A stretch of 64,000 bases of DNA from Leptolyngbya sp. FACHB-321 (GTDB lineage: Bacteria > Cyanobacteriota > Cyanobacteriia > Leptolyngbyales > Leptolyngbyaceae). The DNA lies in contig NZ_JACJPI010000064.1 in NCBI RefSeq assembly GCF_014695975.1, positions 62,001 to 126,000 of the forward strand. The letters are read 5' to 3'. This document shows positions 1 through 64,000 of this stretch, in pieces. The position numbers and the translations under genes were made by a program. Numbering within the stretch: position 1 is the stretch's first letter; the number at the start of each line of letters is the position of its first letter. A model generated the notes under the pieces. That model saw only the letters and a program-made list of their open reading frames with translations, made no database searches and was not told the origin of the DNA.

Positions 1-1389
1 TTACAAACTGGTGAGACGCAAGTCTATGAATTTCAGCTACTCCGAGATGACAAAGCCTGTACTGAAGAAGCTCGCATTGTAGTAAGCGGGGAGGATGAAG
101 TGCTGGTCATGGTTCGTGATATCAGCGATCGCAAACAAGCAGAAGAAGCACTGTTTCAACTAGCGGCGATCGTCGAATCCTCTTGTGATGCCATCATCGG
201 TGTAGCGCTAGACGGCAAAATTACAAGCTGGAATGCCGGTGCTACGAAAATCTATGGCTACTCGGCTGAAGAAACCAGAGGGCAATCAGCGATCGTGCTT
301 CTAGCCGTCGCAACTCACTCAAAGGAATGGCTAGAAATGATTGCTGATGAAAATCCAGCGCAGTACTTAAACTATTGCGAAACGCAACATAGCCGCAAAG
401 ATGGCAAGTGGATTGATGTCGCGTTGACGATCTCTCCCGTTCGGGATGCAGCAGGCAACAGAACTGGGGCTTCGATTATTGCCCGCGATATTAGCGATCG
501 CCGCGCCATGGAACGTATGAAGGATGAATTTATTTCGGTCGTGAGCCATGAATTGAGAACACCCTTAACGTCGCTTAAAGGCTCACTTAGCCTGCTGCAA
601 ACCGGACAAATCGGTAGCCTCTCTGCTAAAGGACAACGGATGCTAGAGATTGCTTTCAATAGCGCCGATCGCCTCGGTGTCCTCATTAACAACATCCTTG
701 ATCTGGAGCGGCTAGGCTCTAGTCAATCTCTGCTTACCAAGCAAACCTTTGATGTTACTGATCTAATGCAACAAGTCGTTAGTGAGATGCAATTAAGCGC
801 TGAAAAAGCAAATATTGCCGTCTCTATTGCCTCGGCATCCACTCAACTGCATGCCGATCGCGATCGCCTGGTACAGGTTCTCACAAATCTACTTAGTAAC
901 GCCATCAAATTCTCCCCACCTGGTACAACAGTTTGGCTAACGGCTGCCTTAACTCAAGAGACAAGCGAAAAGTCAGAGCCAGGGGTGGGCGCTCCAAACC
1001 TTGCTGTGACGGTTCAGCCGAGCCATCCGAGCACAAGTAACCTAGCCCTCAACCCTCAACACACCCAGACCCAGCACACCCAGAGCCTAACACCCGGCAC
1101 CCTACTGCTTACCGTTAAAGACCAGGGACGCGGTATCCCAACCGACAAACTAGAGGTAATCTTCGAGCGTTTTCAACAGGTTGATGCGTCGGATGCTCGT
1201 CAGAGAGGTGGTACGGGCTTAGGTCTGACAATCTGCCGGAGCATAGTCGAGCAACACGGTGGGCAGATTTGGGCAGAGAGTGTATTGGGTGAAGGGAGTA
1301 CGTTCTACGTAACGTTGCCAATAGACATCGCAATGCCGCGATCGACCACCTTACTTCAGGGGCAAACTGAAGTTGAAGTTAAACGCTAG
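1..1389 (+). CDS. PAS-type sensor histidine kinase, 5' end outside window
   Basis: The reading frame is open from base 1, so the first internal GTG at 100 is not a convincing start and the gene continues to the left. The order is the end of one PAS domain, a full PAS domain (about 160-510), HisKA and HATPase_c. The H-box SHELRTPLTS has its His codon at 547-549. The N-box reads LLSNAIKFS, the G1 box DQGRGIP and the G2 box GGTGLGLTI, so the kinase looks catalytically complete. No membrane segment is seen in the visible part. A 40- to 50-residue Gln/Thr/Pro-rich insert lies between the N and G1 boxes (about 950-1100); its DNA is a short imperfect repeat. The receiver gene starts 78 bases downstream and is the likely phosphorylation partner (inference). 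Confidence 0.93.
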   Translation, partial: LQTGETQVYEFQLLRDDKACTEEARIVVSGEDEVLVMVRDISDRKQAEEALFQLAAIVESSCDAIIGVALDGKITSWNAGATKIYGYSAEETRGQSAIVLLAVATHSKEWLEMIADENPAQYLNYCETQHSRKDGKWIDVALTISPVRDAAGNRTGASIIARDISDRRAMERMKDEFISVVSHELRTPLTSLKGSLSLLQTGQIGSLSAKGQRMLEIAFNSADRLGVLINNILDLERLGSSQSLLTKQTFDVTDLMQQVVSEMQLSAEKANIAVSIASASTQLHADRDRLVQVLTNLLSNAIKFSPPGTTVWLTAALTQETSEKSEPGVGAPNLAVTVQPSHPSTSNLALNPQHTQTQHTQSLTPGTLLLTVKDQGRGIPTDKLEVIFERFQQVDASDARQRGGTGLGLTICRSIVEQHGGQIWAESVLGEGSTFYVTLPIDIAMPRSTTLLQGQTEVEVKR

Positions 1390-1467
1390 CGCTTTTGACA
1401 CACCGTAAGCAAAAGCAGTTTTTCATTGACTATAAAGTATTACAAATTATTAGCGAGGTGATGAGTC

Positions 1468-1848
1468 GTGACAGTTAAACGAGTTTTGATTATTGATGAC
1501 GAAGATGATATTCGAGAGGTCGCCCAAACCAGCTTAGAAATTATGGGAGGGTGGAACGTTTTCACAGCCGCCTCTAGCCACGAAGGCATTACAATGGCTG
1601 AAGCAGAACAGCCAGACGCAATCTTGCTTGATGTGATGCTGCCTGATATGGATGGTCCTGCTACTTTTCAAAAACTGCAAGCCAATCCCACAACAGCTCA
1701 AATTCCAGTTATTCTACTAACGGCTAAAGCCCAAGCCTCTGACCAGCGCTACTTTGCTGACTTAGGTGTTATGGCTGTATTAACTAAACCATTTGATCCT
1801 GTTACCTTAGCTGACCAGGTTGCAGAAGCACTTGCTTGGAATGTATGA
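1468..1848 (+). CDS. Single-domain response regulator (CheY-like receiver)
   Basis: This 126-residue protein is a receiver domain only. It has the acidic pair DDE near residues 10-12, the phospho-acceptor Asp in LLDVMLPD (about residue 55), the switch Thr in LLTAKA and the conserved Lys in LTKPFDP. There is no DNA-binding or enzymatic output domain, so it probably passes the signal on through protein contacts or a phosphorelay. The start is GTG at 1468, preceded by GCGAGGTG about 7 bases upstream; an ATG at 1461 is in another frame. It lies between a histidine kinase and a GGDEF-EAL protein on the same strand, which suggests a kinase-receiver-c-di-GMP pathway (inference). Confidence 0.93.
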   Translation: MTVKRVLIIDDEDDIREVAQTSLEIMGGWNVFTAASSHEGITMAEAEQPDAILLDVMLPDMDGPATFQKLQANPTTAQIPVILLTAKAQASDQRYFADLGVMAVLTKPFDPVTLADQVAEALAWNV

Positions 1849-2016
1849 TCCCTTGCTGGTATCTATGATCACCCAACGCATCTATGACCAGCTAACGTTA
1901 GAATCTTCTCAAGTTCTTCACCTTGCAGGGGTAAATTCACGGTTGAACGATGCGTTGTCCCTGCTCCTACCTTTCAGCATCGTTTGAAGTGAATGGTTCT
2001 TTAGCCAAATTGCAAG

Positions 2017-3699
2017 ATGCAAGAACAGAGTACAAGTTTCCCCCCTCATAGTGCAGCCTGCGGACCTCCCGTTGCTCCAAGGCCAAGTAGCGATGATATC
2101 GCCGCTTTGGTGAGCTATGAACTCCGCACTCCGCTTACCTCCATTCGGGCAGCACTCGGTTTGTTGATGACCGGGATGCTAGGCACTTTGCCCGAGCGAG
2201 GGCAACGCATGTTAGAGATTGCATTAAGCAATACTGACCGCTTAATGCATCTCGTTGAGGTATTAGAGCGTGAACCAGAGGTAGCCAACAGTTTGACAGT
2301 TCCGCCAGCAGTAGAGAATGCCCCTGATCCAAATATACAGAGGCTTTTACCTTTAAGCCTTTGGCGACGTCAAGCTTACTACGACAGTCTGACTGGCTTA
2401 CCCACCCAAGCATTGTTTCTCAGTTGGCTCAACCAGTCTTTTGCACCACTCTCAACCGTAAACCAGCCACAAACGCCACCGCTCATTGCCGTGCTTCTGG
2501 TTGATCTGGATCGGTTTCAGGTGATCAACGACAGTTTGGGCTATGACATGGGAGACCAATTGCTGATGAAGATTGCCGATCGTTTAGCTGCTGCTCTCCC
2601 AGCAACAGGCGCGATCGCTCGCTTGCAAGCAGACAAGTTTGCGATTTTACTGCGAGATGTTGCTGCTATGGACCTAGCAGTGGCGGCAGCAGACGATATC
2701 CAGCAAGCGCTCACTGCCCCGTTTAACCTGAATAATCAGGAAGTTTTTGTGACAGCTAGCATAGGCATTGCCTGGAATCAAACAGTCTACGATCGTGCCG
2801 AACATCTCCTGCATGATGCTGATACAGCCATGTACCAAGCCAAAGCACTGGGTAAAGCCCGTTGTGAAATTTTTGATGTTGGCGTGCGACTGGAAGCAAC
2901 CTCTCGTTTACGCCTCGAAACAGATCTCCGACTTGCTCTAGAGCGCCAGGAATTTAAACTTTACTATCAGCCGATCGTCTCCATTGCGACTCAACAAATC
3001 ACTGGCTTTGAGGCATTGATACGCTGGCAGCATCCAGAAAACGGACTGGTATCACCATTGAAATTTATTGCTTTGGCTGAAGAAACTGGTTTAATTAACC
3101 CGATTGGTCAATGGGTGTTGCGCGAAGCGTGTCGGCAGCTCTGCCTTTGGCAAGCACAAACCCCGATGGAACCACCCCTAACCGTTAGCGTGAACCTTTC
3201 AGCCCAGCAATTCTCGCAACCTGATTTGGTTGAACAGGTGCAACAAAGCCTTGCAGAAACCGGACTAGATCCACGTAGCCTCAGGTTAGAAATCACCGAA
3301 AGCGCCATTATGGCGAATCCTGAAACTGCTGCCAGGATGTTGCAACAGATCAAAGCTCTAGGTGTTCAGCTCTATATCGATGATTTTGGCACTGGCTATT
3401 CTTCGCTGGCTTATCTACACCGCTTCCCCATTGACACGTTGAAGATTGATCGATCGTTTGTTAACCGCGTCGATGTTGATCTGGAGCAACTGGAAATTGT
3501 CCGTACAATCATTCAGCTTGCCTGGAACCTCGGTATTAATGTGATTGCTGAGGGTGTAGAAACATCCAAACAACTAATGCAGCTCAAGGCGCTTAGATGT
3601 GATTACGCTCAAGGCTTTTTCTTCTCAAAACCGCTTGATAGTGAAGCTGCTGGTGCCTTTATCAAGCAAAGCTTATCACCCCAGGCTGATGCCGTTTAG
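2017..3699 (+). CDS. HisKA-like (Tyr for His) + degenerate GGDEF + EAL protein
   Basis: Residues 25-87 are a HisKA-type dimerisation helix pair closely resembling those of the kinases at 1-1389 and 5473-7839. The H-box reads VSYELRTPLTS: the phospho-accepting His is Tyr34 (codon TAT, 2116-2118), and no HATPase domain follows. A GGDEF domain (about 120-285) starts with DSLTGLPT, but its signature is QADKF (204-208) instead of GGDEF, so cyclase activity is unlikely. The EAL domain (about 300-550) keeps EALIRW (332-337), the NLSAQQF segment, DDFGTGYSSL (455-464) and AEGVET, so c-di-GMP phosphodiesterase activity is plausible. No membrane segments are seen. The domain may pair with a neighbouring kinase or receive the signal of the receiver at 1468 (inference). 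Confidence 0.93.
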   Translation: MQEQSTSFPPHSAACGPPVAPRPSSDDIAALVSYELRTPLTSIRAALGLLMTGMLGTLPERGQRMLEIALSNTDRLMHLVEVLEREPEVANSLTVPPAVENAPDPNIQRLLPLSLWRRQAYYDSLTGLPTQALFLSWLNQSFAPLSTVNQPQTPPLIAVLLVDLDRFQVINDSLGYDMGDQLLMKIADRLAAALPATGAIARLQADKFAILLRDVAAMDLAVAAADDIQQALTAPFNLNNQEVFVTASIGIAWNQTVYDRAEHLLHDADTAMYQAKALGKARCEIFDVGVRLEATSRLRLETDLRLALERQEFKLYYQPIVSIATQQITGFEALIRWQHPENGLVSPLKFIALAEETGLINPIGQWVLREACRQLCLWQAQTPMEPPLTVSVNLSAQQFSQPDLVEQVQQSLAETGLDPRSLRLEITESAIMANPETAARMLQQIKALGVQLYIDDFGTGYSSLAYLHRFPIDTLKIDRSFVNRVDVDLEQLEIVRTIIQLAWNLGINVIAEGVETSKQLMQLKALRCDYAQGFFFSKPLDSEAAGAFIKQSLSPQADAV

Positions 3700-3886
3700 A
3701 TAGCTATCAGCGAACTCTAAGGACGGAGCTTAGAACCGAATAATTACCACCTTATGTAGGAGAAATGCCTCTCTTTCCAAGTTCCTCACCTTTTAGCTTT
3801 AGATTCAAAGTAATGCAGTTGTTGGTTTGCCCTCAACCCAACAGCATTCCCCTTGAATCAGTTAATGCTTAGGATGAGCTACAACG

Positions 3887-4264
3887 ATGGAACCTTTGCT
3901 AATCAACGAAAAACTTGTTTCACTCTTTAATTTTTGGGCTGATGGCAAATTGCAAAGCGGCATGCGTTGCTCAAACGAATTATTTCGTCAGGTACGCACT
4001 TTCGCGTTTGATCAGCGTCAGAGAGTTTACTCGTTGGGCTGGGCGTTAGCAGAGCGAGGCATCCAAGTTGTTATTACCTGGTCGCATCGGGGGTATGGGC
4101 TTTGGATTTGCCTCCGTGTACCTCAGACGCTACCGAAGCCTGTGCAAAGAACCCAACCAGGCAGTCGTACAGTGCCTGTTACAAAGCTTGTGGCTACCAA
4201 ACCGCACCAGATGCGCTCTAAGTATGGGAATGTAAAAAAACGTTCCCTGGCACAGGTAGTTTAG
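3887..4264 (+). CDS. Small conserved-looking protein of unknown function
   Basis: I do not recognise an established domain. The protein has 125 residues. Its first ~80 resemble small cyanobacterial proteins I have seen with a pattern of FxFW near the N-terminus, a Cys-containing middle and a YxLGxALAxxG segment (residues ~50-60 here). The last 40 residues are basic and rich in Thr/Val/Lys, with no signal peptide or membrane helix. The ATG at 3887 follows a ~190-base gap after the GGDEF-EAL gene, so it may have its own promoter. The MITE-like element begins 122 bases after its stop. Function unknown. Confidence 0.6.
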   Translation: MEPLLINEKLVSLFNFWADGKLQSGMRCSNELFRQVRTFAFDQRQRVYSLGWALAERGIQVVITWSHRGYGLWICLRVPQTLPKPVQRTQPGSRTVPVTKLVATKPHQMRSKYGNVKKRSLAQVV

Positions 4265-4385
4265 GCGATCGACCAACCATTTCTGGTAACTTAAGGCTGG
4301 CTTAGTTGTGCTTGCACAGGGCTGAGTAGGCTGTCACCCGCTGAAAAAGTTCTCTAAAGCAGATTTTGTTGTTTTGCTTCACTGG

Positions 4386-4516
4386 TAAGTAGGAAGGCTA
4401 AATTAAGCACCACTGAGAGATTGGGTTTCGACAGCGCTCAACCCACCAACACCCAGGACTGAGAGCATTTCGACTTCGCTCAATGCGTCTTATGGATAAT
4501 TACGCCTAGCTACTTA
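4386..4516 (+). repeat. MITE-like element, copy A
   Basis: A 131-base non-coding element bounded by TAAGTAG and CTACTTA. The ends form imperfect inverted repeats: AAGTAGgaaGGCtaAATTA on the left and, read on the other strand, AAGTAGctaGGCgtAATTA on the right. Each outer end is TA, consistent with TA target duplication as in IS630/Tc1-type elements (inference). The left part matches copy B (15100-15313, opposite orientation) and fragment C (56410-56466). No transposase is encoded. It fills most of the 340-base gap between the small protein and the FecR gene; nothing else is seen there. Confidence 0.75.
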
Positions 4517-4604
4517 GTACAACCTTAAAGATCGATCATTCATATATGAAACTGGGTACGTTAAATGAGGCTGAATCGCCTACAGTATTGGATAGAAGGG
4601 ACTG

Positions 4605-5492
4605 ATGCGTAAGTCAACGAGTGAAAATCGCTCTCAATCTAAGACGATTTCAACTAAATGTTTTCTGCTAACGACCCTTCCCTTCCTGGTGGTGTTTATG
4701 TTTGCAGCCGCGGATAACAGCGGCTCCAATACCGTGCCTGTTAGAGTAGACCGATGGCTAGAAATTCAGCAGATGGCTGGTCCAGTTACTCTATATCGAG
4801 GACAATCCTCTCAACCAGCGCGGGTCGGTCTGCGGCTACAGGCAGTTGGCGATGGAATTAAGACTGGGAGCAAAGCAAAGGTGGTGTTAGCTGCCGATAC
4901 AGGTATTGGCACCATTAGCGTTTCGGAACAGACCAGCCTACGCATTCAAACATTGCAAGTGGCTCCTGGAAACGGACGCATCACGCGGCTCCAGGTGACG
5001 GGTGGGCAAGTGCGCTTGAAGGTGCGACCCTTTACTAATCCTGGCTCTCGCCTAGAGATTCAAACTCCAGCCGGTGTGAGCGGTGTACGAGGCACTGAGT
5101 TCGGCGTGAGTATTCAGCCCGATGGCAAAACTGGGCTGGCGACGTTGAGCGGCAGTGTCGTCAGTAATGCACTAGGGAAAGCGATCGCGGTGAATGGAGG
5201 GTTCCAGAATTTAGTGGTTGCAGGCGAACCACCGTCTCCTGCGGTGCCCTTGCGAAACGATACCAGCTTAAAAATTGAGATTCGCAAGGAAATTAAAGGC
5301 AATGTGCGCTGGGCGCGTCTCATCGGTCAAATCGACTTTGTGAATGGGTTGACGATCGCAGGGCAGCCACAAGTTACTGATCGCAATGGTCGGTTTGACC
5401 TGACCTTACCCATTGCCTCCCAAGCACGGGTGCAGGCAGTCGTAACAACGCCGTTAGGCAAAAAGCAGGTGTATGACCTGGCAACCTGGTAA
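4605..5492 (+). CDS. FecR-domain secreted or membrane-anchored protein
   Basis: A 295-residue protein with a basic N-terminus followed by a hydrophobic stretch (about 20-36), acting as signal peptide or anchor. Residues ~50-210 are a FecR-type beta domain, visible in the pattern LRxGDxIxTG...VxL...G, the segment LEIQTPAGVSGVRGTEF and a following strand-rich region. The C-terminal ~70 residues look like a carboxypeptidase-regulatory-like beta sandwich (GRFDLTLP). The ATG at 4605 has AGAAGGGA just upstream. The gene overlaps the CHASE2 kinase by 20 bases, so the two are probably co-translated. I infer that it senses or relays an extracytoplasmic signal to the kinase; the ligand is unknown. Confidence 0.85.
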   Translation: MRKSTSENRSQSKTISTKCFLLTTLPFLVVFMFAAADNSGSNTVPVRVDRWLEIQQMAGPVTLYRGQSSQPARVGLRLQAVGDGIKTGSKAKVVLAADTGIGTISVSEQTSLRIQTLQVAPGNGRITRLQVTGGQVRLKVRPFTNPGSRLEIQTPAGVSGVRGTEFGVSIQPDGKTGLATLSGSVVSNALGKAIAVNGGFQNLVVAGEPPSPAVPLRNDTSLKIEIRKEIKGNVRWARLIGQIDFVNGLTIAGQPQVTDRNGRFDLTLPIASQARVQAVVTTPLGKKQVYDLATW

Positions 5493-7839
5493 GTTAGGCT
5501 GGCGGCTACTTCCCGGTACCGCTACGGCTCTTGTCGTCGCACTGCTGTTTAAGTTGAGCGCCTGGTATCCCCTAGAGCAGCTTTCCTATCAAGCCTTGTT
5601 TCGCCTTCGGGGACCAACTGCCTGGGATGAGCGAGTGGTGGTAGTGACGATCGACAATGCCAGTTTAAAGGCGCTGGGTCGGTTTCCCTGGTCGCGTCAA
5701 CGCTATGCTCAACTGCTGAAGGCGTTAACCAAAGCAGAGGCAAGTGTGGTTGCCTTTGATATGTTGTGGTCTGAGCCGAGTGCTGAAGATACGCAACTGG
5801 CGAGTGCGATGCAGCAGCATGGGCGCGTGGTAGTGGCTCAAGCGTGGGATCACACTGGCGTACGATTAGTGCCAACCCCACTCTTGCAGGAATCAGCGAT
5901 CGCGGTTGGGCACATCCGCAAACATGAGAACTTAGGTAATCTAACCCAGCAGGTTGATCTTCAGATTGGTGAGCATACAGCGCTAGGCATCGCAGCGGTG
6001 CAGTCCTACGGGCTAGTCCAAGCCCCAGTGAACTTACCCGACCTTAAGCAGCCGTTTTGGATTAACTGGCCCGGTCCGGTAGAAGAAGCAACGTCCTATT
6101 CCTTTATCAAGGTGCTTAAAGGGCAGATTCCATCTCAAGCATTTAAGGACAAAATTGTTCTAGTTGGCTTGACAGCAACAGGGTTTGATCCATTAGATAC
6201 GCCATTTAATAGCAATCCAGCCACAAGCGGTATTTACCTTCATGCCGCTGTCGTTCATAACCTACTACGACAAAACCCGCTGCACCGTGTTCCAGACTAC
6301 TGGCTGTTACCCATCCTGCTCTTTGGGGGACCGGGCTTGAGCTTCTTTTTAAGCCATTGGCGGTTCAGGCTCCGGTTCGGTAGTTGGTTGGGCTTGAGTG
6401 TAACCTGGGTAGGCTTGAGTGTGCTGTTGCTCTGGGCTGGCTACTGGTTGCCCGTTGCCTTGCCGTTGGCATTGTTCACCGGGACACTGGGCACAACCTT
6501 GCTTTGTGAACAACTGAGAATGAGTGCCTTGCTGCAACGGCAGGTCAAACATCTTTGGCAGACCTACACTCCAGAGGTGGTGCTTGACAATACGCGATCG
6601 CTGCAACCGACGCCAGCCAACTACTTGCAGCAACCAGTATTAGTCCAGCAGGCAAGCCAACTAGCAGCTTTAGCAGAACAACTGGGGCGATCGCAAGCGG
6701 CTCAAGCGGCGATCGCCCGCAGTCTTTCTAGCGGTTTGCTTGCTGCTGATTTAGATGGGCTTGTTTGGTTTTGCAATCCTGTAGCAGCGACTTTGTTGCA
6801 GATCCATGTGGGCGATCGTCTTGACGATCATTTGGTGCCTCAGTGGCTCTCTAAGGCTCAATGGAAGGCAGATCTACAAAGCTTGAAAGCACAGCAACCG
6901 CTGAGCGTACATGAGTTACATCGCGGTGAGCACTGGTTAGAACTAAAGTTAGAGCCACTGTTTTATCAACCGCTGACTGGAGAAACCGCAGGTCAAATGC
7001 AGCCCTTAGATGGTCTGTTGCTGATTCTGAATGACATTACAGAGCGTCGTCTTATTGAACAAATGAAAAGTGAACTGGTTGCGCTAGTCAGTCATGAACT
7101 TCGCACACCTCTTACATCGATTCAAGGTGCTTTAAAACTGCTGCAAACTGGGAAGCTGGGCACTCTGCCAGCTAACGGACAGCGGATGCTTGATATAGCC
7201 GCCAAAAACACGAACCGCTTGATGCGTTTGACTAACGACCTCCTTGACCTAGAGCGCATTGAGTCAGGGACGGTTAGTTTATCCCAACAGTGCTGCCAGA
7301 TTGCGGCTCTCTTAGAGCAGGCAGCGGCAGTCATGCAAACAATGGCGGATGAGCAGTCTGTAGTTTTAGCGGTGCATTCCGTCAGTGCAAATGTTTGGGT
7401 TGATTCCGATCGCCTACTTCAAGTGCTGATCAATTTGCTGAGTAACGCCATCAAATTCTCCCACCCAGGCGGCAGCATCTGGCTCAACGCTGAGTTCCGG
7501 GCCGAAGCACTAGAGCATGGCAGGACGATCGAACTGAAGAGCCAAGGTGCAGAACGATCGCCGCACTTATCTGAAGTGGGTCACAACCCAGCACCTTACC
7601 TTCTCATTCGTGTCAAAGATGAGGGGCGAGGCATTCCCGCTGACAAGCTTGAGGCAGTCTTTGAACGTTTTCAGCAGGTAGAAGCGGCAGATGCTCAACA
7701 AAAAGGTGGCACAGGCTTAGGGCTAGCAATTTGCCGCACCATTGTGCAGCAGCATGGTGGACACATTTGGGTAGAAAGTGAGTCAGGTCAAGGTTGCACG
7801 TTTTGTTTGACCTTACCAAGTCATATTAACCACTGTTAG
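5473..7839 (+). CDS. CHASE2-domain sensor histidine kinase
   Basis: A 788-residue membrane kinase. TM1 is at about 9-31, followed by an extracytoplasmic CHASE2 domain (about 32-270, with VVVVTIDNASL, FPWSRQRYAQLL and FKDKIVLVG motifs), then three close TM helices (about 277-345). A linker and PAS domain (about 405-525) lead to HisKA with SHELRTPLTS (His541) and HATPase_c with LLSNAIKFS, DEGRGIP and GGTGLGLAI. The HisKA sequence is strikingly similar to those of the kinase at 1-1389 and the Tyr-substituted protein at 2017. The start lies inside the end of the FecR gene, with AGCAGG upstream. No receiver gene follows it, so its partner may be the lone receiver at 1468 (inference). Confidence 0.94.
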   Translation: MTWQPGKLGWRLLPGTATALVVALLFKLSAWYPLEQLSYQALFRLRGPTAWDERVVVVTIDNASLKALGRFPWSRQRYAQLLKALTKAEASVVAFDMLWSEPSAEDTQLASAMQQHGRVVVAQAWDHTGVRLVPTPLLQESAIAVGHIRKHENLGNLTQQVDLQIGEHTALGIAAVQSYGLVQAPVNLPDLKQPFWINWPGPVEEATSYSFIKVLKGQIPSQAFKDKIVLVGLTATGFDPLDTPFNSNPATSGIYLHAAVVHNLLRQNPLHRVPDYWLLPILLFGGPGLSFFLSHWRFRLRFGSWLGLSVTWVGLSVLLLWAGYWLPVALPLALFTGTLGTTLLCEQLRMSALLQRQVKHLWQTYTPEVVLDNTRSLQPTPANYLQQPVLVQQASQLAALAEQLGRSQAAQAAIARSLSSGLLAADLDGLVWFCNPVAATLLQIHVGDRLDDHLVPQWLSKAQWKADLQSLKAQQPLSVHELHRGEHWLELKLEPLFYQPLTGETAGQMQPLDGLLLILNDITERRLIEQMKSELVALVSHELRTPLTSIQGALKLLQTGKLGTLPANGQRMLDIAAKNTNRLMRLTNDLLDLERIESGTVSLSQQCCQIAALLEQAAAVMQTMADEQSVVLAVHSVSANVWVDSDRLLQVLINLLSNAIKFSHPGGSIWLNAEFRAEALEHGRTIELKSQGAERSPHLSEVGHNPAPYLLIRVKDEGRGIPADKLEAVFERFQQVEAADAQQKGGTGLGLAICRTIVQQHGGHIWVESESGQGCTFCLTLPSHINHC

Positions 7840-8020
7840 AGCAGTTGGACAGACTGAAAGCGATCGCTCATAGCCAACAAGATTGGCACCTTAAAGCAGT
7901 TTCTTATAGTTTTGGGTTGTCAATTTTGCATCGTTGAGCTTTTTAGCCTGCCCTGTTTTAGCTGTTCATTTTATGCACCTTAAGCTTAATTGCCCATCTA
8001 TGAGATGACGGTGGTAGGGC

Positions 8021-8875
8021 TTATTGAGGTTGGGCAATGCGCCGATAGCGCGCTTCAATCAACGAGTAAAAGCTGTAAGCGATCAACCCTAGAGCAACGA
8101 TGCCTAACAACCAGGCACCATAGGGTTGCTGTGCTAACGCCGCTAAGGCACCGCCTAACCCGATCGCTTCGGTGGCATCGTCATGCAAGGCAGCAAGAAC
8201 GAGAAAGCTCCCAATGATGCCAAACACAATGCCGCGCGCCGCAATCCCAAATTGCCCCAGCCATTTCGCCCACTTGCGCTCGGTCTCACTCATCTGATGG
8301 CGTTGAAAATGACGTTGAAAATCAGCTTTATAGGCTTGATAAAGGTACGAAAGCCCTACCCCAATCACCACTAGCCCTGCCAAACAGACTAACCCTTGCC
8401 CCCAGGGTTGAGCGATCAAGCGGGCTGTCCAATCCTGAGTTGCATTACTATTGCCCTTGCCATTGCCCGTGATGAGCTTTACTGCCGTCAACGCCAACCC
8501 GATATAAGCGGTTGCGCTAAAAGCGTAGCCAAGACGCTGCACAAGCTGCTTTGCCTTCATTGGCTCACCAGCGTGTTCCGGATCAAAAACGGTTTGGACA
8601 ACGCGCCAGAGCGCATAACCTATCAACCCGATCGCCACTAAAGCCAGTAGAAATTTCCCAAAAGGCTGGTCGAGGATAGTTTCTAAGGCTCCGCTCGTAT
8701 CGGTTGTTTTACCCCCAGTTGTAAAGGCTGCCTGTGCTGCCAAGAATCCAACGATCAAGTAGACAATGCCTTTGGCGGCATAACCGCATCGTGCTAGTGG
8801 TTCAACCCAGGGCTGGGCGGCTACCTGCCGTGCTGGTTGTTGAAGGTCGGAGAGAGGGGACTTTCGGCGGGACAT
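8021..8875 (-). CDS. DUF1206 family integral membrane protein
   Basis: A 284-residue polytopic membrane protein with six predicted helices arranged as three similar two-helix units. Each unit opens with a pattern like RxGYAAKGIVYLIVG, GYAFSATAYIGLAL or GIAARGIVFGIIG and closes with a Gln-Pro-(W/Y/F)-G turn (QPFGKFLL, QPWGQGLV, QPYGAWLL). This threefold internal repeat is characteristic of the DUF1206 family, whose biochemical role is not known. The ATG at 8875 is followed by a basic N-terminus. The gene stands alone, with its 3' end facing the CHASE2 kinase. Confidence 0.9.
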   Translation of the reverse strand: MSRRKSPLSDLQQPARQVAAQPWVEPLARCGYAAKGIVYLIVGFLAAQAAFTTGGKTTDTSGALETILDQPFGKFLLALVAIGLIGYALWRVVQTVFDPEHAGEPMKAKQLVQRLGYAFSATAYIGLALTAVKLITGNGKGNSNATQDWTARLIAQPWGQGLVCLAGLVVIGVGLSYLYQAYKADFQRHFQRHQMSETERKWAKWLGQFGIAARGIVFGIIGSFLVLAALHDDATEAIGLGGALAALAQQPYGAWLLGIVALGLIAYSFYSLIEARYRRIAQPQ

Positions 8876-9242
8876 AAGGATTGTGCTCCAGTGGTGCGAT
8901 CGATCGCGTGGCTACCGCTTTGCTTGCTCTATTCCTACAGTTTATGCAGCGGGCAAGAAAAGCGAAGGTTGAGTTGCCAAGCGAAAACAACAACGGGGTT
9001 TAAGTTCCTCTAACCTTAATCTAAATAGCATCGTCCTCCCTGTACCTTGTGGGAAGTGAGACTACCTCAGCGGCAATATTTTCTGCTCGCAAGCGGACTG
9101 CTGCCTCGGTAGTACTGTCACGCGTGATCGCCTCGAGCTGTGGAGGAGCGAATGGCAGGAGGCTAAAGGAGGCAATCGGTTTAGCAGCGATCGTGGCTGT
9201 CCTAGAAAATCACTCTAGTCAGGCGCGTTTGACCACTCCTAT
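8876..9242. other. Gene-free stretch between DUF1206 and CHAT genes
   Basis: I see no supported gene, repeat or clear terminator here. An 82-codon plus-strand frame (9049-9297) runs into the end of the CHAT gene on the opposite strand and has no recognisable features. The left part should hold the promoter of the DUF1206 gene, which is transcribed leftwards from 8875. Confidence 0.4.
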
Positions 9243-11879
9243 TCACCCTGCTTCGCCGATGAGTGTAAAAGCAGCCCAGTCAACTGGGTCAGGATAGTCT
9301 TTCATAGTGATGAGCATTGCCTGTCGTAGCGCCTGAGCTTTGTCGGGTTGCTGTTGCAGCGTTTGGTAGAAGGTGGTCATTAGTTTAGCGGTTGCGGCAT
9401 CGGGTACTGCCCACAGGGAAACAATCACGCTGGGAACACCCGCCGCAACAAAGGCACGCGATAACCCAATCACCCCGTCGCCAGTAATTCTTCCCTGTCC
9501 GGTATCACAGGCGCTCAGCGTGACCAGTTCAGCTGTTAAGCGCAGGTTAAGGACTTCACTGGTTGTGAGTAAACCATCATCATTGTTGGATGGTGCAAGG
9601 GCGATCGCGCCTGGTACTCCTAGACCCTCCAGGGAGGCACTTTGGCTACCGTACTCCAAGAGTCCATGTGTGGCAAAGTGTATTAACCGTGCTGCTGGGA
9701 GTTTTTTGAGGATGCTGACTTTGGTTGCTTGGTTGCCTGTAAGCACTTGAGTGCCTAGTAGTTGAGCGATCGCGATCGCTTCCTTTTCTGACTCTGGTAA
9801 GGGCGGCAGTGGCTCTGGCGGTTCTCCTGGTGCAGCAGAAACCGATGGCATGGTGGGATTACCGACGACCAGAGTACCGGGTGTCGAGCGTTGGCTAGGT
9901 GTTGAGGATAGCAAGAATTGTCCCCTCTCGTTTCCCTGACTCTCCCGTTGCTTGCGGGTCAGCTCTAACACTTGAATGGCTGGCGCAGTAAGGATTGTAT
10001 GGTTTTCAATCAAGTAGTTGCCGTTCGCATCCTGAAGTGCGACAAAAGGAACCAGAAAGAGAGCTTCTTGAGGGATGAAGACAAGGCGGGCACTGGGGTT
10101 ACGAGGCAAAAGATCGGCGATCGGCTCAATGAGAAGCTGATGCAGTTTCCGTAGCCCTGGCTGTTGACGACGCTGATCCGTACGTGCGATCGACGAGGAC
10201 GAGGTTGGCGTAGACTGAAGCGGTTCGACGCTTTCCAGACCACGAACTTTTTGTGCCAGGTCGCGACAGAGCGGTTGTGGTGTCAGACAGCGGGCAAGGC
10301 GAACAGCATCCACTAGCGTGACTCCATTTTGCCACAGTGGTTTGAGGTCAACACGCCGAACAGCGACCTCACCCGTTGGCTGCACAACCCAGATCAGGAG
10401 TTCAGCTTCTCTAGCACGCTGCTTTCCCTGCACCTTGAAGTCATCATCTGGCACGATCGCATACTCCACTAAGGTGGCGTTTTGCTGGCGCGCTACAGCT
10501 TTAATCGCAGCGATCGTAATCGGCTGCACTGCTAGTGCAGCGTTGTTAGCTCCTGGTAGCTGGTTCGGCTCCTGACCGTTCGGCTCGCTTTCATCTCCTG
10601 CATCTGCACCCTTTGCACTCTCGCTGCCTCCCCCTGGTAGCCGCTGCGCGAGCAATTCTACAAACGCCCGTGCTCGTCCATGCTCAGTGATTTCTAGTGC
10701 TGCTTCGGGCTTTTGGGCAGCCAGTAGAATTTGCTGAAGCAGGTTATAGGTGTAGATTTGGGTGTCAAAAATGGAGGCTTTGTACGTGTCATTGAGTCCA
10801 GGGCGGAGAGCATCAAGCAACTGGATAGCTGACCGCAAGCGCTGTTCGGCTTCTGCCAATTTACCAGCACCAAAGAGAGCATGACCCAGGTTGTTGAGTG
10901 TCAACCCTTCAAGCTGCGGGTCATTAAGCTGTTGCGCGATCGCCACGCTTTGCTCGTAATAATTAATTGCTTTGGGATAATCCTTTAAATCTTCGTATGC
11001 CAGCCCCAAACTACTCAAGGCTTCTGCGGTTCGTTTGCGACTGTTGATCCGCTGCGAGATCGTCAAACTTTCGTTGTAGTAACTGATCGCTCGCTTGTAG
11101 TCATTGCGAACATGATAAGCAGTGCCCAAATTGATCAGCGTACTCGCTTGCCCTTCGCGATTACCCGTAGCTTTTGCAAGCGCCAAACTGTTTGTCTGCG
11201 CGATGATCGCCTTGTCATGCTGACCGAGATTGGCATACACGCCACCCAAATTGCCTTGAGCAACGCCTTCTCCCGCTCGATCGCCCCGCTGCTGAGCCAG
11301 GTTTAAACTTTGCTCATAGGCGATCGTCGCATTTTCATAATCACCCAGTGCTTCAAAAACATTGCCCAGATTGACCAGGACTTGCCCCAAACCTGCACGA
11401 TCGCCGAGTAACCGCATCAGCTTGCCAGCTTGTCGGTGCGATCGCAGTGCCTGGTTGTAGTTGCCGAGTTCTTTGTACGCAATGCCCAGGTTGCCAAGCG
11501 CCTGAGCTTCACCTTGACGGTTGCCCAATGAGTGAGCCAAAGGCAAAAAGGCTTCTAACGCCGCGATCGCGTCCCGATAACGCTCCAAGGCAACATACAC
11601 TGCACCTAAATTTGCCAGCGCGATCGCTTCTCCTACGCGGTTCTGGAGTGGCTGATAGGCTGTACGTGCCTGCTGCCATAATTTTACCGCTGCTTCAAGT
11701 TGCCCTACCTGGTATGCCTGGTTGCCCTGTTGCATCAGGCGATCGACAGCACTAGCATCTATGTTCTTAGAATGCTCCAGTTTGGCAGCGGTTGACGCAC
11801 TCTGAGCACTCACCCCCAGCGGTAGAGCGATCGCAACCAGTAAAGGAATTGCCCCTAATTCAAGCCATTGTCGCTTCAT
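9243..11879 (-). CDS. Exported TPR-CHAT domain protein (caspase-like protease)
   Basis: An 878-residue protein. A signal peptide (1-25, ending VSAQ) precedes about seven 40-residue TPR units (45-345; repeated patterns such as LGNLGIAYKELGNYNQAL), a low-complexity linker (415-450) and a C-terminal CHAT domain (about 580-875). The predicted His-Cys dyad is intact: His738 in HFATHGLLE and Cys791 in LSACDTGQG. CHAT domains belong to the caspase-like clan CD peptidases. The gene starts 46 bases after the exoprotein gene on the same strand and is almost certainly co-transcribed with it. Processing of the exoprotein or of another exported substrate is a reasonable guess, but nothing here proves it. 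Confidence 0.92.
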   Translation of the reverse strand: MKRQWLELGAIPLLVAIALPLGVSAQSASTAAKLEHSKNIDASAVDRLMQQGNQAYQVGQLEAAVKLWQQARTAYQPLQNRVGEAIALANLGAVYVALERYRDAIAALEAFLPLAHSLGNRQGEAQALGNLGIAYKELGNYNQALRSHRQAGKLMRLLGDRAGLGQVLVNLGNVFEALGDYENATIAYEQSLNLAQQRGDRAGEGVAQGNLGGVYANLGQHDKAIIAQTNSLALAKATGNREGQASTLINLGTAYHVRNDYKRAISYYNESLTISQRINSRKRTAEALSSLGLAYEDLKDYPKAINYYEQSVAIAQQLNDPQLEGLTLNNLGHALFGAGKLAEAEQRLRSAIQLLDALRPGLNDTYKASIFDTQIYTYNLLQQILLAAQKPEAALEITEHGRARAFVELLAQRLPGGGSESAKGADAGDESEPNGQEPNQLPGANNAALAVQPITIAAIKAVARQQNATLVEYAIVPDDDFKVQGKQRAREAELLIWVVQPTGEVAVRRVDLKPLWQNGVTLVDAVRLARCLTPQPLCRDLAQKVRGLESVEPLQSTPTSSSSIARTDQRRQQPGLRKLHQLLIEPIADLLPRNPSARLVFIPQEALFLVPFVALQDANGNYLIENHTILTAPAIQVLELTRKQRESQGNERGQFLLSSTPSQRSTPGTLVVGNPTMPSVSAAPGEPPEPLPPLPESEKEAIAIAQLLGTQVLTGNQATKVSILKKLPAARLIHFATHGLLEYGSQSASLEGLGVPGAIALAPSNNDDGLLTTSEVLNLRLTAELVTLSACDTGQGRITGDGVIGLSRAFVAAGVPSVIVSLWAVPDAATAKLMTTFYQTLQQQPDKAQALRQAMLITMKDYPDPVDWAAFTLIGEAG

Positions 11880-11925
11880 GCCGTCTCTCTAACCAATGCT
11901 GGCGATCAGTACTCAGGGCGCGCTC

Positions 11926-14811
11926 TCACTCTCCCAGAATCTTGAGAATCTGTGCATCATCTTGGGCGGCTGAAGCACAGGGATTGCTGGCAGTGGTAGA
12001 GGCAGTGGTGACTCTGGGCGATCGAGTTTCGGAAACGGAGGATGTTGTATTGGGTGCAGCGGCGATCGTGTTGGGCAGTTCACAACTCGCATCCTGCTTC
12101 TGGTTGTTTAATTGCCGCTGAGCGACCTGCCCATCCTCTCCAGCTTGGAACCGTTGCCGCAAACCTGTCAGAGGATCAACGGGTGGAGGGCTGCCCTCGG
12201 TAGGAGGAACGGGTGGGGGGTTGCCCTCGGTAGGAGGAACAGGTGGAGGGTTGCCCAGTGAATTACTTCCAGTTGCAACGGTTGGAGCTTGGACTAAAGG
12301 CACAAAGGGAATTCCTGGGAACGATCGACCACCATTTGAGTTTTGAGCCGCATCAGTAGCGATCGTGCCTGCTGTACCACTGACATTACTAGGGAACTGG
12401 TTAGAGCCCAACGTTAAAGGCAGATACGATTGAAACTTAACTGCGGAACCTGTGTAAAAAATGCCGCTTGGACTATTTGGGACAAATCCAGTTGCAGAAA
12501 GGTCTGTCACCTCAAACTGGTTAAGGCGCTGTTGTTGAGGACCAACAATAAATTGTGCTGTTCCATTGCTACCAGGAGCAGTTTCAATAGCGACAAAGCC
12601 ACTGTTGTTAGTTACTGGCTTACCGCCATGTCGAATTGTAATTTGGCTGCCTGCACCTCCATCACGAGCAAGAATGCTGGCAGTCAGCCCAGTATTATCT
12701 TCAACGATCGTGCGCCTACCAGAGGTTGGGTCAACGCTAACGATACCAATGGGGTTGCCTTCACTGTCTTCGTACTTAGGCTGATTCGCTTCATCTCTAA
12801 CGATGTTTTTGTCAATATTGATGGAGCCATCTGTATTTAAGATGCCGCTAGTCTGCAAAAACTGTTTAATATCTTTGTTTTCTTCAATATCAATATCGAC
12901 CACAGTCAAAGGCTGAGCAAATAAGCGACTACCAGTAGCCTGAAATAAACCAGGAGTACTAATATCAATTTCAACCGTTGTACTCCCTGACCTGACAGTA
13001 GTTGTAATCGTTGCCACTTTAATGTTGCCACCGCTGGTATATAACTTTGTTGAATCTGTCGCTTTGATGTCCCCTGCTTGAATATTACCTGAACTGCTGA
13101 TCCTCACGGTTGCATCCAGTCTTGCATTAAAACCGTCCATAGTATCGATGTTGCCTGCAATGACATTAGCTCCAGAAATCGTCAGCTTTCTTCCATTAAC
13201 AAGAAGGCTATCGCCTTGATCCATGACAAAATTACCGACACCATCCTGATCGGAGTCTGCTTTGAATGTAATCGAACTGGAATCATCGCCAGGAATTGTT
13301 AGCGCCTTATCAGTCAACGGCTCGATCGTAATGTTGTTTGTTGCCTCCAAAACAATATCGGCAATAGAAGTCATTCCTTCAAGCTCAGATTCATAAATTA
13401 CCGTTGGCACAGCGTCATCTGCTTGAACCTGACCGTTATCACCCAAAAGATTATTACCAAAGGTACCTGTGGTCACGCCATTATCATCACCGTCACCCGT
13501 ACCGTTTTTAATGAGAATATTTGCTGGGTCAAGTAACAGAGAGCCAGATTTTCCACTTGGGCTACTTGTATCAACAGTGCCTTGATACACTAAGTTGCTC
13601 TTGCCTGATACTTCGACAAAGCCACCATCCCCTGCTTGAGCACCACCCTGCACCCGAATCGTGCCATAGAATTCTGTACGCTGATCTGACCAAACGATCG
13701 CTCGTCCCCCATTTCCCGTTTGCAGCGCATCAGCTTGAATAATCGAATCTGGGCTGATGTAGGTTTGTTGTGCCTTGGGAAGGGTGCCTTGTCCTTTATA
13801 ATCACCACCAATTAGAACGGTGCCCCCACCATTTGTGCCAGATGCATCGATCGTTGCCCCGACTAAGCCCACTTTCTGACCGAAAACATTAACGTTGCCG
13901 CCTACAGTGCCCCTGGTAGACACTTGACCAGAGACGATCGCCACTCCTGCATTGGTCGGTATAATGGTTCCTGAACCTGTCAGCGTGACGATGCCATTTT
14001 CAACCGTGACTCCTGTAGCACCGCTTAAATTGCCGCCTGTCAAGAGTTCGGGCAAGGTCAAGGGATTAAATGGTTGGGGATTGATGGCGGCTTTGGTGGC
14101 AGTGGGCAAGTCAAGGCTGAGTAAGCTGCCAGTTGGAGTGAGGCGAACCAGTTTCTCGCCCGGAATCGCCGCGATCGTTACCTCCCCTTCAGGTGCCGTC
14201 AGCGTTCCGGTATTAATGACAATACCGCCTAGCAGCGTCAGGCTTTGCCCTGTGCCGACTGCTAAATTACCTGCATTGACGATCGCTCCGGGCTGCGTCA
14301 TGGTAAATGCAAAGCTGCTGGGATTGCCAATCAACGTTGCATAATTGTTCGCACCTACGGCATTGAACCAGCGATCGCCAAAGCCAATACCGTTTGCGGT
14401 GGTAGCGGTGAATGACCCTGCCACATCCAAACGTGCATTGGCACCAAACACAATGCCTGCTGGGTTTATCAGGTACAGATTGGCGTTGCTACCCGTTACC
14501 TGAAGCAGCCCGTTGATCACCGAGGCTTCACCACCTGTCACTCGCCCCAGAACGTTTTGAATGGCAGGATTGGCAAGGAAGCTAGCCACCTGTCCTTGCG
14601 TGAGTCCAAACTGCTGGAAACTGTGAAATAGATTGTTACCAGCGGTGGTGCCACCCGTAATGTTAAAGGTGTTGTCAGTCTGACGAACGATCGTCTGTGT
14701 ACCGTCGATCGCGCTCGTTACCTGTGCTTGACAGGGCAATGCTGCAACCAGCAGTGTTGAAACCAGCAGTAGGCTACCTATTTCTAAACGTGGTTGCATA
14801 ACCTTAGCCAT
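11926..14811 (-). CDS. Filamentous haemagglutinin-type exoprotein (TPS domain)
   Basis: A 961-residue secreted protein. After a signal peptide (about 1-29, ending CQAQ) comes the two-partner-secretion N-terminal domain (about 30-150), with the typical HSFQQFGLTQGQVASF and NLYLINPAGIVFGANARLD motifs, followed by Gly/Thr/Asn-rich parallel beta-helix sequence to about residue 850. A tandem Pro-rich repeat PPVPPTEGNP/S (about 860-890) links to a C-terminal tail with two Cys. Proteins of this kind normally cross the outer membrane through an FhaC/ShlB-type TpsB pore; no such gene lies in the window. The ATG at 14811 and another four codons later are both possible starts. It is the promoter-proximal gene of a pair with the CHAT protein. 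Confidence 0.9.
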   Translation of the reverse strand: MAKVMQPRLEIGSLLLVSTLLVAALPCQAQVTSAIDGTQTIVRQTDNTFNITGGTTAGNNLFHSFQQFGLTQGQVASFLANPAIQNVLGRVTGGEASVINGLLQVTGSNANLYLINPAGIVFGANARLDVAGSFTATTANGIGFGDRWFNAVGANNYATLIGNPSSFAFTMTQPGAIVNAGNLAVGTGQSLTLLGGIVINTGTLTAPEGEVTIAAIPGEKLVRLTPTGSLLSLDLPTATKAAINPQPFNPLTLPELLTGGNLSGATGVTVENGIVTLTGSGTIIPTNAGVAIVSGQVSTRGTVGGNVNVFGQKVGLVGATIDASGTNGGGTVLIGGDYKGQGTLPKAQQTYISPDSIIQADALQTGNGGRAIVWSDQRTEFYGTIRVQGGAQAGDGGFVEVSGKSNLVYQGTVDTSSPSGKSGSLLLDPANILIKNGTGDGDDNGVTTGTFGNNLLGDNGQVQADDAVPTVIYESELEGMTSIADIVLEATNNITIEPLTDKALTIPGDDSSSITFKADSDQDGVGNFVMDQGDSLLVNGRKLTISGANVIAGNIDTMDGFNARLDATVRISSSGNIQAGDIKATDSTKLYTSGGNIKVATITTTVRSGSTTVEIDISTPGLFQATGSRLFAQPLTVVDIDIEENKDIKQFLQTSGILNTDGSINIDKNIVRDEANQPKYEDSEGNPIGIVSVDPTSGRRTIVEDNTGLTASILARDGGAGSQITIRHGGKPVTNNSGFVAIETAPGSNGTAQFIVGPQQQRLNQFEVTDLSATGFVPNSPSGIFYTGSAVKFQSYLPLTLGSNQFPSNVSGTAGTIATDAAQNSNGGRSFPGIPFVPLVQAPTVATGSNSLGNPPPVPPTEGNPPPVPPTEGSPPPVDPLTGLRQRFQAGEDGQVAQRQLNNQKQDASCELPNTIAAAPNTTSSVSETRSPRVTTASTTASNPCASAAQDDAQILKILGE

Positions 14812-15099
14812 CCTTAATCTTCAGGAACTTCATTGTTTGCCGTCGCCAGCTTGTCTACGTTGTAGACAACTGACTATTAATCACCTCATGAGGAAATAGT
14901 TGCATATCTCGATTGCCACTACTAGCAATGGAGAAAAATCTCAAAGTAGCTTCATGCTTCTGTTTATCTGATCTGTTCATCTAGCGCATATAGCAGTGGT
15001 GCAATCAACGGCTGACCGCTTGACCGCTTCCTGTTTGCGGCATTAAATGCTGCAACAGGGGCTTTCATTAAGCACTCAAAGCAGGCGATCGTCCCCTAT
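14812..15099. promoter_or_regulatory. Upstream region of the exoprotein-CHAT operon
   Basis: The gap upstream of the leftward exoprotein gene should carry the operon promoter. A short inverted repeat around 14857-14868 (TTGTCTACGTTGTAGACAA, arms TTGTCTAC/GTAGACAA) lies about 40-55 bases before the start and is a candidate regulator site. No small gene is visible. The MITE-like copy B occupies 15100-15313 just beyond. Confidence 0.4.
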
Positions 15100-15313
15100 T
15101 AAGTAGCTGGGCGTAATTCTTTATAAACGGCATTTCGACTTCGCGTTCGATGTTTCGGTTAAGCTCAACGTCTGGGCCTAAGCGCTCACGCCGAAGGGCG
15201 CTCCGGTCGAAAGCTCACGCCGAAGTCCCAATACTCCCAGTCCTATGTGTCAGCGGGTTGAGCGCAGCCGAAACCCGGTTTCTCAGTGGTGCTTAATTTA
15301 GTCCTCCTACTTA
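15100..15313 (-). repeat. MITE-like element, copy B
   Basis: A 214-base element with TAAGTAG at the left end and CTACTTA at the right, in the opposite orientation to copy A. Read on the minus strand it starts AAGTAGgagGACTAAATTA and continues with GCACCACTGAGA and a GGGTTTCGGC...CTCAACCC inverted motif, as in copy A. It ends AATTACGCCCAGCTACTT. It is longer than copy A because of an extra ~80-base GC-rich middle containing repeated CGAAG/CTTCG motifs. No protein is encoded. The remaining 117 bases up to the dehydratase stop show nothing further. Confidence 0.75.
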
Positions 15314-15430
15314 GCGGCTTCTTCACTTATTAACTCTTGCTAGAAAAGTAGGGACGGGACTTGTAGCAGCTCTGTAAACAAGCTGTTAAACGATCCTTTT
15401 GAAACACCACTGCCCCTTCTCTTACGTCTT

Positions 15431-16525
15431 CTAGCTCAGTTCGGTTGCCCACGGTACGCGAGGCTGAGCTTTAGGCGGTTTCGTGACTTTGGTAAACAGT
15501 TTGCCTGCTTGCTTCAGATCAACGTTGCCACCGCTAATGACGACCCCGATGCGGGCACCGGGCACGTTAACAATTCCCTCTAGCAAGGCGGCAGTCGCCA
15601 AGGCTCCCGTGGGCTCAACGACGAGCTTCAGGCGTTCCCACAAAAAGAACATGGAACGGAGAATGGCGGCTTCGGAAACCGTCACCATATCGTGAACGTA
15701 ATGCAAGACCAGTGGAAAGGTGAGCAGCCCAAGAGACGCAGTGCGGGCACCATCAGCGATCGTGTCTGGGTTTTCCACCGTTTGTAGCGTTTTGGCATAG
15801 AACGATCGTGTGGCATCATCAGCCCGTTTCGGCTCCACGCCAATGACACGACACGAGGGTGATAGGGCATGAGCGGCGATCGCGCAACCCGATAACAAAC
15901 CACCACCGCCACAGCAAACCAGCAACAAATCCAGCGCTCCCACTTCTTCAATGAGTTCCTTTGCGGCAGTGCCCTGTCCCGCAATCACATAAGGATGGTC
16001 GAAGGGCGGAATCAGCGTAAGTCCTCGATCGCCTGCTAATTGCTGACCCAACGCTTCCCGCGATTCAGTCGAGCGATTGTAAGTGACAACTTCGGCACTA
16101 TAGCCGCGTGTTGCTGCCAGTTTGACGGTGGGCGCATCCTCTGGCATAACGATCGTCGTAGGGATGTCAAGCAGTTGACCCGATAGCGCGATCGCCTGAG
16201 CATGGTTCCCTGATGAAAACGCTAGCACCCCGCGCCGACGCTGCTCTTCTGGCAACTGCACCATCGCGTTGTATGCCCCTCGAAACTTAAAGGCTCCAAT
16301 GCGCTGAAAGTTCTCACACTTAAAAAAGACTTGACTACCGGTTTGACGATCGATTGTCGTTGAAGTCATGACCGGGGTGCGATGCGCCTGCCCCTTGAGG
16401 CGATCGGCTGCGGCTGCAACATCGGCATACGTTACGGGCAGAATGGCATCGGTGCTTGCTTCTAAGCGCTCTGGCTGTGTGTCTGGCTGCATAGAATCTG
16501 CCATAGCAATACGGTTAAAGACCAC
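15431..16525 (-). CDS. PLP-dependent threonine/serine dehydratase-like enzyme
   Basis: A fold-type II PLP enzyme of the threonine dehydratase / serine racemase / threo-3-hydroxyaspartate ammonia-lyase group. The cofactor Lys lies in FKCENFQRIGAFKFRGAYNA (Lys80 counting from the GTG at 16525), the substrate loop in SSGNHAQ, and the phosphate-binding loop in CCGGGGLLSG. No C-terminal ACT domain follows, unlike biosynthetic IlvA, so a catabolic dehydratase or racemase is more likely. The exact substrate cannot be read from the sequence. Start: GTG at 16525 has AAGGTG upstream; ATG at 16504 is an alternative. The gene stands alone, with the same strand as ada upstream. Confidence 0.88.
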   Translation of the reverse strand: MVFNRIAMADSMQPDTQPERLEASTDAILPVTYADVAAAADRLKGQAHRTPVMTSTTIDRQTGSQVFFKCENFQRIGAFKFRGAYNAMVQLPEEQRRRGVLAFSSGNHAQAIALSGQLLDIPTTIVMPEDAPTVKLAATRGYSAEVVTYNRSTESREALGQQLAGDRGLTLIPPFDHPYVIAGQGTAAKELIEEVGALDLLLVCCGGGGLLSGCAIAAHALSPSCRVIGVEPKRADDATRSFYAKTLQTVENPDTIADGARTASLGLLTFPLVLHYVHDMVTVSEAAILRSMFFLWERLKLVVEPTGALATAALLEGIVNVPGARIGVVISGGNVDLKQAGKLFTKVTKPPKAQPRVPWATELS

Positions 16526-16629
16526 TCTTACACCTTACACAAAGCACCCGACATACTTCAGCAACGGCAACGGTTAGCTCCTGTCCATTAGCCCTACAAG
16601 CTCAATGCCCTGCTTTAAATTGATTGTTG

Positions 16630-17697
16630 TTATTCCAAAGCTTCTCGTTCTAGCAATGCCCGTTTGCGCTCAATGCCCCAGCGATACCCGCTCAACGCAC
16701 CATTGCTGCGAACCACCCGATGGCAGGGGACAACAACTGCAAGCGTATTCGCAGCACAGGCAGCCGCAACGGCTCGAACGGCTGTGGGATGCTCAATTTG
16801 CTTAGCGACTTCGGTATAACTCATGGTTGTGCCAGATGGAATTGCCTGCAACGCTTGCCATACGCGCTGTTGAAACGCGGTGCCCTGAATATCTAGCGGC
16901 AGATCAAGTCCGCGATCAGGGGTTTCAATCAAGGCAAGCACCTGTGTAACCCAGTGAGAAAAAGCCGGATCAGATGCTTGTAATTGTGCCTTGGGAAAGC
17001 GAGCCTGCAACTGTTCTGTCAAGATTTCTGGTGTGTCGCCAAAGTTGATCGCGCAAATGCCTCGGTCGGTTGCTGCAATCAAAACCAAACCCAAAGACGA
17101 TCGCTCGATCGCAAACCGAATCGCCACGTCTGTTGCCCCTGCTTTGTATTGGCTGGGTGCCATGCCTAGCATACTGGTTGCTCCCCCATAAACCTGACTG
17201 CTCGAACTAAACCCAGCGTCGTAAATAGCTTGAGTCACAGAGCGACCTTTTTGCAAGTCATCACGTAGGCACTGTTGACGTTGAGCGATCGCATACGCTT
17301 TGGGTGTTACGCCCACGATCGCTTTGAACAACCGTTGCAGGTAATAGGGGCTGAGTCCCGCAACTATCGCCAACTCGCTTAATGACAGTGATGTTTCGGA
17401 CGTTTCAATCAGGTTACAGAGATGGGTCACCAATTTTACTTGTGCCTCGTGAGGTGATGTAGCGTTTGGCTGGCACCGCTTGCACGGACGAAAACCTGCT
17501 TCCTCTGCCTCAGAACAGGTTTGAAAAAAGCGGACATGCTCACGCTTCGGCAGCCGTGACGCACAGGCCGGGCGGCAATACACACCCGTTGTTGTTACCG
17601 CATAGAGAAACGCGCCCTCCGCCTGCTGATCGCGCATCAAGACTGCATCCCAGCGCAGTGCCTCAGTCGAAAATGGTTCAGCGATCGTGGGTCGCAT
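16630..17697 (-). CDS. ada: Ada: methylphosphotriester / O6-methylguanine methyltransferase and regulator
   Basis: A full-length Ada of 355 residues (E. coli Ada has 354). The N-terminal zinc domain carries the four Cys ligands C41, C45, C72 and C75, of which the first accepts methyl groups from phosphotriesters. An AraC-type helix-turn-helix region spans about 85-185. The C-terminal O6-methylguanine methyltransferase has the active Cys325 in VPCHRVV and the helix around SYTEVAKQI. Methylation is expected to turn it into a transcription activator of alkylation repair, including its own gene. The start codon ATG at 17697 lies in a short leader; no alkB or alkA neighbour is present. Confidence 0.95.
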   Translation of the reverse strand: MRPTIAEPFSTEALRWDAVLMRDQQAEGAFLYAVTTTGVYCRPACASRLPKREHVRFFQTCSEAEEAGFRPCKRCQPNATSPHEAQVKLVTHLCNLIETSETSLSLSELAIVAGLSPYYLQRLFKAIVGVTPKAYAIAQRQQCLRDDLQKGRSVTQAIYDAGFSSSSQVYGGATSMLGMAPSQYKAGATDVAIRFAIERSSLGLVLIAATDRGICAINFGDTPEILTEQLQARFPKAQLQASDPAFSHWVTQVLALIETPDRGLDLPLDIQGTAFQQRVWQALQAIPSGTTMSYTEVAKQIEHPTAVRAVAAACAANTLAVVVPCHRVVRSNGALSGYRWGIERKRALLEREALE

Positions 17698-18131
17698 AAT
17701 GTAAGTTCCTCAACATTAACTGACCTTACGCTACAAAAGGCGCAAACAACCTTTAACCATGATGTTACTCATGGGGCAGGCAGCCCGCTATCAGATTCTT
17801 GCGGTCTCATTCAACTACATCATTCAGCACTTCATGCAGGACAACACTTGCCAAATGCTTGCAGCAACTTAAGCGAGCCTTTAAGGCGAGTTTTACGTCA
17901 TCAACTCACGGTAGTTAAAGGACTCGCACCTCCAGACTCTTGTGGGTAAGAAGATAGGGGACAAAAGCAACTCTTTCAGCGTTTTAAGTATGTACTTTCA
18001 GCGTTTTAAGTATACAAATGTCAAGCAAGCTGTATCAATCTAACTCACTGTATCGAAGCGTAAATTGCTGAAGGGGGCAACTTTTCACAGGGAATAGTAA
18101 ACCATTACCGGTTGAACCTACGTTTAAAGCT
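17698..18131. other. Divergent intergenic region of ada and a PAS kinase
   Basis: This 434-base region separates ada (leftwards) from the PAS kinase (rightwards) and should contain both promoters. The one clear structure is the direct repeat at 17973-18013, described separately. I see no small gene and no obvious Ada box. Confidence 0.45.
17973..18013 (+). promoter_or_regulatory. Tandem 19-bp direct repeat, period 22 bp
   Basis: The sequence CTTTCAGCGTTTTAAGTAT occurs twice without mismatch, at 17973-17991 and 17995-18013. The period of 22 bases is two helical turns, which places both copies on the same face of the DNA. Spacing of this kind is typical of dimeric OmpR/PhoB-type response regulator sites. 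It ends about 118 bases before the kinase start at 18132. Function is inferred from geometry only. Confidence 0.55.
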
Positions 18132-19598
18132 ATGGCTAGCTACCCTTCCACACTGATCCCTGAAGGTTGTGAACTGTTTTATGACGAAGTAGTTGCTTTA
18201 CGCAGGCGAGTGGCAGAGCTAGAACATACAGAAGAAACATTGCAGCGATCGCTCAAAGATCTCGCAGATGTCAAATTTGCCCTTGACCAGTCTTCCATCG
18301 TAGCGATCACTGACCCAGCGGGCGTAATTACTTACATTAACAATAAGTTCTGCCAAATTTCAAAGTATGCTCCCTGGGAACTAATTGGAAAAACGCATCA
18401 AGTAATTAATTCTGGCTATCATCCCAAAGAGTTTTTTATGGAAATGTGGAGAACTATTACAAAGGGGCAAGTCTGGCAAGGTGAGGTTAAAAATCGCGCT
18501 AAGGATGGGTCTTATTACTGGGTAGACACCACCATCGTGCCGTTTCTGAGCAAGCCAGGAGAACCCTATCAGTATGTGGCAATTCGCAACGACATTACTG
18601 CGTTTAAAGAGACGAAAGAAGCACTACAACAATTGAACGAGCAGTTGGAAGTCAGAGTCGAGCAACGTACAGCAGAACTACAAGCCTCTCAACAAATTCT
18701 GAAACAACAAGCTGATGATGTGTCTCAAACGTTGCAAGCACTGCAGCAAACCCAGACGCAACTGATCCAGAGTGAAAAGATGTCTAGCTTGGGGCAATTA
18801 GTTGCAGGCGTTGCTCACGAAATCAACAATCCCGTTAATTTTATCTATGGCAATCTAGTTCATGCTGATGAATATACTCAGGATTTGTTGCGTCTTATGG
18901 AACTGTACCAGCAGTACCATCCTCAGCCTCATCCTGCCGTTCAAGCAGAATTAGAAGCAGTTGACCTGAACTTTCTAATTGACGATCTCCCCAAGCTCTT
19001 GAGTTCAATGCGAGTGGGCGCTGATCGCATTCAAAAAATTGTTTTGTCGCTGCGAAACTTCTCCCGCATGGATGAAGCGGAAATGAAAGAAGTTAATTTG
19101 CATGACGGCATTGATAGTACATTAATGATTTTGCAAAGTCGGCTCAAAGCGAAAAGCGATCGACCCAGCATTAACGTCGTCAAGGAATATGGGAACTTAC
19201 CTGGCATTGAATGCTATCCCGGACAATTAAACCAGGTATTTATGAACATCTTGAGTAATGCGATCGATGCCGTAGACGAGTGGTTAGAGCATTGTCTTGA
19301 GCATCCTGAAACCTACACCCCCACCATTACGATCCAGACCAAGTTGCTGAATGATAACCAAGTACAGATCGCGATCGCGGATAATGGCTTCGGTATTCCT
19401 GAGGCAGCGCAACGTCGCTTATTTGATCCTTTCTACACGACCAAGCCAGTTGGCAAGGGAACAGGCATGGGCTTATCAATTAGCTATCAAATCGTGACTG
19501 AAAAACATCAAGGCACATTGAAATGCAAATCTAACCCAAATCAGGGTTCCCAGTTTATTGTCACAATTCCACTGGGTCAAACGGTAAGCGGCACCTAG
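18132..19598 (+). CDS. PAS sensor histidine kinase, soluble
   Basis: A 488-residue cytoplasmic kinase. A short N-terminal coiled coil (20-45) is followed by one PAS domain with PAC (about 48-160, ending VAIRNDITAFKE), a long coiled coil (165-215) and HisKA with GVAHEINNPVNFIYGN (His229). HATPase_c follows with the N-box IlsNAIDAV, DNGFGIP and GKGTGMGLSISYQIV. The H-box with HEINNP and the Phe-Ile-Tyr continuation is the type common in cyanobacterial soluble kinases of the NtrB-like subgroup. There is no transmembrane segment, no receiver and no adjacent regulator, so its partner is encoded elsewhere. No strong ribosome-binding site is visible before the ATG at 18132. Confidence 0.92.
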   Translation: MASYPSTLIPEGCELFYDEVVALRRRVAELEHTEETLQRSLKDLADVKFALDQSSIVAITDPAGVITYINNKFCQISKYAPWELIGKTHQVINSGYHPKEFFMEMWRTITKGQVWQGEVKNRAKDGSYYWVDTTIVPFLSKPGEPYQYVAIRNDITAFKETKEALQQLNEQLEVRVEQRTAELQASQQILKQQADDVSQTLQALQQTQTQLIQSEKMSSLGQLVAGVAHEINNPVNFIYGNLVHADEYTQDLLRLMELYQQYHPQPHPAVQAELEAVDLNFLIDDLPKLLSSMRVGADRIQKIVLSLRNFSRMDEAEMKEVNLHDGIDSTLMILQSRLKAKSDRPSINVVKEYGNLPGIECYPGQLNQVFMNILSNAIDAVDEWLEHCLEHPETYTPTITIQTKLLNDNQVQIAIADNGFGIPEAAQRRLFDPFYTTKPVGKGTGMGLSISYQIVTEKHQGTLKCKSNPNQGSQFIVTIPLGQTVSGT

Positions 19599-19632
19599 AG
19601 CCAAGCCTGAGAGTTAACCAGGAAGTAGAACA

Positions 19633-19674
19633 ATTGAGGTGAGAAGCGATGACACACCCACTCTTCACCTCAAT
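19633..19674. terminator. Hairpin between convergent kinase and metallothionein genes
   Basis: ATTGAGGTGA at 19633-19642 pairs perfectly with TCACCTCAAT at 19665-19674, leaving a 22-base loop. It sits 35 bases after the kinase stop and 155 bases beyond the metallothionein stop. There is no clear T tract, so it could be a weak bidirectional terminator or an mRNA-stabilising stem. Confidence 0.4.
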
Positions 19675-19828
19675 GGCTACGGCAGCAACATCTACTTAAA
19701 CCAGAGCGATTACTATTACAAGCCGTTTCTTCCTAGTTCCCGTGGCAGAAAAAATGTGACGTACAGTAGTTGAAACAAGGCGTTACAGCCTTACCTTTCA
19801 CTCTTTGGTTGATTCTCAATACGAAGCC

Positions 19829-19996
19829 TTAAGCATCGCAGGTGCAACCTGTATGACCACAACCTTGCCCAGCAGGATGACCATTGGCACACGCTTCGCC
19901 ACAGTAGGCTTTGTCATCTTTCATCACTGCATCAGCAACGGAAACAACGCACAGGCAGTTGTCGCAAGCACATTTCATTTGGGTCACAGTAGCCAT
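19829..19996 (-). CDS. smtA: SmtA-type bacterial metallothionein
   Basis: A 55-residue Cys-rich metal-binding protein. It has nine Cys (C9, C11, C14, C16, C32, C36, C46, C51, C53) and two His (H40, H48), the same set and almost the same spacing as the zinc/cadmium metallothionein SmtA of Synechococcus, which binds a four-metal cluster. The motif KCACDNCLC opens the binding region. I choose ATG at 19996 over an upstream in-frame start at 20029 because AAGGTGG lies just before it and the known family starts MxxVTxMKC. A SmtB-like operator lies 40 bases upstream; no smtB gene is adjacent. Role: buffering or detoxifying zinc and related metals. Confidence 0.95.
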   Translation of the reverse strand: MATVTQMKCACDNCLCVVSVADAVMKDDKAYCGEACANGHPAGQGCGHTGCTCDA

Positions 19997-20029
19997 AGTT
20001 TCCACCTTGTTTGGTATACCGATCACCAT

Positions 20030-20055
20030 AACATATGAGCAACTATTCAGATATT
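20030..20055. promoter_or_regulatory. Candidate SmtB/ArsR-type operator of the metallothionein gene
   Basis: TGAG (20036-20039) and TTCA (20046-20049) are separated by six bases, one mismatch from the ArsR/SmtB consensus TGAA-N6-TTCA, and are followed by GATATT as in the Synechococcus smt operator-promoter. It lies 34-59 bases upstream of the smtA start. A zinc-released repressor would be expected to bind here (inference from the known smt system). Confidence 0.6.
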
Positions 20056-20116
20056 AGTTAAAGTGTTCTTTTACACTGTGCCTTGTTGCTGTTGCTTCGT
20101 TGCTCCGAACCAGCAC

Positions 20117-20836
20117 TCAGGCTGCCAGCAGTTGGCTGATTTCCTGTGGGGCAAGGTGTGGATGCACAACACCACCATCTTTAAACCAAATCACTCGATT
20201 CGTTCGGCGCGCTACATCTGCTTCGTGTGTCACCATCACAACGGTCATACCACTAGCGTTTAGCTCAGTAAAGATATTGAGAATTTCTACAGTAGTGTGC
20301 GAGTCTAAAGCACCTGTTGGTTCATCTGCCAGCAGTAGCACAGGACGGTTGACGATCGCCCGTGCAATCGCGACCCGTTGCTGTTGACCACCTGATAGCT
20401 CAAACGGTTTGTTGTTCATGCGGTTTGCCAACCCAACGCGGGTCAGTGCTTCGACAGCACGATCGCGGCGTTCACGCTCGGCTACACTGGCATACACCAT
20501 CGGCAGCATGACGTTTTCGATCGCCGATAGCTGCGGCAACAGATGAAACTGTTGAAACACAAACCCCAGCTTACGATTCCGCACATGAGCCAGAGCCGTA
20601 TCGTCTAGTTGGGCAACGTCTTCACCATCGAGATAGTAGCGCCCACGTGTCGGTCGATCGAGGCAACCAATCACGTTCATCATGGTGGACTTACCTGAAC
20701 CAGATGCCCCCATAATGGCGCAGTATTCGCCCTGTTCGACAACTAGATCAACGCCCGCAAGCGCCTGCACTTCTGTTTCGCCAGAACCGTAGATTTTGTA
20801 AATGTCTTCGAGGCGAATGATGGTGGAAGTAGGCAT
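20117..20836 (-). CDS. ABC transporter ATPase, MacB/LolD type
   Basis: A 239-residue ATP-binding subunit with Walker A GASGSGKST (about residues 39-47), the Q-loop in FVFQQFHLLP, the signature LSGGQQQRVAIARA, Walker B LLLADEPTGALD and the H-loop VMVTHE. This is the subtype that drives MacB/LolD-like mechanotransmission exporters rather than importers. It is the last of four same-strand genes: regulator (23925), HlyD-type adaptor (22475), FtsX-like permease (21117) and this ATPase. The 280-base gap before it is filled with purine-rich repeat DNA. Substrate unknown; related cyanobacterial sets (DevBCA) export glycolipids, others export drugs or peptides. Confidence 0.92.
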   Translation of the reverse strand: MPTSTIIRLEDIYKIYGSGETEVQALAGVDLVVEQGEYCAIMGASGSGKSTMMNVIGCLDRPTRGRYYLDGEDVAQLDDTALAHVRNRKLGFVFQQFHLLPQLSAIENVMLPMVYASVAERERRDRAVEALTRVGLANRMNNKPFELSGGQQQRVAIARAIVNRPVLLLADEPTGALDSHTTVEILNIFTELNASGMTVVMVTHEADVARRTNRVIWFKDGGVVHPHLAPQEISQLLAA

Positions 20837-20935
20837 GGGGAGGGGGAGAGGAGTGAAGGGGTAGGAGGGTCAGAAAGGTAGGGGGAGAGGGGTGAAGGGG
20901 TAGTAAGGATGCAGGGGAAGCAGAGGGAGAAAGGA
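20837..20935. repeat. Purine-rich minisatellite-like repeat
   Basis: G/A-rich sequence with two near-identical copies of a ~23-base unit (GGGGGAGAGGRGTGAAGGGG followed by TAG), one starting near 20842 and one near 20881, then GAAGCAGAGGGAGAAAGG. It starts at the ATPase gene's start codon and belongs to the same repeat family as 22360-22470 and 49797-49920. Confidence 0.7.
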
Positions 20936-21059
20936 TAAAGTATGAAGGATGAAAGAGTAGTTGGAGTTAGCTCTGGCTTCTGGCTTTATCGACGTTTCGG
21001 CTGAATTCAACGTTGCAACCTGATGCTCTAAGAAACCGGATTTATGGCTCTTAACTCCT

Positions 21060-21116
21060 AATCCCGCTCTTTAGCCTTTAGCCTTCCGCCTTCTGCCTTT
21101 TGCCTTTTGCCTTCTA
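21060..21116. repeat. Pyrimidine-rich repeat downstream of permease gene
   Basis: Tandem GCCTTT and GCCTTCTGCC units (for example TTTAGCCTTTAGCCTTCCGCC). Together with 20837-20935 it fills the gap between permease and ATPase genes, so transcription of the ATPase has to cross about 280 bases of repeat DNA. Confidence 0.65.
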
Positions 21117-22334
21117 TCAAGTGCTTCTCAACGCGACGATCGGGTCGAGTTTCGCGGCTTGGCGGGCAGGAACGACACCAAAGAATAAGCCGATACCGCC
21201 GGAGACACCGACTGCAAGGGCGATCGCAACGGGTGAAACGCTTGCTTTGAGGGGAGTAACGGCACCAACGGCGAGAATACCGCCGACGCCGATCGTGGTG
21301 CCTAGTAAACCACCAGCCGCCGAGAGCAGTACTGCTTCAATAATGAACTGAATCAGGATGTCTTGCTGCGAGGCACCGATCGCCTTGCGTAAGCCAATTT
21401 CTTGGGTACGCTCCGTGACAGAGACAAGCATAATATTCATAATGCCAATGCCGCCGACCAGTAGAGAAATACCTGCGATCGCTGCCAGCATTGCCGTTAG
21501 CCCGCCTGTAATGGTGCCTACAATACGCAGCACGTCCTTTTGCGTTTGCACCGTAAAGTCATCTTGATCAGTAATTTTGTGCCGCAGCCGCAGTAAGTTT
21601 GACACCTGAAATTCGGCTGCTCCCACGCTGGCTTTATCTTTGGCAGAGAGCGAGATAAAACTTAAGTCCAAGCCATAGGGGGAATTGCGTCCCGTCAGGC
21701 GGCTTGCTTGAGTAGTCAGCGGTATGTATGCCGCATCATCCTGGTTGCTGCCCAAAAACGCACCTTTTGCCTGCAACACACCAATTACCTGAAAACTGAT
21801 GCCGCCAATGCGAAGCTGCTGTCCGATCGGGTCTTTGTTGCCAAAGAAACGAGTAGCCATATCAGCTCCTAGCGCCACGACCTGCTTGCTACCATCCACA
21901 TCTTGCTGCGTCAAAAAGCGTCCTTTTGCCATGTCAAAGCTCCGCACTACCAGAAACTCTGGTGTCGTACCCACGACCAAGGAATTGCTGTTGAGATTAC
22001 GATAGACCACTGGCAACTGGCTCTGGCGTTGAGCAGCCACTTCTGCCACAGAAGGTACTTGAGCCGCGATCGCCTTTGCATCCTCCCAAACCAACGTGCG
22101 CGGCATATCATAGCTTCGATTCCTGGCTTCGCCGCTACCCGGTGTAACAAACAAGACGTTGGGTCCCAGCGATTCAAACTGTTCTGATGCCAGCTTTTGG
22201 GCACCCTGCCCAATGCCGACCATCGCAATCACCGACGCATTGCCAATAATGATGCCCAGCATCGTCAACGTACTACGTAACTTATTTGCAGTCAGCGTTT
22301 TGACTGCCATTTTGCCGCTTTCGAGTAAGTCCAT
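21117..22334 (-). CDS. ABC transporter permease, MacB/FtsX type
   Basis: A 405-residue membrane subunit with the MacB topology. One N-terminal TM (about 21-42, LGIIIGNASVIAMVGIGQGA) is followed by a large periplasmic MacB_PCD domain (about 45-245) and the FtsX domain with three TM helices (about 280-305, 330-360, 370-395). The cytoplasmic loop has the typical RTQEIGLRKAIGASQQDIL coupling helix. It works with the ATPase at 20117 and the adaptor at 22475 as a tripartite exporter. It is preceded by a 140-base gap containing a 34-bp repeat core. ATG at 22334. Confidence 0.92.
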   Translation of the reverse strand: MDLLESGKMAVKTLTANKLRSTLTMLGIIIGNASVIAMVGIGQGAQKLASEQFESLGPNVLFVTPGSGEARNRSYDMPRTLVWEDAKAIAAQVPSVAEVAAQRQSQLPVVYRNLNSNSLVVGTTPEFLVVRSFDMAKGRFLTQQDVDGSKQVVALGADMATRFFGNKDPIGQQLRIGGISFQVIGVLQAKGAFLGSNQDDAAYIPLTTQASRLTGRNSPYGLDLSFISLSAKDKASVGAAEFQVSNLLRLRHKITDQDDFTVQTQKDVLRIVGTITGGLTAMLAAIAGISLLVGGIGIMNIMLVSVTERTQEIGLRKAIGASQQDILIQFIIEAVLLSAAGGLLGTTIGVGGILAVGAVTPLKASVSPVAIALAVGVSGGIGLFFGVVPARQAAKLDPIVALRST

Positions 22335-22359
22335 TGGAAGAACGAATGAAGGGGTGAGG

Positions 22360-22470
22360 AGAGAGGAGTGAGGAGGAAAGAGGGAGGGGGTAGAAGGCAG
22401 AAGGCAGAGGGCAGAAGGCAGAACTAATAAGCAAAACTTCCTCTGCTTCCCCTGCTCACCTGCCTCCCCG
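22360..22470 (+). repeat. Purine/pyrimidine hairpin repeat between adaptor and permease genes
   Basis: Tandem GAAGGCAGA units run into the core GGCAGAACTAATAAGCAAAA then CTTCCTCTGCTTCC (22417-22450) and a CT-rich tail. Purine-rich left and pyrimidine-rich right arms can pair imperfectly around the AT-rich centre, giving a long hairpin. The 34-base core recurs, perfectly conserved and inverted, at 49831-49864. Confidence 0.7.
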
Positions 22471-22474
22471 CGCC

Positions 22475-23824
22475 CTAATTCTTCTGGTTCACACCCTTCG
22501 TAATGTTTTCCAGCTTCTGACCTTCGGGTAGTTCGACAAAAACCTGATTGCCAGCCTGAATGCCGCTAAGGATTTGGGTTTCGTTACCGATCGTGGAACC
22601 AACTGTCACCAATTGGAACCTGGGCTTGTTTTGGGCATCAGGGACAAGTACACCTGTTTGTCCTTTATCTGTGACGATCGCCACGGTAGGTACAATTAGT
22701 GCTTGCGGGATAGGCTTGCCAAAGAAGGTAAGGTCAATATCCTTCATGCCCGATCGCAGTAAGTCTTTACCAGAATTTAGCCCGACCCAGACAGCAAACG
22801 TCACAACACCTCGTTGCGAAGCGTCTTCTTCAGCTTTGGGAGAAATCCGCTGTACAGTGCCCTTAAACGATTGGTCAGGATATGCCCCTGCCCGAATTTC
22901 AACCGTTTGCCCCAGCCGAATCTGAGCAATGTCCACTTCAGGCACCTTAGCTTTGATCTCCAGGTCACTGGCAAGGTTGGCGACGTAGGTCGCTGAAGAC
23001 GTGCTAGAGGCAAAGCTAGTCGGTGCAACAAACGCACCCACTTCTGCGCCCGTCTGTGTGATGACACCATCAAACGGAGCCACAATCACCGCATCCTCTA
23101 GCTGAACACCAATCCGATCGAGACTCGCCTGAGCGGCTGCCACTTGCGCTGCTGCTTGCTGAACTTCTTGAATGCGAGAACCGTTTCGTTGCTGATTAAG
23201 TTGCTGCACGAGGTTGTTGTAGCCCGCTTGAGCCTGCTCCACATTTGCTCTGGCGCTCCGTTCTTCGTTCAGCACTTCATCAAGTCGATCACGACTAATC
23301 GCGCCTTCGGCTGAAAGTGCCTGGTTGCGCTGCGATCGCTGCAAAGCCAGATCTAGCCGTGTTTGGGCAGCGGCAATTTGCGCCCTTGCCTGGGTAGCGC
23401 TTGCTTCTGCCTGGCTGATCGCTTCGGGGCGGCTACCTGCACGTAACAAGGAGAGATTTGCTTGTGCTTTGGCAAGTTCTGCCTGCGCCTGAGCACGATC
23501 GGCTTGTAGTTCTCTTGTTTCCATTCGTGCTATAACCTGCCCTTTTCTAACGCGATCGCCCCGCTGCACCAGCAACGCTTCTAGCCGCCCCGCCGTTTTC
23601 GGGTTCAAGTTCAGTTCTTTCACTGCCTGCACTTCACCGCTGGCAGTAATGCGCGCCGTAATATCTTTTGCTTGTACAGGTACAGTCAGTTGGCTGATGG
23701 ACTGCTTAGGAGCGGCATTGCGTGCCAGTGGCACAGCTACCGCAGAAACGCCAACAACACCCGCTACTACCAGTCCTATTAGCCAGGGAGTGCTTTTGGC
23801 TTTACCAACAAGAGGAAGTTGCAT
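22475..23824 (-). CDS. HlyD/MacA-family periplasmic adaptor protein
   Basis: A membrane-fusion protein of 449 residues. After a basic N-terminus there is one TM anchor (about 13-33, WLIGLVVAGVVGVSAVAVPL), then a biotinyl-lipoyl half (GEVQAVKELNLNPKTAGRLE, with VQRGDRVRKGQVIARMET), a long alpha-helical hairpin rich in Gln/Ala (about 100-235), the second lipoyl half (VIVAPFDGVITQT) and beta-barrel and membrane-proximal domains. I prefer ATG at 23824 to the longer frame from 23875, which begins with a non-ATG codon and a poor leader. It links the MacB-type permease (21117) to an outer-membrane exit duct, which is not encoded here. Confidence 0.9.
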   Translation of the reverse strand: MQLPLVGKAKSTPWLIGLVVAGVVGVSAVAVPLARNAAPKQSISQLTVPVQAKDITARITASGEVQAVKELNLNPKTAGRLEALLVQRGDRVRKGQVIARMETRELQADRAQAQAELAKAQANLSLLRAGSRPEAISQAEASATQARAQIAAAQTRLDLALQRSQRNQALSAEGAISRDRLDEVLNEERSARANVEQAQAGYNNLVQQLNQQRNGSRIQEVQQAAAQVAAAQASLDRIGVQLEDAVIVAPFDGVITQTGAEVGAFVAPTSFASSTSSATYVANLASDLEIKAKVPEVDIAQIRLGQTVEIRAGAYPDQSFKGTVQRISPKAEEDASQRGVVTFAVWVGLNSGKDLLRSGMKDIDLTFFGKPIPQALIVPTVAIVTDKGQTGVLVPDAQNKPRFQLVTVGSTIGNETQILSGIQAGNQVFVELPEGQKLENITKGVNQKN

Positions 23825-23924
23825 AGGGAAAGAGAATCTGTAGATAGAGCGTGAACAGAGCAATGAGAGAATCAAAAATAAAGCCGTTGTCTATTGAAGC
23901 AGCGGGGCACATAAAGTTCGGGCG

Positions 23925-24506
23925 CTAACCAACCTGGGTAGGGCTATCTGTTGCTGTTGGCATCACCTGAGACGTATGCTGCTGCTCCCATCGCTCCATC
24001 ATGAGCGGCAGTTCTTGCTCTAGAAAGGCATGAACCGCGTGCATTTCTTCAAGACGTTGGCGCAATGGCGGTGCGCTGTCATCAATCAACTTCAACCCCT
24101 GTTCAGCAATTTGACGAAACGTTTTGATCTGCGTGATGCGTTGCTTCGTCAACTCAGCCCAGGCATTGGGCTTAATGCGAAAATAATCTCGCCGCTTGCC
24201 AGGCAGACTGGTGCGTTCAATTAACCCCAGTTGCGTAAGTAGACGTGTCATGGTGCTAATTGAGCCTTTGCTCGCTTGCAAAACAGTGGCTAATTCACCC
24301 GGCGATTGGTGTGGCGGGTTAGAAATGAGCAACCAGCCTAGAATGCGCCCTGCCATGCGTGGCAAACCGACTAGCTCAAACGAAAGCCCAACCGTTTCAA
24401 TGAACTGCTGCTGCTCAAAGGGCGGAAACTCAAACGGCAGAGGTTCAAGCAGTGGCTCAGGTTTCATCAGGCTTGGGTCAGTGTTTGGCAAGGATGCTGC
24501 ACTCAT
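23925..24506 (-). CDS. GbsR/MarR-family winged-helix transcription regulator
   Basis: A ~193-residue regulator with a winged helix of the GbsR type (about 60-120): GRILGWLLISNPPHQSPGELA, the recognition helix ASKGSISTMTRLLTQLGLI and the wing LPGKRRDYFRI. A C-terminal helical dimerisation region follows. It is 100 bases upstream of the HlyD-family gene on the same strand and heads a four-gene efflux cluster, so it probably controls that cluster. A perfect 7-bp palindrome with a 4-base spacer lies at 24528-24545, just before the start. ATG at 24506 is chosen; an in-frame GTG at 24512 is also possible. No Shine-Dalgarno sequence is evident. Confidence 0.88.
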   Translation of the reverse strand: MSAASLPNTDPSLMKPEPLLEPLPFEFPPFEQQQFIETVGLSFELVGLPRMAGRILGWLLISNPPHQSPGELATVLQASKGSISTMTRLLTQLGLIERTSLPGKRRDYFRIKPNAWAELTKQRITQIKTFRQIAEQGLKLIDDSAPPLRQRLEEMHAVHAFLEQELPLMMERWEQQHTSQVMPTATDSPTQVG

Positions 24507-24527
24507 AGCCACAAGCTAACACATTAA

Positions 24528-24545
24528 GTTCAGTCATTACTGAAC
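24528..24545. promoter_or_regulatory. Palindrome GTTCAGT-N4-ACTGAAC before the GbsR-type gene
   Basis: GTTCAGT (24528-24534) and ACTGAAC (24539-24545) are perfect inverted arms around CATT, 22 bases upstream of the regulator's ATG. The position overlaps the expected core promoter, so autorepression is the simplest reading (inference). Confidence 0.55.
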
Positions 24546-24952
24546 AGTTAGAAATAACTGGCACGTTTTAGAATGCCGCAGCGATCACCAAAGGTCACGC
24601 TGCTTCCTATAGGACCCTGATGTAACGACAAGTGAAGACCGTTGTATTGATATTGTCAGGTACTGCAGACGGTTGGTTGTAACCCCCTTCTGTTAGAGGT
24701 TTCAGCATCTTTAGATAGATTGCAACGCCTTACTTTTGAGTATGATGAAATCTATTCATCTTGCTGCTAGTCGATCGCCCATGTTAAGACTGAGTTCTCT
24801 ATGTCCAACGCGTCCGTCCTGGAAGCGTTTGACTTGAGCACTCTTTAGAAAGAACCGAAAGAACTGTCCATTCGATGCTTTTTTTGTAAACATTGCCCAA
24901 ACCTTTCGGATTAGTCCACCGCTTCGATGCATTCAGTACAATATGCTGACCG
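24546..24952. other. Divergent intergenic region, regulator and Pro/Ser-rich protein
   Basis: About 400 bases between the leftward efflux regulator and the rightward gene at 24953. Apart from the palindrome at its left edge I see no small gene, terminator or repeat. Promoters for both directions must lie here. Confidence 0.35.
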
Positions 24953-26134
24953 ATGCCATGGAGCGCTCAGACTGAGTTAAAGCCTATGAGTCCTTCGCCT
25001 GACCGTTTCCCCCAATCCTCCAAGCCTCCCTTGCCTGACGAAACTACTCCCACTCCAGAACAGCCCTCTGCTGCTGATCCGACATCAGCGGCTGCCTCTA
25101 GGTCTAACGAAGCCAGCATTGATCGCACCTCTACCTCAGGGTCTGATGAGGCATCTGCCACGGCTGCATCTGACACATCGCCGTTAGTACCCAAGCGACC
25201 GTTAATGCGTCCCGTGAGCCGTCCACAGCCACCAGCAACACCACCCGTTGCTCAAAAGCCTGTAGAGGTTACGGCTGTGCCATCCAAGCCTGAGGTGCCA
25301 CCAGTAGTTGAGAGTAGCCCTGCGGCAGCGCCCGAAGCGCTTGCTGGAGATGCCTTGATTCGACAGCAGCCTATTCCACCACCTAGCGAACCGAAGCAAT
25401 ATCGTGCGATCGGGCTAGTGCGGGGTCGGTACACTCCGACTGACGAGCAGTTTACTCGTGGTGCAATGCTGACGAGTGATGGCACAGAAGTGGAAGCGGT
25501 GCTACTGGGACGTGTGATGAGCCTGGTGCGAAACCATCTAGATTTAGAACAACAGCATCTCTGGGTCGTTTATCCCCGCACTCGTGAAATGCGGCAGGAC
25601 TTACACGTACAAATTGTCGGCGTTTGGGAACCAGAGAAGCTAAATAAAGAGGGTGAAGATGCGTCTGAGCTAGAAACCTCGCCTCAAGCAGCACCCGCTA
25701 GCAGTACCCCTGAAGACTCAGGGTTTGACGAAAACTACTTCTCGATTCGGGGTGAAGTAGTGTTTTACTCTGCTGAAGAGCAGCAGATTGTGGTGAAAAT
25801 CCAGCAAGCTCCCCGCAAGACAGCCGATCGTGAAAAAGCCTTCAAACTACGCTTAGACGGTGTTTTAAGCAGCCCTAAAGCACTTGGTTATTTTTGGGAT
25901 CTTCAGGTCGAACGGCGTGGTGCTGCTCTAGTGGTCACAAGTGGCACTCCGATCGGGTTGGTGCCACCGAAGAAAAAGACTGCCAGTGCCGGATTCAAAC
26001 GTGCAGGCGATCGTCGTCCGCCACAACGCAAAACACGCCCTGTCGGCGCCAAAAGTGCTGCACCGGCTGGCGCACCGCGTCGGGAGCCATTGCCAAAACC
26101 AGTCAAGCGTGCTGAACCAGCCAGCGAAGGCTAA
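24953..26134 (+). CDS. Cyanobacterial-type protein with Pro/Ala/Ser-rich N-terminus, unknown function
   Basis: A 393-residue protein. Residues 1-145 are low complexity (Pro, Ala, Ser, Thr, Glu) and probably disordered. A folded part begins at about 148 (YRAIGLVRGRYTPTDEQFTR) and contains LLGRVMSLVRNHLDLEQQHLWVVYPR and, after an acidic linker (about 235-255), FSIRGEVVFYSAEEQQIVVKI and FKLRLDG...FWDLQVERRG. The C-terminal ~65 residues are basic with Pro/Arg/Lys (PPKKKTASAGFKRAGDRRPPQ), which suggests nucleic-acid or ribosome binding. I recall this architecture as conserved in cyanobacteria but know no function. ATG at 24986 is an alternative start. It converges with the DUF39 gene 10 bases away. 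Confidence 0.75.
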   Translation: MPWSAQTELKPMSPSPDRFPQSSKPPLPDETTPTPEQPSAADPTSAAASRSNEASIDRTSTSGSDEASATAASDTSPLVPKRPLMRPVSRPQPPATPPVAQKPVEVTAVPSKPEVPPVVESSPAAAPEALAGDALIRQQPIPPPSEPKQYRAIGLVRGRYTPTDEQFTRGAMLTSDGTEVEAVLLGRVMSLVRNHLDLEQQHLWVVYPRTREMRQDLHVQIVGVWEPEKLNKEGEDASELETSPQAAPASSTPEDSGFDENYFSIRGEVVFYSAEEQQIVVKIQQAPRKTADREKAFKLRLDGVLSSPKALGYFWDLQVERRGAALVVTSGTPIGLVPPKKKTASAGFKRAGDRRPPQRKTRPVGAKSAAPAGAPRREPLPKPVKRAEPASEG

Positions 26135-26144
26135 TAGAACCAAC

Positions 26145-27326
26145 TTAGTCGATCGCAATTTGTGAACCCCAGGCATCCTGTGGTCGAAATGTTTGGTCGG
26201 CTGGTATCGGCGCGACAAACTCTGTCAGCGTAAAGGTTCCGGCTTCAATCCACTGCTTTAACTCCATCGCGACCTGGCGGGAGCGGAACAGGCTGGCAAG
26301 CGGCGCGACCCGTACGTTTTTGCCGTCGATCGTCAGCCGTCCTGACTTGAGTTGGGCATAGCTAACCAGCCCAAACGTGGGGCGGACTCGTCGTGGAATT
26401 GAGAAATCAACCACAGGTGCCACCAGGTCTTGATCCTGAACGGCACAATGCGCGACCACTTCTTCTTGCAAAACAGGAAACGGTACACCCACACCCAGCA
26501 TCAGCGATGGACCATAATTCTTGAAATAGCAACCCCGTACCCAGCGGGCATCCATTTGTTTGGCATCACCAATCAGCGCCAGCGTCGCAGCAGGTCCGAT
26601 CGGTGTGCGGTTAGGTAGCCGTCGCTGCAACGGAAAATGTTGAGTGCCTTCCCAAGCAACATAGCCAATGCCGCCACCTAAAAAAATGCGTGTGCCAATG
26701 CCTACAAGTTGAAGATCGGGATCGTTTAGCAACGGCGCGAGCGCACCAGGGTTTGAATAAACGGCATTACCCAGACGAGGCTGAAGTGGTCCAAGATAGG
26801 TCGCTAGGGGGCGATCGCCCCCATTCACCCCTACGATAAAGTTTTGATAGAGATTGCGTGGATTGAAGAGATAAAACTGATTAATGGTCTCTCGTGTAAT
26901 GGTGGTTTCAAATGAGCCACGCGGGTAGCAGTCTGTCACCTGTCCGAGCGCCCGCAGGTGTACTGGCTTCCCTGCAATTAAGTCCTCAATCACATAGCCG
27001 CCGCCCTTCTCGCGGATTTCTTCGCCATCGATCGCCTCCCCCACCTGCGTTGCGCCCAGGTAAAGATCGACCGCACCAAAGCCCGAATAGGCAGGCACAC
27101 TGTCCAACCAGCATTGACGAATTTTGATTGGCGGATCAGTGTGTCCCAGGTTGATCATTGCCCCAGACGACTCCATCGGCTCAAAGGTGCCAGTGGTAAT
27201 GACATCCACCGCCTTCGCCGCCTGAGTGACACCTACCTCAGCGACACGTGCTTTTAGCTCCTCCACCGTCCACACAACGGCACGCTGCTGGCTGATTTTG
27301 TCATTAATTTCGGCAATGGTTCGCAT
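26145..27326 (-). CDS. Homocysteine biosynthesis protein, DUF39 family
   Basis: A 393-residue protein over its whole length like the DUF39 family. Members convert aspartate semialdehyde to homocysteine with sulfide in methanogens and some anaerobes. The N-terminus (MRTIAEINDKI, DVITTGTFEPMESSGAMINL) and the central GGGIGYVAWEGTQHFP segment are typical. Two Cys that could carry a persulfide are visible, C72 in IRQCWLD and C133 in VTDCYPRG. The C-terminal CBS domains of some homologues are absent, and the small ferredoxin-CBS partner gene usual in methanogens is not next to it. In cyanobacteria the role is inferred to be methionine supply. Confidence 0.85.
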   Translation of the reverse strand: MRTIAEINDKISQQRAVVWTVEELKARVAEVGVTQAAKAVDVITTGTFEPMESSGAMINLGHTDPPIKIRQCWLDSVPAYSGFGAVDLYLGATQVGEAIDGEEIREKGGGYVIEDLIAGKPVHLRALGQVTDCYPRGSFETTITRETINQFYLFNPRNLYQNFIVGVNGGDRPLATYLGPLQPRLGNAVYSNPGALAPLLNDPDLQLVGIGTRIFLGGGIGYVAWEGTQHFPLQRRLPNRTPIGPAATLALIGDAKQMDARWVRGCYFKNYGPSLMLGVGVPFPVLQEEVVAHCAVQDQDLVAPVVDFSIPRRVRPTFGLVSYAQLKSGRLTIDGKNVRVAPLASLFRSRQVAMELKQWIEAGTFTLTEFVAPIPADQTFRPQDAWGSQIAID

Positions 27327-27413
27327 AGGGTCAGCGCTAGTTTCTGCTACACCCTACACCCTACACCGTCCGGCTGAATGCTTACAGGAAAGTCCAAACC
27401 CTATCCTATGTGG

Positions 27414-28760
27414 TTACGTCTTCGCACGTTGAGCTAGCGCTGGAACCCGACCCATTAATCCAGTCATAAGTGCCAGAGCAATGCGTCTAGCTGACTGACT
27501 AGTACGCAAAAGCCGCAAACCCAAGCCACGCAGTACAACAAGCGGCAGAATATTGTTTGAAAAAACGCGATTGAGAATATCCGTAAAGCCCAAAATCACT
27601 ACGTTTTCTAACTTGCGCCAACGTTCGTAGGTTTTTAATACCTGCGCTGCACCAATATCTTTGCCCTGCTGATGCGCTGCCTGGATAATTTGCGCCAGTG
27701 CTGCGGCATCACGAATGCCAAGGTTCACGCCCTGCCCACCAACGGGATGACAGCAATGAGCCGCATCACCAATTAACGCTAACCGGGGCAGCACGTAGCG
27801 ATCGCTCTGCATAAGCTGAACGGGAAACACATAGCGATCGCCCACAAGTGACAGAGAACCCATTTGATCGCCATAGCGCTGTTGCAACGCTGCAAGAAAG
27901 GCATCATCATCCAATGCCGCGATCGCGGCAGCTTCAGCTTTAGGAGTCGTCCAGACGATGCGACAGAGATTGTTAGGCAAGGGCAGAATGGCAAAGGGAC
28001 CATCTAGCTGGAAACGCTCGTAAGCAATATTGTTGTGCGGCTGCTCAGGCTTGATAAAGGCAACGATGCACGCCTGCCAGTACTGCCAGCCATGAGTGCG
28101 AATGCCTGCCTGCTGCCGTAGGGGTGATCGTGTGCCATCTGCCGCAACTAGCAGACGAGTCCGCCATTGCTGGGTTGTGCCGTCCTGCATCACGTCTAGC
28201 GTCACACCATCATCCTGCACGATCGTCTTAACGAGTGTGGCAGGGCAGAGATATGTCACATTAGAGCTAGCATTTGCAGCCTTTTGTAGCGCCTCTAGCA
28301 GTACACGATGCTCTGCCACATACCCTAAGACCTCCGTACCCAGATCCTTTGGCAAGCACTGTACAACTATGGAATTGGCGGCATCAGAAAGTTGAATCTG
28401 GTCGATCGGGTTCACGTCAGCACGCATCTGATCCCAGACACCAATGCCGTCGAAAATACGGCTGGACAGAAGGTTAATGTGATAAGCCTGCCCTCTGGCG
28501 ATCGCAGCAGATTCGGCTTTTGCCTCCAGCAGCGCAATTTGCAAACCAGACTCTTGCAACGCACAGGCTAGCGTCAGACCGACCAAACCGCCGCCCACAA
28601 TCACAACATCGTAATCAATCCGTTTCTTAGCATCCTCATCCAACGTAGTGACAGGAGCAGGGGATGCACTAGGAATTGATGCTTGTGACTCAGTTGAAGG
28701 GGTGACTGTTCGGTGAGAGGTGCTAGAAGGCGCGATCGTGTCTAATTGCTCAAGCGTCAT
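27414..28760 (-). CDS. UbiH/Coq6-type FAD-dependent hydroxylase
   Basis: A 448-residue flavin monooxygenase of the UbiH/UbiF/Coq6 group. The FAD dinucleotide motif is VVIVGGGLVGLTLACAL (from about residue 52), the DG motif is LVAADGTRSPLR, and the second FAD motif is LIGDAAHCCHPVGGQGVNLG. The first ~50 residues are a Ser/Thr/Pro-rich extension, unusual for the family and probably disordered. In cyanobacteria, which make plastoquinone rather than ubiquinone, homologues have been linked to quinone or other isoprenoid ring hydroxylation; the substrate here is not shown by the sequence. It lies 87 bases upstream of the DUF39 gene on the same strand. Confidence 0.9.
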   Translation of the reverse strand: MTLEQLDTIAPSSTSHRTVTPSTESQASIPSASPAPVTTLDEDAKKRIDYDVVIVGGGLVGLTLACALQESGLQIALLEAKAESAAIARGQAYHINLLSSRIFDGIGVWDQMRADVNPIDQIQLSDAANSIVVQCLPKDLGTEVLGYVAEHRVLLEALQKAANASSNVTYLCPATLVKTIVQDDGVTLDVMQDGTTQQWRTRLLVAADGTRSPLRQQAGIRTHGWQYWQACIVAFIKPEQPHNNIAYERFQLDGPFAILPLPNNLCRIVWTTPKAEAAAIAALDDDAFLAALQQRYGDQMGSLSLVGDRYVFPVQLMQSDRYVLPRLALIGDAAHCCHPVGGQGVNLGIRDAAALAQIIQAAHQQGKDIGAAQVLKTYERWRKLENVVILGFTDILNRVFSNNILPLVVLRGLGLRLLRTSQSARRIALALMTGLMGRVPALAQRAKT

Positions 28761-28907
28761 CTTAAAGAAACGTCATAAAGAGACTGAGGCTTCGTTACAT
28801 TCCTTTATTGTGGCGCGAATCAGCACGGGGAGCAAGGTAGCAGTCAGCGATTAGCTATCAGCAGTCAGCTTTTCAAGGCAATACCAATTTCCTTTTACAG
28901 CACAAGC

Positions 28908-29249
28908 TTAACGGGTTCCCCGTGTTGTCTGTTCTAGTTTAGAGACACGGTTCTCTAGCGCACTGAGCCGATCCTTAGCTTCGATCGCCAGCGTTGCCAG
29001 ACGATCAATAATTTGGGGATCAGTGGGATCAGTTGGACTGCGTGGAGTTCGGCTAGGCGGTGCACCACGGACGCTGGAAGGATTCTGCCGACTCAGTTGA
29101 TTTACCTGTGCACGAAGTTGACTAAGCTGCGATCGCAACTGGAAAATATCGGCTTGCAGATTTGCTGCCGACTGAGCAGCAGTGCGTCCCTGCCAGAGCA
29201 GTAACGTCAGCAGTGCGATCGCAACCATTAACCCTACACGGCGTAACAT
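28908..29249 (-). CDS. Small membrane-anchored coiled-coil protein
   Basis: A 113-residue protein with a single N-terminal hydrophobic segment (about 5-20, ending GRTAAQS, a possible signal peptide). Two short coiled coils (about 30-55, LRSQLSQLRAQVNQLSRQ; and 85-108, LSALENRVSKLEQ) are separated by a Pro/Ser/Thr/Arg linker. I recognise no family. Its ATG is preceded by GAGGTGATGA, and it starts 8 bases after the stop of the small two-TM protein at 29258, so the two form an operon. Probably a periplasmic or membrane scaffold; function unknown. Confidence 0.75.
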   Translation of the reverse strand: MLRRVGLMVAIALLTLLLWQGRTAAQSAANLQADIFQLRSQLSQLRAQVNQLSRQNPSSVRGAPPSRTPRSPTDPTDPQIIDRLATLAIEAKDRLSALENRVSKLEQTTRGTR

Positions 29250-29257
29250 TCATCACC

Positions 29258-29422
29258 TCACGTTGCATCGTTAGAAAACAAGGTTTGGATAAATGTCCAG
29301 AACGCCCAGACAAAAACAGAAGCAACCATGAAAAGCATTAGCATCGCCAGTGCTGAGAATGGTGCAATGACGACCATCAGTAGCGCTACGAGCAGGAATA
29401 ATGTCCAGAGGGGATTTTTCAT
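29258..29422 (-). CDS. Small two-helix membrane protein (54 aa)
   Basis: A 54-codon frame opens with MKNPLWTLFLL and encodes two adjacent hydrophobic helices (about 5-28 and 30-48) and a short polar tail ending NDAT. Its stop lies 8 bases before the start of the coiled-coil protein gene, whose Shine-Dalgarno sequence GAGGTG overlaps this gene's end, as expected for a real two-gene unit. The start ATG at 29422 has GAAGCGAG just upstream. Family unknown. Confidence 0.6.
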   Translation of the reverse strand: MKNPLWTLFLLVALLMVVIAPFSALAMLMLFMVASVFVWAFWTFIQTLFSNDAT

Positions 29423-29509
29423 CTCGCTTCGTTTAGAGATCTACGTTTCTTAGCCTAGCGAGTGAGCTTGCTCATGCCCTCTAGCCTTAGCAGGAGCACA
29501 AGCATAAAG

Positions 29510-29647
29510 TCATTGTTGTGGGGAGCCGTCTACACCCAAGACGGTTAAATCATTGACTAACGTGGGATAGGGGAGCGTTGCTGCAAATAAACCCACAACA
29601 GTAAGACAGAGCAACGTTGGCAAAAGCTTAGGTTTAACGAGTTCCAT
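29510..29647 (-). CDS. Possible 45-aa exported peptide
   Basis: A 45-codon frame starts MELVKPKLLPTLL and has a hydrophobic core (LLCLTVVGLFAA) like a signal peptide, followed by a short polar end. It lies upstream of the two-TM gene on the same strand. No ribosome-binding site is seen and the frame is short, so this may be chance. Confidence 0.3.
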   Translation of the reverse strand: MELVKPKLLPTLLCLTVVGLFAATLPYPTLVNDLTVLGVDGSPQQ

Positions 29648-29932
29648 GGTAGTTAGGATGGGAAACACAAAGGAAGAGTTACAAACTATTGCAATTGCTT
29701 GACAGCAGTAGTCGTTCTTTCAGTGTGACACATTACTTAGAGTACATAGAGGATCTACATAGGCAGCAAGTGCGATTACGTACGTGACATCAACAAAGGA
29801 TGATCGCAATTTGCCAGCCTTAACGCTTGCATCACCGTATACGCTCAGTATTGAAATTTGGATTGCCATCCGCTTACATTGCACTATCAGTCTACAAAAT
29901 CCCTAATAGCTAGGTTTTATAGAAAGCACGGT

Positions 29933-30115
29933 ATGCCAGAGGCTGGGGCAACAATCGTACAACGGTCACAGGTAGCTAAAAGCACACTGATCGAGATCCA
30001 GCAGACGATCGCGCTTAGCCTCTCTCGGCAATGCTTAGAACTACTTAAAGATTCTCTTCGTCTGGAGCAAAGTGCAGTATTTTTACGTCATGCCTTACGC
30101 AGCGCACCTAATTAG
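29933..30115 (+). CDS. Small hypothetical protein (60 aa)
   Basis: A 60-residue helical protein from ATG at 29933; the frame can extend to a TTG at 29858 but that start has no support. The sequence is Ser/Leu/Arg/Gln-rich with two predicted amphipathic helices (STLIEIQQTIALSLSRQCLELL; the second near the C-terminus). No signal peptide and no recognisable family. It is 21 bases upstream of the VTT-domain gene on the same strand and could be co-transcribed. Confidence 0.4.
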   Translation: MPEAGATIVQRSQVAKSTLIEIQQTIALSLSRQCLELLKDSLRLEQSAVFLRHALRSAPN

Positions 30116-30136
30116 GCGATAAATTAGATCACTCCT

Positions 30137-30847
30137 ATGCAAAAGCCAATGCCGATCCGATCGTACAAAACTGCTTTATGGATCGCCCTTGCTGCCGTCA
30201 TCGGAGCAGTATGCCTTTACATTCCAATTGCTTTTCTGTCTAATCAAGCGGCTTTGGTGGCGGAACTTAACCACCTGGGTGCTAATGCGGCGTTCTTCTT
30301 TGTAGTGGGGTTTGCAATCATTACTACCCTCGGCTTCCCTGGCAATCTCTCAACGATCGCGGGGGGTGCTGTATTTGGGCTGTTTTGGGGCACGCTGTGG
30401 TCCTTAATTGGTGCCACGCTAGGAGCCATCGGTGCCTTTTTGCTGGCGCGCTTCTTTGTCCACGATTGGGCAATGCGTCGCTTTGGTCAAAAGCCATTGT
30501 TGCAGCGGCTTAACCGCGCGATCGCCCACCGACCCGTCAATTTTATTCTGGCAGTGCGTTTCTCGCCCTTGTCGCCCTTTAGCCTCGTCAACTTTCTGTT
30601 TGGCTTAACGCCTGTTGATCTCAAGACTTATGCAATCAGCACCTTCTTTGGCATTATTCCCCTAACGATCGCTCATACCTGGTTGGGGGTAGCTGGTAAA
30701 GAGGCATTGAGCGGGGGTGATCGTGTGCCCTTCTTTCTAGCGCTGGGTATGCTGACGCTGCTCTCGGTGCTGCCACTGCTGGTAAAGCAAAAGCCCGTAG
30801 TACAAACAGCAAACCATCCCCGTCGAAGCCTGCGACTCTTTAAATAA
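30137..30847 (+). CDS. TVP38/TMEM64-family (VTT domain) membrane protein
   Basis: A 236-residue polytopic protein. TM1 is at about 13-33, and the VTT domain (about 65-185) has FPGNLSTIAGGAVFGLFWG, a re-entrant Gly-rich loop, FLLARFF and RFSPLSPFSLVNFLFGLTPV. Further helices run to about residue 222. This is the DedA/VTT superfamily; relatives scramble or transport lipids or affect membrane homeostasis, but the bacterial TVP38 role is not settled. ATG at 30137. The stop is followed by a truncated toxin remnant. Confidence 0.9.
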   Translation: MQKPMPIRSYKTALWIALAAVIGAVCLYIPIAFLSNQAALVAELNHLGANAAFFFVVGFAIITTLGFPGNLSTIAGGAVFGLFWGTLWSLIGATLGAIGAFLLARFFVHDWAMRRFGQKPLLQRLNRAIAHRPVNFILAVRFSPLSPFSLVNFLFGLTPVDLKTYAISTFFGIIPLTIAHTWLGVAGKEALSGGDRVPFFLALGMLTLLSVLPLLVKQKPVVQTANHPRRSLRLFK

Positions 30848-30860
30848 ATGTTGGCTTAAG

Positions 30861-31041
30861 CTGCTTTGATCAACTGCAAGAAAATCCCTACAGTCATCCG
30901 AACATGAAGCGACTCAAAGGCTCCTTAGTTGGTTGGTTGTACTACCGGATTGGTGATTGGCGCGTAGTGTATCGAGTTGATGAGACACAGCAACGCCTTA
31001 CGGTGCTATTCATTGCTCATCCGAGTGAGGTGTATCAGTAA
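30861..31041 (+). pseudogene. RelE/ParE-type toxin remnant (C-terminal half)
   Basis: The frame LKGSLVGWLYYRIGDWRVVY, followed by RVDE and VLFIAHPSEVYQ, matches the second half of RelE/ParE toxins (their beta-sheet with the RxGxxRxxY motif). The first in-frame ATG is at 30904, giving 45 residues; the same frame is open back to about 30845 and still reads toxin-like (FDQLQENPYSHP), but the first half of the usual ~85-90 residues is missing. No antitoxin gene lies beside it. A decayed toxin-antitoxin locus is the likeliest explanation. Confidence 0.7.
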
Positions 31042-31092
31042 CCAACTTACAAAAGGCGATCGCACTCTCCCATCGCGCCTTAAAATCAGGAA

Positions 31093-33894
31093 ATGCAAAA
31101 ACCGCGATCGTCCGTCGAAATTCCTGCCTGTGCCTGGAGCCGTCCCATTGGCTTAGGTTGGGAAAAGCCGTATACCGTCCGCTATATCAGCAATCTGGAT
31201 GATGGTCCCTGGCATGGAATGCCGCTAGGTGGTTTTGGTGCAGGCTGCATTGGGCGATCGCACCGTGGCGACTTCAACCTCTGGCACATCGACGGTGGTG
31301 AGCATATCTTCAAGCCGATGCCAGCCTGCCAATTTAGCGTTTTCGAGCAAGTGGGCGATCACACTCAGGCGTATGCCCTTTGCACAGAGCCGCCGGAGGA
31401 TGGAACATTAGGAGCATGGCAATGGTATCCAGCGAGTGGGGAAGCAGAAGGCAGAAGGCAGAAGGCAGAGGAAGCAGGAGAGGCAAGGGGTGTAGGGGAA
31501 GATCAAAACTCAAAACTTTCTAGCAACGCGGCGCGAAGCGCTACTCAAAACTCAAAACTCCCACCTCATACTGGCACTTACCATGCCCTCTACCCACGCA
31601 GTTGGTTTGTTTACGAGAATGTCTTTCAGGCAGAGCTAACGTGTGAGCAGTTTTCGCCAATTTGGGCGCATAGCTACCAGGAAAGCAGCTATCCGGTGGC
31701 AGTGTTTCAGTGGCGGGCGCATAATCCCACTGATAAACCCATCACCTTGAGCATTATGCTGACCTGGCAAAACATGGTGGGCTGGTTTACCAATGCGCTG
31801 AAGTCGCCAGAAGTACAGTTGCGGGACGATGGTAGTCCGTTTTATGACTATCAGCCACGTTTGGGAGACAGTGCAGGAAACTTCAATCGGCTGACGGGTG
31901 ATGAGCAGCGGCTCGGGGTAGTGATGGGAAAGGATAAAGGCGAAAGTCTAAAGGATAAAAACGTAGAAACTTATCCCTTAGACTCTAGCCTTCAACTTTC
32001 AGAGGGCGATGGTCAGTGGGCAATTGCTACTCATCTCAACCCCAACCTCTGCGAAGTTTTCTATCACACACGTTGGAACCCTGCTGGAGATGGTTCTGAC
32101 CTCTGGCAAACCTTTAGCCAAAATGGCTCTCTACCTGATATCGATAAAGATGATTGTGCGGGGGAGAAAGAACAAATTGGAGCAGCGATCGCCGTTCGCT
32201 TTACTCTACAACCGGGGCAAACGCGCCACATTCCCTTTGTGCTGACGTGGGATCTTCCAGTAACGGAGTTTGCTCAGGGCATTGAGTATTTTCGGCGCTA
32301 CACCGATTTCTTTGGACGCAGTGGACAGAATGCGTGGGCGATCGCTCGGACTGCTCTCAAGCATCATCAAACCTGGCACGAAAAAATTCAGGCATGGCAA
32401 CAGCCGATTTTAGAGCGAGGTGATCTGCCCGACTGGTTCAAACTAGCGCTGTTCAACGAGCTATATAACCTGACCGATGGCGGGACGCTGTGGAGTGCTG
32501 CCGATGAGCGCGATCCCGTTGGTCAATTTGCTGTACTGGAATGCATCGACTATCGCTGGTACGAAAGCCTGGATGTACGACTCTACGGCTCCTTTGCGCT
32601 GTTGATGCTGTTCCCCAAGCTCGAAAAAGCGGTGATCCGTGCGTTTGCGAGAGCCATTCCTGCCAGCGACGATCGCACGCGAGTCATTGGCTACTACACG
32701 ACGATCGGCTCTGAAAGCCCAGCAGCAATCCGCAAAATTCCAGGCGCAACCCCCCATGATTTGGGCGCACCCAACGAACATGTCTGGGAGAAAACCAATT
32801 ACACCAGCTATCAGGACTGCAACCTCTGGAAAGACCTGCCCAGCGATTTTGTCCTGCAAGTTTACCGCGATTACTTACTCACAGGCGCAACCGATGTGGA
32901 GTTTCTCGCCGAATGCTGGGAGGCGATCGTCCAAACTCTCACCTACCTCAAAACCTTCGACTTAGACGGTGATGGCATTCCTGAAAACTCTGGTGCACCC
33001 GATCAAACCTTTGATGACTGGAAGCTGCAAGGCGTGAGCGCTTACTGTGGTGGGCTGTGGATTGCGGCGTTGGAGGCAACGATCGCGATCGGGCAAATCT
33101 TGGAGGAGGTAGAAGGCAGAGGGCAGGAGGCAGAAGGGCAGAGGGAGCAGGGGGAGGTTCATCCTTCATCCTTTAGCCTTCATCCTTCATCCTTCATCCC
33201 TCAATGCCAATCCTGGCTCGACCAATCCCGCTCCGTCTATCAAGAAAAGCTCTGGAACGGTCAGTATTACCGCATTGATAGCAACAGCGGCTCTGATGTC
33301 GTCATGGCAGACCAACTCTGCGGTCAGTTTTACGCTCGGCTGCTAGGTCTACCGGATGTGGTGCCAGACGAATGCGCCAGAACGGCATTGCAAAAGGTCT
33401 ACGATGCCTGCTTCGTCAAGTTCAACGAATATCTTGCATCTGGTGCGCTGAGTGCCCAAACATTTACATCTGTGCAGGAAGCAAGAGCGGCTGAGGAGAG
33501 AGGTGTAAGGGCGGAGGAAGCAGGGGAAGCAGAGGGAGAAACTCAAAATTCTTCCCCCACGCCCCACTCCCCACTCCCCATTCCCCAATCGATCGGTGCT
33601 GCTAATGGTGTTCGTCCCAATGGTGCTCCCGAAACCCCCAACGCGACCCATCCTCTAGAAGTCTGGACGGGCATCAACTTTGGGCTAGCAGCGTTTCTCG
33701 CGCAGATGGACATGACGGATGAAGCGATGCAAATTACCGAAGCGGTGGTGCATCAAATTTATGACAATGGCTTGCAGTTCCGCACACCCGAGGCAATTAC
33801 TGCCAGTGGTACGTTTCGCGCCTGCCACTACCTGCGGGCGACAGCAATTTGGGCAATTTATGGTGTGTTGAGTGGAGAACTGACAAAAGACTAG
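31093..33894 (+). CDS. GH116 family glycoside hydrolase (GBA2-like), with repeat insertions
   Basis: A 933-residue cytosolic-type enzyme related to bacterial beta-glucosidases and human non-lysosomal glucosylceramidase. The N-terminal beta domain (about 20-400; PLGGFGAGCIGRSHRGDFNLW) precedes an (alpha/alpha)6 catalytic domain. The likely nucleophile is Glu491 in RWYESLDVRLYGS and the acid/base Asp641 in TFDDWKLQG, matching the two carboxylates known in GH116. Four segments of low-complexity sequence interrupt the fold without breaking the frame: residues ~116-158, 279-296, 672-704 and 795-835. They account for the excess length over close bacterial GH116 enzymes and are encoded by the genome's dispersed repeats. 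ATG at 31093; its TAG overlaps the stop of the facing dus gene. Confidence 0.92.
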   Translation: MQKPRSSVEIPACAWSRPIGLGWEKPYTVRYISNLDDGPWHGMPLGGFGAGCIGRSHRGDFNLWHIDGGEHIFKPMPACQFSVFEQVGDHTQAYALCTEPPEDGTLGAWQWYPASGEAEGRRQKAEEAGEARGVGEDQNSKLSSNAARSATQNSKLPPHTGTYHALYPRSWFVYENVFQAELTCEQFSPIWAHSYQESSYPVAVFQWRAHNPTDKPITLSIMLTWQNMVGWFTNALKSPEVQLRDDGSPFYDYQPRLGDSAGNFNRLTGDEQRLGVVMGKDKGESLKDKNVETYPLDSSLQLSEGDGQWAIATHLNPNLCEVFYHTRWNPAGDGSDLWQTFSQNGSLPDIDKDDCAGEKEQIGAAIAVRFTLQPGQTRHIPFVLTWDLPVTEFAQGIEYFRRYTDFFGRSGQNAWAIARTALKHHQTWHEKIQAWQQPILERGDLPDWFKLALFNELYNLTDGGTLWSAADERDPVGQFAVLECIDYRWYESLDVRLYGSFALLMLFPKLEKAVIRAFARAIPASDDRTRVIGYYTTIGSESPAAIRKIPGATPHDLGAPNEHVWEKTNYTSYQDCNLWKDLPSDFVLQVYRDYLLTGATDVEFLAECWEAIVQTLTYLKTFDLDGDGIPENSGAPDQTFDDWKLQGVSAYCGGLWIAALEATIAIGQILEEVEGRGQEAEGQREQGEVHPSSFSLHPSSFIPQCQSWLDQSRSVYQEKLWNGQYYRIDSNSGSDVVMADQLCGQFYARLLGLPDVVPDECARTALQKVYDACFVKFNEYLASGALSAQTFTSVQEARAAEERGVRAEEAGEAEGETQNSSPTPHSPLPIPQSIGAANGVRPNGAPETPNATHPLEVWTGINFGLAAFLAQMDMTDEAMQITEAVVHQIYDNGLQFRTPEAITASGTFRACHYLRATAIWAIYGVLSGELTKD
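31438..31566 (+). repeat. Repeat insertion 1 inside the GH116 gene
   Basis: Tandem GAAGGCAGAAGGCAGA units followed by CTCAAAACTC motifs, in frame, encoding a Glu/Ala/Arg then Ser/Asn-rich segment (residues ~116-158). The DNA is of the same type as 22360-22470. Confidence 0.7.
31927..31980 (+). repeat. Repeat insertion 2 inside the GH116 gene
   Basis: AGGATAAAGG and TAAAGGATAAA units encode a Lys/Asp/Glu-rich loop (residues ~279-296). This is the same kind of unit as the hairpin at 44108-44155. It is short and less certain than the other insertions. Confidence 0.45.
33106..33204 (+). repeat. Repeat insertion 3 inside the GH116 gene
   Basis: GAAGGCAGAGGGCAGGAGGC-type purine units are followed by CATCCTTCATCCTT pyrimidine units, in frame (residues ~672-704, Glu/Gly/Gln then Pro/Ser/His/Phe). 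It lies between two helices just after the acid/base motif. Confidence 0.7.
33475..33597 (+). repeat. Repeat insertion 4 inside the GH116 gene
   Basis: GGAGAGAGGTGTAAGGGCGG-type units and then CCCCACTCCCCACTCCCC, in frame (residues ~795-835). The CCCCACTCC unit also occurs in the gene at 43477 (about 43590-43640). Confidence 0.7.
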
Positions 33895-34937
33895 GCGATC
33901 GCCAGTTCCGCTTGTTCCACCTCGACATCCTCCGCTAACCGTTCGATCGCTCGATCAATGAGATCCAAGCCTTGCTGCACGTTCTCGATCGTGCTCAACT
34001 GTCCCCGTAGGTCAGCCGCTCCAGCAAAGCCTTTGGAGTACCAGGTCATGTGTTTGCGTGCCTGACGTACCCCGCGATCGCCCTTATATTCCCACAGCAT
34101 ATATAGATGCTCACGGGCACACTGGAGGCGTTCTACAGGCGTTGGCGTTGGCTTCAGGATGCCAGTCTTCAAAAACTGATCGACTTCGCCTACTAGAAAC
34201 GGGTAGCCCATCGTTCCGCGCGAACACATCACGCCATCGGCACCCGTTTGCTCCAGGCAGTTTACTGCGGCTTCCACCGAGAAAATGTCACCGTTTGCGA
34301 TTACAGGAATCGACAAAATTTCCTTCACTTTGGCAATCCATTCCCACTTAGCATTGCCGTTGTAGCCCTGCGATCGCGTGCGTCCGTGAACAGTAATCAT
34401 CTGTGCGCCTGCAGCTTCCATTCGTTTGGCAAAATCCAGGATCGTGATTTCTTTATCTGTCCAACCAATGCGGGTTTTGACGGTGACAGGCACATCAACG
34501 GCTTTGGTAACGGAACGAACGATCGCCTCTGCCGTTTCTGGATCGCGCAAGAGCGAGGAACCACCACCATTTTTGGTAATCTTGTTCACCGGACAACCCA
34601 TGTTGATGTCTACAGTGTCAGCTCCTTCTGCAACTGCCATTTGTGCCGCTTCGGCAAGAAAGTCGGGACGACAATCAAACAACTGAATGCTAATCGGGCG
34701 TTCGTTGGGATCGACCTCCATGATGATGGGCAGCTCTTTTACATAATGCAGCCCTGTTGCGTTAACCATCTCGGTATACATCATCGACTCTGGCGCATGA
34801 CGACGCACCAATCGTCGAAACACTAGGTCGGTAACGCCCGACAACGGCGACTGCAATACGCGACTGTTGACCTCAAAGTGTCCAATCTTCAGTGGTGTGG
34901 CAAGCCGTGCTTTGAGGGTAGGAGAAAGGGAGAGCAT
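33891..34937 (-). CDS. dus: tRNA-dihydrouridine synthase (Dus family)
   Basis: A flavin-dependent tRNA-dihydrouridine synthase of about 348 residues. The TIM barrel starts LQSPLSGVTDLVFRRL, and the catalytic Cys lies in DINMGCPVNKI. FMN-binding segments are VTVKTRIGW, ITVHGRTRSQGY and VIANGDI. C-terminal helices complete the tRNA-binding domain. The closest bacterial subgroup by motif is DusB. I prefer ATG at 34937 (MLSLSPTLKARL) to the frame's first ATG at 34964 because the family begins a few residues before this point. Its TAG stop is the same four bases, CTAG, as the stop of the facing GH116 gene. Confidence 0.93.
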   Translation of the reverse strand: MLSLSPTLKARLATPLKIGHFEVNSRVLQSPLSGVTDLVFRRLVRRHAPESMMYTEMVNATGLHYVKELPIIMEVDPNERPISIQLFDCRPDFLAEAAQMAVAEGADTVDINMGCPVNKITKNGGGSSLLRDPETAEAIVRSVTKAVDVPVTVKTRIGWTDKEITILDFAKRMEAAGAQMITVHGRTRSQGYNGNAKWEWIAKVKEILSIPVIANGDIFSVEAAVNCLEQTGADGVMCSRGTMGYPFLVGEVDQFLKTGILKPTPTPVERLQCAREHLYMLWEYKGDRGVRQARKHMTWYSKGFAGAADLRGQLSTIENVQQGLDLIDRAIERLAEDVEVEQAELAIA

Positions 34938-35196
34938 TGAACCAACGAACCTGATAAGCATCAAGCTCCATCTTATCGTTGCTGAGTTTGCAAAAACTAC
35001 TGTGTCTGTTTATCTCCAGTGTCTAGCTGCCTCAGAAGCTAACTGAGACAGAGCATCAGCAATTGCCCTACTGAGCAACGATGGCTACGATCGCCGTTCT
35101 TGTTTAGATGCACGATCGTACAGACTGAGCGTAAATCTAAGCACGATCGCGAATATTCTACTTGCTACTTAATTCAAAAACTATCTGAGACCGGGA

Positions 35197-35652
35197 TTAT
35201 CGCGATGATTTACTCTCCTCTAAGAAAGCAGTTTGGCTCTTTAGACACCGCTGCATAGAATCACTTTTTGACTCGGAAAATTTATTATCAACTTCCCAGG
35301 AATTAAGATTATGTAACGTACCATAAAGCAAATTTCCGAGCGTTGGTTGGTGCAAAACAAGCGTTTCTTTTGTGTCCGCAGTCTTGAAATTAACAACAAA
35401 AAAATCAGGTAAGGTATGGGGCGAGATCGAAGCAGTGGTGCTGGCTGTTGCCGAGAATCCTTGATAGCAGACGCGATCGCCACTAGCTGCAATTTGAATG
35501 TATCTGGAGCCAATGCGATACATTCCTTCCTGAAGGGGCAAAGCTATAACAGGAACAGCCGAGCAGAGAATTGTTAGAGTGGAGCATAACGTACCCCACA
35601 CTGGGACGAAAGAAATTTTCAAATCAATCGTCTTTCCTAAAAGATTCATCAT
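35197..35652 (-). CDS. Secreted protein of unknown function
   Basis: A 151-residue protein with an N-terminal signal-like region (hydrophobic about 15-38, ending VIALP) and a compact remainder starting LQEGMYRIGSRYIQIAASGDRVCYQGFSA. The GMYRIG...GDRVCYQGFS pattern resembles small exported cyanobacterial proteins I have seen without known role. Two Cys remain in the mature part. The gene is monocistronic, with about 980 bases of mostly non-coding, AT-rich DNA upstream. Confidence 0.65.
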   Translation of the reverse strand: MMNLLGKTIDLKISFVPVWGTLCSTLTILCSAVPVIALPLQEGMYRIGSRYIQIAASGDRVCYQGFSATASTTASISPHTLPDFFVVNFKTADTKETLVLHQPTLGNLLYGTLHNLNSWEVDNKFSESKSDSMQRCLKSQTAFLEESKSSR

Positions 35653-36034
35653 TAGTTGAAGCCTAGCCAGAAAATCTTCGCTTGCATTATATTCAAGGCA
35701 CTGTTAAATAAACTTTTATGTATAGAAAGTTTAATAAATTGGTGAACTTGAACAGATAACTTTTAACACTGCAACCAAAACTGAAGCCTATCTAAGCAAT
35801 GATTAGATGTGCTTCATTCGTCTATCTATTCTAGTTAGGGTCCTTAGACAAATCCTTATGGTCAAAACAATCAATTTAGGCGATTAAGACTAGACCTATC
35901 TAGAGATTAGTTTTGAGAGAGAAAATTTAGTAGCTTAGATTACTTTTATTAAAGAGATACATTTACTAAAGCTCGTATTCATTTTATGTTTGCAAGCCTG
36001 CTAGTCGCTTCGGCAATGAATTTAAGCGATCGCG
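35653..36034. other. AT-rich gene-free stretch
   Basis: About 380 bases of AT-rich DNA upstream of the secreted-protein gene. No gene, terminator or clear repeat is seen; the leftward gene's promoter should be at its left end. Confidence 0.35.
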
Positions 36035-36280
36035 AGTTAAAAATCTTGCAACGTGTACCCGTTTCTTGATTTTCGACAAGCATTTATTGATTTTGGGTTT
36101 GCATTCGTTGAATTTGCATAAGCATTCATTGATTTTAGGTTCACGTTTCTTGAATTTGCATAAGTTTTACTTAATTCAAGTAAGCATTTCTTGATTTCGG
36201 GTTCAGGTTTATTGATTTTGTGTTTGTGTTTCTTGATTTCAGTAACTAAAAAGCGAGAAATCAATCAATTTACGGATGAA
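36035..36280 (-). repeat. Dispersed ~21-bp-unit repeat with open frame, copy 1
   Basis: Read on the minus strand, units like AAATCAAGAAACCTGAACC are repeated with variation and kept in one open frame (36037-36264, TTG start, 75 residues, Lys/Asn/Ser-rich, ending RKSRNGYT then LQDF). Copy 2 at 60752-60974 shares both borders: an upstream GTAAATTRATTGAT and a downstream GATTTTTAACT. Copy 1 has an extra in-frame 42-base segment. Whether the frame is translated is not known; the protein would be a small basic peptide with IKK/INK repeats. Confidence 0.7.
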
Positions 36281-36288
36281 TCAGAGCC

Positions 36289-36477
36289 TCAAGCGCTCAA
36301 AGCTTGTGATAGTCGGCGCTCAATACGTTTGCTATGACTGGTCACTAGAGATTCTGAGTGTTCACTGACGACCAACTGCGTCATACTGCGAGCTTGCAGC
36401 TAGGCAGTAGCGTTAATGGCGAGCGCTGCTGCCAGCAGTGCCAGCAATACAATCCTTTGCCAACACCCCCAAAGCAT
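36289..36477 (-). pseudogene. Possible small exported protein interrupted by TAG
   Basis: From ATG at 36477 a 25-codon frame encodes a near-ideal signal peptide (MLWGCWQRIVLLALLAAALA) and then meets TAG (36400-36402). The same frame continues for 36 more codons (ending RRLSQALSA) to TGA at 36289. It could be a small secreted protein gene with a nonsense mutation, or chance. No ribosome-binding site stands out. Confidence 0.3.
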
Positions 36478-36629
36478 CTTTGTCAAAAGCACGGCAAAAA
36501 TTGACCAGTCTACAATGGTGTATCTTCTAGCCTATGGTTTACCCTTTGACGAAACCGTGAGTCAGCCTAGCTAGTAGACAGTCATTCAATCGATCGTATC
36601 CTTGCATCAATTGCTAAAACGCTTGCTTT

Positions 36630-39422
36630 CTAACTACCAACTAATTTCTGGAACCAATCGTCGTTCAAGAGTTCATCGAACGCAACATCTTCCCTTGCCT
36701 CCTTGCGGTAGCTGCGATTAAATTCGATCGCTTTTTCCAGGCTTTCTAACGCAAAATCAGCTTCACCAAGAAACGCATGGCTAACGGCACGGTTGTAGTA
36801 AGCGCTGGCATAGTCTGGTTTCAAATCAAGTGCCTTGTTGAAACTAGCAATCGCATCTTTATGGCGACCTAGTTGAGCCAGGGCATAACCGCGTTTATCC
36901 AGCGCTTTGTATGAATCGGGATTGAAGTGAATGACCTCATCAAACGACGCGATCGCATCTTTATACCGTCCCAACGTTTCCAATGCTAGTCCACGATTCA
37001 TCCACGCAACAGCATCATCTGGTTTAAACTGCACGGCACGATCGAATACATTAAAGGCATCTTCATGCCGTCGTAAAATGCCCAATGCCACCCCTTTGTT
37101 TACCAGAGCTTCGTGATAGTCAGGCTTATTATCTAATGCACTGTCGTAGGAAGCGATCGCGTGTTCATAGCGCTTGAGCCGCGCTAGGCTAATGCCTCGG
37201 CTAAACCAGGCTTTATCTTCTTTAGGCTTGAGTTTGAGCATGTGATCAAACGATTCAATCGCAGGTTCGTGGCGCTGGATTTTTTGCAGCACTAGCCCCC
37301 GTTGATACCAGATATCGGCATTGTCTGGCTGGAGTTCCACAACTTTGTCATAGCGCAAAATAGCGGCTTCATGATTTCCTTCAGCAAAGAGTTCGTGCCC
37401 TTGACTGATGTACTTATTCACATCAATAAAAAGCTCAGGACGGTTTGCTTTCAATAGTTCAAGTTGTCCTACCAAGTCTTGCAGTTTTTGTTGCAGCGTA
37501 GCAACCGCTTCTTCAGAAACGGGTGAGGCTTCTGCTAGCTGCTTGAGGATATCATCTTTCTGAGTTTGAGCTTCTGTCTGGAGTGCCGTAAGTTGGGTTG
37601 TGAGTTCAGACTGCAATGTTTCGATCGTTTGCAACCCGTCATCTTTTTGTTCTGAAACGGTTGCTTTAAGTTCAGAAATTTGAGCCGTAAATTCGGCTTC
37701 TAACGTTTCAAGTTCTGCCAGAATACGATCGCGTTTTTGTTGCGTTTGCTGTTGAGCATCTAACTGAAAACCTGCAATTTGGGGTGCGAGTTCAGTCTTA
37801 ATCTGTTCTAAATCACTCAAGATCGTTTGCTTTTGATTCTGAGCGTCCGTTTGCAGCGTTGTTAGGGTCTCTGTGAATTCTCGATCAACCGCTTCCAGCT
37901 TTTGCATGAGGCGATCGCGCTGTTGTTCAACATCGGTCGTTAAGGCTGAAAGCTGCGGCGAAAAGTCAGCTTGCAGTTGTTCTAGATGTTCGAGAATGCG
38001 ATCTTTTTGCTGCTGGGCGATCGCTTGCAAATCAACCAGTTGCGCCGTAAATTCCCGTTCCGATGCTTCCAATCGCTGAAGCACTTGCTCCTGCCTCTCT
38101 TGCACATCCAGACGAAAATTAGACAGTTGCGGTGTCACATCAGCTTGAAGCTGCTCCAGGTTTTCGAGAATGCGATCTTTTTGTTGATTAGCAATCGCCT
38201 GCAGCTCGACTAACTGGGTAGCAAACTCGCGTTCCGAAACCTCCAATCGTTCCAAGACGCCACTTTGCCGTTGTTGAGCCTCAGACTGAAGTTGCTCCAA
38301 CCGTGGCGAAAAACCAGCTTTTTCTTGTTCTAACTGTTCTAGAATGCGATCGCGCTGCTGCCTTGCAGACAGTTGCAGATCAAGCAATTGATTCCCAAAG
38401 TCGCGTTCGGCTCCTGTTAGCTTTTGCAGAATCGCCTGCTGTCGCTCTTGTGCCTCTGCTTGCAGTTGAGACAATTGCGGTGCAAAGTCAGCCGTCAGCG
38501 TTTCTAGCCCTTCGAGGCTGCGATCGCGCTGTTGCTTGACGGTCAACTGCAACTCAGCCAATTGCTCGGCAAATGCTCGTTCTGATGCCGCTAAGGCTTG
38601 CAGTGTGTACTCTTTTTGCTGCTGCACATCAGACTGTACTGCGTCTAGATGCGGCTTCACATCTGTTTTGAGCTGCTCTAGGTGCCCAATCATAAGCGTT
38701 TGCTGGGCAACAGCCGCTGCCTGAAGTTTGGCAAGGTGGGCGGCAAACTCCTGTTCTGACGCTGCCAGTTGTTCGAGTGCGGTAGTCTGCTGCTGCTCAA
38801 TGTCTGACTGCAAACTCGTAAGCTGTGCTGCAAGAGTGATGCCCAAGTCCTCTAGTGCTTGCTTAGATGTGACAAGCTGCGTTGCCAGATCAGCCAGCAT
38901 TTTGGTTTTAGACTGCGCCAAGTCAACGATCAAGCTCGACAGTGTATCACGCTCCTTCGCTACGTCTTGCTGAAACTGCTCGGCTTCCTCGGCAACATCA
39001 TCTGCGATCGTTTCGACTTCCTCCAGAATGGTCTTCGCATTCTCCCTGGTTTTGGTGATCTGGCTTTCAAGTTCTTGCAAACCCTCTAGCTGCTCTTTGG
39101 CACGGGTAGCAATCTCTTGAATTACCGCACGACGCAACAACCATAGCGCCGCGATCGTCGCTGCCAACAGCACAATCAAAATGCCCAGCAACACATTGAA
39201 CAGGGTTGTCATGCGCGCCAGGGAACGATCGCTGCTACTCTGCGATGGTGCTGACGGTGTGTCTGTTTGTAGCTGCGCCAGTGGCAGTGTTTGACTCAGA
39301 GATCGTTCAGAGGGGGACGATCGCACAGGTTGCACCGTGGCACCCAGCGAGAGCAACAAGACCGAGAGCGTGATCCCACTTTGGGACAAGAAAGCGAGAA
39401 CTTCTGGGTGTTGGCGCTTCAT
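36630..39422 (-). CDS. Membrane protein with 58-residue coiled-coil repeats and C-terminal TPRs
   Basis: A 930-residue protein. A signal-like stretch (about 14-34) and one TM helix (73-95, LFNVLLGILIVLLAATIAALW) are followed by a long coiled coil (100-670). From about 215 the coiled coil consists of seven tandem units of 58 residues (one of 62) built on the pattern LEASEREFxxQLxxLQ...QQKDRILExLEQLQADxxPQLSxL. Seven TPR motifs (about 680-925, such as AWFSRGISLARLKRYEHAIAS) form the C-terminus. The TPR part is probably cytoplasmic or periplasmic depending on orientation. It may act as a membrane-tethered scaffold; no enzymatic domain is seen and no partner gene is adjacent. Confidence 0.88.
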   Translation of the reverse strand: MKRQHPEVLAFLSQSGITLSVLLLSLGATVQPVRSSPSERSLSQTLPLAQLQTDTPSAPSQSSSDRSLARMTTLFNVLLGILIVLLAATIAALWLLRRAVIQEIATRAKEQLEGLQELESQITKTRENAKTILEEVETIADDVAEEAEQFQQDVAKERDTLSSLIVDLAQSKTKMLADLATQLVTSKQALEDLGITLAAQLTSLQSDIEQQQTTALEQLAASEQEFAAHLAKLQAAAVAQQTLMIGHLEQLKTDVKPHLDAVQSDVQQQKEYTLQALAASERAFAEQLAELQLTVKQQRDRSLEGLETLTADFAPQLSQLQAEAQERQQAILQKLTGAERDFGNQLLDLQLSARQQRDRILEQLEQEKAGFSPRLEQLQSEAQQRQSGVLERLEVSEREFATQLVELQAIANQQKDRILENLEQLQADVTPQLSNFRLDVQERQEQVLQRLEASEREFTAQLVDLQAIAQQQKDRILEHLEQLQADFSPQLSALTTDVEQQRDRLMQKLEAVDREFTETLTTLQTDAQNQKQTILSDLEQIKTELAPQIAGFQLDAQQQTQQKRDRILAELETLEAEFTAQISELKATVSEQKDDGLQTIETLQSELTTQLTALQTEAQTQKDDILKQLAEASPVSEEAVATLQQKLQDLVGQLELLKANRPELFIDVNKYISQGHELFAEGNHEAAILRYDKVVELQPDNADIWYQRGLVLQKIQRHEPAIESFDHMLKLKPKEDKAWFSRGISLARLKRYEHAIASYDSALDNKPDYHEALVNKGVALGILRRHEDAFNVFDRAVQFKPDDAVAWMNRGLALETLGRYKDAIASFDEVIHFNPDSYKALDKRGYALAQLGRHKDAIASFNKALDLKPDYASAYYNRAVSHAFLGEADFALESLEKAIEFNRSYRKEAREDVAFDELLNDDWFQKLVGS

Positions 39423-39781
39423 CGAGAATCATCCTTAGCTGGCAGTCGATGGTTGCAGTATATCGAAGACGGTGCCGAGCCGTTGCTCGTCTTCATCCAG
39501 AGTAATCAAAATTCGGTATGGTAGTCTACCGACAAAGTTTTGCAACGGTCAGCAACTCGCACTCTCATAGCAAAAGGATGAAGGATAAAAGATGTAGTTT
39601 GCTTCCACTCTGCGGTAGGATGAATCGAAATCCTTGCTCAAAGGAAGTTTCAAGGTTTAGTCTGTCCTAACGTTCTCTTCGACTGCCATATCAATAAACT
39701 CTAAGTCTGTACCAGCGCAGTGTTTAATTACGACAGCAACCCAAGACATTTGTAAAATAAAAAGTAGAGTAGCGCTAACGT
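39423..39781. other. Gene-free region upstream of Uma2 and coiled-coil genes
   Basis: Divergent promoters for the leftward coiled-coil gene and the rightward Uma2 gene should lie here. A short GGATGAAGGATAAAAG unit near 39580 belongs to the genome's dispersed low-complexity repeats. Nothing else is supported. Confidence 0.35.
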
Positions 39782-39798
39782 ACTCCTCTTAGGGGAGT
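39782..39798 (+). promoter_or_regulatory. Hairpin covering the ribosome-binding site of the Uma2 gene
   Basis: ACTCC (39782-39786) can pair with GGAGT (39794-39798). The right arm overlaps the strong Shine-Dalgarno AGGGGAG (39791-39797), which lies 7 bases from the ATG at 39805. This could mask translation initiation (inference). Confidence 0.4.
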
Positions 39799-39804
39799 CT
39801 TAAA

Positions 39805-40368
39805 ATGGTACAAACTCCTACTAAAAACCTGACGCTAGAAGAGTTTTTACAGTTGCCGGAGACTGAACCCGCTAGCGAGTACCTTGATGGGCTTATCATC
39901 CAGAAACCAATGCCACAAGGGGAGCACAGTGCAATTCAGACTGAATTAGCACCTGCAATTAACCTGGTCGTCAAGCCCAACCATATCGCACGGGCTTTTA
40001 TAGAATTACGCTGTACTTTTGGTGGACGCTCCACCGTACCAGATCTTGCTGTATTTCTGTGGGATAGAATTCCACGCAAGGAAAGTGGTGGAGTCGCCAA
40101 CGTTTTTCCCCTTGCGCCCGATTGGACGATCGAAATTCTTTCACCTGATCAGAGCCAGACTAAAGTAACCAAGAATATTCTGCATTGCCTCAAGCATGGC
40201 ACTCAGATGGGATGGCTGATTGATCCAGATGAGCAATCTGTGTTTGTTTACCGACCGGATCAACCGACTACTGTTTATGATGAACCGGGGGCACGCTTAC
40301 CAGTGCCAACCTTTGCTACTGACTTTAACCTTACGGTAGAAAGGTTATTTAGCTGGTTGATGGAATGA
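39805..40368 (+). CDS. Uma2 family (DUF820) putative restriction-like endonuclease
   Basis: A 187-residue member of the Uma2 group, a PD-(D/E)XK nuclease fold widely expanded in cyanobacteria. The N-terminal motif LTLEEFLQLPETEPASEYLDG, the catalytic strand VPDLAVF and the following WTIEILSPDQS...LHCLKHGTQMGWLIDP segment are present, so the Asp and Glu ligands seem intact. The usual Lys after the Glu-X pattern is less clear here. Cellular role is unknown; many copies per genome are typical. It converges with the secreted-protein gene at 40538. Confidence 0.9.
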   Translation: MVQTPTKNLTLEEFLQLPETEPASEYLDGLIIQKPMPQGEHSAIQTELAPAINLVVKPNHIARAFIELRCTFGGRSTVPDLAVFLWDRIPRKESGGVANVFPLAPDWTIEILSPDQSQTKVTKNILHCLKHGTQMGWLIDPDEQSVFVYRPDQPTTVYDEPGARLPVPTFATDFNLTVERLFSWLME

Positions 40369-40537
40369 GTTTAGAGATACCTATATTGCGATCGCTTCAA
40401 GCTAACGCTCGACACCATTGAACTCACATTGATTTTTCAACTACGTTGCCCTAAACAGAAACTTTAAGGATGAACTAGCGGTTAAGCCTTAGACACTAAA
40501 TGTAAGCGTGCTTTTTAATCAGTCTTAAGCCTTGCAG

Positions 40538-41182
40538 TTAGTTGCCAGCAACGACATTAAGCTTGGTGCCCTTCTCGGTAATAACCTTGAGCGGTAGGGT
40601 TGATTGCGACTCACGACGCGGAAACTGGATGAACTGCACTCCTGATTGAGCAGGCTGCACAACCATCACGTATTGCTTACCCGTCCATTGCACACGAGTA
40701 ACGCGATGGGATAGCACCCATACTTCCGCTATTTTGCCAGTGTTAATCTGAGTGACATCCGTCGAGTCATAGCACTTCCAGAGCGTTTCTTCCACCGTCC
40801 ACAGCCCTGACAAGTAGATGGGTTCCATCCGCAGGCTTAGACCATATTGTGTAAACGAGAAGATCTCTTGCTGCCAAAAGCGCTGAGACAGAGCCTTAAG
40901 CTGTGGGCTAGCCCTGTTACCCTCGTAACGAGGCAAACTCTGAAGTTTCTTCGTTTGATCTGCCTGGGTCGGACGTGCCCACGTTTGCGCCTCGCCGCAC
41001 ACTTTAAAGGGAACGTCTGCGACGGGCTGCGCTGCGATCGCGATCGCACCTGCTGGTGGCGCTTTAGTATTTGACACAGGCGGCACTTTCGTATTCGACT
41101 GCGCTGTCACTGCCAGCCCAACACCACCGCTAGTCAAAGCGAGCAAACTGCACCAAATGAGCTTCTGAGACAAATAAAACAT
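40538..41182 (-). CDS. Secreted protein of unknown function
   Basis: About 214 residues from ATG at 41182 (the frame also opens at 41194). A signal peptide (hydrophobic about 8-25, ending VTAQS) precedes a short Pro/Ala/Thr-rich spacer containing a duplicated SNTKVPP/SNTKAPP, then a folded part with FKVCGEAQTWARP and LWKCYD, two Cys that could form a disulfide. The C-terminal half alternates beta-like strands (GKIAEVWVLSHRVTRVQWTG). I recognise no family. The next gene upstream (41296) is also a small secreted protein on the same strand, about 110 bases away. Confidence 0.6.
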   Translation of the reverse strand: MFYLSQKLIWCSLLALTSGGVGLAVTAQSNTKVPPVSNTKAPPAGAIAIAAQPVADVPFKVCGEAQTWARPTQADQTKKLQSLPRYEGNRASPQLKALSQRFWQQEIFSFTQYGLSLRMEPIYLSGLWTVEETLWKCYDSTDVTQINTGKIAEVWVLSHRVTRVQWTGKQYVMVVQPAQSGVQFIQFPRRESQSTLPLKVITEKGTKLNVVAGN

Positions 41183-41295
41183 GACGGCTCGCACTAAAAA
41201 AACGGGTGCGCTTAAAGGTAACTACTGGAAGGTGACTATAGAGGTATGACTGCGAGCGACCGTGACGAACTGTGACTGAAATCGTTGCAGTGTGA

Positions 41296-41799
41296 CTAAT
41301 CGGTGCCGCTCCAGCTCCAAAAGGGGTTGCCGTTACGAACGCCCTTGCGGAGGATAGCGGTTGTAAGCTGGTTGGCATCACTCATGCCCGTCATGTCGAG
41401 GATGAGATACACTTTGCCACCATTGAATCTAAGACGCAGGTAAGAGTGAGTCAGATACGCTTCGCCATCATTCTTTACAATGCGGGCAGTAGCTTTACAC
41501 TTTTGGTAGGCAGGCTTAAGAGTGCCAACCCAGGTCACGCTAAAGTCATCAGCGGCGGCAATAGCAAACCGATCAGCTAACTGGCTCAGATTGGCACTGC
41601 CGTTGATCGCATAGCTGCCCTCGCGGTAAGGCTGCGCCTGTTCCAGCAAAGTTACTTTCTCAGGACAACGAACCGTTTGAGGCTCTTGGCGATCAATCGA
41701 TCGATACACCTGCATCTCAATCTTCCCTGCCTGTGCGGGTGCTGTTGGCACAAGTGCCAAAGCTGCGATCCCAACCCCAACTAGCCACTGCTTCTTCAC
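41296..41799 (-). CDS. Secreted protein of unknown function
   Basis: A 167-residue protein. The signal peptide is clear (MKKQWLVGVGIAALALVPTA, cleavage after PAQA near residue 24). The mature part has two Cys (VRCPEKV and YQKCKATA) spaced for a possible disulfide and several predicted beta strands. No domain is recognised. It shares strand and export with the gene at 40538, and the two may be related in regulation. Confidence 0.65.
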   Translation of the reverse strand: MKKQWLVGVGIAALALVPTAPAQAGKIEMQVYRSIDRQEPQTVRCPEKVTLLEQAQPYREGSYAINGSANLSQLADRFAIAAADDFSVTWVGTLKPAYQKCKATARIVKNDGEAYLTHSYLRLRFNGGKVYLILDMTGMSDANQLTTAILRKGVRNGNPFWSWSGTD

Positions 41800-41990
41800 A
41801 ACTAACCTACCTTTTTCGCCACAGACTGTTATCTACACTACGAACGAGCGCCCCTCCGGGTGAAGATTTTAGTCGCTAGATCGGTAGACAGTGCTGCTTC
41901 ACAAGTCACAGTACACTTATCTGTGCCAAATCTGTGATCGATCCCCAGTATTTTCGGAGCAACCAGGAATCTTTTTGAAGCAAATTGGGT

Positions 41991-42476
41991 TTAGAGGCGG
42001 CAACGATCGGGCGAGTTACATGCAAGACGCTGCTGACGTGCCGCTACAACAGTCGCCAGATTAGCGCGTCCGGTCAACGGCAATCGCCAATCCGCCCAAA
42101 CACCATATGCAAAATCGACGATCGCCCCAATCAGCGGTAGTTTCGTTGCGGCATAGACCCAACCCATGCCCAGCACCTCATAGACGCGGCGAAACACTTC
42201 GACATTCTGAATCACTGCGCCATCGGGCAAGACAGCATGGATGCGTCCCATAGCAGTTTCAAAGTCAACGCCGCCATGCGCGGCTGGATTGTAGCGATCG
42301 TCAGCAATATCCACAAAGGCAACTAGCCCACGACCGGCATCTCGCTTCTGTAGAAAGTTAACTTCTCGCAGGCATAGCGGACACTCGCCATCGTAGAGCA
42401 GCTTGATTTGCCAGGACGGTGCAGCATCTAAAGGCGGAGTATCTTTCAAAGTGTCCTGGTCAATACGGGAGGTCAT
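41991..42476 (-). CDS. DUF393 thiol-disulfide oxidoreductase-like protein
   Basis: A 161-residue protein of the DUF393 family (YuxK-like). The redox-type motif is YDGECPLCLREVNFLQKRD (Cys32 and Cys35, a CPLC pair), followed by the family's GRIHAVLPDGAVIQNVEVFRR and WVYAATKLPLIG segments. The N-terminal 20 residues are polar, without signal peptide. Proteins of this family are predicted thioredoxin-fold oxidoreductases, but a substrate is not established. The 240 bases after its start hold no further gene. Confidence 0.88.
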   Translation of the reverse strand: MTSRIDQDTLKDTPPLDAAPSWQIKLLYDGECPLCLREVNFLQKRDAGRGLVAFVDIADDRYNPAAHGGVDFETAMGRIHAVLPDGAVIQNVEVFRRVYEVLGMGWVYAATKLPLIGAIVDFAYGVWADWRLPLTGRANLATVVAARQQRLACNSPDRCRL

Positions 42477-42717
42477 AGAGCAAGTCTCAACGAAGCAGTT
42501 TTGTGAGAATAACAGTTCCCTCTTCCATTATATGAAGAAAAGTAAATGCTCCTCTCAGCAACGGTGAGAAAGATGAGCCGCTTCGTAGAGTTCTTTAAGC
42601 AACGACGTACCTTAGAACAGTAATCAGTGTTTCTCTTGCGTCCCTAACCGTTGATCTCTGACTGCTGATCGCTGACCGCTAGCTGTAAACTGGACTCGTT
42701 GAATGAGTTGAGCCACT

Positions 42718-43446
42718 GTGTCTGTTGCAGAGCGCGTGATTGTACCGCTGGATGTGTCGAGTGAGCGTGAGGCGATCGCGCTGGTTGAACAGTTACCGCA
42801 AGTTACCTTTTGGAAAGTTGGCTTAGAACTCTTTGTCAGCAGCGGACCCAATATTTTAACGGCACTGAAAGCGCGGCAGAAACGGATCTTTCTCGATCTA
42901 AAGTTTCACGATATTCCTAACACCGTGGCAGGTGCCTGCCGTGCAGCAGCGCGTCATGGGGTCGATTTGGTAACGCTACACGCGACCAATGGCAAAGAGG
43001 CATTGCAAGCCGCTCAGATGGCAGCAGAGGCAGGCGCAGCAGAGACAGGGATCGATCCCCCGAAGCTGTTGGCAATTACGCTGCTGACCAGTTTGTCAGC
43101 GCGATCGCTTGCCTTTGACCTTAAGGTGCCTCTGGAACTACCAGAGTATGTGCTGCACATGGCACTCCTAGCACAGGAGAATGGGTTGGCAGGAGCCGTC
43201 TGCTCACCACAAGAAGCTGCGTCACTACGACAGATCTGCGGCAATGATTTTCTGCTGATCTGCCCTGGTGTGCGACCCACATGGGCAGAGGCAAAAGATC
43301 AGCGGCGCACCGTTACACCAGCCGCAGCCTTAAAAGCTGGTGCAGATTATCTGGTGATTGGTCGACCCATTACAGCAGCAGCAGATCCCGTGGCAGCGTT
43401 CGAGCGCATCTGTGAGGAACTGGCAACGGTAGTAGAGAAGGGATAG
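42718..43446 (+). CDS. pyrF: Orotidine 5'-phosphate decarboxylase
   Basis: OMP decarboxylase of 242 residues, the last step of UMP synthesis. The TIM barrel begins VIVPLDV, and the catalytic Asp-Lys-X-X-Asp array lies in [13 protein letters not shown] (Asp60, Lys62, Asp65). The phosphate-binding loop is LICPGVRP and the C-terminal motif [11 protein letters not shown] is intact. The start is GTG at 42718, giving MSVAERVIV; no strong ribosome-binding site is visible. The length is normal. It is followed 30 bases later by a secreted-protein gene of unrelated function. Confidence 0.96.
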
Positions 43447-43476
43447 AGCCTCAAGGTAATGGAGTGTAAGGTGTAG

Positions 43477-44094
43477 GTGGCTGTCGATTGGGTAACAGTA
43501 GTGAAGCAGAATCGAACGTTCAGGACGATCGCGATCGGGCTTGGCAGCGCTGCACTTTTGGCAGCACCAGCAGGAGCAACAATGAGCGATCGCACCCCAC
43601 TCCCCACTCCCCACTCTCCACTCCCTACTCCCTACCTCGCCCAGAAATTCACGTGTCCCGCCACGCTGGAACCACTAACAACTGCAATGCTGCGGGATTT
43701 ACCCGGCTACATTAACCGCTCCACGGTTCGGTTAGTGCCGCGAAAAACCGCACCAACCTATGCAATTATTGCCAGCCAGCCAGATTTTACGCCGTTACCG
43801 ACCAATGCCAGCGAAGACCAGAGCCTGCCTGATGACAACCTGCATCAAATTTTCTTCACTGTGCTGGAGCGGCAGTATGTAGGCAAGGGTGTCGCAGAGT
43901 TTCAGCAGTTTCACTGGCTGTTTTTAGCACGCACTAATGGCGGCTGGCGGCTAGCACTGTTGTTCTCCCAAATTGGCGGTTATCCTGTTGATCGCCAACC
44001 CGTCACGCCTCCCCGCGAAAGCAGCCAGAGTGTTACAGCAGACGCAATTCGATCGTGGCTACGCAACTGTGAAGCAGGATCAATCAAGGTCTGA
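43477..44094 (+). CDS. Secreted protein of unknown function with repeat-derived insert
   Basis: A 205-residue protein from GTG at 43477. A hydrophobic signal-like segment (about 16-34, IAIGLGSAALLAAPAGA) is followed directly by a Thr/Pro-rich insert (PLPTPHSPLPTPY, about 41-54) encoded by the CCCCACTCCCCACTCC repeat that also occurs in the GH116 gene. The mature part has FTCPATLEPLTTAMLRDLPG and a C-terminal AIRSWLRNC, leaving two Cys near the two ends. I know no function. It lies 30 bases after pyrF on the same strand. Confidence 0.65.
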   Translation: MAVDWVTVVKQNRTFRTIAIGLGSAALLAAPAGATMSDRTPLPTPHSPLPTPYLAQKFTCPATLEPLTTAMLRDLPGYINRSTVRLVPRKTAPTYAIIASQPDFTPLPTNASEDQSLPDDNLHQIFFTVLERQYVGKGVAEFQQFHWLFLARTNGGWRLALLFSQIGGYPVDRQPVTPPRESSQSVTADAIRSWLRNCEAGSIKV

Positions 44095-44107
44095 TTGATG
44101 CAGAAGA

Positions 44108-44155
44108 GATAAGGCTAAAGGCTAATTTTTTAGATTTCATCCTTTAGCCCTTATC
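44108..44155. terminator. Hairpin between convergent genes
   Basis: GATAAGGCTAAAGG (44108-44121) pairs with CCTTTAGCCCTTATC (44141-44155) with one bulge, around a loop containing TTTTTT. It lies 14 bases after the stop of the plus-strand gene and 22 bases beyond the stop of the facing gene. Confidence 0.5.
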
Positions 44156-44177
44156 CTTTCCTCCTCACCTCTTACTG

Positions 44178-45101
44178 CTAAAGCGCAAAACCCTGGATGA
44201 GAGTTGTTCCCAGGGTGCCTTCAAAGGTCGGTTTTGTTGTGGTAATGAGCACAGCCACTCGTTTGCCATCGGGTGAGAGTGTCACCTTACGAATGGCATA
44301 GTCCATGATATTGGTGCGGAAATTGCTAAGGGAATCGAGCGATCGCTGCTGTCCGTCGTAGCTTACCTCAAGCTGCATCGCGGCTTTGTCCTGGGCACTG
44401 GTTTGGCGCAGCCGCAGTTGTAGCCGTGGGCTAGTATCAGTGGGTTTCACCGTCACAGTTTCGGTGCCATCAGCGGCACGTGCGCGTGACAGAATCGGCA
44501 AATCCACCCCTGCGACGGGTGGCGTAAGGTTTAAGTCTTGCCGTACTTTCCAGGTTTGCTTCAACAACGCGGTTTCGGCTTCGACGATCTCTGTTGCTGC
44601 CTCTTCTTCGCCATAACGTGTTTCGATGCAGCCATTTTCCACACAGCGGTTAGAGGCAACATTCACAAGCTGTAGCGCGGCTTTGGGGATGCCAGCACCC
44701 GTATCCCGTGAGCTTTCTAGATAGATGAAATAGTTGCCATCCGTCGAAAAACCCGCCATGCGAGGGGTTGCCTGAAAAGTGGGTACGACTGCTAGCCGAG
44801 GCTTGGCTGCTGGCTGAGTCGCGATCGGCGCTTGCGGTTTAACGGCTGGCTCGTTGACTGGTTCGCTAACAGGCGCAGGGTCGATCGCAGGCGCTTGACC
44901 CACAGGTTCTGTCTCAGGCAGTGAGCGAACTGGAGAAGTAGCAGACGGTAGCGGTGATGGCGTAGGGAAGCTTTCAGATGGGGTCGCGATCGGGCTGGGC
45001 ACTTCGGACAACTGCATAGGAGGCGGAGCCTGCGAACACGCAGCTAAAAATACCAATGTCAGAGAGGGAAGCCAGCGACGTGCTTGAGGTTGTTGCCACA
45101 T
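44178..45101 (-). CDS. Lipoprotein resembling DUF2259 proteins
   Basis: A 307-residue protein with a lipoprotein signal: hydrophobic stretch and lipobox VFLAAC with lipidated Cys at about residue 22. A Pro/Ser/Thr/Ala-rich spacer (25-100) follows, then a folded domain starting MAGFSTDGNYFIYLESSRDTG and ending KVTLSPDGKRVAVLI. The paired FSxDGxYF and LSPDGKRVAVL motifs resemble DUF2259 predicted secreted proteins and beta-propeller-like repeats. Two Cys (RCVENGCIE) may form a disulfide. Probable location is the outer or inner membrane facing the periplasm. Function unknown. Confidence 0.7.
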   Translation of the reverse strand: MWQQPQARRWLPSLTLVFLAACSQAPPPMQLSEVPSPIATPSESFPTPSPLPSATSPVRSLPETEPVGQAPAIDPAPVSEPVNEPAVKPQAPIATQPAAKPRLAVVPTFQATPRMAGFSTDGNYFIYLESSRDTGAGIPKAALQLVNVASNRCVENGCIETRYGEEEAATEIVEAETALLKQTWKVRQDLNLTPPVAGVDLPILSRARAADGTETVTVKPTDTSPRLQLRLRQTSAQDKAAMQLEVSYDGQQRSLDSLSNFRTNIMDYAIRKVTLSPDGKRVAVLITTTKPTFEGTLGTTLIQGFAL

Positions 45102-45416
45102 AGGAGTAGAGGTGCCAAAGAAACAGGAAACACAGACTATTGGCTTTATGTGTCGCGGTTAGGAGAACTCGCCATGTTTGTGATAGTAAGCAAATACGCT
45201 GTGCTTGGAGGCGATTCCGGAGACTGGACTACTACTGGACTCCTACCATTTTACTAAGGACGATTGGCAGAAGCGTCCTCTGCTTCAACCCGTGTTAAAG
45301 GAAACTGGGTGCAGAAACACCGCGCTAACGTTTGAACAAAAACAGTGTTGACATAGCCGTCTAGGGAAAATCAGTCATCATAAAAGTAGATTCTGCAATG
45401 GATTGAAGGGGGTGTG
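45102..45416. other. Divergent intergenic region, lipoprotein and phosphoribosyltransferase
   Basis: A 315-base gap with no supported gene. It should contain both outward promoters. The only clear signal is the Shine-Dalgarno AAGGGGG (from about 45406) before the gene at 45417. Confidence 0.35.
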
Positions 45417-46151
45417 ATGTCACTTCTACCATTTCAAAACGCTAGCTCGGCTCTGCGCTTTGCCGATCGCCATGAAGCAGGCGAAAAACTGGCGCAGGCT
45501 GTTTTACAGGAAGTAACACAGCTTGAACTGACAGCAAAGTTTGTCGTTTATGCACTGCCAAAGGGGGGGCTGCCGATCGCGCAACCGATCGCGCAACGGT
45601 TAGGTTGCCCGCTAGATGTAATTGTGGCGAAAAAAATTACCCGTCCTGATAATCCCGAACTAGCGATCGGCGCTGTAACAGCCGATGGCTACGTTGTTTG
45701 GGATACCCAACGCCATAGCAATGCAGCCGTACCCAATTACAGCGACACGCTAAAGAACCAGCAAGAAACGATCGGATCGCTAACGTCAGCACACCAGGAC
45801 GACGTGGCGTTACAGGAGGCTCATGCCCATGCCCACGCGCAGCTAGAGGAACTTTCGCCCAATAGCCCTCGATTCAGCGCACACGGCGCGATTGCCCTTT
45901 TAGTAGACGATGGTATTGCGACAGGTATGACAATGGCAGCCGCGATCGAAGCCGTGCGAGCACAACAGCCTGCCCAACTTTGGATCTGTGCGCCTGTAGC
46001 ACCTGCTGAACTCATGCCGTTCTTACATACTTACGGCGATCGTGTCATTATCCTGGCAACGCCTCATCCCTTTTACAGCGTCAGCCGCTTCTACAAAGCC
46101 TTTCCTCAAGTGACGATGGCAGAAGCCGCTGCATATCTGCAAGGCACCTAG
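45417..46151 (+). CDS. Phosphoribosyltransferase family protein
   Basis: A 244-residue type I phosphoribosyltransferase-fold protein. FADRHEAGEKLAQAV opens the family, PKGGLPIAQPIAQRLG and DVIVAKKITRPDNPELAIGAV form the pyrophosphate loop region, and the PRPP loop is LLVDDGIATGMTMAAAI. A segment with alternating His/Ala (QEAHAHAHAQLEEL) makes the hood. Proteins of this type, common in cyanobacteria, are sometimes fused to hydrolases; the base substrate is not known. I chose ATG at 45417 over the GTG three bases earlier because AAGGGGG is well placed before it. Confidence 0.9.
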   Translation: MSLLPFQNASSALRFADRHEAGEKLAQAVLQEVTQLELTAKFVVYALPKGGLPIAQPIAQRLGCPLDVIVAKKITRPDNPELAIGAVTADGYVVWDTQRHSNAAVPNYSDTLKNQQETIGSLTSAHQDDVALQEAHAHAHAQLEELSPNSPRFSAHGAIALLVDDGIATGMTMAAAIEAVRAQQPAQLWICAPVAPAELMPFLHTYGDRVIILATPHPFYSVSRFYKAFPQVTMAEAAAYLQGT

Positions 46152-46504
46152 CAAGACTCAGGCGAATGCAATACCCCTTAAAGAACAAAGGGTTCTTACT
46201 GCTATTGAGACAAGGGGTGAAGAAGTGAAGGAACAAAGGGTTCTCACCGCCATCGAGGTTATTGATTGCTCTCAGTTACAACCCCACTCATTTAATTGTC
46301 TACCTTCACCCTTCTTCTCTTTACCTTTCCACCCCTTCACCTCTTTACCCTTCTTCTCTCCTGATCCCAAATTCTCCTCAGCCTGGTCGAACCCTAAGCG
46401 ATTACCCTAGAATTTAGAGGACTCAGGAAAACGACCCCTGTCAAGGGGAATCAGACTCCTAACGAGCATCTACCCACCGCTCTACGCTTTTTTTTTGCAG
46501 ATTC
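46152..46504. other. Gap before the uracil-DNA glycosylase gene, with a short duplicated stretch
   Basis: This 353-base gap holds the 30-base direct repeat at 46180-46257 and then CCTTCACC/CTTCTTCTCTT pyrimidine-rich repeat DNA (about 46300-46362). The glycosylase promoter is expected near 46400-46490. A 61-codon frame through the pyrimidine repeats is not considered a gene. Confidence 0.45.
46180..46257 (+). repeat. 30-base direct repeat differing only at third positions
   Basis: 46180-46209 and 46228-46257 (period 48) both read Lys-Glu-Gln-Arg-Val-Leu-Thr-Ala-Ile-Glu in the same frame. They differ at five bases, each in the third position of that frame and each a synonymous purine-purine or pyrimidine-pyrimidine change. 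It may be a remnant of duplicated coding sequence. Confidence 0.5.
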
Positions 46505-47206
46505 ATGGCAACTGAAGACCAGATCAGCCTGTTTAACCTTCCTACCAGTAGCAGCGCTCCGCCGCCCCCAGACTTTGACCCAGAGCAAATTCCTACGGCT
46601 GCCAGAGTACCCATTCCTGCTGGCACCTATGAGACGATGGAGCAGATGCAGGCGCATTGCAATCGCTGCTTTCGTTGTGCGTTAGGGCAGAGCCGCACCA
46701 ATGCCGTTGTGTCGCGAGGCAGTATGCAGGCTCCCATTATGATTGTGGGCGAAGGACCAGGGCAAAACGAGGACGAGCAGGGCAAGCCGTTTGTTGGCAA
46801 ATCAGGGCAGTTGCTTGACAAGATTCTGGCATCGGTTAACCTCAGTGCTGAACAGGATGTATTTATTTGCAATGTGGTGAAGTGCCGTCCACCAGAAAAT
46901 CGTACGCCGACAACGGATGAAGCGGAAGCGTGCAAAGGCTACTTAATGGAACAGATCCGCCTTGTCAATCCAAAGATTATTTTGCTAACCGGTGCTACAG
47001 CGTTGAAGGGGCTGCTGGGCATCAAGCAAGGTATTACTAAGGTGCGAGGGCAATGGATTGAACAGGACGATCGCCTGTATATGCCGATTTTTCACCCAGC
47101 GTACCTATTGCGTAACCAATCGCGCGAAAGGGGGCAACCAAAATGGCTGATGTGGCAAGACATTCAGGCGGTAAAAACAAGGCTTGAGGAAATTCGGGGA
47201 GCATAA
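46505..47206 (+). CDS. Uracil-DNA glycosylase, family 4 (iron-sulfur)
   Basis: A 233-residue type 4 uracil-DNA glycosylase. The four iron-sulfur ligands are Cys55 and Cys58 (CFRCALG), Cys127 (VVKCRPPENR) and Cys143 (EACKGYL). The uracil-binding segment is GEGPGQNEDEQGKPFVGKSG, and the C-terminal DNA-binding loop is HPAYLLRN. Such enzymes excise uracil from deaminated cytosine in DNA; here the first 40 residues are a Pro-rich extension. The ATG at 46505 follows a T-rich run without an obvious ribosome-binding site. A strong hairpin lies just beyond the stop. Confidence 0.94.
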   Translation: MATEDQISLFNLPTSSSAPPPPDFDPEQIPTAARVPIPAGTYETMEQMQAHCNRCFRCALGQSRTNAVVSRGSMQAPIMIVGEGPGQNEDEQGKPFVGKSGQLLDKILASVNLSAEQDVFICNVVKCRPPENRTPTTDEAEACKGYLMEQIRLVNPKIILLTGATALKGLLGIKQGITKVRGQWIEQDDRLYMPIFHPAYLLRNQSRERGQPKWLMWQDIQAVKTRLEEIRGA

Positions 47207-47210
47207 ATAT

Positions 47211-47245
47211 TAGATCCCCGACTTCTTAAAGAAGTTGGGGATCTA
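47211..47245. terminator. 17-bp inverted repeat, bidirectional terminator
   Basis: TAGATCCCCGACTTCTT (47211-47227) pairs with AAGAAGTTGGGGATCTA (47229-47245), with one G-U pair. It sits between the convergent glycosylase and TM-helix genes. This GATCCCC...GGGGATC palindrome is a dispersed element I recall from many cyanobacterial genomes. Confidence 0.7.
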
Positions 47246-47265
47246 GAGCGTGCGTTCGCGCAACG

Positions 47266-49044
47266 TTAACGGTTTTGCTTAAACGAGGCGAGCCACTCTC
47301 GCACTTGTTCGCCAGCCGCATCACGACCACCTAAACCGAAGGCGATCGCGATCGCTACTGCCACCGCTCCCAACAGCAACCCAAACGCAAGATTGACAAT
47401 GTTAGGTGCAATGCCCATCTGCTGAAGCGCCATTGCCGAAACCAGCGCAATGATCGCTACCCGTGCCGTTTGCCCCAAAATTCTTGACTGGGGTGTATTG
47501 GAGCTACTGATAATGCTGAACGCTAGGTTTGCCAGGTAAAGCCCGATCGCAAACACAATTAGCCCTGCAAGAATTTGACCAAACACGGCGAGTAGTCCCA
47601 CCACGATGGTTTTCAAGCCGGGGAAGTTCAACACGTCGATCGCTGCCACCGCTGCAAACAGCACAATGCCAACTAGCACAACGACACCAACAATTTCTGA
47701 CGGTGTGCGTGTGGTTGTGGGTAAGCGTGGGGACGTTGGGTCTTGGAGCGTTGTCGGGTCTCCCAGCGAGGGGCTAGGTGCCGAAGAACGGAAGCCAGGA
47801 GTAGAAGGCGTTGATTGAAGACCTAACCAGTTAAAAACGTTGTTAAACCCAATGCCGGTCAAAATGTTCGTGACTAACTCCGCTACAAACTTGCCAATCA
47901 CGTAGGCTGCAACCAGAATCAGCACCGCCGTAAAGATCTGAGGCAGCGCATTGAGAATTTGGTTCAGCATGGCTGTCGCTGGACCAGAAATCGAGGGAAT
48001 CTGGAGCGCATCCAGTGCTGCTGTCGCCGTTGGAATGAGAATCAGCACATAGACGATCGTGCCGATAATCCAGGAAAGCGATTGTCCGCCACTGCTACGG
48101 CTCAAGCCAAAGCGTGCACCCAGGCGATCGGCTCCTGCTGCCGTCAGCAGGTTTGTGACAATACCGCGCACAATACGGGCAATGACCCAGCCGACCACAC
48201 CAATCAGCACTGCTTTCAAGATTTTTGGCAGCGCTGCCAAGATCTCATTCAGCAAGTTTTGGACAGGCTGAAGTGGACCTTGCAAATCCAATACGCCCAA
48301 AATTAGCGGTAGAAAGAAGAGAAAAATGAGCCAATAAAGGGCAGTGCCCAGCGTTTCACTCAGCGAGAACTGCGTTTCTGTAGGCGCAGGAGCTGTCGTG
48401 CCGTACGCTGGCTCTCCGTAGTTTGGCGCTCCATATGTTGGCGCTGGCGTTGCAGGCGGCGGTGGCGGAGCTGTTTGCGAAAGCCGCTCGTCCAACCCAA
48501 AGCCCTGTGCAACCCGAGTCACCAGCGTTTTTGCTAGCGTTGCCAGTAACCAGGCGATCGCCACCAAAATGGCAGCCGAACCAAGCTTCGGTAGATAGGA
48601 AAAAATCTGATTCAGGAAGTTATTCAGCGGTTGAGAGACCGTTGTTAGATTCAGCGCATCTAAAAAGGCGACGGCTGCTACAACCGCAACGATCCAAAAA
48701 ACAACGCTGGCAAGCACTTTCTCAATGGGAAACGGTTCACTGCCAGGGCGCTGCCCCATGATTGAAGCCGCAATCCGGTTGTCTATATCGGTTTTCTTAA
48801 GCAGACCACCGACTACCTTGCTTAGAATCAAAGCAACGAGCAAACCGACGACAAGAATAAGAATCGCCCCAAGCAGATTTAGCAAGGTGGGACCTAACGA
48901 CCCCAAGCCAAGTCCTGCTAAAAAGGGGGTAACAGGATTTGTTTCTACGGGTGCAGCCGACGGGGTCTGCGCCACTAAAGCACCTGAAAATATTAGCGTC
49001 TGTATCCCGGATACATACCCAAGTTGCTGCAAAATTTCGTTCAT
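47266..49044 (-). CDS. Mechanosensitive channel-like protein with repeated TM-helix domains
   Basis: A 592-residue integral membrane protein composed of about four to five copies of the conserved TM-helix unit found in MscS-like proteins (PF05552 type). Each unit reads like LNxxLxxLPKILxAVLIxxxxWxIAxxV followed by a Gly/Leu-rich link (for example LLNEILAALPKILKAVLIGV and MLNQILNALPQIFTAVLILV). Pro/Thr/Ser-rich loops (about 195-225 and 415-450) separate the groups. The MscS beta domain itself is not obvious, so it may be a channel-related scaffold rather than a gated channel. The C-terminus ends in a short cytoplasmic tail. Confidence 0.85.
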   Translation of the reverse strand: MNEILQQLGYVSGIQTLIFSGALVAQTPSAAPVETNPVTPFLAGLGLGSLGPTLLNLLGAILILVVGLLVALILSKVVGGLLKKTDIDNRIAASIMGQRPGSEPFPIEKVLASVVFWIVAVVAAVAFLDALNLTTVSQPLNNFLNQIFSYLPKLGSAAILVAIAWLLATLAKTLVTRVAQGFGLDERLSQTAPPPPPATPAPTYGAPNYGEPAYGTTAPAPTETQFSLSETLGTALYWLIFLFFLPLILGVLDLQGPLQPVQNLLNEILAALPKILKAVLIGVVGWVIARIVRGIVTNLLTAAGADRLGARFGLSRSSGGQSLSWIIGTIVYVLILIPTATAALDALQIPSISGPATAMLNQILNALPQIFTAVLILVAAYVIGKFVAELVTNILTGIGFNNVFNWLGLQSTPSTPGFRSSAPSPSLGDPTTLQDPTSPRLPTTTRTPSEIVGVVVLVGIVLFAAVAAIDVLNFPGLKTIVVGLLAVFGQILAGLIVFAIGLYLANLAFSIISSSNTPQSRILGQTARVAIIALVSAMALQQMGIAPNIVNLAFGLLLGAVAVAIAIAFGLGGRDAAGEQVREWLASFKQNR

Positions 49045-49307
49045 GGTTGCCTACATCACTCTCAAATTCGGCAGAAAACGTACAAAGATAACCTTTGGGT
49101 TAAGGTAACTGACTAGATGTATACCCCATAATCGTTAACATCTGAAGGCTAATTTGCGATCGCAGTTGTAGCGCAAGGGCTAATCAAACTGAAAGCAATC
49201 AAAGATCCAGTGGTAACAAATAACGCAGTGAAGCTAGAACTATCACTTAAGTTAGAGGCAGTCTTTCACGATATGCCTGTTTATTTCATCTGTCTTGATG
49301 AATAAGC

Positions 49308-49796
49308 TTGATGAGTATGAAAGCCTCGAAGAGAAAAAATATGCCTGAGCCGCAGGTCTTTGAACATTCCATTCAAATTGATGCCAGCGCCACCACCGTA
49401 GAACGATGCCTGACCGATCGCGCTTTAATGCATCAGTGGCTTAATCCTGCTTTGCGCTGCGAACCGATCGATGAATGGTCAACCGAACTGGGTGGGCGTA
49501 GTCGCTTTGTGATCCAAGTCCCCGTTGTGCAGCCTGCACTCAACAGCGTGGTCGTACAACGCGAACCCGGCTTGATTGTGTGGGAGTTCAACGGCTTCTT
49601 TAAAGGACGCGATCGCTGGGAATGTAACCCCGAACTGCAAGGCACTCGCCTCCTCAACCGCTTTGAATTTGCGATCCCCAATCCACTCATCCGCTTCGGG
49701 TTCAATACCTTCGCCGCCACCTGGACTCGTGACGATATGCAAGCACAGCTACGTCGTCTTAAGCGCGTTGCTGAAACCGTTTATCGGAAAATGTAG
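49308..49796 (+). CDS. SRPBCC-fold (START/Bet v1-like) protein
   Basis: Up to 162 residues; ATG at 49341 (MPEPQVFEHSIQI) is the better match to the family start, while the first ATG is at 49308. The fold is shown by FEHSIQIDASATTVERCLTDRALMHQWLNP, the central GGRSRFVIQVPVV strands, and the last strand-helix LNRFEFAIPNPLIRFGF...LRRLKRVAET. SRPBCC proteins bind hydrophobic ligands or act as cyclases and transporters; which applies here is unknown. The stop at 49796 runs into repeat DNA. Confidence 0.85.
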   Translation: MMSMKASKRKNMPEPQVFEHSIQIDASATTVERCLTDRALMHQWLNPALRCEPIDEWSTELGGRSRFVIQVPVVQPALNSVVVQREPGLIVWEFNGFFKGRDRWECNPELQGTRLLNRFEFAIPNPLIRFGFNTFAATWTRDDMQAQLRRLKRVAETVYRKM

Positions 49797-49920
49797 AGGG
49801 AGTGAGGAGTAGGGAGGCTGGGGGAGCAGAGGAAGCAGAGGAAGTTTTGCTTATTAGTTCTGCCTCCTGCCTTCTGCCTCCTGCCTTCTGCCTCCTGCCT
49901 TCTGCCCCCACCTCTTCACT
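49797..49920 (-). repeat. Purine/pyrimidine hairpin repeat, inverted copy
   Basis: GGAGCAGAGGAAGCAGAGGAAG is followed by the core at 49831-49864 and then CTGCCTCCTGCCTTCTGCC units. The 34-base core is the exact reverse complement of 22417-22450. It lies between the convergent SRPBCC and degenerate-kinase genes and could act as a terminator hairpin. Confidence 0.75.
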
Positions 49921-50842
49921 CTTCATCAGCCTCTACCAGAGGGAGCGAACACTGCATCCGCAGGCGTTGAGGTGCTACCTCGTGAGCAGGCGTTTCAGCA
50001 CCTGTAGGCAACGCTAACACTGTCAGCGTTCCCTGCATCAGCGAAACTAGCATTTGGCTAGTGAGCAAATTTAGCCCTGGTGAAGGGACAGGCGTTGTGG
50101 TGTCAGCAGGAGTTTGTAGTAGATCAATGGGTTCACTAAGCGCAGGTGGCAGATCGCTATCAATCCAAATGTGGGCGTATCCCATTTCTGACGACATAGA
50201 ATCGGATGATATAGAATCTGGCGCTACAGAAACAGAGATCTGAACGCTGCCTTCTTGCATTTGGGCGAGCGTCCCATCAACCAGATGCAGCAACACCCGC
50301 TGCAAGCGATGGGGATCGGCAAGAACGTACAGATCCGCCTCAGGCAGTATCACCTGGAGTTGGAGACTGCGATCGACTGCCTGAAGATACGTTAGGTCGT
50401 GTATTGTTTGCAGCAGTTCTGCTAGCTGGAGCGGCTGTATTTCCATGTTCAGCCTGCCATGCTCTAGCCTTGCAACATCCAGCACGGTGTCTAAAACTTT
50501 GATCATTTTCAGCGCTGACTGATTTGCCTGTGCGATAAATGCCCGCTCCTCTTCAGGGTCATCGCACAAGTCTTCTAGAATAAGTTGCTGCATGCCAATC
50601 AGGCCATTGAGCGGTGATCGCAACTCGTGGGAGATACGCGCCAGAAAGCCACCCTTAAACTGACTTATTTCGGTCGCTAACTGATAAGCCACTTGCAGCG
50701 ATTGCAACTCTGGCTGGTCTGGCTCCATTGGGCAGTCAGGAAGCGCAGCCGATTCAACCACTGACAATCGCGGCGATCGCCAACGGATACTTAAACCCAT
50801 CCCTAAACCCAATCCCAGCCATATCAGAGCCGTCCAGTCCAT
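49916..50842 (-). CDS. Histidine kinase-like membrane protein with decayed ATPase domain
   Basis: About 308 residues from ATG at 50842 (MDWTALIWLGLG, one TM helix at about 3-18); a longer frame from 50890 is less likely. HisKA is intact, with GFLARISHELRSPLNGLIGM including the His. In the ATPase region the N-box reads LLHLVDGT without Asn, no DxGxG motif is present, and the G2 region reads SPGLNLLTSQMLVSLMQG without the Gly-Thr/Gly-rich loop. ATP binding is therefore unlikely, and the protein could be a phosphotransfer or dimerisation partner for another kinase. Its acidic Ser-rich insert (DSISSDSMSSEMG) is unusual. Confidence 0.8.
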   Translation of the reverse strand: MDWTALIWLGLGLGMGLSIRWRSPRLSVVESAALPDCPMEPDQPELQSLQVAYQLATEISQFKGGFLARISHELRSPLNGLIGMQQLILEDLCDDPEEERAFIAQANQSALKMIKVLDTVLDVARLEHGRLNMEIQPLQLAELLQTIHDLTYLQAVDRSLQLQVILPEADLYVLADPHRLQRVLLHLVDGTLAQMQEGSVQISVSVAPDSISSDSMSSEMGYAHIWIDSDLPPALSEPIDLLQTPADTTTPVPSPGLNLLTSQMLVSLMQGTLTVLALPTGAETPAHEVAPQRLRMQCSLPLVEADEE

Positions 50843-51002
50843 GACTTTACAGTGAAAGTGAATGCAGAGTATCGTCTCAGCAAAGCACACTCCTGTACTT
50901 TAGAGTGCCTCAATTTAGGTAAAAAGTGAGGGGAAACGCACAGGTGACAGGGTGAGAGGAGTTTTGAGTTTTGAATCGCCTTTAGCCTTTAGCCTTCAGT
51001 CC

Positions 51003-51620
51003 TTAGCCCTCACGCTCCAATCGCACTGCGCCCTGTCGCAAAATTTCCCAATCTTTGCCCGTCCAGCGGATGACCGTTGAAGCTACACCAGAGGGCTGGG
51101 GAGCGCGATCGGTTGGCACCAAAGCCTCCTCTTCTGAGGGCAGAAGGGTGAACACCTGCGGAAAGGCAACAGCAATTTCAGCCATTGTTTGCAACGCGGG
51201 TTGACCAGAGCGATTAGCGCTAGTGGTGGCGAGGGCACCCGTTTGAGCAAGAATGGCGATCGCAACAGGATGATGAGGCACTCTCACGCCGATCGTCGTT
51301 GGTTGCGTTGGGTTCATGGTTGGCGGAACGCGATCGCTAGCGGGCAACACCAGCGTTAAGGCTCCTGGCAAGTACTGCTCGGCAATTTGCTGCCAGTGCT
51401 GACGTTCTGCAGGACTACCAGTGACATACAACCACAGTTCAGCGATCGTAGCTGCCATCAGAATCAATGGCTTATCGAGGTTGCGCTGCTTAGCAGCAAA
51501 CACCAGATCGGCGCGATCGGGGCGGACGCCAAGTGCAGGCACAGTATCCGTCGGGAAACTGACCAGCGACTCGCCAGAGCGAACCTGAGCAACCAGCGTA
51601 GACAGTGAGACTTGAGGCAT
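51003..51620 (-). CDS. tsaC: Threonylcarbamoyl-AMP synthase (TsaC/Sua5/YrdC family)
   Basis: About 205 residues from ATG at 51620 (MPQVSLSTLVAQVRSG); the frame begins earlier at 51662. The YrdC fold is shown by SFPTDTVPALGVRP, KQRNLDKPLILM, the ATP/threonine loop PGALTLVLPA, IGVRVPHHPVA and TSANRSGQPA. It makes threonylcarbamoyl-AMP for t6A37 of ANN-decoding tRNAs. The Sua5 C-terminal domain is missing, so it is the short TsaC type. No tRNA-modification partner is adjacent. The region to its left is low-complexity repeat DNA (GCCTTTAGCCTTTAGCC near 50985). Confidence 0.93.
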   Translation of the reverse strand: MPQVSLSTLVAQVRSGESLVSFPTDTVPALGVRPDRADLVFAAKQRNLDKPLILMAATIAELWLYVTGSPAERQHWQQIAEQYLPGALTLVLPASDRVPPTMNPTQPTTIGVRVPHHPVAIAILAQTGALATTSANRSGQPALQTMAEIAVAFPQVFTLLPSEEEALVPTDRAPQPSGVASTVIRWTGKDWEILRQGAVRLEREG

Positions 51621-51946
51621 TCTGGACAACCGTTGTTGCAGATGTGTTGTAGATGAGAGCACTATAGCAACAAAGATTCAACGCGACGGAACCGCAATGT
51701 TCCTACGTTTAGCACAGAAGAATAAGGCAACGGCAACGTCTTTGGTCGAGCGTTAAAAAGTACTTTTTTCCTAACAAACAATTTCCGAGACGAACGGTGT
51801 GTCTGCATGAAGCAAACGTTAGAGCAGAGGGCACTCTATTTCTACAGCCTGTTTATCTTCTGTCCATTACCAAAGATCGGCGGGGTCGCTAGGAGATCCT
51901 AAAGCGCTTTTGCATCAAGCTCTGGCTCGATGGCAGAAGCTAATTA

Positions 51947-54900
51947 ATGTTACAAAAGAGTCTAAGTATTTTGCTACGGTTAGATGAACATATTGCAATA
52001 CCGTGTATGAAAGCAGAACGCTTTAAGAGTCTGCGTAAATACTGTCGAGATGATGCCACTTTTGAAGCGTTGCAACAGTCTCTTTGCGACCTCGAAACCT
52101 ACCAGCAGCAACTCGAAACGCGACTGGAATCATCACAGCGCCAAAACCATGAGCATTCACAACAAGTTCTGTTTCAGGCATCGCTGCTTGATCAGGTTTG
52201 CCATGTGGTGATTGCAACCGATCGCAAGGGGCACATTATTTACTGGAATCGGTATGCTGAAGTACTGTTCCAGTGGCAAGCCGCTACGGTTAGCGGGCAA
52301 AACATTTACACCTTGCTCGTTGGCAAAAACGGTCAAAAAGTCGCCCGTAAACTGCTGACGCGCACAACAAAGGCAATCCCGTGGCGAGGTGAGCTGTTGT
52401 TGCAGCGCCAAGATGGGAGCCAGTTTTGGGCAGAAGTCATTAATGCTTTACTGCATGGTGCTGACGGACAGCCGAGCGGGTTTGTGGGGATCGCGATCGA
52501 CATTACGGAACGCAAACAGGCACAAGCACTGCTAGAAATGCAGGCAGAAACGCTACACGCACAGATGCAGTTGTTGGATCTAACCAACGACGCGATGATG
52601 ACGTTTAGCCTGAATGGCGCGATTTCGTTCTGGAACCGAGGCGCACGTGAGCGCTATGGTTGGACAACCATCGAAGCGCTAGGGCAGAATGTTCACACTC
52701 TCCTGCAAACTCAATTTCCTCGATCGCTCAAGCAGATTAAGGCGCAGTTGCTGCAAGAGGGACGTTGGGATGGCGAGATTATGCATACCCATCGCAACGG
52801 CACCACAAGCGTTGTAGCAAGCCATTGGGTACTACAACGCGATGAAAACGGTCGTCCACTGGCGATTCTGGAAACAAGTAGCGACCTTACCCAGCATAAA
52901 CAAACAGAGGCAGCGCTCAAAACCGCGCACGAACAGCTAGAAGCAGACGTAGCCGCACGCACTGCTGAACTGGCACTGGCAAATGCCGCCCTGCAAGCCG
53001 AGATTGCTGAACGGCGGCAGGCAGAGACAGCCTTGCAGCAAGCCGAAGCAAAATATCGCAGCATCTTTGAGAATGCGATCGAAGGTATTTTTCAGACCAC
53101 GCTAGACGGACGGTATCTCAGCGCCAATCCAGCCCTGGCAAAGCTACATGGCTACGACTCGCCCGCTGACCTCATCACGCATTTAAGTGACATTCGACAG
53201 CAGCTTTATGTAGAGAGCAATCGACGCGACGAGTTTGTCCGCCTGATGCAAACCAACGGCACCGTAGAGGAGTTTGAATCGCAGGTCTACCGCAAAGACG
53301 GCAGTACCATCTGGATTTCCGAAAACGCTCGTGCAGTCTTTAATGCAGAGGGTGAGTTGCTGTATTACGAAGGCACCAGCGAAGACATTACGGAACGCAA
53401 ACAAGCAGAACTGGCGTTGCAGCAGAGTGAGGCACGGTATCGAGCGATCGTTGAAGACCAGACAGAAATGATCAATCGCTTTTTGCCCGATGGCACCATT
53501 ACCTTTGTCAATGAAGCTTACTGCCGGGGGTATGGCAAAACTCACGCTGAACTGATTGGGCTAAACCTCATCTCGCTGGTGCCAGAAAGTATGCGGGAAT
53601 CGCTGCAAGCGAAAATTGCTGCACTGAGCCACGAGCGCCCAGTGATCACAGCCGTTCAGCCCTTCATAACATTGGAGGGTGAATTGCGTTGGTATCAGTG
53701 GATCGATCGGATCATTTGTGATCCGCAAGGCAAGGTGGTCGAAATACAGGGAACAGGGCGAGACGTCACCGAACAAAAGAACGCTGAGCAGGCACTGGGG
53801 GAAAGTGAAGCAAAAAACAGTGCCCTGCTACATCTGATCCCTGACTTCTGGATTCGGCATCATCGGGATGGCACCAATCTAGACTGCAAAACCGATCGAG
53901 CCAGTGAATTGGCACTGCCGCTTGACCAAATCATTGGCAGAAAATTTCAGGAGTATTTACCACAAGAAGTCGCACAGGAACGGCTGGCATATATTGCAGA
54001 AACGCTGGCAACAGGCGAAGTACAGACCTTTGAGTACCCAATAGAAATTAATGGTGAATGGCGCGAACAAGAGTCGCGGATGGTGGTTTGTGGCAAGGAT
54101 GAAGTGCTGGCTATCGAGCGCAATATTACCGAGCGAAAGCGCGCAGAACGGCAGCTTTATCAACAAACAGAGCGTGAGCGGCTGCTCAGTACGATCGCCC
54201 TTCGGATTCGACAATCACTTAACCTGGAAGAAATCCTCTATCGGACTGTGGCGGAAGTGCGCCAGTTTTTGCAGACCGATCGCGTACTCATCTACCGCTT
54301 TGATGCAACCACTGAAGGCGTGTTAGTAGCAGATTCGGTTGCACCGATATGGGATGTCCATACAGACAGCAATCTTCATCAAGTCTGGTATCGCGATCAG
54401 GCGGCGACTTATGAGCAAGGGAGAACGTACGTTGTCAATGATTTTTCACAGCAGGGGGTATCGGCTGACTACCTGAAAATCATGCAGCGGTTGGCGATTA
54501 AAGCCAAGCTAGTTGTACCGATCCTGCAAAGTGAGCAGCTTTGGGGCATTTTGGCAGTGCATCAATGCTCTCAAGCCCGCCAGTGGCAACCGTTTGAAAT
54601 CGCCTTATTAGAGCAACTAGCAATCCAGGTCGCCATTGCCATTCAGCAAGCGCAACTGTTTACCCAGGTGCAGCAGCAGGCACAGCGCGAAAAGCTGCTC
54701 AATCAGATCAGCCAGACGCTCAACTCTAGCCTTGATGCCGGCTATATATTGCAAGAGATTGCCAATCTCACTGGCGAAGGCTTCAATGTCGATCGCGTGA
54801 TGATTCTAACCATTACGAGCGAAGTGGAAGTTAGTCATGAATGGCGGACAAACGATCAGGTGATTTCGGAGCTTAGTTTTAAGGTGCCGCTAACAGACTT

Positions 54901-56410
54901 TCCTGATCTACTGAATTTAAGCTCTGACTTCCACCAACGTCGCTTCTTCCATGCACCTGATTACAATCGAGTAGCGCTAACCGCTGCCCGTAAACGTCAA
55001 ATTGAGGAAGCGCAGGTACGCTCCGTACTCTCCTCTCCCATCTTGATTAGTGGTCAGCTTTTTGGGGCTATCTCACTCCATACCACAACCTGCTATCGCA
55101 CCTTTACAGAAGAAGAAATTCAGCTACTCCAGCGCATTGCTGATCAAGCGGCGATCGCAATCTCTAACGCTCAAAGCTATGAGCGGCTAGAACACCTCGT
55201 CCAGCAACGCACGCAGGAACTAGAGCAAGAAAAGCGCCTCTCAGAAGCTGCTAACCGTGCCAAGAGCGAGTTTCTGGCAACGATGAGCCATGAGCTACGG
55301 ACTCCGCTCAACGCTATTCTGGGCTTATCGCAGCTGTTAGAGCAGCAAATCTTTGGTGAGCTAAACGCTAAGCAAGCTGAATATATCAGCCACATTCACA
55401 GCAGTGGGGATCACCTCCTTCTGCTCATCAACGATATTTTAGACCTAGCAAAAGTTGAGTCTGGTCAAGATAACATCAACCCCATTGAAATCAATGTTTT
55501 AGAGCTTTGTACTTATTGTCTAACCCTCATGCGCGAACAGGCGTACGATCGCGGCTTGCAGTTACTCAGTCAGTTTGACCATGCCGTTCACATCTGCTTT
55601 GCCGATGAGCGTCGCTTGAAGCAAATTCTCATCAACTTGCTCTCGAATGCGATTAAGTTCACGCCAACAGGTACCGTCTCCCTCATCGTTGCCAGACAGT
55701 CGCAGGGGGTTGCCTTTACGGTTGCAGACACCGGTATTGGTATTGCTGCTAACCAGATCCCACATCTGTTCATGCCGTTCTCACAGCTTGATAGCCAGCT
55801 TAATCGTCAGTATGCCGGTACAGGGCTGGGGTTAGCGCTTTCTCGCAATCTTGCCCGACTGCATGGCGGCGATATTACTGTGACGTCGATCGAGGGTGGA
55901 GGTAGCCGCTTTACCCTTTATCTACCAGATGCTCAAACAGCAGCCCCATCTCAGGTTGTGGCATCTGCGTCATCTATGCCCCAGGCACTCTACACCCCGT
56001 CTAAGACAGCGCACCGCATTCTCGTTGTAGAAGATGATCCCTGTAGTGCCATCGTGCTTCAAGATTATCTCCACGCACTAGGGCACCAGGTTGAGCATCT
56101 GCGGAATAGTGATCGTTTCTTAGAGACAGTGCAGCACTTACAGCCTCGCTTGATTTTACTAGATGTACAGCTCACTAGCGATCGTACGGGTCTAGATTTG
56201 CTTGCCGCACTTCGCGCTCAACCAACGCTACAAGACATTCCAGTAATTATGGTGACAGCCATGGCGATGGCAGGCGATCGCGAAACATTCATCACAGCCG
56301 GAGCAAACGCTTACCTCAGCAAACCGATCGCCATTCCACAGCTTGAGTTGTTGCTATCACAATATTTGTGCGATCCAACAGAGCAGTTGCTTGAAAAACC
56401 TGACAGTTAA
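51947..56410 (+). CDS. Large hybrid sensor histidine kinase (5 PAS, 2 GAF, HisKA, HATPase, REC)
   Basis: A 1487-residue soluble hybrid kinase. Order: PAS (about 75-190), PAS (205-320), coiled coil (320-365), PAS (368-490), PAS (495-610), PAS (622-735), GAF (745-905), GAF (915-1080), coiled coil, HisKA with TMSHELRTPLNA (His1115), HATPase_c (LLSNAIKFTP, ADTGIGIA, GTGLGLAL) and a C-terminal receiver (1357-1475, Asp1406 in LILLDVQLT). The first GAF resembles cyanobacteriochrome/phytochrome GAFs (LWGILAVHQCSQARQW), but the usual chromophore Cys-His is Asp-Tyr here (VSADYLKIM), so no bilin is expected. PAS5 resembles the start of the kinase at 1-1389. No membrane segment. ATG at 51947 without clear ribosome-binding site. 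Confidence 0.93.
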   Translation: MLQKSLSILLRLDEHIAIPCMKAERFKSLRKYCRDDATFEALQQSLCDLETYQQQLETRLESSQRQNHEHSQQVLFQASLLDQVCHVVIATDRKGHIIYWNRYAEVLFQWQAATVSGQNIYTLLVGKNGQKVARKLLTRTTKAIPWRGELLLQRQDGSQFWAEVINALLHGADGQPSGFVGIAIDITERKQAQALLEMQAETLHAQMQLLDLTNDAMMTFSLNGAISFWNRGARERYGWTTIEALGQNVHTLLQTQFPRSLKQIKAQLLQEGRWDGEIMHTHRNGTTSVVASHWVLQRDENGRPLAILETSSDLTQHKQTEAALKTAHEQLEADVAARTAELALANAALQAEIAERRQAETALQQAEAKYRSIFENAIEGIFQTTLDGRYLSANPALAKLHGYDSPADLITHLSDIRQQLYVESNRRDEFVRLMQTNGTVEEFESQVYRKDGSTIWISENARAVFNAEGELLYYEGTSEDITERKQAELALQQSEARYRAIVEDQTEMINRFLPDGTITFVNEAYCRGYGKTHAELIGLNLISLVPESMRESLQAKIAALSHERPVITAVQPFITLEGELRWYQWIDRIICDPQGKVVEIQGTGRDVTEQKNAEQALGESEAKNSALLHLIPDFWIRHHRDGTNLDCKTDRASELALPLDQIIGRKFQEYLPQEVAQERLAYIAETLATGEVQTFEYPIEINGEWREQESRMVVCGKDEVLAIERNITERKRAERQLYQQTERERLLSTIALRIRQSLNLEEILYRTVAEVRQFLQTDRVLIYRFDATTEGVLVADSVAPIWDVHTDSNLHQVWYRDQAATYEQGRTYVVNDFSQQGVSADYLKIMQRLAIKAKLVVPILQSEQLWGILAVHQCSQARQWQPFEIALLEQLAIQVAIAIQQAQLFTQVQQQAQREKLLNQISQTLNSSLDAGYILQEIANLTGEGFNVDRVMILTITSEVEVSHEWRTNDQVISELSFKVPLTDFPDLLNLSSDFHQRRFFHAPDYNRVALTAARKRQIEEAQVRSVLSSPILISGQLFGAISLHTTTCYRTFTEEEIQLLQRIADQAAIAISNAQSYERLEHLVQQRTQELEQEKRLSEAANRAKSEFLATMSHELRTPLNAILGLSQLLEQQIFGELNAKQAEYISHIHSSGDHLLLLINDILDLAKVESGQDNINPIEINVLELCTYCLTLMREQAYDRGLQLLSQFDHAVHICFADERRLKQILINLLSNAIKFTPTGTVSLIVARQSQGVAFTVADTGIGIAANQIPHLFMPFSQLDSQLNRQYAGTGLGLALSRNLARLHGGDITVTSIEGGGSRFTLYLPDAQTAAPSQVVASASSMPQALYTPSKTAHRILVVEDDPCSAIVLQDYLHALGHQVEHLRNSDRFLETVQHLQPRLILLDVQLTSDRTGLDLLAALRAQPTLQDIPVIMVTAMAMAGDRETFITAGANAYLSKPIAIPQLELLLSQYLCDPTEQLLEKPDS

Positions 56411-56466
56411 ATTAGGAAGGCTAAATTAAGCACTACGAAGGGACCGGGTTTCAACTGCGTTCATCC
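56410..56466 (+). repeat. MITE-like element, fragment C
   Basis: TAGGAAGGCTAAATTAAGCA then CTACGAAGGGACCGGGTTTC matches the left ~60 bases of copies A and B, minus the outermost AAG. The rest of the element is missing. It starts at the stop of the hybrid kinase. Confidence 0.65.
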
Positions 56467-56486
56467 TTTTGCTGTTGACTGTGCGA

Positions 56487-57227
56487 CTACAGCGAAGGCA
56501 TTTGAGGAATATGAGCTTCAGTTTCAACCAATAGTTTGCCTGCTTGAATTTCCATACGTTTGACTTTAATTGCCATGCCTTCAATCTCGATGTAAGGCTG
56601 CGCTAACAGTTGCTTAAACGTTTGTAGAAGGGCGATCGTGAACTCGATTGAAAGAGCTTCTCCAGATTCACAAACAAATGATTCTAAGCGCACAGGCTGC
56701 TGACCAGTACGAGGCAGAATTACTACTGCAAACCCAACCTGCCGAGTCGTTTCCCGCTCATGCAGAAGGGCAGTACCATCCAGTCCAATCTTGCCATCAG
56801 CCGGTAACGTTACTGCAACAGGTTGCCCAAGTTCTACAGTGACGGGTTCTCCTTCCACATTAAGCTTTAACGAAGGCAAGCGTTGGGTAACAGCTTCTGC
56901 CTGCATTGCTCGGTTCAAATCAGCTTCTGTCAAGGCAATCTGAGCCGTTGCATCAAGCGGTTGGTCTAACTTTAGTTGCCCCAGCAGAATGCTAAGCGGA
57001 TTAAAGGAAAGGCGATCGGTCTGTACCGCCATCTTGTCTACCCGAACATCCTGCACCACAACGCCCCGCCCGTTAATAGAGACAGAATCTGCCTTACCTT
57101 GAGCCGCTTTCAAGACATCCGTGCTGACATCAAGGTTTAAGTCTTCTGCCTCTTCTAACTGGCTAGACAAAGCTGCTTGGGCAGCCTGCGAAATGACCTG
57201 TTCATCTAAGCGGGGTTCTTTCGACAT
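56487..57227 (-). CDS. DUF2993 (LmeA-like) lipid-binding protein
   Basis: A 246-residue protein of the DUF2993 group, whose mycobacterial member LmeA binds phospholipids. Family features are the N-terminal DLNLDVSTDVLKAAQGKADSV, a long alternating strand pattern with GRGVVVQDVRVDKM, IALTEADLNRAMQ (about 120-132), and a final RMEIQAGKLLVETEAHI. There is no signal peptide or TM helix, so unlike LmeA it is probably cytoplasmic or peripheral. Cyanobacterial members have no established role. ATG at 57227. Confidence 0.88.
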   Translation of the reverse strand: MSKEPRLDEQVISQAAQAALSSQLEEAEDLNLDVSTDVLKAAQGKADSVSINGRGVVVQDVRVDKMAVQTDRLSFNPLSILLGQLKLDQPLDATAQIALTEADLNRAMQAEAVTQRLPSLKLNVEGEPVTVELGQPVAVTLPADGKIGLDGTALLHERETTRQVGFAVVILPRTGQQPVRLESFVCESGEALSIEFTIALLQTFKQLLAQPYIEIEGMAIKVKRMEIQAGKLLVETEAHIPQMPSL

Positions 57228-57569
57228 AGGTCTCAGCTTCTAACACTTCAGTACTGATAGCTTAACGGCTGCTAGAAAACCATAAATCTGTAGCATGGCA
57301 GACATCGGGCGCAATAAATCTAGCGTAGGGGAAGTTTGACGCGATCAAAGCCCTTGAAACCATTAAGCGTGCCTTGAACATGGGGATCACGATCGCAATC
57401 TCTAGTTCACCGGCGCGTATGGATAGGTCAAAGAACAAAATGAAGCCTCTTTCGATCGAGCCATTTATGCAGCCTGAAACTCGCTCGCAGTTGACTCTTT
57501 TGAAAGAGGAAACAATACCTTTTGCTTCATTAGGCTATGCCTGTACATTCGTTCCTCACACAACAAATT

Positions 57570-58355
57570 ATGACGAGCAAGCAAGATTCTAAGAGCCAGC
57601 AAAGTGCTTCTAAGGAAACCGAACAAAAGCACCAACAGAGCGGTGCCGCTTCCAAGGCTGTTGCCCCTGATCAAGGTTCTAACAACGACACGCAAGCACT
57701 TGACTCTTTACTGGAAACGTTGGGTGGTGATCTGACCTCGATCGACACTGAGGCTGCTCTCGGCGCGATCGACGAGTGGCACGGCACCCTGCAAAAAGCT
57801 AAAGAGCCAGCAGTCAAGGAACTTGCGAATGGATTGAAAGAACTGAAGCAACTTCTAAAAGGTGGTAAGGCGACAGGGCATGACATTGGTGAAGTGTTGT
57901 CTCACATCGGCGACCAAACCAGCGATATTGCGGCTGAAGCAGATAAGGGCATGAAGACTTCGCTTCAGAAGTTGGGTAAGCAGTTGTCTAAAGCAGGGCA
58001 ATCGCTTGGCAAAGCCGAAGATAAGGAAGCGGCTGAACAAATTGAGTCGTTGAGCGAAACGCTAGAAAGTGACTTGACTAAGGTTGATACCGATACAGCT
58101 ATTGGGGCGATCGACCATTGGTACGGCTTACTGCACAAGTCTGATAACGAAAGCTTGCAAGAAATTGCCAATGGGTTGAAGGAACTGAAGCAAACCCTCA
58201 AGCGCAAAACTGCCAATGCGTCTGACATTGCCGAAGTCATGACCAAGATTGGGGAACAAACGACCGAAGCGGCTTCAACCGCTCATCGCGGTCTCAAAGG
58301 TCCCATCCAGAAATTTGGTAAATTGCTTAGCAGAACAGGCAAGTCGCTAGGGTAA
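57570..58355 (+). CDS. Protein of two tandem ~98-residue repeats
   Basis: About 261 residues from ATG at 57570 (MTSKQDSKSQQ); an in-frame ATG at 57537 is possible. A polar, Gln/Ser/Lys-rich start (to about residue 50) precedes two copies of one ~98-residue all-helical domain. Copy 1 is TLGGDLTSIDTEAALGAID...LSKAGQSLGK and copy 2 TLESDLTKVDTDTAIGAID...LSRTGKSLG. Both contain ANGLKELKQxLK and a GDQTSDIAAEADKG-like motif. No signal peptide, Cys or known catalytic motif is visible. Function unknown; the repeats may give two binding faces. Confidence 0.75.
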   Translation: MTSKQDSKSQQSASKETEQKHQQSGAASKAVAPDQGSNNDTQALDSLLETLGGDLTSIDTEAALGAIDEWHGTLQKAKEPAVKELANGLKELKQLLKGGKATGHDIGEVLSHIGDQTSDIAAEADKGMKTSLQKLGKQLSKAGQSLGKAEDKEAAEQIESLSETLESDLTKVDTDTAIGAIDHWYGLLHKSDNESLQEIANGLKELKQTLKRKTANASDIAEVMTKIGEQTTEAASTAHRGLKGPIQKFGKLLSRTGKSLG

Positions 58356-58377
58356 GGCTGACTTGGCAAACCTGCGT

Positions 58378-58435
58378 AACCTTTAGAAAAGGTTGTCTGA
58401 GTGCAGCACAACCTTAAGGACAAAAAGCTTTTTGT
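58378..58435. terminator. Tandem hairpins between convergent genes
   Basis: AACCTTT/AAAGGTT (58378-58384 with 58388-58394), AAGGTTGT/ACAACCTT (58389-58396 with 58408-58415) and the palindrome ACAAAAAGCTTTTTGT (58420-58435) follow the stop of the repeat protein. The last has a short T run. Alternative stems compete, so transcription may end in either direction. Confidence 0.5.
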
Positions 58436-58609
58436 TTCTATAAGTTGGTAGCCTGCTTCTCAGCAAGCATTACTGTACCAGATTCAATTTGACACCTTTA
58501 CGCTTGAACCTAGGGCTTCTTCAAGTTGAAGCTCTGCGCTCAAGAGGAATGTGCCAGATTGGGTCTGGTTCTTCGCTTTAAGAGACAAACATCCTACAGA
58601 AAAATCCCC

Positions 58610-58798
58610 TCAACCTTCGTATTCACTGTCAATTTCAATCTCTAGCGTCTCTTCGTCAATCCGCACATAAAGAATGTTTGGTCGGCAGCAAACCTGGCAG
58701 TCTTCTACATACGACTGCTGACTGCCACCGCTGATATCTACAAACGTGGTGTTTTCTTCGCCACAGTAAGCGCAGTAGTATTCTGCCGTGTTCTGCAT
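58610..58798 (-). CDS. CPXCG-motif Cys-rich small protein
   Basis: A 62-residue protein with two Cys pairs, CAYCGEEN (Cys9, Cys12) and CQVCCRPN (Cys34, Cys37), as in the CPXCG/PF14255 group. The acidic C-terminus (RIDEETLEIEIDSEYEG) is typical. A zinc knuckle is expected. It lies just after the radical SAM gene on the same strand, 29 bases away, so the two are probably co-transcribed. Function unknown. Confidence 0.85.
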   Translation of the reverse strand: MQNTAEYYCAYCGEENTTFVDISGGSQQSYVEDCQVCCRPNILYVRIDEETLEIEIDSEYEG

Positions 58799-58827
58799 AG
58801 CGTTCCCTTTAGCCTGATACCTCCACC

Positions 58828-60471
58828 CTACTGCAACAAGGGGAGCACCTCAGCTGATCGCTTAAAATGTTCCTTGGCGCTTGCTAGATGTTTGAGTAAC
58901 GTGGCTTGTGGTAATGGACCTTGCAAATGGCTCCAGGGAAGCGTTTGCTCTAGTTGCCAATTGGTGTAAACGTAGTAGTCCAGGTTAGGAAGTTTGCCCC
59001 GCAGTTCCTTAAAGGCGCGACGGTAGCTGCCTAGTGAATCGCCATAGTGACGGGTCAATTCCAACAACTGTGACAGACGACGATCGCCCCTCGAAAGCAG
59101 CGTTTGAATGACCGACCAGTTATAACTTTCAGGACGAAACTCAATACCTTGTGGGCGCAACTGCTTTTGAAGGAATTGCAGCCGCTTTTCAGCCTGAGTA
59201 TTCACACCAAACCATTGAAACGGTGTGTGCGCTTTGGGCACGAAGGTACTACAACCAAACGTCAGACGCAATCCTGGCACGGTTTTCTTAATGTCTCGCA
59301 GCATTGCCACTGTTTCATCGAGGTCTTCTGGTTCCTCACCTGGTACGCCCACCATCCCGTAGAGCTTGAGGTTACTGAGTCCGCCTACTTTGGCGTTCAT
59401 GGCTGCCTGGATTATTTCGTCGTTGGTCAGCTTTTTGTTGATAATCTGTCGCAGACGATCGCTCCCACTTTCCACGGCGATCGTAATCGAGCGAGTGTCG
59501 TGCTTTGTCAGCGTTGCTGCCAGCTTGGGCGTGACGGTATTTGTCCGCACCGAGGCAATGCTGAGTCGCACATGATCGTAGTCGGGACGATTGAGATAAT
59601 CTAGCAGCGTTTCAAATTCGGGATGTTGGGTGACAGAGGCACCAAGCAAGCCGAGGCGGTCGGTAACAGTCAATCCTTGCGCGATCGCCGGGATTAGCGA
59701 CTCCTCCACACTTGCCGTCCGAAACGGAAGCGTCAGATAGCTGGCAAGGCAAAAGCGGCACATCTCTGGGCAGCTTCGCACCACTTCGATCATGTAAATG
59801 TTTTCCCAAGCTGCTTTCTCGGTGACGACGGTCGATGCCGAGAGGGTATTGCCCCGATAGGTCTGCTTTTCAATCAGCGCTGGAATGTCTGCATCAAGGG
59901 GCGCGATCGACGCTAAGGCACCATCAGGGCTGTGATAGGTTGCCATATACAAGCTAGGTACATAAATCCCTGGCACCTGCGCTAGGTGGCGAAGTTGAGT
60001 TTGGCGATCGGCATGACGTACCGAGCGATACGCAGTGATAAACTCGCCCAGCAGCAGTTCTCCATCGCCCAGCAAAATGATGTCAAAGAAAGCCGCAAAC
60101 GGTTCTGGGTTCGCTGTCAGCACAGGACCACCACCAAACACTAGCGGCTGCGCGTCCGATCGCTCAATTGCCCGAATAGGTATTTCTAGCGCTTCTAGCA
60201 AATTGAGCACATTCACATAGTCCAATTCCCAAGACAGCGAAAAGCCCAGGAGTTCAGGCTCCGATGGCAACGGCTCCTGTACATCAGTAAACAAGCGGCT
60301 CACCTGCACATCAGCCCGTGCTGCTAGAGTTGCCCACACAACCTGATAGCCCAGGCTAGTAATGCCAACGCTGTACTCATTGGGAAACGCAAAGATGGTC
60401 GGCACGGCATCAGCCGCAGGCGTTGCCGGAGTGAAAAGCAACCGTTCGGCAGCAAAAGGAGAAGCAGTCAT
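58828..60471 (-). CDS. B12-binding-type radical SAM protein (TIGR03960-like)
   Basis: A 547-residue radical SAM enzyme. The N-terminal part (about 20-150) is the Rossmann-like B12-binding fold without the cobalamin His motif, with GFSLSWELDYVNVLNLLEAL. The [4Fe-4S] ligands are Cys234, Cys238 and Cys241 in VVRSCPEMCRFCLASY. The SAM barrel has GLLGASVTQHPEF and TIAVESGSDRLRQIINK, ending in the PEELE-type helix GVPGEEPEDLDETV. Homologues are widespread but their substrate is not known; in some genomes they are fused to a DUF2344 domain, absent here. ATG at 60471. Confidence 0.9.
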   Translation of the reverse strand: MTASPFAAERLLFTPATPAADAVPTIFAFPNEYSVGITSLGYQVVWATLAARADVQVSRLFTDVQEPLPSEPELLGFSLSWELDYVNVLNLLEALEIPIRAIERSDAQPLVFGGGPVLTANPEPFAAFFDIILLGDGELLLGEFITAYRSVRHADRQTQLRHLAQVPGIYVPSLYMATYHSPDGALASIAPLDADIPALIEKQTYRGNTLSASTVVTEKAAWENIYMIEVVRSCPEMCRFCLASYLTLPFRTASVEESLIPAIAQGLTVTDRLGLLGASVTQHPEFETLLDYLNRPDYDHVRLSIASVRTNTVTPKLAATLTKHDTRSITIAVESGSDRLRQIINKKLTNDEIIQAAMNAKVGGLSNLKLYGMVGVPGEEPEDLDETVAMLRDIKKTVPGLRLTFGCSTFVPKAHTPFQWFGVNTQAEKRLQFLQKQLRPQGIEFRPESYNWSVIQTLLSRGDRRLSQLLELTRHYGDSLGSYRRAFKELRGKLPNLDYYVYTNWQLEQTLPWSHLQGPLPQATLLKHLASAKEHFKRSAEVLPLLQ

Positions 60472-60751
60472 ATCTTAAGCAAGAGGAGAGAACGGATTGC
60501 AATGTCCTTCCCCTGTTGTAGCTTTTCTTGCACCCTTACCGTTGAACATTTTCTCAGCCCAACGGTTGTCATCGGCTTGAAAACCAAGCAGAGAAGATGC
60601 TTGAACCTTTTATCACGCTAGATTAGCCCGCCGTTCAATTTGCTTGCCCTTGAGCAGAAAAGCAAACAAGCTTGCCAGATCTCTGTAGCTAAGTTCCTAA
60701 GCACTTTGGATATGGCAGTTCACAGCCTTTCGGCTCATTAAGGTTTCGCTG
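60472..60751. other. Upstream region of the radical SAM gene
   Basis: About 280 bases with no supported gene. It should contain the leftward promoter. The dispersed repeat begins at 60752. Confidence 0.35.
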
Positions 60752-60974
60752 CATTCGTAAATTAATTGATCGATCGCTGTTTCAGCACCGCAATCAAGAA
60801 ACCTGAATCTCAAATCAAGAAACCTGAACCTGAAATCAACAAACACAAACCTGAAATCAAGAAACGCTTACTTGAATTAAGTAATACTTATGCAAATTCA
60901 AGAAACCTGAATCTGAAATCAATGAATGCTTATCGAAAATCAAGAAATGGGTATACGTTGCTTGATTTTTAACT
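60752..60974 (+). repeat. Dispersed ~21-bp-unit repeat with open frame, copy 2
   Basis: Three exact-length 21-base units (AATCAAGAAACCTGAATCTC, AATCAAGAAACCTGAACCTG and AATCAACAAACACAAACCTG, each plus A) are followed by a longer variable part sharing AAATCAATGAATGCTTAT with copy 1. The frame 60766-60972 (TTG start, 68 residues) matches copy 1 closely at the C-terminus. The left border shares GTAAATTAATTGAT and the right GATTTTTAACT with copy 1 at 36035-36280. Confidence 0.7.
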
Positions 60975-61447
60975 TACGAAGCACTTAGTTTCGCAGTAGA
61001 GGGCGATCGAGCTGATAGTTAATGAAGAGAGATGAACCTAAAAACCAAAAATAATCTAAAGTTGTTAACCTTATTCTTTTTACAAGGCTAATATGCAGAC
61101 AAAGCAGAACCTCATCACCTCGATCTTTTAAGCTGCGAGGGTTTAACTTAGATCATTCAAATCAAGGATCTAAGACTGCAAGCGTCAGCCTATACCCTTC
61201 ATATGGGGTGGATAGACAGACTTTGTCAGTCTAATAAATGATTATATCGCTCTATTCTAGGTAGGTCTTAGTAGGGAAGTTATTGATTCGGGCACGATCA
61301 CAAGTTTGTTAAGGCGTATCCTCAATAGCAGTACCAAAACTTGCTCGTACAGTAACCTAGTAGATTAGGTTAAACATTGATCAAAGATGGCGTAAGTGTG
61401 TGTATTAGTTTTGTATGTATTAGTTTAGGGTGCAAAGGAAAGAAATT
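60975..61447. other. AT-rich gene-free stretch
   Basis: About 470 AT-rich bases between the repeat and the secreted protein gene. I see no gene or hairpin; the promoter of the gene at 61448 should be near its right end. Confidence 0.35.
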
Positions 61448-62170
61448 GTGTCTGACAATAACTCCAGCAGCAAGCAACCGTGGATTATTGCAATTGCATT
61501 AGTCGCCATTCCTGCCTTTGCCTCGATCGCTGTAGAGTGGGTCAAAAAGCCACATCAGCCTACACAGCAAGCTTCCACCTCAATTCCAGCACCGTCTGCT
61601 ACAAACTCACCATCTTCTTCTCCGAAAGAAATTGCTAAAGAATGGCGACAGAAAGCTCGTCAAATATTGCCCCCAAGGTCTGGCAAATTGGATCATGCAA
61701 AAGGGCTCGTTAATGTGGAGACATTGGGACTTAACGAACGTAACATAATTATTGAAGCAACCTTTTACAATCCTTATGACACTGATATCGGAGATTGGTC
61801 GTATGGGTTTGTATTTCGTAGAATTCAAAAGTCAGATGTATCTGATACCTTCGATTTATTTGTTCAGTCTAACAACAGCTCCTATGTTCTTCACAATTCA
61901 CGTCAAGAAGGATATCGAGCAGCGAAAGAGGCTGGTAGTGTTCCTAATTTAGATCTATCTCCTCACGGTTCTAATAAGATCAGTGCATATATCAAGGACG
62001 GTGAGGCTCTACTCTTTGTTAATGATAAATATATCAAGACTTTAGATGTTTCATCATTGACCGCTAATGGTGATGTTGGAGTTGCGGCTAATTTTAATGT
62101 TGAGGGTATACAGGGTAAATCAACTCGTTATCTTGATCTAGTAGTTTACTCACTCAATGCTGTTGAATAG
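61448..62170 (+). CDS. Membrane-anchored protein with lectin-like beta domain
   Basis: About 240 residues from GTG at 61448, which has AAGGAAAG 6 bases before it; the frame extends to 61430. A single N-terminal TM (about 13-31, IIAIALVAIPAFASIAVEW) is followed by a Pro/Ser/Thr linker and a beta-sandwich-like domain (about 85-240): IIIEATFYNPYD, WSYGFVFRR and LFVNDKYIKTLDVSSL, ending YLDLVVYSLN. The pattern resembles concanavalin/LamG or DUF1080-type glucanase-like folds in cyanobacteria. No catalytic residues are evident. The base composition is AT-richer than the neighbours. Confidence 0.7.
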   Translation: MSDNNSSSKQPWIIAIALVAIPAFASIAVEWVKKPHQPTQQASTSIPAPSATNSPSSSPKEIAKEWRQKARQILPPRSGKLDHAKGLVNVETLGLNERNIIIEATFYNPYDTDIGDWSYGFVFRRIQKSDVSDTFDLFVQSNNSSYVLHNSRQEGYRAAKEAGSVPNLDLSPHGSNKISAYIKDGEALLFVNDKYIKTLDVSSLTANGDVGVAANFNVEGIQGKSTRYLDLVVYSLNAVE

Positions 62171-62353
62171 CAATTTCAAATTCCTAGTGAGTGGCACAAC
62201 ATAACAAACCCAATGTATTCGACCGCCGAAAAGTTGTCTGTAAGCGTTCAGGGTTGTCTGCGGCAGGTAATTAGGAACGTTAGACCCTGCTTCCAATTAC
62301 ACATTTTTCTTTCAGTCATATACTTTCCGTTCCCGAAAAAGAGGAGGCTAATT

Positions 62354-63088
62354 ATGACTACAGCTAAAAAGGTTCTTACCATTGCTGCGTCCCAGTTAGG
62401 AATATCCGAGAGTCCAGTCGGTACGAACCGTGTTAAGTACAACGAATGGTATGGGATCAACGGTATTCCCTGGTGTGCGACCTTTGTCAGTTGGGTGCTT
62501 GATAAAGCTGGATTAACCGAGCTTCGAGGGGTGCAAAACGAACGCGGTGCTGCCTATTGCCCCTATATTGAGAAGTATTATCGCCAGCAAGGGCGATGGC
62601 AAAGTATGCCACAGGTTGGTGCAATCGTTTTGTTTGATTGGGATGGTGATGGGACATCCGATCACATTGGTTTTGTGGAACGCGTGATAAACCAAAGTGA
62701 AGTAATTACTATCGAAGGCAATACCTCGGCTAGCAACAATAGCAATGGTGGGCAAGTTCAACTCCGATCACGCTATTCATATCAGATTCGCGGCTACGGA
62801 ATACCTCTCTATCAAGGTGAGAATGGTCCATTGGATCTGAATGAGCTGTCTTATGAGGAACTTGGGGAGCCTCAACTTTATCTCACCTCACCGCTGATTA
62901 ATGGAGTGATTGTCAAGCACGTTCAACAACGCTTGCTTCAGTTGGGTTATTCAGTTGGAGTAGATGGTCCCGACGGTTGGTATGGAAGTGATACTGAAGC
63001 CGCAGTGAAGCTTTTCCAAGAAGCGAAAGGGCTGGAAGCGGACGGTTGGGTTGGTCGGGATACATGGACGGCTCTCTTTAAGGTTTAG
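62354..63088 (+). CDS. CHAP-type amidase/endopeptidase with peptidoglycan-binding domain
   Basis: A 244-residue protein from ATG at 62354, which has GAGGAGG just upstream; the longer frame from 62213 is rejected. A CHAP/NlpC-like catalytic domain (about 5-150) has the Cys in GIPWCATFVSWVLDKAGL and the His in TSDHIGFVERV with a Glu-Gly-Asn (IEGNTSA) near the third position. A C-terminal PG_binding_1 repeat (about 185-244) reads VIVKHVQQRLLQLGYSVGVDGPDGWYG...QEAKGLEADGWVG. No signal peptide is present. It is of the type seen in phage endolysins and in cyanobacterial cell-wall enzymes. Confidence 0.9.
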   Translation: MTTAKKVLTIAASQLGISESPVGTNRVKYNEWYGINGIPWCATFVSWVLDKAGLTELRGVQNERGAAYCPYIEKYYRQQGRWQSMPQVGAIVLFDWDGDGTSDHIGFVERVINQSEVITIEGNTSASNNSNGGQVQLRSRYSYQIRGYGIPLYQGENGPLDLNELSYEELGEPQLYLTSPLINGVIVKHVQQRLLQLGYSVGVDGPDGWYGSDTEAAVKLFQEAKGLEADGWVGRDTWTALFKV

Positions 63089-63446
63089 CCTATTACGACA
63101 TTGGAAGGGTGAAACCCACTAGTGAGGTTGCCAAAATCATCTGCCGCCGCTACATAATGCCGTTAGCCGGCCTTGGTCGAGCGCTCGAGCACTAAGTTGC
63201 CGTTAGTGTTTCAGCTCTACTGGATATCTAAGTTTTGGCTTGTTTTGTTCTAAACTTTGCTCGTATCATAGGTTTGAGCTATGAAGTTCGAGTGGGATGA
63301 GTGACAGATCGCGCTTAGAGCTTTACTCCTTCTGTACCATCACACTAATGTATGCCTTTGAAGCCAGGCGATCGCAGCAATAGTAAACCTTGCCAGGTTC
63401 TTAGCCATCAGCTTTCTGATCATCCTTAACTACTAATGGCTTGCTG
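63089..63446. other. Gap between the CHAP gene and the right-edge membrane gene
   Basis: About 360 bases without a supported gene. The palindrome TCGAGCGCTCGA lies near 63177-63188 but is isolated. The two flanking genes are convergent. Confidence 0.35.
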
Positions 63447-64000
63447 CTAGAAGGTGCTAGAAAATAATTGTTTGCCCCACCGTCCCAGCGCTAAGCCCAC
63501 TAGGGAGACACTGCTGAGAATAAGAAAGGTGTTGGGCTTCCCAAACAGTTTGATTAGGTCATTTCTTGCACCCGCGATCGCTTCAGGTAAGGTCATTGCC
63601 AAAATGCCCGCGATCGCACCCATGCCTGCGCTACCTAAGATGCTGGACAGGCTCATTGTCTTTGCCCATAGGAACGCGGCTGCTACGCTGATGATGCTTG
63701 CGATCGCCAGGCTGGCAAACCCCGGCACCGTCCAAGCCAAAAAAACAACCATCGCAAATGCAGTTGCCAATTGCCCTTCTGGAATGCCAAACACGCTACC
63801 CACAAAGGCATTGGCAAGTCCTCCAGCTAAACCACTGCTAAGTGTCCACGTGATCACTGGAGGCAGCATCAAGAGCTTTGCCAAAGTGAGGGCAAAGGCA
63901 AACGGCAGCACGATCGCTTGTGCCCAAGACGGCGTGTAAGCGAGTAAAAAGCCAACTAGCAGATACCACAGAAAATTGAGCGCCAGCCAGCTAAACGGAA
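63447..64000 (-). CDS. Polytopic membrane protein, 5' end outside window
   Basis: The frame is open from the right edge to the stop at 63447 (at least 184 residues), so the internal GTG at 63911 is not the true start. It is very hydrophobic, with about five to six predicted TM helices (for example NFLWYLLVGFLLAYTP, GLAGGLANAFVGSVFG, MVVFLAWTVPGFASLAIASI) and a short basic tail ending GRWGKQLFSSTF. A plus-strand frame over the same DNA (63454-63939) is a shadow. I do not recognise the family; it may be the membrane end of a larger protein. Confidence 0.7.
   Translation of the reverse strand, partial: PFSWLALNFLWYLLVGFLLAYTPSWAQAIVLPFAFALTLAKLLMLPPVITWTLSSGLAGGLANAFVGSVFGIPEGQLATAFAMVVFLAWTVPGFASLAIASIISVAAAFLWAKTMSLSSILGSAGMGAIAGILAMTLPEAIAGARNDLIKLFGKPNTFLILSSVSLVGLALGRWGKQLFSSTF

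Follow-up and report, generated by a model that had tools for sequence, protein, structure and literature searches.

A conserved pseudo-DHp domain as the probable input module of a putative cyanobacterial GGDEF-EAL phosphodiesterase

A gene of the cyanobacterium Leptolyngbya sp. FACHB-321 raises the question of what purpose a HisKA (DHp) domain can serve when it has neither the phospho-acceptor histidine nor the catalytic (CA) domain of a histidine kinase and is joined instead to a GGDEF-EAL protein. The gene lies in a window of 64,000 nucleotides (the whole stretch of DNA that was analysed), which belongs to a contig of 334 kb in a genome of 6.7 Mb. Its + strand neighbourhood consists, in order, of an OmpR-type regulator, a GAF-PAS kinase that starts before the window, a receiver, the gene in question, a 125-aa ORF, a FecR gene and a CHASE2 kinase. 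The features within the window are the following:

1-1389, + strand: 3' part of the upstream GAF-PAS histidine kinase; the whole gene (919 aa, L036:8630-11389) begins before the window
1468-1848, + strand: single-domain response regulator, receiver only (Pfam Response_reg), candidate docking partner
2017-3699, + strand: gene for the Tyr-DHp/degenerate GGDEF/EAL protein, 560 aa (ORF, translation, Pfam, AlphaFold)
2095-2265, + strand: HisKA/DHp domain, residues 27-83, a two-helix hairpin without CA (Pfam; helices; six homologues with 38 invariant columns out of 57)
2116-2118, + strand: TAT, encoding Tyr34 at the position of the phospho-acceptor His (TAT or TAC in six of six homologues)
2128-2130, + strand: Thr38, the H+4 position of the phosphatase motif, Ala in genome G204 (alignment)
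2374-2859, + strand: degenerate GGDEF domain, residues 120-281 (Pfam)
2626-2640, + strand: QADKF replacing GGDEF, residues 204-208 (translation, comparison of homologues)
2923-3633, + strand: EAL phosphodiesterase domain, residues 303-539 (Pfam; invariant columns; alignment to 5m3c and 4rnh)
3887-4264, + strand: 125-aa conserved ORF, no Pfam match, with relatives among the small genes of the sister clusters
4605-5492, + strand: FecR-domain gene overlapping the CHASE2 kinase gene (Pfam)
5473-7839, + strand: CHASE2-HisKA-HATPase kinase (Pfam)

Two large ORFs on the - strand farther along were judged by eye only: 9243-11879 appears to encode a TPR-type protein with a CHAT-like C-terminus, and 11926-14811 resembles filamentous-haemagglutinin N-terminal secretion domains.

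A sequence-only reading of this DNA had described the protein as a Tyr-bearing HisKA domain without an ATPase domain, followed by a dead GGDEF and an intact EAL domain, and these assignments hold, as do the exact limits of the ORF. Pfam places HisKA (PF00512) at residues 28-81 with 38.1 bits (curated cutoff 26.9), GGDEF at 120-281 with 121 bits and EAL at 303-539 with 276 bits, and it returns no HATPase match in the five Tyr-DHp proteins scanned, including that of the window. In the AlphaFold model (mean pLDDT 85.7 at full length) the N-terminus forms a helical hairpin (25-51 and 60-85, pLDDT 93-98), whose nearest solved folds in Foldseek are DHp domains (probability 1.00, with E values >0.1 because the domain is short); the DHp of GacS matches with a TM-score of 0.83 by target and an rmsd of 1.2, and the RetS-GacS complex (7n0e) also ranks with the best structural matches. 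A profile built from six N-termini of this type matches histidine kinases of the PDB at E 2e-5. The HisKA assignment stands well above chance because the curated cutoff is passed in every homologue tested, the model is a hairpin and the closest folds are DHp domains. The protein thus belongs to the HisKA/DHp domains by profile score and by its two-helix hairpin, and it is not a histidine kinase, having no CA/HATPase domain and, in the H-box VSYELRTPLTS, Tyr34 at the acceptor position. Because Tyr replaces His, the DHp should be unable to accept phosphate. Pfam detects no sensor domain ahead of the DHp in the window protein, and the input must therefore arrive through the DHp itself, the candidate partners being a receiver or another kinase.

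At the output end, the EAL domain retains FEALIRW and DDFGTGYSSL, and all the motif residues of the class (E332, N393, E425, D455, D456, K476, E512 and Q532) are present and invariant in a 37-row alignment; they also match those of the solved GGDEF-EAL proteins 5m3c and 4rnh, which we take to be RbdA and MorA, respectively. Judged from these residues, the domain looks active, and the enzyme probably destroys c-di-GMP. The GGDEF domain has lost the GG(D/E)EF signature of a cyclase in all six members of the group described below, where it reads QADKF, REDEF, QEDEF or QDSEF, so that the first two glycines are missing from every one. RbdA and MorA share the tandem GGDEF-EAL arrangement and the intact EAL motifs, and proteins of their type take input from PAS or other sensors; the window protein differs in having a DHp in the place of the sensor and in the loss of the GGDEF signature. 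Similarly, cyanobacterial PAS-GGDEF-EAL proteins (e.g., L007-L009 and L011) are 57-60% identical over GGDEF-EAL but have a PAS-like N-terminus where the window protein has its DHp.

The same architecture occurs in six of 390 cyanobacterial genomes, distributed over three families (f1, f13 and f24), and always with Tyr. A full-length protein search found the same N-terminus in none of 58 relatives, and a search for the SYELRTPL codon pattern in 42 genomes of the same family matched the window only; extending the pattern to the class (390 genomes) revealed a Tyr homologue in four more genomes, and the sixth member, from G204 (L177:8299-9990), came from a further full-length protein search. No related loci were found in a search of loci with the N-terminal 128 aa, and the best matches in a plasmid search span GGDEF-EAL alone or begin inside the DHp. 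The H-box is VSYELRTPLTS in five members and VSYELRAPLTS in G204, the only one with Ala in place of the H+4 Thr, and neither Phe nor any other substitute appears at the Tyr34 position among the six. E35, R37, P39, T41, S42 and G48, in the H-box and the following turn, are invariant over the three families. When the six-member N-terminal profile was run against all HisKA domains of the 390 genomes, the members scored E 1e-42 to 1e-51 and the next domains 1e-26 and weaker, a clean separation of the Tyr clade from every other HisKA. The tyrosine would have been a recent mutation if most homologues had His, as the sequence-only reading had allowed; this is not so for the same architecture, and His is universal only in a sister architecture without GGDEF, considered below. 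A recent mutation or a sequencing error at Tyr34 is ruled out by the occurrence of Tyr in six genomes, encoded by TAT or TAC. In the draft assembly of G262 the Tyr gene (L166) is split by a frameshift, and in that of G268 the receiver gene (L167) is frameshifted; both are likely errors, because the assemblies are drafts.

Comparison of the domains indicates where selection acts. Among the six members the DHp has a mean pairwise identity of 85% (38 of 57 columns invariant), against 73% in EAL (120 of 239) and 54% in GGDEF (34 of 167); in the tail and linker the value drops to 27-30%. The dN/dS ratios, which are rough since dS exceeds 1 in some pairs, follow the same order: 0.00-0.03 for the DHp, 0.02-0.04 for EAL and 0.08-0.15 for GGDEF in the closer pairs, and 0.02-0.03, 0.035-0.038 and 0.14, respectively, for G103 against G268/G262. 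By both measures, the kinase-dead DHp is the most constrained part of the protein and GGDEF the least. Being the most constrained domain, the DHp is neither decaying nor a mere spacer, and a relic is ruled out by the conservation and the dN/dS values; the domain gives the impression of a functional plug into which a signalling partner fits.

The neighbourhoods of related receivers in other genomes brought to light a second architecture, first met in G091 and G040, in which a HisKA domain with His is followed directly by EAL, without GGDEF or HATPase. Eighteen such sister proteins were found in a search of 208 genomes (loci including L226:8477-9577, L223:8047-9234 and L242-L259), and the four scanned with Pfam contain HisKA and EAL only. 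The histidine is kept in all 17 with a readable H-box, the called ORF of G018 starting inside the DHp, and the sister DHps also keep the +1 Glu and the +4 Thr. In 13 of the 18 loci, annotated by motif and by eye, the same single-domain receiver gene precedes the DHp-EAL gene in the same orientation, which is also the arrangement in the window; a rough estimate of such a linkage by chance, which assumes 150 receivers among 6500 genes, is of the order of 1e-18. Often an OmpR-type regulator precedes the receiver and hybrid kinases follow. The Tyr clade shares with this family the absence of a CA or sensor domain, the fused EAL and the upstream receiver gene, and differs in keeping GGDEF, which the His group is without. 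The His-bearing proteins are possibly undescribed so far, and no description of DHp-EAL or DHp-GGDEF (HisKA-EAL or HisKA-GGDEF) architectures was found in the open-access literature.

Trees of the DHp, built on 63 columns with the His/Tyr column removed, resolve three groups, namely the kinases, the Tyr clade and the His-EAL family, with the Tyr clade between the other two. Support is 98/96 for the kinases versus the rest and 99/95 for the His-EAL family, and is weak for the Tyr group itself (45/1). The EAL tree has the Tyr clade (monophyly 73/67) in an intermediate position, with ordinary GGDEF-EAL proteins (96/92) on one side of it and the His-EAL family (99/93) on the other. The simplest account of these topologies would be a single fusion event that placed the DHp of a kinase on a GGDEF-EAL protein, after which one branch dropped GGDEF and kept His, and the other kept a decaying GGDEF and exchanged His for Tyr. 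The idea that the DHp copies the HisKA of the flanking kinases survives as a resemblance (59-66% identity to the CHASE2 kinase, about 52% to the upstream one) and not as a simple copy, since the tree groups it with the sister DHp-EAL proteins, apart from all kinases. A recent copying of a flanking HisKA was likewise rejected as unsupported by the DHp tree, although 63 columns are little data.

The gene neighbourhood offers candidates for the missing partner. The two-component setting that had been read from the sequence is confirmed: each of the two flanking kinases has a His-bearing HisKA and an HATPase domain, and the Tyr gene is strongly linked to two-component genes. The receiver at 1468-1848 has an acidic pocket (D10/D11), Asp55 and the Lys of TKPFD. 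Its orthologues in other Tyr-DHp genomes are 77-80% identical to it, its top four matches in the 390 genomes are the window's own and those of three other Tyr-DHp genomes, and a frameshifted copy lies at the Tyr locus of a fourth, G268; the receiver beside the G040 sister protein is 67% identical. The genes are tightly packed in G103: the kinase gene runs 11 bp into the receiver gene, which in turn shares 13 bp with the phosphodiesterase gene, and the gene of the CHASE2 kinase begins 11 bp on; this spacing suggests that the four form one operon. In both G103 and G153 the gene immediately after the Tyr gene is the counterpart of the CHASE2 kinase. The upstream kinase of G103 (L168:5192-8581) is a hybrid with two C-terminal receivers, and its window counterpart stops after HATPase. 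The 125-aa ORF is 35-36% identical to small genes in sister DHp-EAL clusters (E 8e-20 and 4e-17) and, by this similarity, is a real conserved gene. Kinase genes adjoin the Tyr gene or its receiver at all loci examined, so that linkage alone does not pick the partner, because the kinases are linked too.

The reading that we prefer, and to which we give about an even chance, is that the protein is a dimeric phosphodiesterase in which the DHp acts as the socket where the neighbouring response regulator delivers its input. The DHp, taken from a histidine kinase, would form a dimer and present the usual response-regulator docking face; the receiver, phosphorylated by one or both flanking kinases, would dock on this face and alter the DHp bundle, and the change would travel along the second DHp helix, then through the linker and the degenerate GGDEF, until it reached the EAL dimer. 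The state of the kinases would thereby govern the breakdown of c-di-GMP. Dephosphorylation or sequestration of the regulator may be a further function of the DHp, and the degenerate GGDEF may have a role such as GTP sensing. In the His-bearing relatives the same docking would be combined with real phospho-chemistry, either phosphotransfer, as in Spo0B, or phosphatase action. Spo0B is a stand-alone DHp phosphotransferase without an active kinase CA domain that communicates with a single-domain receiver; unlike the window protein, it keeps His, passes phosphate on and has no EAL, and it is a nearer analogue of the His sisters than of the Tyr clade.

A precedent for the Tyr branch is DivL of Caulobacter crescentus and other alphaproteobacteria, in which Tyr also replaces the phospho-acceptor His. 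Its Tyr-DHp reads the phosphorylation of a receiver without kinase or phosphatase activity, serving as a docking site for the single-domain receiver DivK~P; mutation of R553 or T557 disrupted DivK binding, and the Tyr is dispensable for it, since Y550H binds DivK equally (PMC4211667). The equivalents of R553 and T557, R37 (+3) and T41 (+7), are invariant in the Tyr clade, and by this analogy the window DHp may work as DivL does, binding a phosphorylated single-domain receiver. A scan of contigs for the motif gave, among the matches listed, 37 with a parsed ORF, none having EAL or GGDEF by motif; these ORFs look like DivL, and such alphaproteobacterial contigs share the SYELRTPLTS of the window protein. 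Tyr-DHp-EAL proteins may still occur beyond the cyanobacteria. The analogy is incomplete because DivL retains CA and PAS domains and has the kinase CckA as its output, whereas the window protein has neither domain and its output is the EAL of the same chain. It has not the PAS-DHp-CA architecture of the DivL family, and common descent was rejected in favour of two H-to-Y changes: the DHps are not sisters on the tree, and a joint clade of Tyr and DivL sequences has a p-AU of 0.033 in a short alignment. Separate origins of Tyr in DivL and in the cyanobacterial clade are thus favoured.

The receiver is favoured as the partner because the sister DHps keep His, the +1 Glu and the +4 Thr, which are the parts needed for phospho-chemistry with a receiver, and because R37 and T41 are invariant, the receiver is the most constant neighbour and its top matches lie in Tyr genomes. 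Two loci count against it. In G204 the Tyr gene adjoins a kinase, no orthologous receiver is nearby and the H+4 residue is Ala, which would fit a loss of receiver chemistry there, in one case; in G153 the kinase-receiver pair lies about 10 kb from the Tyr gene on the other strand.

The sequence-only reading had proposed a dimerisation-only DHp that docks on a paralogous kinase. In this model the Tyr-DHp forms a mixed dimer with the DHp of the CHASE2 or the GAF-PAS kinase, so that either the kinase conformation controls the phosphodiesterase or, as with RetS, the phosphodiesterase inhibits the kinase. This is possible but unlikely, and the proposal is demoted rather than refuted. It draws on the CHASE2 kinase having the nearest HisKA in the genome (66% over 58 aa), on the kinases at every locus, on the G204 locus and on known mixed pairs, namely RetS-GacS (7n0e), a precedent for DHp contacts between different kinases in which both partners are large kinases with no fused EAL, and HrrS-ChrS (PMC9491836). 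However, when a CA-truncated ChrS pseudokinase was put to a two-hybrid assay, its pairing was not significant (PMC9491836), and DivL, the closest known Tyr-DHp, binds a response regulator via the same face (PMC4211667). The DHp tree, moreover, sets the Tyr clade apart from all kinases (98/96), identity to the kinases is about 60% versus 85% within the clade, the His, H+1 Glu and H+4 Thr of the sister family are needless for a pure dimerisation clamp, and the constant neighbour in both subfamilies is the single-domain receiver (67-80% identical), whereas the kinases vary.

It is unlikely that the DHp is only a constitutive homodimeriser that holds two EAL domains together without docking or signal. 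EAL phosphodiesterases commonly act as dimers and the protein has no other obvious dimerisation segment, but neither the six invariant H-box and turn residues, nor the histidine of the sister family, nor the tight linkage to receivers and kinases is explained by such a role. A third model makes the DHp a phosphatase or sink for the response regulator, Tyr preserving dephosphorylation without kinase action, with the phosphodiesterase controlled otherwise; we regard it as quite improbable. A DHp is able to dephosphorylate its regulator without other domains, an EnvZ in which Tyr replaces His243 reportedly retains phosphatase activity, and the H+4 Thr is kept in five of six members. Against this, the Tyr-bearing DivL is devoid of phosphatase activity and makes DivK~P more stable (PMC4211667), HK853 H260A has lowered phosphatase activity (PMC5727384), and G204 has Ala at H+4. 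A vestigial or accidental fusion, in which the DHp is a non-functional remnant of a kinase, is very improbable: the patchy distribution (six of 390 genomes) and the loss of His and CA would suit it, but the DHp is under the strongest purifying selection in the protein and is conserved across three families with linked partners. Scarcely credible is phosphorylation of Tyr34 itself, in trans by a flanking kinase, as the invariance of the Tyr might suggest, since there is no CA domain in cis and, to our knowledge, histidine kinases do not transfer phosphate to a Tyr at the His position. The Tyr-bearing DivL was not phosphorylated (PMC4211667).

The window protein thus carries a conserved, selected pseudo-DHp input domain on a phosphodiesterase and belongs to a wider cyanobacterial family. 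Somewhat short of an even chance, this may be a new family of cyanobacterial phosphodiesterases that use a sensorless DHp as a response-regulator port, with a reversed flow from regulator to DHp to enzyme; its His branch would be phosphorylatable, and its Tyr branch would have converged with DivL, moving from phosphotransfer to phospho-reading. Among the few pseudo-histidine kinases, DivL is the principal example of His-to-Tyr that has been studied. The present one is apparently independent, comes from another phylum, lacks the kinase catalytic domain and is fused to an enzyme, which makes it easily assayed. The His-bearing sisters offer a direct comparison between versions of one architecture that have a phospho-acceptor and versions that do not, in which the role of the Tyr can be tested by simple swaps. 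Two-component control of c-di-GMP in cyanobacteria is exemplified by CdgK-CdgS of Anabaena, where receiver and GGDEF cyclase form one chain (PMC9927289); in the present case the DHp derived from a kinase sits on the enzyme, and the receiver is a protein of its own. This arrangement suggests a possible two-component route to c-di-GMP control other than the fusion of receiver and enzyme.
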